From Clostridia bacterium (GTDB lineage Bacteria > Bacillota > Sulfobacillia > JAJZYS01 > JAJYTV01), in NCBI GenBank assembly GCA_027420455.1, contig DAIBJA010000023.1, positions 70,427-102,806 on the forward strand: a stretch of DNA of 32,380 nt, given 5' to 3'. A program made the position numbers and the translations under genes. Shown here in pieces: positions 1 to 32,380 of this stretch. The notes beneath the pieces are model-generated. The model saw nothing but the letters and a program-made list of their open reading frames with translations, did not search any database and was not told the DNA's origin. Numbering within the stretch: position 1 is the stretch's first letter; every line of letters begins with the position of its first letter.

Positions 1-546
1 TACTTCTGGCAGTTGGCGGAGGGCAGCTTTCAGAATCTTCACATCGAAGTCGGTCCGAGCGGCTTCGATGGCTACCGCCTGGCGTCGGCAGCGCTGACGT
101 GGCGCGATGGGCGCATCGCGCTCCAGGATCTCCTGGCGGGGCGGATCAGGGTCCTGCGCCGCGGGCAGTTGCGCCTGCGCCTCGTGATGAGTCAGCAGGC
201 CCTGCGCGCGGCCGTCGCCGAGGCGATGCGCCAGGCGATGCCGGCGGGTGCCTCCGGCAGTCTCCCGGCGATCGCCGTGACGCCTAAGGCCATCACCCTG
301 CGCGGCACCGTCACATTCCTCGACCTGCCCGTGCAGTACCGCATCGATGGCGACCTCGTGTTGCAGCAAGACGGCAGGGTGCTCGCCTTCAAGGCACGCG
401 ACCTGAACGACTCCGTGCTGCACCTGCCGGCGGTGCCGGTCCTGCGCATGCAGGATCTGCCGGATGTTCCCGGCCTTCCGCTCCACATCGCCGGTGTCGA
501 ACTCATGCGCGGCGCATTGGCCATCACCGTCTCCGGCCCCTCGTGA
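1..546 (+). CDS. Conserved hypothetical protein, possibly DUF2993/LmeA-like; 5' end probably outside the window
   Basis: The frame is open from base 1 (YFWQLAEGSF...), and the provided ORF starts at an internal TTG at 13. Repeating beta-rich pattern; family assignment is tentative. Confidence 0.5.
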   Translation, partial: YFWQLAEGSFQNLHIEVGPSGFDGYRLASAALTWRDGRIALQDLLAGRIRVLRRGQLRLRLVMSQQALRAAVAEAMRQAMPAGASGSLPAIAVTPKAITLRGTVTFLDLPVQYRIDGDLVLQQDGRVLAFKARDLNDSVLHLPAVPVLRMQDLPDVPGLPLHIAGVELMRGALAITVSGPS

Positions 547-550
547 CGGC

Positions 551-1818
551 TCAGGACGGCAGAAGTCCATCGCGGCGGAGGATGCCGCGCAGTTCGCCGA
601 TCAGATAGAGCGAGCCGAAGCAGAGCACCGGGCGCCCATCTGCGCGCGCCTCATCGAGCGCGGCGGCGAGCGCCGCTTCAGGGCTCGGGTGCGCCGTACC
701 GCCCACCGCCCTGGCGGCCTCCTCCGCCGGCAGGCGCCTCGGGCTTGCCGGCGCCGCCGTATGCCAGGCGCCGACGATCTCCCGCATGGGCTCTGTCACC
801 TCGCCCGGGTCGCGGTCGGAGAGACAGCCGAACACCGCGATCGGCCTCCGCTGCCCGTACACGTCGCGCCAGGTCTCCGCGAGCGCATGGGTGCCCTGGG
901 GGTTGTGCGCACCGTCCAGCACGAGCGGCGGCTCACGCCGCACCACCTCGAACCTTCCTGGCCAGCGCACCTGCCCCAGGGCGCGCGCAGCGCCTGCGGC
1001 GGCCTCCGCGCCCAGGGTCAGGCGCAGCGCCGCGAACGCGAGAGCGCCGTTCGCCGCCTGATGGCGGCCGATGAGCCCGAAGCGCAGGCGGCCCGCGTCG
1101 CCCAGCGGGTCACGGTAGGAGAACACCGCGCCTTCATCGTCGATCGCGATGTCGTCGACCTTGATCTCGTGACCGAGGCGCCAGAGAGGGGATGAGATCT
1201 CCGCGGCCGCCGCTTCCACCACGGCCATCGCCTCGGGTGGCAGGTCGCCCACCACCGCGGGCACGCGCGGTTTGAGGATGCCCGCCTTCTCCCAGGCGAT
1301 CTTCGCCAGCGTATCGCCGAGGCGGTCCATGTGGTCCATGCCGATCGAACTCACGATCGACACCTCCGGCCGCACGACGTTGGTGGAATCATAGCGGCCG
1401 CCGAGTCCGGTCTCCCATGCGACATCCGTGACCCCTTCCGCAAGGAAGTGCATGAGGGCCACGCCGGTCCAGAGCTCAAACTCGGTCGGCGGATCCGCGA
1501 GCGGCGCAGCTGCCCGCCGCACCGCCTCCGTAGCCTGGACGAGCCCCGCCTCGTCGATGTCCTGTCCCAGCACCGAGATGCGCTCATGCGGCCGCTCGAG
1601 GTGGGGCGAGATGAAGCGGCCCGCCCTGCGCCCCGACTCTGCCAGCATCGCGGCGAGGGCGGCGGTCACGGAACCCTTGCCGTTCGTGCCCGCAACGTGG
1701 TAGAAGCGCATCGCAAACTCGGGATGGCCGAGGTTGGCGATCAGGGCCTCGGTGCGCGCGAGTCCGAGCTCGCCGAACCGTCCCGCCGAGGAGAGGTAGG
1801 CGAGCGCCTCCCCCTCCG

Positions 1819-1822
<4 letters not shown>
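551..1822 (-). CDS. folC: Bifunctional folylpolyglutamate synthase/dihydrofolate synthase
   Basis: Mur-ligase ATP motif HVAGTNGKGSVTAAL, ERISVLGQDI, and LDGAHNPQGTHAL. ATGA overlap with the valS stop. Confidence 0.95.
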
Positions 1823-4419
<2,597 letters not shown>

Positions 4420-4439
4420 CAGGTCTGCCTCCCAGCAAA

Positions 4440-4684
4440 TAAAATCGACCGTCCTTCAAGGACGGCCTTCACCGCGGTACCACCTTGCTTCCCGCCGCTG
4501 CGCGGCGGGCGCTCGACGGGCGTCACGTGCCCTGTCCCGGCCGCACCTGAGGTCATGAAGACGTTCGGTGCGACGGCTCCGGGGCGACCGGTCTTCTGCC
4601 CTGACCGGGGATCTTGCAGCCTGGGATCCCCTCTCTTCAGGCCGGACAGGGACGCTCCCCTTCTTCGCCATTGCTTGACTAAAG
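4440..4684 (-). promoter_or_regulatory. T-box leader of valS
   Basis: Minus strand carries the T-box core AAGGTGGTACCGCGG (forward CCGCGGTACCACC around 4472-4484), followed by terminator stem CCGTCCT/AGGACGG and a U-rich tract, immediately upstream of valS. Confidence 0.93.
4441..4465 (-). terminator. T-box-controlled intrinsic terminator of valS
   Basis: Stem 4449-4455/4459-4465 (CCGTCCT TGA AGGACGG on the minus strand), followed by TCGATTTTATTT. Confidence 0.85.
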
Positions 4685-4713
4685 AGTATCCGGGAGCATG
4701 CTGCGGCTGTCAA
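4685..4713 (-). promoter_or_regulatory. Putative sigma-A-type promoter of the valS T-box transcript
   Basis: Minus strand TTGACA (4708-4713), 17-bp spacer, GATACT (4685-4690), just upstream of the leader. Confidence 0.65.
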
Positions 4714-4764
4714 GGCGCGCCTGCTCGCATGGCGAAAAGGCGCGCCTGGCGATTGGCGTCGGGC

Positions 4765-5151
4765 CTAGCCCGCTGTGCCGTCCTTCCTCTGATGCAGCCA
4801 GACCCAGTTGCCGGAGGGGTCCTGCACCGTGGCCATGAAGCACGGCGGAAACTCCGTCGTGTCGACCGTCACCGGCACGCCCTTCTGGCGCAGTTCCGCC
4901 ACGGCCGCCGCCACGTCGGGCACGGCCAAGGCGACGCCGATGGCCGCGTCTGGACCCGCCTCGAGCCGCCGTGCGATTGCCTGGGCGTCGGCGAGGATGA
5001 GCGACAGCGTCACGTTGCCGGCGTCATACTCAGCCCAGCTGTCACCAAATTCGCCGACCGCCGCGAGGCCGAGCAGATTGCCGTAGAAGTCTCGCGCGGC
5101 CGCCATATCGGATACCGCGATGCCCACGAAGTCCACACCCCGGACACGCAT
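4765..5151 (-). CDS. VOC-superfamily (glyoxalase/bleomycin-resistance fold) protein
   Basis: VDFVGIAVSDMAAARDFYGNLLGL ... FMATVQDPSGNWVWLHQ. ATG at 5151 with SD GGGAGGGG is preferred over the TTG at 5166. Confidence 0.85.
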   Translation of the reverse strand: MRVRGVDFVGIAVSDMAAARDFYGNLLGLAAVGEFGDSWAEYDAGNVTLSLILADAQAIARRLEAGPDAAIGVALAVPDVAAAVAELRQKGVPVTVDTTEFPPCFMATVQDPSGNWVWLHQRKDGTAG

Positions 5152-5181
5152 GGGTTCCCCTCCCAAAGAGTTCTTACGTCA

Positions 5182-5210
5182 AGAATATAGAACATGCGTT
5201 CGATACGCAA
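5182..5210 (-). promoter_or_regulatory. Putative promoter of the VOC gene with an embedded LexA-like palindrome
   Basis: Minus strand TTGCGT (5205-5210), 17-bp spacer, TATTCT (5182-5187). CGAACGCATGTTCT at 5189-5202 lies in the spacer. Confidence 0.45.
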
Positions 5211-5252
5211 GAGCCGTCCACGTTAAGAAACCCGGTTACCAGGGGTGCTCGG

Positions 5253-5900
5253 CTAGAATGCCTCCGCTGGCGGTCGGCCGAGCGCCCGCAAAACGTCCGC
5301 CGCGATATCCGCGACGGGCACGCCGCAGAGCGCCGCATCCTTCAGCCGACCCGAGGCGTACAAGGCCCGTCCCAGGGCGACCGCCGCCGCGTCCTCCGCC
5401 GCAAACGCCGCCACGACGTCCGCCGACCGCGGCGACGCCCGCCGGAGCCAGGCATCCGTCTGCAGCACGAGCGAAACCGTCTGCACCATGGGCTCGGGCC
5501 CGACGACCTGCATCGCCTTGGACGCCAGGTAGGGGGTCGCGCGGGTCAGATTCGCCGCTCCGGCCCAGCCGTCCCGGGCACCGTAGCGGATCTCGCGCAC
5601 GCCGCACATGAGGGCGGCGCCGAAGCACATGGGACATGGCTCAAGCGACGTGTAGAGCACACCTGCCGCCATGTCTTCATGGGAGGCGGGCGGCACCTGC
5701 GCGAGCACGTTCATCTCCGCGTGTGCGATCCGGCTGCCGCTCAGCTGGGGTCCCTGTCGCGGCTCGTCGATCCTGTTGCGGCCCCGCAGGAGCACGGCGC
5801 CGCTCGCATCCGCATACGCCGCGCCGATCGGCAGGGAGCCGGCCCGGTAGGCCGCCCATGCCTCCTCGAGGCAGGCCAACCACGGCGCCGCGATCATCAC
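5253..5900 (-). CDS. Nucleoside/cytidine deaminase family protein with a C-terminal extension
   Basis: Zinc-binding motifs HAEMNVLAQ and SLEPCPMCFGAALM. Confidence 0.85.
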   Translation of the reverse strand: MMIAAPWLACLEEAWAAYRAGSLPIGAAYADASGAVLLRGRNRIDEPRQGPQLSGSRIAHAEMNVLAQVPPASHEDMAAGVLYTSLEPCPMCFGAALMCGVREIRYGARDGWAGAANLTRATPYLASKAMQVVGPEPMVQTVSLVLQTDAWLRRASPRSADVVAAFAAEDAAAVALGRALYASGRLKDAALCGVPVADIAADVLRALGRPPAEAF

Positions 5901-6050
5901 GCCGCAACACCTCTCTTCCGCTCCCTCTGCCCGCCGGTTTCACTTCGCAGCTTTGAGCATCAGACCTGCTCAGGGCGACGAGGCAAGGCGAGACGAGCGG
6001 CATGTTCGTCCCGGCGCGGCCATAGGCCTTTGCAGGAGGCTCGATCAAAC

Positions 6051-7565
6051 GTGGGCGCTCTCGCGCAAGGCACGCTCACCCTGTTCGGCGCAGGGCTCGT
6101 CAATCGCGTGCTCGGCTTCTTCTACCGCATCCTCCTGGCCCAACGCCTCGGCAGTCAGGGCATGGGCCTCCTGGGCTACGCGTTCCCCATCCTGCACGTG
6201 GCGATCACCGCGGCGACGGCCGGGCTGCCGGTTGCGGTCTCGAAGATCGTGGCCGAGCGGGCGGCGCTCAATCCAGGGCGTGTGCGCGAGGTGTTGCGCA
6301 CCTCGCTGCGCTTCGTGCTGGTGCTGAGTGTAGTCGCCACAGTGATCCTGTTCTTCAGCCTGCGGTTCCTCGAGACGACGGTGCTCGCCGATCCCCGTGC
6401 GATCGCGCCGCTCACAGCCCTCCTGCCGCTTCTCACCATCGTGTCCATCTCGTCGGTGCTGCGTGGCTACTTCCAGGGCCTCCAGCGCATGACGCCCTCG
6501 GCCGTCGGCCAGGTGATCGAGCAGGTCGTCCGCATCGCCAGCGCGCTTTGGCTGATCGACCGTTTTCAGCACGATGGCGTGGCAGCGATGGCTGCGGCCG
6601 CCGCCGCCGGCATGGTCGCGGGGGAACTCTGCGGCCTGCTCGTGCTGTGGGTCTCGTACCTGCTGCGCAAGGGCCCTGCCCCCGCACCGCTGCCTGTGAC
6701 GGTGCCTGACTCGACCCTGCGCGAACTGCTTGGGCAGGCCCTGCCGATCAGCGTCACACGCATCATCGGCAGCGTGACGGAGTTCCTCGACGCCGCAATC
6801 ATCCCGCGCCGGCTCGAGGCTTCCGGAATGACGCGCGATGCCGCCACGGCCTTCTTCGGCAACCTCGGCGGCATGGCGATGCCCCTGCTCTTCTTTCCGA
6901 CGGTCATCACGGCTGCCCTCAGCCAGGCGCTGGTGCCGGCCGTCTCGGACGCCTGGGCACGCGGCGACGTGGCCCTCGTGCGCCGCCGCATCGCACAGTC
7001 CCTCTATGTGGCCCTGATCGTCGCGCTGCCCACGAGCGCCGTCTTCATCGTGATGGGACACCTGCTCGGCATCCTCTTCTACGGCCAGCGGCAGGTCGGC
7101 GATCTCCTCATCCCCTTGGCCTTCGCCGCTCCCTTCGTCTACCTCGAGTCTGGCGTCTCCGCCGTCCTGCGCGGCCTCGGACGCGCGGCGCTCGCCATGA
7201 CCAACGGACTTGTGGGTTCGGCCCTGCGCCTCGTCATCGTCTACACCCTCACGGTGCTGCCGGGATTCGGCATCCGGGCCGTCATCCTGGCCATCTCGGT
7301 GGACCTCTTCATCTCGTTCTGGCTCAACTACCGCGCCCTCTGCCGGGTGACCGGCTTCGCGGCCGACCTGCGCCGCATCGTGATGCCTCCGCTCGTCGCC
7401 GGCCTCGCCCTCTTCCTCAGCCTTCGCTTCCTGGAGGATCTCGCCATGCGCTTCGGTGCCACACTCTGGGTCGCGACCCTGGCCGCGATCGGCTGCGGCG
7501 GTCTCATCTATCTCCTGCTGCTGTTGCTGCTCGGCGGCGGCAGACGGAGCTTCAACACACTATGA
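6051..7565 (+). CDS. spoVB: Polysaccharide flippase of the SpoVB/MurJ (MVF/MATE-like) type
   Basis: Many TM segments; N-terminal GTLTLFGAGLVNRVLGFFYRILLAQRLGSQGMGLLGYAFPI...GLPVAVSKIVAE resembles SpoVB. GTG at 6051 preceded by SD AGGAGG (6034-6040). Confidence 0.8.
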   Translation: MGALAQGTLTLFGAGLVNRVLGFFYRILLAQRLGSQGMGLLGYAFPILHVAITAATAGLPVAVSKIVAERAALNPGRVREVLRTSLRFVLVLSVVATVILFFSLRFLETTVLADPRAIAPLTALLPLLTIVSISSVLRGYFQGLQRMTPSAVGQVIEQVVRIASALWLIDRFQHDGVAAMAAAAAAGMVAGELCGLLVLWVSYLLRKGPAPAPLPVTVPDSTLRELLGQALPISVTRIIGSVTEFLDAAIIPRRLEASGMTRDAATAFFGNLGGMAMPLLFFPTVITAALSQALVPAVSDAWARGDVALVRRRIAQSLYVALIVALPTSAVFIVMGHLLGILFYGQRQVGDLLIPLAFAAPFVYLESGVSAVLRGLGRAALAMTNGLVGSALRLVIVYTLTVLPGFGIRAVILAISVDLFISFWLNYRALCRVTGFAADLRRIVMPPLVAGLALFLSLRFLEDLAMRFGATLWVATLAAIGCGGLIYLLLLLLLGGGRRSFNTL

Positions 7566-8476
7566 GTCGCCATCTTGCCTGCGCGTTCCTGGCGGCCCTG
7601 CTCCTGCTCTCCGGCTGCGGCGCTTCGCGTCCCGTGGCGCCTTTGCCCGAGGTGCCCGTCGGCAACCTCGGCGCCCCTCTGGCGCTCGCTCCCCTGCTGC
7701 TGGGTGCGGGCGGCCCTGGTACCCTGCTCTCCGGCAGCGGCCCCAGGGGGCTCGCATCACCGTTTCTCGTCGCCCCCGCGACCGATCTCCCGCAGCTCAG
7801 CGCACAGGGCTTCACGGTCATCGGGGGCCTCTGCCGCACCTCGCCTCAGACGCTCCTCTGGCATGGCGACACCGTGTTCGGCTGGACCGACCTCGCCCGG
7901 GGACCTCTCTACCTTGCGCCCGGCGCCGATCCCAGGACGCTCGCGATCGCCGTCGCTCGCTACAAGGGCGTGCTCGACAAACTTCCGACCGTGCTGACCG
8001 CCCAAGGTGGCGTACGTGCATTCCTGCAGGATCCGGCGGGGTTTCTTCTCGCGCCCGAACCGCTCGCGAGCTCGCTCGTGGCCAAAGGCAAAGCCGAGAT
8101 CGCGCAGCCGCTCGCCGACGAGCTTGGCCCGTACCCCACCTGCCTCGTCTTCACCCGCTCGCAGGTTTTGCACCAGGACCCCCTGCTCGTGCTCGCACTT
8201 CTCCGCCGTCTCAACGCGGGGCTCCTCGAGATCGCCGCCGAAAGCCCGCGGCGCGAGCTGCCCGAACTCCGGGCGCTCGCGCCGACCCTGCCGGCTACGG
8301 CCATCCTGCGTGCGATGGCCGTAGCCCGCGAGGAACAACTCTTCCGCGATACGGTACTACTCGACCCCCAGGACCTCCGCCTGCTGCATGACGAGATCGC
8401 GCCCGGCGTCTGGCCCCGGGGCGCCATCGACCTCGGTCCTGCGCGCACGGCGCTGGAGCGGCCGTTCGTCCGCTAG
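7562..8476 (+). CDS. Lipoprotein resembling SsuA/THI5-type ABC substrate-binding proteins
   Basis: Lipobox LLLLSGCGAS. The C-terminal half (EPLASSLVAKGKAEIAQPLADELGPYPTCLVFTRSQVLHQDPLLVLALLRRLNAGL ... ARTALERPFV) resembles the NMT1/THI5 pattern. ATGA overlap with the upstream flippase. Confidence 0.65.
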   Translation: MSRHLACAFLAALLLLSGCGASRPVAPLPEVPVGNLGAPLALAPLLLGAGGPGTLLSGSGPRGLASPFLVAPATDLPQLSAQGFTVIGGLCRTSPQTLLWHGDTVFGWTDLARGPLYLAPGADPRTLAIAVARYKGVLDKLPTVLTAQGGVRAFLQDPAGFLLAPEPLASSLVAKGKAEIAQPLADELGPYPTCLVFTRSQVLHQDPLLVLALLRRLNAGLLEIAAESPRRELPELRALAPTLPATAILRAMAVAREEQLFRDTVLLDPQDLRLLHDEIAPGVWPRGAIDLGPARTALERPFVR

Positions 8477-8941
8477 ATCGCATGTCATGAGGAGGATGGG
8501 CCGCGGGAAGCGGCGCCCGGTGAGGCGGCCCACCGCCCGGAAGCCGACCGAGCGGTAGCAGGCGACGGCGCGCCCATTGCGCTCCTCCACCCGCAGGTAG
8601 ACGTCCTTGAGCCGCAGGTGCTCCTGGGCGTAGGCCAGCACGAGAGCCAGGACGCGCCTGCCGTAGCCGCGTCCGAGATCCCCTGCCTGTGCGATTCCGA
8701 TGCGCACCTCGGCCGTGCGCTCGCCGCGGCGCATGTCGAAGATCTCGACCTCGCCGATGGCGCGTTCATGGAGCATGATCCAGAAGACCTGCCGTCGCCG
8801 CCTGTCCCACAGCTCGCTCCAGGGTCCGGCCTCGATCGTTCTGCCAAAGCTCTGGGCGTCCTCGTCGCCGCTCCAGTCGAGGGTCATCTGGTCCTGCCGG
8901 CGGCGTGGCAGCAAAAAGAGATCCTGGTCGCGCAACTCCAT
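8357..8941 (-). CDS. GNAT-family (RimJ/RimL-like) N-acetyltransferase
   Basis: GEVEIFDMRRGERTAEVRIGI...GRGYGRRVLALVLAYAQEHLRLKDVYLRVEERNGRAVACYRSVGF. ATG at 8941 with SD GAGGTG is preferred over 8959. Confidence 0.88.
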   Translation of the reverse strand: MELRDQDLFLLPRRRQDQMTLDWSGDEDAQSFGRTIEAGPWSELWDRRRRQVFWIMLHERAIGEVEIFDMRRGERTAEVRIGIAQAGDLGRGYGRRVLALVLAYAQEHLRLKDVYLRVEERNGRAVACYRSVGFRAVGRLTGRRFPRPILLMTCDLADERPLQRRARRTEVDGAPGPDAGRDLVMQQAEVLGVE

Positions 8942-9015
8942 TAGGGCAAGGCACCTCAAGTCTAGTGAGATGTCCTGCGACTTCGCCGAAATGACGACCA
9001 GTCCCTTTATGTAAA

Positions 9016-9591
9016 TTAGCCCATCGGAACCTGTCGGATGGTGGCGATGAAGCTTTCGATGGCCTGCCTGCCCTCGAGCGTCCGCGCCGACCAGAACACG
9101 ACGGGAGCATCGCTGCCGAGCGTCTCGACGATCTCCTTCTCCCGGCTGCGCCAGCTGCCGCGACCCACCTGGTCCGCCTTGCCGAGCAGGAGCAGAAGAG
9201 GGTCTCCACGCCGTTTGAGAAGCTCATGCCAGACGATGTCGAGCTCGCTCGGCCGGTGGCGGATGTCCACAAGCTGCACCGCCGCGCAGAGTGCCTCGCG
9301 TCGCTGGGCGTAGCGCTCGAGCAGTGCCGTCTGGCGGCGCTGCTGCTCCTTCGACATGTGCGCGTAGCCGTAGCCGGGCAAGTCCACCAGCAGGACACCG
9401 TCGCCGGCGTAGAAGTTCAAGGTGCGCGTACGGCCGGGGTCACGGGACGTGCGCGCGACCTTGGCTCCCGCCAACGCGTTGATCAGGCTCGACTTGCCGG
9501 CGTTCGAGCGGCCGAACAGCGCCACCTCCCGCATACCGGTCACAGGCCAGCTCTCGAACGCCATGGCCGACTGCAGGAAACGCAGGCGCAT
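9016..9591 (-). CDS. engB: Ribosome biogenesis GTP-binding protein YsxC/EngB
   Basis: GRSNAGKSSLINAL, LLVDLPGYGYAHMSKE, LLLLGKADQV. The start overlaps the lon stop (TGATG). Confidence 0.95.
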   Translation of the reverse strand: MRLRFLQSAMAFESWPVTGMREVALFGRSNAGKSSLINALAGAKVARTSRDPGRTRTLNFYAGDGVLLVDLPGYGYAHMSKEQQRRQTALLERYAQRREALCAAVQLVDIRHRPSELDIVWHELLKRRGDPLLLLLGKADQVGRGSWRSREKEIVETLGSDAPVVFWSARTLEGRQAIESFIATIRQVPMG

Positions 9592-11897
9592 CAGCTGGCA
9601 GGCGCCGGCCGCAGGGCGGCGGCCAGCACCTCGTCCATGTTCTCGACCAGGAGGAAGCTGATGGCGTGCCGCACCTTCGGCGGCAGCTCCTCGAGGTCCG
9701 GCTGGTTCGCCTTCGGCACGATCAGCGTGCGCACGCCGAGGCGATGCGCCGCCAGGGCCTTCTCCTTCAGCCCGCCGATCGGCAGCACCTTGCCGCGCAG
9801 CGTGATCTCGCCCGTCATGGCGACATCGGCGCGCACCGGCCGCCGGCTGAGCGCCGAGGCGAGCGCCGTGGCCATGGTGATGCCGGCCGATGGGCCTTCC
9901 TTCGGGGTCGCGCCTTCCGGCACATGGATGTGCACATCGACCTTGTCGGGAAAGTCATCGCCGATGCCAAGCTCGTCGCGCCGTGAGCGGATGTACGTGT
10001 AGCCGGCCTGGGCGGACTCGCGCATCACCTCGCCCAGCTTGCCTGTCAGGACGAGGTTGCCCTTCCCGGGCACGACGCTCACCTCGATCGGCATGGCGTC
10101 CCCGCCCACCTCGCTCCAGTAGAGGGCCGTCGCCACGCCCACCTCGTCCGCTTTGCGCAGGTCGTGGCCGAGGAACCGACGCGCGCCGAGCTGGCGCTCA
10201 AGCGAGCGTGGGGTTGCACGCAGCGCGCCACGTCCAGCGATCTTTCGCCTGGCGGCCTTGCGGCAGAGCGCTGCGATCTGGCGTTCCAGGCTGCGCACGC
10301 CCGCCTCGCGGGTGTAGCCCTCTACGACCGCTTCGAGCGTGCCGCGCCCGAGCACCAGGTCCTGAGTCCTGAGCCCGTGCTCCTCCAGCTGGCGCGGCAG
10401 GAGGTGGCGCCGCGCGATCTGCACCTTCTCCTCCTCGGTGTATCCCGGCAGGGAGATCATCTCCATGCGGTCGAGGAGAGGCTGGGGGATGTGCTGCGCC
10501 ATGTTCGCCGTGGTGATGAAGAGCACGTGCGAGAGGTCGAAGGGCAGCTCGACGTAGTGGTCCGAGAACTTGTCGTTCTGTGCGGGATCGAGCACCTCGA
10601 GCAGGGCGGCGGCGGGATCGCCGCGGAAGTCCTGCGCCATCTTGTCGACCTCGTCGAGCAGGAAGACGGGGTTGCGGCTACCCGCCTGACGCATGCCCTG
10701 CATGATCCGCCCCGGCAGGGCTCCGACATAGGTGCGCCGGTGTCCGCGCACTTCGGCCTCATCCCGCACACCACCGAGGCTGATGCGCACGAAGTTGCGG
10801 TGGAGCGCCCGCGCCACCGAGCGGCCGAGCGAGGTCTTGCCCACGCCAGGCGGGCCCACAAGGCAGAGGATGGGGCCCTTGATCGCCGGCTGCAGGGCGC
10901 GCACCGCGAGATACTCGAGGATGCGCTCCTTGACCTTTCTCAGGCCGTAGTGATCCTCGTCGAGGATGTGCTGCGCCGCGGCGATGTCGAGCACGTCTTC
11001 GGTCTCCACGTCCCACGGCAGGCTCGTCAGCCACTCGAGATAGGTGCGCACCACGACGGCCTCGGCCGACATCTGCGGCATGTGCTCGAGCCGCTCGACC
11101 TCCCGCAGGGCCTTCTCCGCGGCCTCCTGCGGAAGGTGCGCCGCCTCCACCCGCGCGCGCCAGTCCTCGGCCTCACTCGCGGGATCGTCCTTCTCGCCGA
11201 GTTCCTGCTGAATCGCCTTGATCTGCTCGCGCAGGTAGTATTCCTTCTGGCTCTTCTCCATCTGACCGCGCACGCGCTGGTGAATCTTGCGCTCGAGCTC
11301 GAGGAGGTCGATCTGCTTGGCGAGGATGCGATGGACAAGTTCGAGCCGTGCGGCGACGTCGAGGGTCTCGAGCACTTCCTGGCGTTCGCCGATCGGGATC
11401 TCCAGATTGGCGGCCACCGCGTCGCACAGCCGGCCAGGCTCGTCGGTCGAGATGCTGAGGCTCGCGTCGCCCGGCAGCCGGCGACCGAGCTTGAGATACT
11501 GCTCGTAGAGATGGACGATCGACAGCACCGACGCCGCCGACTCCTCGTCGTCCGGAGCCGGCTCCTCCTCGAGCGGTTCCGCTTCGCAGAGGAAGATCTC
11601 CTCCTCGTCGGCGTAACCCGTGATGCGCACGCGCCGCTCGCCAAAGACGACCGCCTTGAACGTGCCGTCCGGCAGCTTGACGACCTGCTTCAGTTCGCAC
11701 AGCACACCAACGTCGAAGATATCCTCCGACGTCGGCTCATCCTCGTGCGGATCGCGCTGGCTGGCGAAGACCACATGGTGGTCGCCCGCCCAGCCTCGCT
11801 CGAGCGCCTCGACAGAGCGCTCGCGGCCAACCTCGAGCGGAACGACGAGTCCAGGAAACACCAGCACGCCGCGCAGCGGCAGGAGGGGATATTGCAA
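9591..11897 (-). CDS. lon: ATP-dependent protease Lon (LonA type)
   Basis: N-terminal LON domain, Walker [14 protein letters not shown], Ser-Lys dyad region [11 protein letters not shown] / [15 protein letters not shown] start with SD AAGGAG. Confidence 0.97.
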
Positions 11898-11926
11898 GAG
11901 AACACTCCTTGGCGGAACTCGCGCAC

Positions 11927-11935
11927 ATTATACCA
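11927..11935 (-). promoter_or_regulatory. Putative extended -10 promoter element of lon
   Basis: Minus-strand TGGTATAAT (TGn plus perfect TATAAT) about 30 bp upstream of the lon start, in the gap after the EamA gene. Confidence 0.6.
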
Positions 11936-11973
11936 GAGCCTGCGGAGGCGTCGCGCCCATAGCCCAGTCTTCC

Positions 11974-12855
11974 CTACGCGCTCAGAGCGGTATCGGCCCC
12001 TGCAACCACGAAGATCATGAGGCCCAGAATCGTCAGCACACCGCCGGCAAGATCGCTCGCCCCTGGCAGGGTATGCAGGAGCGGCCAAGCGATCAGCACA
12101 GCCGCCAGCGGTTCGAGCAGCGCGACCATCGCGACCGAGCTCGCAGGCAGTGCGCGCAGAGCGAAGTTGAAGCCCGTATGTCCGACCAATGTCGGCCCCA
12201 GCACCAGGAGCGCCGTCATCAGCCAGGCGGAACTGCTGAGCGGCCAGAGCACAGGTCCGACGAGCGGCTGGAGCAGCAGAAGCAGAAGCCCGGCCAGGCT
12301 GTAGACGGGTGCTGCATAGCTGAGCACCGGCAGGCTCTGCCTGGCCCGTCGCCCTGCCCTGAGGTAGACCGAGAAGGCGAGGGCGCCCAATAGGGCGAGC
12401 GCATCACCCGTCAACTCGCCTGCCGCGGCGTGGGCATCGGCAAACGAGATCACGGCGACGCCGAGGAGTCCGAGTCCCGCACCGAGCCACTGGCCGCGCG
12501 ACACCCTCTCCTTCGCCAGGAGTTCCCACAGCAGCACAAAGAGCGGGCTGGCGGACACGAGCACAACGCTCGAGGCGACCGATGTCAGGTAGAGCGACTC
12601 GACCCAGGACCCGAAGTGTACCGCGAGTGCCAGACTCGCTATCAGGACAGGCCCCGTATCCTTCGCGCCCAACCCGCGCAGACCGGCAAGGCCGAACGGC
12701 AGCAGGACGAGGCCCGAGAGCAGGAGGCGGAGGCCCGCCGCCTCAAGCGCGGGCAGGGCGGCGAGACGGAACAGGCTGGCCGCCGTCGACGCCGCCAACA
12801 CGGCCAGCACCAGCCAGAGGGAGGCCCAAGTCCGCTCGCGCCCCAAGGCATGCAT
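11974..12855 (-). CDS. EamA/DMT-family transporter
   Basis: About 10 TM segments in two repeated halves; LVLVSASPLFVLLWELLAKERVSRGQWLGAGLGLLGVAVI and LLEPLAAVLIAWPLL motifs. Confidence 0.9.
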   Translation of the reverse strand: MHALGRERTWASLWLVLAVLAASTAASLFRLAALPALEAAGLRLLLSGLVLLPFGLAGLRGLGAKDTGPVLIASLALAVHFGSWVESLYLTSVASSVVLVSASPLFVLLWELLAKERVSRGQWLGAGLGLLGVAVISFADAHAAAGELTGDALALLGALAFSVYLRAGRRARQSLPVLSYAAPVYSLAGLLLLLLQPLVGPVLWPLSSSAWLMTALLVLGPTLVGHTGFNFALRALPASSVAMVALLEPLAAVLIAWPLLHTLPGASDLAGGVLTILGLMIFVVAGADTALSA

Positions 12856-12898
12856 GAGGTCAAGATTCTGCGCCTCGCCGGCCGGCTCCTATCTGCCG

Positions 12899-14620
12899 TC
12901 AGGCTCCGACGTCCTGATTCGGGGCGGCGAGTGGTGCTGCCGCCACGCCCAGCTGCGGCGCCACGCCAAGCGCGCCCGCGGCAGCCGTCTGCGATGGCAG
13001 GAGGGCATAGCCGAGAGCTTCCTGCAGCCGACGCACCGCCACCACCTCGACGTCCATCTGATGCAGGATCTCCTGGTCGTTCTCCTGAGGCACCAGGACC
13101 CGGCGCGCACCGGCCTCGCTCGCAGCGCGCACCTTGGCCGGCACGCCGCCAACCGGCCGCACCTCGCCATGGATCGAAATTTCGCCCGTCATCGCGAGCA
13201 GGTTGTCCACCTTGCGCTGCGTTATGGCGGAGTAGGCGGCCACGGCGATGGTGACTCCAGCCGAAGGTCCGTCGACCGGCATGCCGCCGGGCAGGTTGAT
13301 GTGGAGGTCATAGTCCCTGAGATCCTCGTGCAGCACCGTGCCGAGCACCGTGAGCACGCTCTCGACCGACGACCGTCCCATGGACTTGCGGCGCAGCGTG
13401 TGTCCGCGGCCGTCGATGTCCTCCTCGTCCACCATACCCGTGATCGTCAGGTGTCCGCGCCCCCGCGCCACGCGCCGCGCGGTCGCCTCCACCTCGAGGA
13501 TGGTTCCGACGTTCGGTCCCACCACGGCAAGCCCTGTCGCGACGCCGACAGCCGGCTCCGTCGGCATGCGCCGCTCGATGCGCGGCGTGTACTGCTGAGC
13601 CGCCACGACCCACTCGACGTCGCTGCGCTCGATGCGCTGCCGAGACTCCGTCATGGTGAGGCTGGCCGCGATCTGGACGATGTTGACCGCGTCGCGGCCG
13701 TTCTGGGCATAGTCGGCGACGATGCCGAGCGCACCGTCCGCCAGCGCGATCTGCACCCTGCGCGACGCGCCCTCGGCGATTTGCAGCACCTCTTCCTTGT
13801 GCAGCGGCCGGAAGAAGATCTCGACGCAGCGCGAGCGCAGGGCGGGCGGCAACTCCTCAGGCTGGCGCGTCGTGGCGCCTACGAGCCGGAAGTCCGCCGG
13901 CAGGCCATTCTCGAACATGTCCTGGATGTGGCGCGGGATGTTGGGATCCTCGCTCGCGTAGTACGCGCTCTCGAGGAAGACCTTGCGGTCTTCGAGCACC
14001 TTGAGGAGCTTGTTCATCTGCAGCGGATGGAGTTCGCCGATCTCATCGATGAACAGCATGCCGCCATGAGCCTTCGTCACCGCGCCCGGCTTCGGCTGCG
14101 GAATGCCCGCCATGCCCATCGCGCCGGCGCCCTGGTAGATGGGATCGTGGACGCTGCCGATCAATGGGTCCGCGATGCCGCGCTCGTCGAAGCGCGCCGT
14201 CGTCGCGTCGAGCTCGATGAACTTGGCGTCAGGCTTGAAGGGAGAGTGCTGCGCACGTTTGGCCTCCTCGAGCACAAGCCGAGCGGCCGCCGTCTTGCCG
14301 ACACCGGGCGGGCCATAGATCAGCACATGCTGCGGGTTCGGGCCGCAGAGCGCGGCTCTCAGCGCGCGCACGCCCTCACCCTGGCCGATCACCTCGTCCA
14401 TGGTCGTGGGCCGGGTGCGCTCCGACAGCGGCTCCGTGAGAGAGATCTCGCGCAGCAGGCGGAGCTTCTCCACCTCCTTGCGCGACTCGCGGTCGATCGC
14501 AACGCGGTTGCCCTGCTGGCCTCTGAGGAGATTCCAGAAGTAGAGGCCGATCACCACCGCGAAGAAGAACTGCACGAAGGTAAGGATTCCCGCCGCGTAG
14601 TCCACCAGGCTCGCCTCCAT
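12899..14620 (-). CDS. lonB: Membrane-anchored ATP-dependent protease LonB
   Basis: N-terminal TM segment, [54 protein letters not shown], catalytic MPVDGPSAGVTIA and GGVPAKVRAA. Confidence 0.94.
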   Translation of the reverse strand: MEASLVDYAAGILTFVQFFFAVVIGLYFWNLLRGQQGNRVAIDRESRKEVEKLRLLREISLTEPLSERTRPTTMDEVIGQGEGVRALRAALCGPNPQHVLIYGPPGVGKTAAARLVLEEAKRAQHSPFKPDAKFIELDATTARFDERGIADPLIGSVHDPIYQGAGAMGMAGIPQPKPGAVTKAHGGMLFIDEIGELHPLQMNKLLKVLEDRKVFLESAYYASEDPNIPRHIQDMFENGLPADFRLVGATTRQPEELPPALRSRCVEIFFRPLHKEEVLQIAEGASRRVQIALADGALGIVADYAQNGRDAVNIVQIAASLTMTESRQRIERSDVEWVVAAQQYTPRIERRMPTEPAVGVATGLAVVGPNVGTILEVEATARRVARGRGHLTITGMVDEEDIDGRGHTLRRKSMGRSSVESVLTVLGTVLHEDLRDYDLHINLPGGMPVDGPSAGVTIAVAAYSAITQRKVDNLLAMTGEISIHGEVRPVGGVPAKVRAASEAGARRVLVPQENDQEILHQMDVEVVAVRRLQEALGYALLPSQTAAAGALGVAPQLGVAAAPLAAPNQDVGA

Positions 14621-14691
14621 CTCCGGCTAGTATGCCGGCGGGGAAGGCGGGCTATGTTATGCGCACGGCATCTTTTTCCGCCCGGCCCGGT

Positions 14692-15543
14692 CTAGCCTTG
14701 CGCCGCCTCGAGCGTCGCCCCGATCTCCGCCGCCCGCTCCTTCGCACGGCGCACCGCGAGACGCACGGTCTCGCGCAGCTCGTGTCCTTCGAACACCTGC
14801 AGGGCCGCCAGTGTCGTACCTCCGGGAGATGAGATCTGGCGCCGCAGTTCCGCCGGCTCGGCGCCCGATTCGACGGCCATGCGCGCTGCGCCGAGCGCCG
14901 TCTGCAGCGTCAAGGCGCGCGCGACATCCGCTGGCAGTCCCTCGGCGACGCCGGCCGCGATCATCGCCTCGATCAACAGATAGACATATGCGGGGCCGCT
15001 GCCCGAGAGCGCCGTGACGGCATCGAGCTGTTCCTCGGCCACGAGTTCCACCGGGCCGAGCGTCGCAAGCAGCCTGGCGGCGGTCCGGACGTCCGAGGGA
15101 TCGCCCTCTCGCGCCAGCGCTGTAGCGGACGCACCGATGACGGATCCCGTGTTCGGCATGGCGCGCACAACGCGGTGATGGTCGCCGAGGGCCGCCTGCA
15201 GCCCGCGTCGGCGCAGCCCCGCCACAACCGAAACCACAAGGTGGCGGGCGTCGAGAAAGGGGCGCAGCTGCCGGCTCGCCTCGAGCGCATCCTTCGGCTT
15301 GACCGCCAGGATGAGGACATCCGAACGCCGGCAGACGTCGGCCTTGTCGACCGTCGCGTGCACTCCAAGGCGTTCCGCCTCCCTCAGCCGGCCGCGATCG
15401 CCGCGGTTGGTCACAGCGAGGCACTCGGGCGCAAGGGCGCCACCTGCCAGCAAACCGTGCAAGAGTGCCTGCGCCATCGCGCCGGCGCCGATCAGCCCGA
15501 CGCCGCGAACCTCCTCGCCACCCATCCGCCGCACCTCCTTCAC
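14692..15543 (-). CDS. proC: Pyrroline-5-carboxylate reductase
   Basis: VGLIGAGAMAQALLHGLL, VRAMPNTGSVIGASATAL, ALSGSGPAYVYLLIEAM, QISSPGGTTLAAL. Confidence 0.96.
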   Translation of the reverse strand: MKEVRRMGGEEVRGVGLIGAGAMAQALLHGLLAGGALAPECLAVTNRGDRGRLREAERLGVHATVDKADVCRRSDVLILAVKPKDALEASRQLRPFLDARHLVVSVVAGLRRRGLQAALGDHHRVVRAMPNTGSVIGASATALAREGDPSDVRTAARLLATLGPVELVAEEQLDAVTALSGSGPAYVYLLIEAMIAAGVAEGLPADVARALTLQTALGAARMAVESGAEPAELRRQISSPGGTTLAALQVFEGHELRETVRLAVRRAKERAAEIGATLEAAQG

Positions 15544-15549
15544 GGATAA

Positions 15550-15775
15550 CGCAAAGCCCCCGTCCAGTGAAGGACGGGGGCCCGTGGTACCACCTTCGTT
15601 CCGCCCCGGGGGGCGGCACTCCTCGCCGCGTCGCGTGCGGTACCCGGCGGACTCGTCGCCCGCAGCTTCGGGGCGGGTCGCCTGCGCTCAGCCACCGGCT
15701 CGCACCTTCCGCCGGCTCTCTTCGGTCCTTGCGCGGGCTCTTCCCCATCATCGCCATCCATTTGGTATTGGCCCG
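15550..15775 (-). promoter_or_regulatory. T-box leader of proC (predicted proline-responsive)
   Basis: Minus strand shows GAAGAG, AGAGAG...GGAAGGTGCGAGCCGGT (distal loop-like), candidate Pro specifier in CGCCCCGAAGC, T-box core GAAGGTGGTACCACGG (15582-15597), then a terminator. Confidence 0.92.
15551..15581 (-). terminator. T-box-controlled intrinsic terminator of proC
   Basis: 10-bp perfect stem 15556-15565/15572-15581 (GCCCCCGTCC/GGACGGGGGC), followed on the minus strand by TTTGCG. Confidence 0.8.
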
Positions 15776-15776
15776 T

Positions 15777-15805
15777 ACTGTAGCACGTACCGCTGCATGC
15801 GTCAA
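15777..15805 (-). promoter_or_regulatory. Putative promoter of the proC T-box transcript
   Basis: Minus strand TTGACG (15800-15805), 17-bp spacer, TACAGT (15777-15782). Confidence 0.6.
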
Positions 15806-15895
15806 AGGGTTGACCTGCCTCAAGAACCCTCCTCGCCATCCCGCGGCAGGACATCGTCCGCTCTTCTTGGCCTGCATGGCGCATGCAGATCGACG

Positions 15896-16531
15896 TCAAG
15901 CCTCCCTGACTTCCGGCGGCGTCACGCGGTTCCTTGTGGCGAGAATGCGGAAAAACGGCTTGGGCTCCTTCAGGACGTCGGTGACGTGAAAGCCGCTCTG
16001 TTCGACGATCTGCGCGAGTTCATCGGGATCCACCCATATGTTCAGCTTCGGCCCCTGCAGCGCCACCCCCTCGGCCCATTCCATGACGCACAGGCGACCG
16101 CCCGGCCGCAGGATGCGGGGCACCTCCCGTCGCAGAGACAGCCAATGAGGGATGTCCCGGAACACGCGAGTCACCAGCACTGCGTCCGCGACGCCGTCCT
16201 CGAGCGGCAGCTCCGTGCCGCCGATGTGCAGCATCGTCACGTTGCCGAGTCCCTCGCGCGACGCACGCCGACGCAAGAGGTCGAGATAGCCCTGCACGGC
16301 ATCCAGCGCGAACACCCGCCCGCCGGTCAGCATGCGCGCCGCCGGCAGGGTGAAGAAGCCGGGCCCGGCGCCGATCTCGACCAGAGTCGAGCGATCGTCG
16401 GCGACGAGCGCCGCCACCACCTCGTCCGGCGTCAACACGCTGCGGAAACGGTCCTCGGCCTCGCGCACACGCTCGGGATCGAATGAGTCGGTCTCACGCG
16501 GGACCAATTGGCTGACCCTCACGGTTCCCAT
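15896..16531 (-). CDS. Class I SAM-dependent methyltransferase
   Basis: LVEIGAGPGFFTLPAARML (motif I), VFALDAVQGYLDLLRRRA, LPLEDGVADAVLVTRVFRDIPHWLSLRREVPRILRPGGRLCVMEWA. Confidence 0.9.
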   Translation of the reverse strand: MGTVRVSQLVPRETDSFDPERVREAEDRFRSVLTPDEVVAALVADDRSTLVEIGAGPGFFTLPAARMLTGGRVFALDAVQGYLDLLRRRASREGLGNVTMLHIGGTELPLEDGVADAVLVTRVFRDIPHWLSLRREVPRILRPGGRLCVMEWAEGVALQGPKLNIWVDPDELAQIVEQSGFHVTDVLKEPKPFFRILATRNRVTPPEVREA

Positions 16532-16679
16532 CTCCCGTCCTCATTCTGACATGACCGGTCCGCCGGTGCCGCCAAAGCGCCGCCCGCTCCGCCGCGACCA
16601 ACGGACCGGGTCACCTCCGCCCTGATGTCGCCTCGGCGGCTGCCGGCCTCACGACGCCTTGCGCCCCCGGTCGATGCCG

Positions 16680-16868
16680 TCATTCCTTGGCTTTGGCCGG
16701 GTCGCCCGACGCGTCCACCTGCGTCAGGTCGATGTCCTTGACCGAACGTCGGAACTCCTGGATCGTCTTGCCTACGCCCTTGCCGATCTCCGGCAGGCGT
16801 TTCGGGCCGAACAGCAGCAGAGCGATCACCAACACGATGATGAGGTGGGTCGGTGTCAGGAGGTCCAT
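16680..16868 (-). CDS. tatA: Twin-arginine translocase TatA/E-type subunit (62 aa)
   Basis: MDLLTPTHLIIVLVIALLLFGPKRLPEIGKGVGKTIQEFRRSVKD: single TM, FGPKRLPEIGKGVG hinge and amphipathic helix. Confidence 0.93.
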   Translation of the reverse strand: MDLLTPTHLIIVLVIALLLFGPKRLPEIGKGVGKTIQEFRRSVKDIDLTQVDASGDPAKAKE

Positions 16869-16872
16869 GCGA

Positions 16873-18210
16873 TCACATTCCCTTCGCGAACTTCGAAACA
16901 CCGCTGCGGGAAGGCGTTCCCGCCCGCTGCCAGAGCGTCTGGCTCCTGCAGGCCGGGCAGAGCGGTTGCCCGGTTCCATGCCGGCCCTCCGCCTCGGCCG
17001 ACGTCCGCAGCCCCTGCCAGAGCGCTTGAGGCGCCAGCTGTGCGCCGCAGGAGGAGCAGCGCACGAGGGGACTCTCCCGCAGCACCGCCACCTGGGCACC
17101 CGGCGGGGCTGCAGAGACTCCCAGCGCGCCCGTCGGGCAGGCCGGCAGGCAGGCGGCGCATGCTGCGCAGGCACCTGGGTCGAACACCAGGCGCTCGCGC
17201 TCCTCCTGCCGCTCGAGGAGCAAGGCGTGGGCGGCACACGCCTGCGCGCAGATGCCACACAGCGTGCAGCCCGCGCCGGCTGCGAGCCCGAACGGCTCTG
17301 TTTGCAGCGCGCTCAGCCGCTGCGGACGCCGGAGCGCAGCCAGTTCTCGGAAGTCCACCGCTGGGACGCCCACGCCCGCCTCGGCTGCGTGCGTCGCATA
17401 CTCCCTCAGCGGGCAGTCCTGGACAGGGCAGACGACATCGACGGCGACTCCGGCGGCACGGGCTTCCCGGATACGCGCGTCCGCGATCTCGGCCACGCAG
17501 GCCACAGGCATCTGTGGCCGTCCATCCGGCGCCAGCGGCCGGCAGGTGAGGCGCAGTCGCGCAATAGCCTCTGCGTCGGCTCTTGCGGCCGAGAGCGCTG
17601 CAAGCCACTGGGCATCACCCGTCACGGCGCTCTCGAGGGCTCCCGTCGGACAGGCCGCTACGCAGCGCCCGCACTGACGGCACGCCTCCTCAGCGATGGA
17701 CAGGTGTCCGCGCTGGATGCTGATCGCGCCGCTCGGGCAGGCGTCAGCACACGCGCGGCAACCTGCCGCGCTGTGACAGAGGGTCGCCTCCAGCCGCGGC
17801 ACGCGCTGCAGCGGCAAGAGTCTCGGCAGGGGCAGGCGGAGCAGTTCGCCGCGCGTGGGCTCATCCATCAGCCCGACATAGCGACGGGTGGGCCCGTCAC
17901 CCGCGATCGGCGCGTCAAGCCTCGCGAGCTGAACGCCGACGTCGCGCCACAGCGCATCGCTCCGAGCGTCGCACGACCGCGAGCAGACGACCCAGCCCAG
18001 TGCCGGGGGATCGGCCGCGGGCAGCGCGTCGGCGAGGCCGAGAAAGGCCAGCACCGGTCCATCGATGACGCTGCGCACCGGTCGCGGCAGGATCACGACG
18101 CGCATGGCCCGCCCAGGGTAGCGCTGGCGCATGCCGGCGATCAGCCTGCGCTGCAGCGAGCGCCGGATGCCGGGCCCGAACGCCAGGGTCAGGGTCTCGT
18201 CACGCGCCAT
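16873..18210 (-). CDS. Multi-cluster 4Fe-4S polyferredoxin with C-terminal zinc-ribbon-like CxxC...CxxC
   Basis: CHSAAGCRACADACP, CRQCGRCVAACP, CTLCGICAQACA, CAACAACLPACP, CSSCG...LCPACR. ATG at 18210 with SD GAGAGGTGG is preferred over 18237. Confidence 0.85.
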   Translation of the reverse strand: MARDETLTLAFGPGIRRSLQRRLIAGMRQRYPGRAMRVVILPRPVRSVIDGPVLAFLGLADALPAADPPALGWVVCSRSCDARSDALWRDVGVQLARLDAPIAGDGPTRRYVGLMDEPTRGELLRLPLPRLLPLQRVPRLEATLCHSAAGCRACADACPSGAISIQRGHLSIAEEACRQCGRCVAACPTGALESAVTGDAQWLAALSAARADAEAIARLRLTCRPLAPDGRPQMPVACVAEIADARIREARAAGVAVDVVCPVQDCPLREYATHAAEAGVGVPAVDFRELAALRRPQRLSALQTEPFGLAAGAGCTLCGICAQACAAHALLLERQEERERLVFDPGACAACAACLPACPTGALGVSAAPPGAQVAVLRESPLVRCSSCGAQLAPQALWQGLRTSAEAEGRHGTGQPLCPACRSQTLWQRAGTPSRSGVSKFAKGM

Positions 18211-18275
18211 GTCGCACCACCTCTCAGAGGGGCCCACGTCCGACGGACGTCAGGCGGGTCTGCAGCCACCTGTTC

Positions 18276-18848
18276 TTACGCGTCCTGCGCTGCCTTGACC
18301 GCCGCCAGGGCGTAGGCGGCGGCCTTCGCGTAGAAGGGCTGCCTGGCGTGCTGGGCGACGCCGGCGACCCATTTGGGCAGCCACTCCAGGAGATGGCGTT
18401 CACCGAAGGCCGCGGCGTCGGTCATCGCCTGCAGGTCCCCCCTGAGAAGGAGGTGCCCAAGGAACGCGAGCTCGGAAACGACGTGATCAGGCGGCAGTTC
18501 CTGGGCCGTCACGCCATGTTTCTCATAGGTGCCCGCCACCTCGCTCGTGCTCTGCCCAGCGCCGGCCTCCTCGAGATAGAAGGCCTCCACGGGGCGGCAG
18601 GGCGCATACGGCAGGTCGGAAATGAAGAGCCGGGTGTACTCCTCCTGGGCGGCCTCGACGCCGTCGGCGGCCATGGCGGCGAAGGCCTCCTGCAGGTGCG
18701 TCTGCAGCGCCTGGCGGATGGTCGGAACATCGCCGTCCGCGACGAGTCGCAGGATGTTCGGAGCCACATCCCACCACTCGCCCTCTGGGTACCGCAAGAG
18801 GTAGGCCGCCGCCTCGAGATCGAAGAGAACCTCTTCCGCCGCCTGCAT
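18276..18848 (-). CDS. TorD/DmsD-family molybdoenzyme maturation chaperone
   Basis: EEYTRLFISDLPYAPCRPVEAFYLEE ... LPPDHVVSELAFLGHLL signature. Confidence 0.88.
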   Translation of the reverse strand: MQAAEEVLFDLEAAAYLLRYPEGEWWDVAPNILRLVADGDVPTIRQALQTHLQEAFAAMAADGVEAAQEEYTRLFISDLPYAPCRPVEAFYLEEAGAGQSTSEVAGTYEKHGVTAQELPPDHVVSELAFLGHLLLRGDLQAMTDAAAFGERHLLEWLPKWVAGVAQHARQPFYAKAAAYALAAVKAAQDA

Positions 18849-18869
18849 CGCTGCCGCCCTCCAACCTGC

Positions 18870-19769
18870 TCAGATGTGCGGGAACGGGTAGCCGAAGATG
18901 CCTGCAGCAAGTACGTAGTAGCGCAGCAGGAACCCTCCCATGAGCACCAGGACCGCGGCCAGGGACGTCAGCACGTGGTTCGGACGGGCTTCGCCGCCCT
19001 GGCTGCGGCCGTGCTGCACCATCTGCCAGATCTCGATGGCCCACGGCACAAGCAGTCCGAGGAACGCGAAGCCGACGAGGAAGCCCGGGCTGCCGAGCAG
19101 GTAGGCAGCCGACAGCCTGGCGGCCTCAGGCGCTAGGCGGAAGTAGTTGAAGAAGGCGAGCAGGATGAGGATCTCGCCGCCGATGAGCGCCGCATCCACG
19201 CGCTCGAGCCTGCCCGCCAGCGCGTCCAGCCAGGGCCATGTCTTGCGCATGGCGAGGGTGTAGAGCAGCACGAGCGCGGCCCCTGTCGAGGCAGCGGAAA
19301 CCACGAACAGGAGCGGCAACGCCGGCGTGTTCCAGAACGGAATGTCCGGTGCCTGGGAGACGAGGAAGCCGGTATAGAGCGCCACGGCCATGCCGATGAC
19401 GGAGTTCCAGGCGAGGAGCCTGGGCAGCACGACATCGCGCCTGAGGTCGAACCAGAGGTAGACGACCCCGATCACGAGGAAGGCGGTCAGCAGCAGGACG
19501 CCCCAGAAGATCCACGACGTCGGGTTCAGGAGCGTGTACATGAGGTGCCAGGGGTTGACGAGATCTACCACCAGGAACAGCGTGCCGACGGCCACCGAGG
19601 CCATCGCCGCCCCCTGGGCGAACCGCATGAGCCGCCTTTGCAGCTCTCCGGTCAGCGCAGCAGTGCGCCCGAGCCAGTAGGCCATGCCCACCGTGGCGCC
19701 GCCGAGTCCGCCGAGGAAGAGGTAGACCGCGATCAGCCAACCCCACTCGGTCTGGTGCATGTACGTCAC
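18870..19769 (-). CDS. NrfD/PsrC-type polytopic membrane subunit
   Basis: MTYMHQTEWGWLIAVYLFLGGLGGATVGMAYWLGR, about 8 TM segments, and position between the FeS subunit and TorD. Confidence 0.9.
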   Translation of the reverse strand: MTYMHQTEWGWLIAVYLFLGGLGGATVGMAYWLGRTAALTGELQRRLMRFAQGAAMASVAVGTLFLVVDLVNPWHLMYTLLNPTSWIFWGVLLLTAFLVIGVVYLWFDLRRDVVLPRLLAWNSVIGMAVALYTGFLVSQAPDIPFWNTPALPLLFVVSAASTGAALVLLYTLAMRKTWPWLDALAGRLERVDAALIGGEILILLAFFNYFRLAPEAARLSAAYLLGSPGFLVGFAFLGLLVPWAIEIWQMVQHGRSQGGEARPNHVLTSLAAVLVLMGGFLLRYYVLAAGIFGYPFPHI

Positions 19770-19781
19770 GTCGTCTCCCCC

Positions 19782-20378
19782 TCAGCGGATGTAGAAGACC
19801 TTCGGCTTCGTGCCGAGCTCTGGCGCGAGAGGAACGGCCTCGCCCGAGGAGACGAGCTGGGCGACGCGGCTCGCTTGGTCGTTGAGATCCCCGAAGATCC
19901 TCGCCTCGCCCGGGCAGGTGGCAACGCATGCCGGCTCAAGGCCCTCCTCGAGCCGCTCGTAGCAGAAGTCGCACTTGTCCACGTGGGCGCTGGTCTGCTG
20001 CACGTCGGGACCATAGACGATGCGGGCCCTGCTTATGTCGCCCGCGTCGTAGACGTAGCGGGCGTCGTAGGGACAGGCGAGCATGCAGGCCTTGCAGCCC
20101 ATGCAGGTCTCCTGGTCGACGACCACGATGCCACCCTCGATGTAGTGGCTCGCACCGGTAGGGCACACGGACACGCAGGGCGCATCCTCGCAGTGCATGC
20201 AAAGTCGGGGTACGAATTCGCGGGAAACGTCGGGGAACTCACCGATCACGACGTTCTCGACGTGGGTGCGATAATTGCCGGACCAGAACGGCGTGTCGTG
20301 CTGCTGGGTGCATGCCGCGACACAGGCTTGGCAGCCGAGGCACGTCTTCACGTTCAAGACCATTCCGTAGCGCTTCAC
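19782..20378 (-). CDS. Four-cluster ferredoxin electron-transfer subunit (DmsB/PsrB/NrfC-like)
   Basis: CLGCQACVAAC, CMHCEDAPCVSVCP, CMGCKACMLACP, CDFCYERLEEGLEPACVATCP. Confidence 0.95.
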   Translation of the reverse strand: MKRYGMVLNVKTCLGCQACVAACTQQHDTPFWSGNYRTHVENVVIGEFPDVSREFVPRLCMHCEDAPCVSVCPTGASHYIEGGIVVVDQETCMGCKACMLACPYDARYVYDAGDISRARIVYGPDVQQTSAHVDKCDFCYERLEEGLEPACVATCPGEARIFGDLNDQASRVAQLVSSGEAVPLAPELGTKPKVFYIR

Positions 20379-20391
20379 CCGTCAGCCCTCC

Positions 20392-23124
20392 CTAGAGCTT
20401 GCGCAGGCGCACGGTGAACTCGCCGCTGCGCGGCGCGCCTACCACCGATTCGGGCCGTGCCGTGACAAGCTGACTCAAGGCCGTGCCCTGGCCGGCCCCT
20501 ACCAGCAGCCGGTTGTGCACACCGAAGTTGGACATCATGTAGACCGTATCCGGTCGCACCATCTCCGTCAGGAAGGCTGTGCCCTGCACCGTGTCGCCGG
20601 TGGCGGTGTTGCGGAGCTCGAGGCGGTCGCCGGAACCGATGCGGAGCCTGCGAGCCGACGCGGGATTGACCCAGATCCCGAGGTACTGGTCACCGTAGTT
20701 GTGCGACAGCGCCATGAGCAGGTCGTTGTTGGCCGTGGCCGTGTGGGACTGCACAGGCGCCTTGCCATACGCGAAGAAGAACTCGTCTGCCGCCAGGTGG
20801 CCGCCTGCGGCCGGTGTCTCCGGCGGAATCCAGGCAATCAGGGGGTCCCACTCCGGACGATAGCCGTGTTCCTGGATGAAGCCGGCCGTAATGAGCGAGA
20901 AGAGCTCGAGCCGCCCCGACGGCGTGGGAACGGGGAGGTGGTCCGGCATCGCCCAGCGCGCAAGCAGCGGCTCTGCCTGATCGAACACCACGAGGCCGTC
21001 CCGCCGCAGACGGCGCTTGAGTTGTGCCACGGAGACACCCTCGGCGCGCGCCGCCTCACGGATCTGGTACTCCGCCACGGCCGCGACAGCCGACCCGCCG
21101 CTCCGACGCGCCGACTCGGCTGTCTCGGCCACCGCGGCCGGATCCCAGCCGTTGAACTCTGCCACCGTCTGCCAGAACGGCACGCCACGCATGGCCGCAA
21201 GGTCGGAGAGGATGTCGAGCGCAGGCTTCGTGCCCTTCGGCGGAGTGACGGACGGTTCCCTCAGGCGGATGCCGCGCTGGTGGCTGTGCCCCAGGTCGAA
21301 GAGCAGGTCCTGGCGCTCGAGGTACACCTGATCCGGAAGAATGACGTCCGCGTAGGCGTTCGAATCGTTCGGCATGATATCGATCGCCACCACGAGCCCC
21401 ATGCCCGGGTCGGCCAGGAACTCCTGCCATGCCGTGCTGCTCATGGCGTTGCGGATGGGGTTCGCCTGGTACATGTAGAAGGACCGCAGCCGGTAGGGCT
21501 TGCCCTGCCACTGCACCTGTCCCTTGGAGCCTTCGAGGTAGCCGAGGTTCGGGAAGAGCGGGAAGGCGACGCCCTGCTTGCCCTCGGAGAACTGTTGCTC
21601 GGACCAGGCGTACGAGATGCCGGGATGCTTGTGATTCCAGGCCTGCGGGTTGTCGAAGTAGGTCGCGAGCACGCCTTGCGGGCTCATGATGCCTGGCACC
21701 AGCATGCCAGGATACTTCTGCAGGTCACCGCCCTTGCGGAGGTAGGCCAGCATGTCCGCCATCATCTCGTGGTACTCTCCGGCGAAGATCCAGCCGCCGC
21801 GCCGGTCGATGCCGCCGACCAGCGCCTGCAGCATCGCAACGCTGCGGCGCAGCATGATCGAGTTCCTGTAGCGTCCATCGTGCCAGCCGGGCTCGACCAG
21901 AGCAGGGCGCGTGGTGCCGAAGTCGTGCGCCACCTCGCGGATCGTCGCCGCGCTGACGTCGGTGATCGCGGCCGCCCACTCCGGCGTGAAGGTCGCCACC
22001 TTCTGCTGCAGCGCCTGCAGCACGGTCTGCACCCGCTTGCCCTGGAAGAGCAGTCCCTGCGGTACGGCAAGCGCCGGTGCGACGGTGGAACCGTCGACAG
22101 CCACCGTGTTGTCGTTGTGGAACACGCCACCGGTCTCCACGACCTGTCCGCGCGTGGCATCGTAGACGTAGAAGGCGCTCGGCATGTGCGACGCCGGGTC
22201 CGTCTTCATCACGGGCTGACCCTGCTCGTCGAGGAGGAACGGCGCATTGGTGTGGGCCGCCACGAACTGCGCATCGTAGTATCCGTGCCCGAGCATCTCG
22301 TGCAGCATGGCCAGGGTGAACGCCAGGTCCGTGCCCGGCTTGATGGGGATCCAGGTGTCGGCGTGCGCGGCGAGCTCGGAGAGGCGCGGATCGAGCACGA
22401 CAACCTTGGTCTTCTCGAGGTTGCGCGCGAGGTCGAGCGCTCGGCCGGTCGAGATGGCGGCGACCGACGCATTCGATCCGATGGCAAGGAAGTAGCGCGC
22501 GTTGCCGTAGTCCGCCTGCACCTCGTCGTGGATGTTGAAGTTGCCCGTCACCGTGTCGATGCCGAAGTGCTCGCCCGTGACGCAGGGCTGCATCGGCGTG
22601 CCGTAGATGTTCGGGATCTCCGACGATACGGCGAACGCGACGACCTCCGGGCGGTAGTAGGCGCAGATCACCCAGCCCGCGGCGATTGCCTTCTCATAGG
22701 GCTGGATGTCGAGTTCCCGTTCCCGCCGCTCGATGTACGCGTAGGCCTCCTCCCAGCTGGCCGCCCGGAATCGCCACTCGCCGCGCTTCGACCCCGCGAC
22801 GCGAATGAGCGGCCTCGTGATGCGTTCGGGACTATACGCCAGCCGGAGCCCGGACTGGCCGCGCGGGCACAGGCGGCCCTGGTTGAAGGGATCCGCTCCG
22901 TTGCCGTCGATCTTGACGGCGCGCCGGAGTCCGCCCCGTTCATCGACCTGCACTTTGATCCCGCAACCGCTCGCGCACATGGTGCAGATATTGGGATACG
23001 ACGTATCCGACTGCGTCGCGTCGTCTGCACTCGTCTTCGCAAGCGCAAACTCCAAGGGTCCCAGAACCGCCAAAGATGCACCAGTAACCGCGCTGGCTTC
23101 GATGAATTCTCTTCGCGTAAGCAT
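20392..23124 (-). CDS. Molybdopterin-dependent oxidoreductase catalytic subunit (DMSO reductase superfamily, PsrA/PhsA/TtrA-like), Tat-targeted
   Basis: Tat signal MLTRREFIEASAVTGASLAVLGP; N-terminal cluster CTMCASGCGIKV...GRLCPRGQSGL; candidate Mo-ligand Cys in GTPMQPCVTGEHFG; C-terminal molydopterin-dinucleotide-binding domain. Confidence 0.93.
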   Translation of the reverse strand: MLTRREFIEASAVTGASLAVLGPLEFALAKTSADDATQSDTSYPNICTMCASGCGIKVQVDERGGLRRAVKIDGNGADPFNQGRLCPRGQSGLRLAYSPERITRPLIRVAGSKRGEWRFRAASWEEAYAYIERRERELDIQPYEKAIAAGWVICAYYRPEVVAFAVSSEIPNIYGTPMQPCVTGEHFGIDTVTGNFNIHDEVQADYGNARYFLAIGSNASVAAISTGRALDLARNLEKTKVVVLDPRLSELAAHADTWIPIKPGTDLAFTLAMLHEMLGHGYYDAQFVAAHTNAPFLLDEQGQPVMKTDPASHMPSAFYVYDATRGQVVETGGVFHNDNTVAVDGSTVAPALAVPQGLLFQGKRVQTVLQALQQKVATFTPEWAAAITDVSAATIREVAHDFGTTRPALVEPGWHDGRYRNSIMLRRSVAMLQALVGGIDRRGGWIFAGEYHEMMADMLAYLRKGGDLQKYPGMLVPGIMSPQGVLATYFDNPQAWNHKHPGISYAWSEQQFSEGKQGVAFPLFPNLGYLEGSKGQVQWQGKPYRLRSFYMYQANPIRNAMSSTAWQEFLADPGMGLVVAIDIMPNDSNAYADVILPDQVYLERQDLLFDLGHSHQRGIRLREPSVTPPKGTKPALDILSDLAAMRGVPFWQTVAEFNGWDPAAVAETAESARRSGGSAVAAVAEYQIREAARAEGVSVAQLKRRLRRDGLVVFDQAEPLLARWAMPDHLPVPTPSGRLELFSLITAGFIQEHGYRPEWDPLIAWIPPETPAAGGHLAADEFFFAYGKAPVQSHTATANNDLLMALSHNYGDQYLGIWVNPASARRLRIGSGDRLELRNTATGDTVQGTAFLTEMVRPDTVYMMSNFGVHNRLLVGAGQGTALSQLVTARPESVVGAPRSGEFTVRLRKL

Positions 23125-23520
23125 CTGCTAACCCCCGCACCGCTGATACACTGCCATGTATGCCTATCGAAGATTAGTTGTGGCGCTCGCCTTCCGGATA
23201 TACCTCATGGGTCCTGAATCATTACTCCATTCGCCGCCCCGGGCCGCCGGTCAGGCGGATCCCATTCGTCGCATGCATAACCACTTGTCAGCCCGCTGCG
23301 TCATCCCGCAGCGGGAAGGTATGGTAGCGTCAGACGTCGGAACACTGTCTGGGGCCGCGTTCAGAGCCTTTATCGCCTTGAGCGCGGCAGCGTCTGATTT
23401 CCGTTCTGGGTGGTCTTTCAGCGATCTGGACGACGCGCAGCGACCACTTCCGCCGTCAAGATGGGCCGGTTGGCGCCAGCGCAAGCCGCCTCTGCACCCA
23501 CCTCCGCACGACGCACAAAG

Positions 23521-23542
23521 CGCACGGCCTGATGGCCGTGCG
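23521..23542 (-). terminator. Putative terminator after the moxR/DUF58/tgpA operon
   Basis: 9-bp perfect stem CGCACGGCC/GGCCGTGCG with a 4-nt loop, followed on the minus strand by CTTTGTG (weak U tract). Confidence 0.5.
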
Positions 23543-23578
23543 CGCCCGAGTGCAACCGATGTCAGGCTCGGACCTCCG

Positions 23579-25495
23579 TCAGGCCTTGCGGCCATGCCGC
23601 AGAGACCAGAGCTCCCGCCACGCCTCCCTTGCACCCACCGGACAGCTGCCCGGCACGCCGTAGAGACGCCACTCGACGTGGCGGCACAGGTGCGGTGCCG
23701 CACCGCCCAGCCACTCCCGCACCGTCTGGTTCCGGCGCCAGGGTTTGCCGCATGTGTACGACCAGAGGCGCAGGTAGAGCACCTCCGCCTGTGTCCGGTG
23801 TCCGAGCGTCCAAACGGCCAACGCGAGAACGACCAGTCCCAGCACGAAGGCGATGTCGAGCGGCGCCTGCGATGCGCGCGCCCGTGCGCGGGCCAAAGAC
23901 TCCCTCTGCGCGGCCCGTTCCAGGGCCCGCAGGGCCTGAGCGCGCCCGAGCCGGCCCACCTGCACCGTCGGCAATGCCCCTGTCGCGCTGGCCGCCGCCG
24001 TCGCGCCGCCTCCCCGCTGCAAGGAGGGCAGCGCGAAGCCGGGCGTCGGGTCGAGCGGCAGCCAGCCATGTCCCGGCACCCACACTTCAGCCCAGCTGTG
24101 GGCGTCGGCGGCGGTCACGACGCGGCCACCCTGCTCCGGGCTGCCGGGCAAGTAGCCCGCCACCCAGCGCGCGGCGATGCCATCGGCGCGCGCCAGCACG
24201 ACGAATGCGGACGAGAAGCTGTTGCAATCGCCTGCGTGGTGCACGAAGAGGAAATCCCAGACGAAGTCGCGTCCGCCGTCGGACGGCACCTGCAGCACAT
24301 ACTGCTCGTGACTGTGGAGATAGCCGATGAGCGCTGCGGCTTCGCTGCCCACGGTGGGTCGCACGCCCTTGATGATGCGGTGCGCCAGCCGGCTTACCGC
24401 CGACGGCAGCGTCCTCGGCAGCTGCAAGGCGCTTCTCGGCGCCCCCCGAGCGCTGACGGGCACCGCCCGGGCTGCTCTGAGCGTGGTCGAAGGCAGGGCC
24501 GCGATGATTTCGATATCGCGCCCGTCCGCGCGGTACGCGCCGCTGCGGGCGTTGTAGAGCCAGGCGCCGGGCGGCGACAGCAGCTCGACGACGTTGCCGG
24601 CTACGGGATCGGTGGGCAGGGTGGCCGCCAGCGTCACGTGCTCGAGCACCAGCCTCGTGCCGGGTCCCGGCCGCACGCTCTCCTGTCCGGGCACCAGGGT
24701 GCGCCACGAGCCTCCCTGCTTCCAGCCCTGGCCCGTATAGTCGTAGGCGGTGAATACCTGCCAGTAGAGCGCCGCGCGCGACGTCGAGGTGAATGCGGCG
24801 TTCGTGGCCGGTATCAATGTCTGATCGAGTTGCCCGATGTCGAGCGGGTAGCCCTGCTGCACCAGCGTGCCACCGCCCGGCGAGGGCCTCAGCGGCGGCA
24901 GCGTCTGCCCGGCCAGTAGGACGAGGCCGATGCTGATGGCGCCATAGATCTCGAGCGAGCGCCGGCCGTGCGCAGGTTCCCTGCCCAGGTCGAAGTAGCG
25001 CACCGCGATGAATCCCAGGCAGAGCGCGACGGCGCTGGCGGCGACGTTCACCTCGAGGCTCCCGACGTAGCTCAGGAGTCCGATGCCCAAGACCAGCTGC
25101 AAGAGGCGCAGCGCCAGGGTGCCCAGGCTCTCGAAGCTGGCCGTGAGGGCCGGCAGGAGCAGGGAGAGCAGCAGGGTCGCGTCGGCCGTGTCGAGCTTCT
25201 TCGGTGTCAGGACCCTGAGGCTCTGGATCAGGTGATGGAATTCGGGCACCCGCAGGCCGTGCGGCCAGAGCCCCGTCGCGAGGACGAGGGCGAAGATCCA
25301 GAGCGCCAGGCGGAGCAGCCTGCGCCGCAGGGACATAGGGTCGAAAGCCAGCGCGGCGTAGAGTCCTGCATAGAGCAGCAGGAGCCCCGTCGCCCCTGCG
25401 ATGCTCTGGTAGAAGGCCACGGTCACCGGCAGAGACCACAGGGCGCCATAGCCCTGACGTCGGATCAAGGCCGCACCCGGCGTCCCAGGCGCCAC
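23579..25495 (-). CDS. TgpA-like membrane transglutaminase-domain protein (DUF3488 + transglutaminase-like)
   Basis: N-terminal multi-TM region; catalytic-type motifs HAGDCNSFSSAFVVLAR, DAHSWAEVWVPGHGW, PLDPTPGF. Confidence 0.9.
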   Translation of the reverse strand: MAPGTPGAALIRRQGYGALWSLPVTVAFYQSIAGATGLLLLYAGLYAALAFDPMSLRRRLLRLALWIFALVLATGLWPHGLRVPEFHHLIQSLRVLTPKKLDTADATLLLSLLLPALTASFESLGTLALRLLQLVLGIGLLSYVGSLEVNVAASAVALCLGFIAVRYFDLGREPAHGRRSLEIYGAISIGLVLLAGQTLPPLRPSPGGGTLVQQGYPLDIGQLDQTLIPATNAAFTSTSRAALYWQVFTAYDYTGQGWKQGGSWRTLVPGQESVRPGPGTRLVLEHVTLAATLPTDPVAGNVVELLSPPGAWLYNARSGAYRADGRDIEIIAALPSTTLRAARAVPVSARGAPRSALQLPRTLPSAVSRLAHRIIKGVRPTVGSEAAALIGYLHSHEQYVLQVPSDGGRDFVWDFLFVHHAGDCNSFSSAFVVLARADGIAARWVAGYLPGSPEQGGRVVTAADAHSWAEVWVPGHGWLPLDPTPGFALPSLQRGGGATAAASATGALPTVQVGRLGRAQALRALERAAQRESLARARARASQAPLDIAFVLGLVVLALAVWTLGHRTQAEVLYLRLWSYTCGKPWRRNQTVREWLGGAAPHLCRHVEWRLYGVPGSCPVGAREAWRELWSLRHGRKA

Positions 25496-26507
25496 AGGGC
25501 GGCGAAGTTCGGCACGCTGATGTCAGCGCGGCGGCCCTCACCCACTGCTGCCACCATGGCGCCGGGATTCGCCCCCTTGAAACTGCGCGCCGCGTCGCTC
25601 GGGCCGACGAACAGGGTCCGTCGCCCAACGGCCAGCGGCATGGGCCTGTGCTCGAGCTCCACCGCGGTCAGCGCCTCCATCAGGCGCGCGGCGTTGCCCA
25701 TGCCCTCCTGAACGCTGCATCTTCCGGCGTGGAGCGCCACGCGGCTGCCCTCGCGCGCCAACGTCAGCGCGAAGGACGCCGCCACGCTGACGGCCAGTTC
25801 AAAGAGCTCAGGGTCGGGGTAGTCACGCCGGTCGACGTCGAGCACAATCTCACGCAGCAGTTCGCCGCTGCGCAAAGTCTGTCGCACCTGGAGCCGTCCC
25901 GTGCGCACCGTCTGCGGCCAGTGCAGCCGCCCGAGGCGGTCGCCCGCCTCGTAACGGCGAACGCCGGCGAACTCGCGCTGCTCCTCTATGCGTCTCACTC
26001 CGCGCAAGCTGTCGTCGCCGCCGCCTTGGAGCCGCCGCAAAGAAAGCGCCACCGCCCGGGGCCGCACGGCCACAGCCAGACGCGCCTCGCGGGCAAGCGT
26101 GCGCGTCAGGATGCCGAGCGGGTCCCGATAGGCCAGGGTCACCTCATAGAGATGGACGCCGCGACGCACGTTCTTCTCCACCCAGCGCAGGCGGAGGCGG
26201 CCGACGCCGAACCATCCCTCGTGCACCCGCAGCTCCGGGCCATCGCGAATCGCCACGCGCCAGAAGCCGGGAAAGAAGCCCTGCCAGACGGCTTCCAACT
26301 CGACGAAGTCGCCCGCCTCCGGGCCCAGGGTCAAGACCTCCACCTTGGCATGCGTCCGCCCGGCCAGGAGCCAGCCGCAGCTCGCTGCCAGCAGAAAGAC
26401 GAGGGCGAGCCGGCCTGCGTAGAGCCAGAGCGGTCCTGGCGCAAGGGCGATGCCGCCGAGCACCAGCAGCGGGAGCCCGTAGGGTGCCAGGCGGCGCAGG
26501 GCGCTGC

Positions 26508-26511
<4 letters not shown>
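25465..26511 (-). CDS. DUF58 domain-containing protein
   Basis: SLRGVRRIEEQREFAGVRRYEAGDRLGRLHWPQTVRTGRLQVRQ pattern, two N-terminal TM segments, and position after moxR. Confidence 0.88.
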
Positions 26512-27458
<947 letters not shown>

Positions 27459-27459
27459 A

Positions 27460-27497
27460 CCACTCCCCCGCCGGGTGATTTACCGGCGAGGGAGTGG
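27460..27497 (-). promoter_or_regulatory. 15-bp stem hairpin between acyl-CoA dehydrogenase and moxR, overlapping the moxR SD
   Basis: Arms 27460-27474 and 27483-27497 (one G-U on the minus-strand RNA), 8-nt loop. The 3' arm contains GGGGGAGUG upstream of the start. Confidence 0.7.
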
Positions 27498-27508
27498 CTT
27501 CCTGCTTG

Positions 27509-28693
27509 TCAGGCGCCGCGGCCGATCGCTTCCGCGACCTCCATCAACTGCACGTCACCCCCGCCGTAGGCGATGCGGCTGCCCAGCACGTCACGCAGCC
27601 ACATCTCGACCGGGAAATCCTGCGTGAAGCCGTAGCCGCCGAACGTCTGCACCGCGTTGCGCAGGGTGCTCACGGCGGCCTCGCCGCTCTGGAAGTTCGC
27701 CTCCGCGGATGAGAGGGTCGCGTCGCGCCCGGCATCGAGATCGCCGGCTGCCCGCAGCACCAGGAGCCGGGCCGCGTCGATACCCGTCCGCATCCGTGCC
27801 AGCATGCCCGCAACCTGCTGATGCTCGATGATGGGCCGGCCCATGGTGCGGCGCTCGCGCGCGTACGCGACCGCCGCCTCGTAGGCAGCGCGCGCCGTCC
27901 CCACCTCGGCCGCCGCCGTGAGCACGCGGCCAAGCTGCAGCACCTCGCGCGCGATCTGGAATCCCTCGCCCTCCTGCCCGAGGCGCATCCCCTCGCCCAC
28001 AGCGCAGGCCTGGAAGTCCAGGGTGCCGATCTGCAGGCTCTTGAGGCCCGACGTCTCCGTGCGTCCGAGGAACTGCACGCCCGCCACCCCCTGGCGTACC
28101 AGGAAGAGGCTTGCACCGCGCAGTCCGGCGTCGGGGTCGGTCTGGGCGAGCACCAGCAGGAGTCCCTCGCGTCCGGCGTTGACGATGAAGCGCTTGCGCC
28201 CCTCAAGGCTGTAGCCCCCGTCGGTGCGGCGCGCCTCGGTGCGCACGCGCTGCTGCTCGCCCTGCGCCGCCATCTCGAGTTCCGCGCCGGCCTCGGGCTC
28301 CGTCACCGCCAAGGACGCAAGGAGCAGGCCTCCTTCGCCGGCCAGGGTCGGCAGGTACAGCCTCTTCTGCTCCTCTGTGCCATGGCGGGCGATGGCCGAT
28401 GCCAAGAGTCCCTGACTCGCGATGGCCATGGCCAGGCCGAGATTGCCCCAGCCGAGTTCCTCCATCATCGCGACCTGTGCCTGGACCGATACCCCCGGCC
28501 CGCCATAGGCCTCGTCAACGCCGGGTGCGCACAGTCCGAGCTCGCCTGCCTCCGCGAGCACGTCCCACGGCACGTCGCCGGACCGGTCCGCCTCCTGGCC
28601 GCGCTCGCGCAGGCGCGCCAGGGCGAAGTCCCGTGCGACGCCCTGCAGCGCGGCCACGTCGTCAGGAAGTCCGAGAGCAAAGTCGAGGGCCAA
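27509..28693 (-). CDS. Acyl-CoA dehydrogenase family protein
   Basis: LASLAVTEPEAGAELEMAAQ, GRKRFIVNAGREGLLLVLAQT, RTMGRPIIEHQQVAGMLARM, FGGYGFTQDFPVEMWLRDVLGSRIAYGG. Confidence 0.93.
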   Translation of the reverse strand: MALDFALGLPDDVAALQGVARDFALARLRERGQEADRSGDVPWDVLAEAGELGLCAPGVDEAYGGPGVSVQAQVAMMEELGWGNLGLAMAIASQGLLASAIARHGTEEQKRLYLPTLAGEGGLLLASLAVTEPEAGAELEMAAQGEQQRVRTEARRTDGGYSLEGRKRFIVNAGREGLLLVLAQTDPDAGLRGASLFLVRQGVAGVQFLGRTETSGLKSLQIGTLDFQACAVGEGMRLGQEGEGFQIAREVLQLGRVLTAAAEVGTARAAYEAAVAYARERRTMGRPIIEHQQVAGMLARMRTGIDAARLLVLRAAGDLDAGRDATLSSAEANFQSGEAAVSTLRNAVQTFGGYGFTQDFPVEMWLRDVLGSRIAYGGGDVQLMEVAEAIGRGA

Positions 28694-28795
28694 GAAAACC
28701 GCCTCCGTCGCACGTGCTTTTCGTTCCGTTCGGCCGACTGCCTATCGCGTCCTTCGCCACCGCGCGAGCCCCTCCTGCCCCAGGGCCGCGCCTCC

Positions 28796-28831
28796 ACAAA
28801 GAAGGCCCCACCCTCTCACGAGGATGGGACC
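28796..28831 (-). terminator. Putative intrinsic terminator downstream of clpX
   Basis: 12-bp stem 28804-28815/28820-28831 with two G-U pairs on the minus-strand RNA, followed by TTCTTTGT. Confidence 0.7.
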
Positions 28832-28844
28832 ACTGCGGCCCTCG

Positions 28845-30119
<1,275 letters not shown>

Positions 30120-30126
30120 CCCCTTG

Positions 30127-30744
30127 CTAGCGGGACGGGTTCGGGTTGTGCAGCTCGCGCGAGGCGATGACCTCGTCGATCAAGCCGTACTCCTTGGCCT
30201 CTTCCGCAGACATGAAATTGTCCCGGTCGGTGTCGCGGTAGATCTGGTCGACGTCCTTGCCCGTATGCCTAGCCAGGATGCGGCTCGTGACCTCCTTAAC
30301 CTTGAGGAGCTCCTGCGTGAAGATCTGGATGTCGCTCGCCTTGCCGGGAGGCGCACCGCCCACCCCTGCCTGATGGATCATCACACGGGAGTTCGGCAAC
30401 GAGAACCGCTTGCCGGGTGTGCCCCCGGCCAGCAGAAGGGCAGCCATGCTCGCGGCCTGGCCCACGCAGATGGTGGACACGTCCGGCCGGATGTACTGCA
30501 TGGTATCGTATATGCCCAGTCCGGCGTCTACGACACCGCCGGGCGAGTTGATGTAGAGGTGCACGTCCTTCTCGGGGTCCTCGCTCTCGAGATAGAGCAG
30601 CTGCGCCACGATCAGATTCGCGACCTGATCGTCGATCGGCGTTCCGAGGAAGATGATCCGCTCCTTGAGCAGGCGTGAGTAGATGTCATACGCGCGCTCG
30701 CCGCGGTTGGTCTGTTCGACGACCATCGGCACCATGTACCCCAT
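30127..30744 (-). CDS. clpP: ATP-dependent Clp protease proteolytic subunit ClpP
   Basis: [51 protein letters not shown] upstream of the ATG. Confidence 0.98.
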
Positions 30745-30765
30745 CGGATCTCTCTCCTTACGGCC

Positions 30766-32013
30766 CTACTCCTGTTGCGCCGGGTCCGCCGGCTCAGTCG
30801 GTTCCACTGCCTCGGGCTCTTCGGCGGCCGGAGCCGCCTGCTCCCCACCCAAGGTGCCCAAAAAGCTGCGGAGCTTCTCGTCGAGCAGGATGCCATAGAG
30901 CGACTGCTGTTCCTGCTCTGTCAGGCCGCGGTTGCCGCGATTCTGCTCGAGGATCCGCCGCGCGCCGTCGAACTCGGCCTGCGTGAGGCCGATGCCCTCC
31001 TGCTCCAGGATACGCCCGACGACGAGCTTCGCACGCACCTGCTCGCTTGCCTGCCGGCGCATGTCGTCGTCCGCCTCGTGGTCGTGCGCAGCCTCACCGT
31101 GGAGCTCATGCAGCATTCCGTGCGCCTCGCGCTCGACGAGCACCTCGGGCACGCGCACCTCCGCTTCCGCGATGACGCGGTCCAGCAGCGCGCTGCGCCG
31201 TCGATCCTCCGCCGTCCGCTGTGCCTCGGCACGCAGAGCATTCGTGAGCTCCTCGCGCATCTCCTTCAGATTCTGGTGGCCATGCTCCTGGGCGAACGCG
31301 TCATCAAGCTCGGGCAGCTCGATCTCGCGCACATCCTCGACTGTCACGTGGCCGGTCTGGTCCGGGTTCTCGCTGTCGAGCGGCACCTGGCGCGAATCGC
31401 CGGCACGGGCGCCCTGCAGGGCCTCGCGGAAAGCGGGGAACGAACGGTCGAGCGCAACCTGCGTCCGCTCGATGGTTCCGGCCTTGCCCTCCTCGTCAAC
31501 GTAGGTCCCCGTAAGCTCCACGACCGAGTTCTCGCCGCAGACCTCGCCAGGAACGAGCGTCGCATGGGAGCGCCGCTCCTGCTCGAGCGCCGCATCCACG
31601 GCCGCCTCGTCCACCTCGGGTACGTCCGTCTCCGTCCGTGCCCAGCTGCGGTAGTCGGGCAGCTCGATCTCAGGTTGCAGCAGAACGCGAGCCTTGATCC
31701 GCACGCCCTTGTCATCCTGCGGGTCGATGGCTTCGATGGTGCCGTCCTCGTACGGGGTCAGCTTGAGCTCCTCGATGGCGTCGGAATACGCCTTGGGGAC
31801 GATCTCGTTCAGCGCGTCCTCGTAGAGATGCTGCGGACCGTAAGCCCGCTCGACGATCGGCCGCGGTGCCTTCCCAGGCCGGAACCCAGGCACCCGCACA
31901 CGCTTGGCGATCTTGCGGAATGCCTCGTCGAGCGCTTCCTGCAGGCGTTCGGGCTCGATGTCGATCAGCACGCGGACCTCGTCTTCGTTCAGCTTCTCCA
32001 GTTCGACCACCAT
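30766..32013 (-). CDS. tig: Trigger factor
   Basis: VPGFRPGKAPRPIVERAYG ribosome-binding signature and PPIase/C-terminal domains. True start MVVELEKL at 32013, with the ORF track extending artificially upstream. Confidence 0.97.
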   Translation of the reverse strand: MVVELEKLNEDEVRVLIDIEPERLQEALDEAFRKIAKRVRVPGFRPGKAPRPIVERAYGPQHLYEDALNEIVPKAYSDAIEELKLTPYEDGTIEAIDPQDDKGVRIKARVLLQPEIELPDYRSWARTETDVPEVDEAAVDAALEQERRSHATLVPGEVCGENSVVELTGTYVDEEGKAGTIERTQVALDRSFPAFREALQGARAGDSRQVPLDSENPDQTGHVTVEDVREIELPELDDAFAQEHGHQNLKEMREELTNALRAEAQRTAEDRRRSALLDRVIAEAEVRVPEVLVEREAHGMLHELHGEAAHDHEADDDMRRQASEQVRAKLVVGRILEQEGIGLTQAEFDGARRILEQNRGNRGLTEQEQQSLYGILLDEKLRSFLGTLGGEQAAPAAEEPEAVEPTEPADPAQQE

Positions 32014-32034
32014 GTCCACCTCTTCCCAATCGGC

Positions 32035-32090
32035 GGGGCCGGACGCGGGTCCGGCCCCGTTGCACGAAATGGGCGACCGGCCGGTCGCCC
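32035..32090 (-). other. Two tandem GC-rich hairpins between tRNA-Gly and tig
   Basis: 10-bp stem GGGGCCGGAC/GTCCGGCCCC at 32035-32058 and the 20-nt perfect palindrome GGGCGACCGGCCGGTCGCCC at 32071-32090. Confidence 0.7.
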
Positions 32091-32098
32091 TGCAAAAT

Positions 32099-32173
32099 TG
32101 GAGCGGAAGACGGGATTCGAACCCGCGACCTTCGCCTTGGCAAGGCGATGCTCTACCACTGAGCCACTTCCGC
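32099..32173 (-). tRNA. tRNA-Gly (anticodon GCC), CCA encoded
   Basis: GCGGAAGTGGCTCAGTGGTAGAGCATCGCCTTGCCAAGGCGAAGGTCGCGGGTTCGAATCCCGTCTTCCGCTCCA folds as a cloverleaf. Confidence 0.97.
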
Positions 32174-32184
32174 AGGAGCCACTT

Positions 32185-32268
32185 TGGTGCGGGCGGAGAG
32201 ATTCGAACTCTCACGGGTGTCCCCATGGGATCCTAAGTCCCACGCGTCTACCATTCCGCCACGCCCGC
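32185..32268 (-). tRNA. tRNA-Leu (anticodon TAG), CCA encoded
   Basis: GCGGGCGTGGCGGAATGGTAGACGCGTGGGACTTAGGATCCCATGGGGACACCCGTGAGAGTTCGAATCTCTCCGCCCGCACCA; long variable arm. Confidence 0.96.
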
Positions 32269-32269
32269 C

Positions 32270-32345
32270 TGGTGGGCCATGATGGATTCGAACCATCGAC
32301 GCCCCGCTTAAAAGGCGGGCGCTCTAACCGCTGAGCTAATGGCCC
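32270..32345 (-). tRNA. tRNA-Lys (anticodon TTT), CCA encoded
   Basis: GGGCCATTAGCTCAGCGGTTAGAGCGCCCGCCTTTTAAGCGGGGCGTCGATGGTTCGAATCCATCATGGCCCACCA. Confidence 0.96.
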
Positions 32346-32350
32346 AAACT

Positions 32351-32380
32351 TGGTTGGGGCGGTAGGACTCGAACCTACGC
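32351..32380 (-). tRNA. Partial tRNA (3' end only; identity not determinable)
   Basis: T-arm GCGTAGGTTCGAGTCCTACCGCCCCAACCA at the window edge. Confidence 0.85.

Follow-up and report, generated by a model that had tools for sequence, protein, structure and literature searches.

The sreABCDE operon encodes a molybdenum catalytic subunit with a Tat motif, an iron-sulfur subunit, a membrane anchor, a polyferredoxin of unknown function termed SreD, and a chaperone of the NarJ/TorD type (PMC3189178). As late as 2017, SreD was described as a protein of unclear function (PMC5317093). Ferredoxin genes listed as 'fer4' or as 'hypothetical ferredoxins' have also been described in TorD-linked formate dehydrogenase operons (PMC4464133). 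Among the Hdr proteins, HdrA of type Ia is known as a fusion of HdrA with MvhD (PMC12054007).

The window, by which we mean the whole stretch of 32,380 nucleotides analysed here, contains a five-gene operon on the minus strand with the same gene composition as that of SreD from Acidianus ambivalens and Thermoproteus tenax, a likeness that rests on the operon description. The first gene (20392..23124) encodes a 910-residue catalytic molybdoenzyme subunit recognized by PF00384, PF04879 and PF01568. Its best NCBIfam model is thiosulfate reductase PhsA with 311 bits, under the cut-off of 694 for that model, and its Tat motif LTRREFIEASAVTGASLAVLG agrees with the claim of the first-pass annotation that this subunit is exported by the Tat pathway. 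The following genes encode a 198-residue four-cluster iron-sulfur electron-transfer subunit (19782..20378), assigned by four cysteine motifs in the translation and an iron-sulfur profile match, a 299-residue membrane subunit of the NrfD type (18870..19769; PF03916, E=7.9e-37), and a 190-residue chaperone of the TorD/NarJ family (18276..18848; PF02613, E=1.4e-19). The polyferredoxin gene (16873..18210) comes last, and its product was rightly described as an extra one because the operon has a separate four-cluster subunit. The intergenic gaps are, in operon order, 13, 12, 21, and 65 bases, with purine-rich sites before the genes; GAGGTGG lies just 5' of the polyferredoxin ATG. The next downstream gene, a methyltransferase (16531-15896), starts 341 bases beyond the polyferredoxin gene and is probably separate from the operon. 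Two archaeal loci (L218 and L219) have the same five genes, and their polyferredoxin homologues were matched with E=2.6e-62 and 8.1e-61. The window genome also holds a third related Tat-type molybdoenzyme with an iron-sulfur subunit (L230, on contig C54 of G000), which is cut by the contig end.

The polyferredoxin reading frame extends from the ATG at 18210 to the stop at 16873 and encodes 445 residues, including 26 cysteines. The parts reported earlier, namely four 4Fe-4S motifs in two pairs, a cysteine-bearing middle, and a CxxC..CxxC end, are all present at these positions. Based on the translation and the family alignment, an N-terminal domain (residues 1-138; 17797..18210) precedes the first 4Fe-4S pair (residues 139-195; 17626..17796), which matches Pfam Fer4_7 and reads CX5CX2CX3C (Cys145/151/154/158) followed by CX2CX2CX3C (Cys177/180/183/187). 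The MvhD/FlpD-like middle domain (residues 196-285; 17356..17625) bears Cys223, Cys238, Cys261, and Cys266. It is followed by the second 4Fe-4S pair found in the Pfam scan (residues 312-366; 17113..17277), with Cys315/318/321/325 and Cys348/351/354/358, and by a zinc-ribbon-like end (residues 380-425; 16936..17073) with Cys385/388/418/421. When the protein was scanned directly against Pfam and NCBIfam, generic ferredoxin models alone were returned, and no Pyr_redox/FAD Pfam match indicated an FAD domain of the thioredoxin-reductase-like kind. The earlier proposal of a cytoplasmic protein was confirmed: no N-terminal signal or transmembrane segment was found, and the 19-residue hydropathy peaks at 1.6, on the second ferredoxin pair. 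An antisense open frame of 542 codons on the plus strand (16687-18315) overlaps the gene; it is probably an artefact of high GC content, with nothing pointing to a gene.

Each of the 16 cluster cysteines is conserved in 32-35 of the 35 aligned relatives, 27 of which also keep the CxxC pairs at the C-terminus. The conservation of the cysteines across these relatives argues that the motif pattern did not arise by chance. Paralogues of the same genus adjoin other molybdoenzymes, and one of them, on contig C29 of the window genome, is 41% identical over the matched part. The genome bin of a sister species (G003; L040, on the 10.7-kb contig C18) carries the entire operon of window positions 16873-23124 with a polyferredoxin that is 100% identical, indicating either a recent transfer or a contig shared between the two bins. 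More distant full-length relatives are found at L042, L044, and L045, in many Pseudomonadota, and in archaea from the group of a Thermoproteota record. The searched phage and plasmid records gave no match. Weak matches in full genomes (such as L158-L161) were Fer4 noise and were excluded from the family. The polyferredoxin family is widespread, soluble, and uncharacterised, and the window gene is another member of it.

The middle segment had been likened to MvhD/FlpD-type domains in the first-pass annotation. In the window protein itself, the Pfam scan detected no PF02662 match at E<=0.1, and the gathering cut-off was not reached. Such a protein could be a generic ferredoxin with a cysteine-rich linker that arose by chance and without kinship to MvhD, a view for which both the missing match of the window protein taken alone and the spread of HMM matches over many ferredoxin families speak. 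However, several observations make this explanation very improbable, and we disfavour it. All eight sequences of alignment A3 keep the four cysteines of the middle domain, which form the C..C..CX4C pattern of a [2Fe-2S] site, with the spacing seen as CHPGDC in FlpD sequences. Relatives of the same architecture pass the PF02662 cut-off (L045 with 2.4e-15, L044 with 7e-8, and L042 with 1.5e-7). Reciprocally, a search of the phylum with the middle-domain profile brings up true FlpD and HdrA-FlpD proteins, and the domain order is collinear. In profile-profile comparison with FlpD by hhalign, the relatives gave P=7e-13 and the window clade alone P=6e-4, and when the columns of the window clade were permuted 150 times, no permutation equalled its score against FlpD. 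A few column-shuffle hhalign runs scored very high; one of them was inspected, proved to be an end alignment of 9 columns, and was taken as an artefact. At the level of sequence, the resemblance of the middle segment to MvhD/FlpD is supported through the relatives and the profile comparison, and the earlier proposal holds in this form and not as a direct Pfam match.

The cysteines of this domain vary among the other branches of the family. Two branches have CX2C, and the formate dehydrogenase branch has no cysteine in the middle domain, yet still aligns with the cysteine-bearing relatives (P=1e-7). As the MvhD pattern is altered or lost in these branches, any cluster there cannot be essential to the whole family. 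AlphaFold models reached a pLDDT of 41 with one sequence as input and of 45 for residues 140-305 with four sequences, which is too low for a fold search. The best matches in a HMMER search of the PDB with the family profile were ferredoxin stretches only.

The family appears to be what remains of an HdrA-MvhD protein after loss of the flavin domain. Genuine HdrA-MvhD proteins, in which the FAD domain is present, were also found (L163 and L164). The N-termini of L042, L044, and L045 match the N-terminal domain of HdrA (P=3e-7), and the formate-dehydrogenase type aligns with HdrA from the N-terminal domain up to where the FAD domain begins, and again over the ferredoxin pair and the middle domain (P=6e-21 and 8e-15). 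For the window copy itself we infer Hdr ancestry; its N-terminal part showed no detectable similarity to the HdrA N-terminal domain when sought with the window clade (P=0.6). In archaea, a protein consisting of FlpD, a ferredoxin pair, and a zinc ribbon directly adjoins HdrA in a CO dehydrogenase cluster that also contains HdrB- and HdrC-like genes. This protein can be aligned over its whole length and domain for domain with residues 196-440 of the window clade (P=1.9e-18, to which the ferredoxin pair contributes part). The simplest history suggested by these alignments would be a fusion of hdrA with the neighbouring gene for the FlpD-ferredoxin-zinc ribbon protein, followed by loss of the flavin domain. 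The archaeal clusters are L222 (4783-12219), L220, L224, and L228; that of L222 comprises genes for CO dehydrogenase, a CbiA/ParA-type ATPase, HdrA, the FlpD-ferredoxin-zinc ribbon protein, and HdrC-like and HdrB-like proteins. The formate dehydrogenase clusters of Pseudomonadota (L167-L182) encode a long 4Fe-4S protein that has lost all MvhD cysteines and apparently arose by decay of an HdrA-MvhD protein.

A survey of gene neighbourhoods had been suggested, in which homologues occurring mostly without a molybdoenzyme partner would count against the first reading. The survey did not refute it: molybdoenzyme genes lie beside the polyferredoxin in 27 of the 35 loci. Three of the remaining eight reach a contig edge with TorD or iron-sulfur genes present, and five have no molybdoenzyme nearby. 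The partner enzymes are of several types (formate dehydrogenase-like, PhsA/DMSO reductase-like, and QrcB-like), and nearly all those in the 27 loci carry Tat signals. A second sample of 20 loci was picked by molybdoenzyme score, which avoids selection by the polyferredoxin; with the contig-end loci L230, L234, and L235 left out, 17 remained. In this small sample, the polyferredoxin was present in seven of 11 loci with TorD and in none of six without (Fisher one-sided 0.017), and four of the 11 TorD loci had no polyferredoxin. All seven catalytic partners at the sampled polyferredoxin loci have Tat motifs, and NrfD was found at four of these seven loci with none seen at three.

These neighbourhoods bear on how the protein might work. 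As an electron wire, the polyferredoxin would link a low-potential pool of the cytoplasm (ferredoxin, Hdr, or NAD(P)H enzymes) with the membrane module or the quinone pool at the inner face of the membrane, like MvhD/HdrA and polyferredoxins. The NrfD genes in the window operon and in the four sampled loci would suit such a wire, as would the true FlpD proteins encoded in the window genome and the PDB matches to solved Hdr complexes, in which electrons pass through MvhD, HdrA-type ferredoxin pairs, and polyferredoxins. However, the catalytic subunit to be served is exported across the membrane, and the gene follows TorD and not NrfD, occurring also beside formate dehydrogenases without an NrfD gene nearby. 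Moreover, the flavin domain is gone, and in one branch so are all the middle cysteines. We regard the wire as rather unlikely. Maturation is preferred to such a link because the gene goes with TorD and with catalytic subunits exported by the Tat pathway, whether or not NrfD is there. Among the roles that the first-pass annotation had offered, namely membrane link, maturation, and sensing, the neighbourhood data fit maturation better than the membrane link, and none of the three is proved.

The reading that we put forward, and to which we give an even chance, is that the window protein is a SreD-type polyferredoxin located in the cytoplasm, made of HdrA-MvhD pieces minus the flavin domain, with a NapF-like maturation role alongside the TorD-like chaperone. 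The four 4Fe-4S motifs and the MvhD-like four-cysteine domain could hold up to five clusters arranged as a wire, as predicted from the cysteine motifs. The polyferredoxin and the operon's TorD-like chaperone would act jointly on the catalytic subunit before export. The polyferredoxin may provide electrons or an iron-sulfur cluster while the catalytic subunit folds and receives its cofactors, steps that would precede Tat export. NapF, a cytoplasmic four-cluster protein, binds NapA and is required for its iron-sulfur cluster before export in R. sphaeroides (PMC10609526). Similarly, the ferredoxin-like proteins HydN and YsaA raise the activity of formate dehydrogenase H (PMC6004506).

Many relatives contain an internal twin-arginine-like motif, (S/T)RRx(L/F)(L/F), as seen at L034 (5908-7287), L042, L044, L045, L151, L154, L218, and L237-L246. 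The strict motif is present in 18 of 45 relatives, as opposed to 1.2 expected from shuffling, at near-fixed positions ahead of the first or the second ferredoxin pair, and might be a dock for TorD. At the corresponding site of the window copy, the motif is degenerate (TRGELL, about 17830-17870). Both this motif and the conserved zinc-ribbon-like end suggest protein docking and, with the linkage to TorD, would fit a role in redox sensing or quality control, where the polyferredoxin monitors the redox state of the cytoplasm, or else the metal status of the apo-enzyme, and permits export without donating electrons. We consider this role improbable, as the Pfam scan of the window protein shows neither a DNA-binding nor a kinase domain, the 16 ferredoxin cysteines kept in nearly all relatives exceed what a sensor needs, and the motif is lost in the window copy. 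Returning to maturation as the preferred reading, we tentatively advance a broader possibility: the polyferredoxins of sulfur-reductase-like, DMSO-reductase-like, and formate-dehydrogenase operons may be a single family of flavin-stripped HdrA-MvhD remnants, serving as redox-active, TorD-partnered maturation factors with an internal twin-arginine-like docking motif.

How does the window protein compare with the described systems? The 4Fe-4S protein of the Pseudomonadota TorD-formate dehydrogenase loci shares with it the order of ferredoxin pair, middle domain, ferredoxin pair, and CxxC..CxxC end, and lies beside a Tat-type formate dehydrogenase and TorD, but differs in its longer HdrA-like N-terminus and in the loss of all middle cysteines. 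From its context, this protein presumably corresponds to the 'fer4' genes of the earlier report (PMC4464133). MvhD/FlpD and HdrA of type Ia have in common with the window protein a ferredoxin pair followed by an MvhD-like domain and the C..C..CX4C pattern, whereas the window protein differs from them by having no FAD domain, an extra second ferredoxin pair and zinc ribbon, and no match to the Pfam model PF02662. Like the window protein, NapF belongs to the soluble four-cluster ferredoxins of the cytoplasm and has a Tat-exported molybdoenzyme encoded alongside it (PMC10609526). Against the NapF model TIGR00402, the window protein scored 40.8 bits and did not reach the cut-off of 102.2. NapF has about a third of the length of the window protein and contains neither an MvhD-like domain nor a zinc ribbon. 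The Hdr-associated polyferredoxins MvhB/VhuB (PDB 9sw6) resemble the window protein in their multiple ferredoxin pairs, but their partners are different, and the window protein scored 41 bits against the VhuB/MvhB model NF045874, not reaching its cut-off of 600. In the open-licence literature, we found no paper joining the ferredoxins of SreD-type or TorD operons to MvhD/HdrA. The presence of an uncharacterised polyferredoxin gene in such operons is already known; the link to Hdr and the correlation with TorD are new here. The connection with Hdr/MvhD and TorD turns the "unknown function" (PMC3189178, PMC5317093) into a testable question, namely whether the molybdoenzyme matures without the polyferredoxin. 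If the proposed role is true, molybdoenzyme biogenesis would gain a general redox partner beyond NapF.
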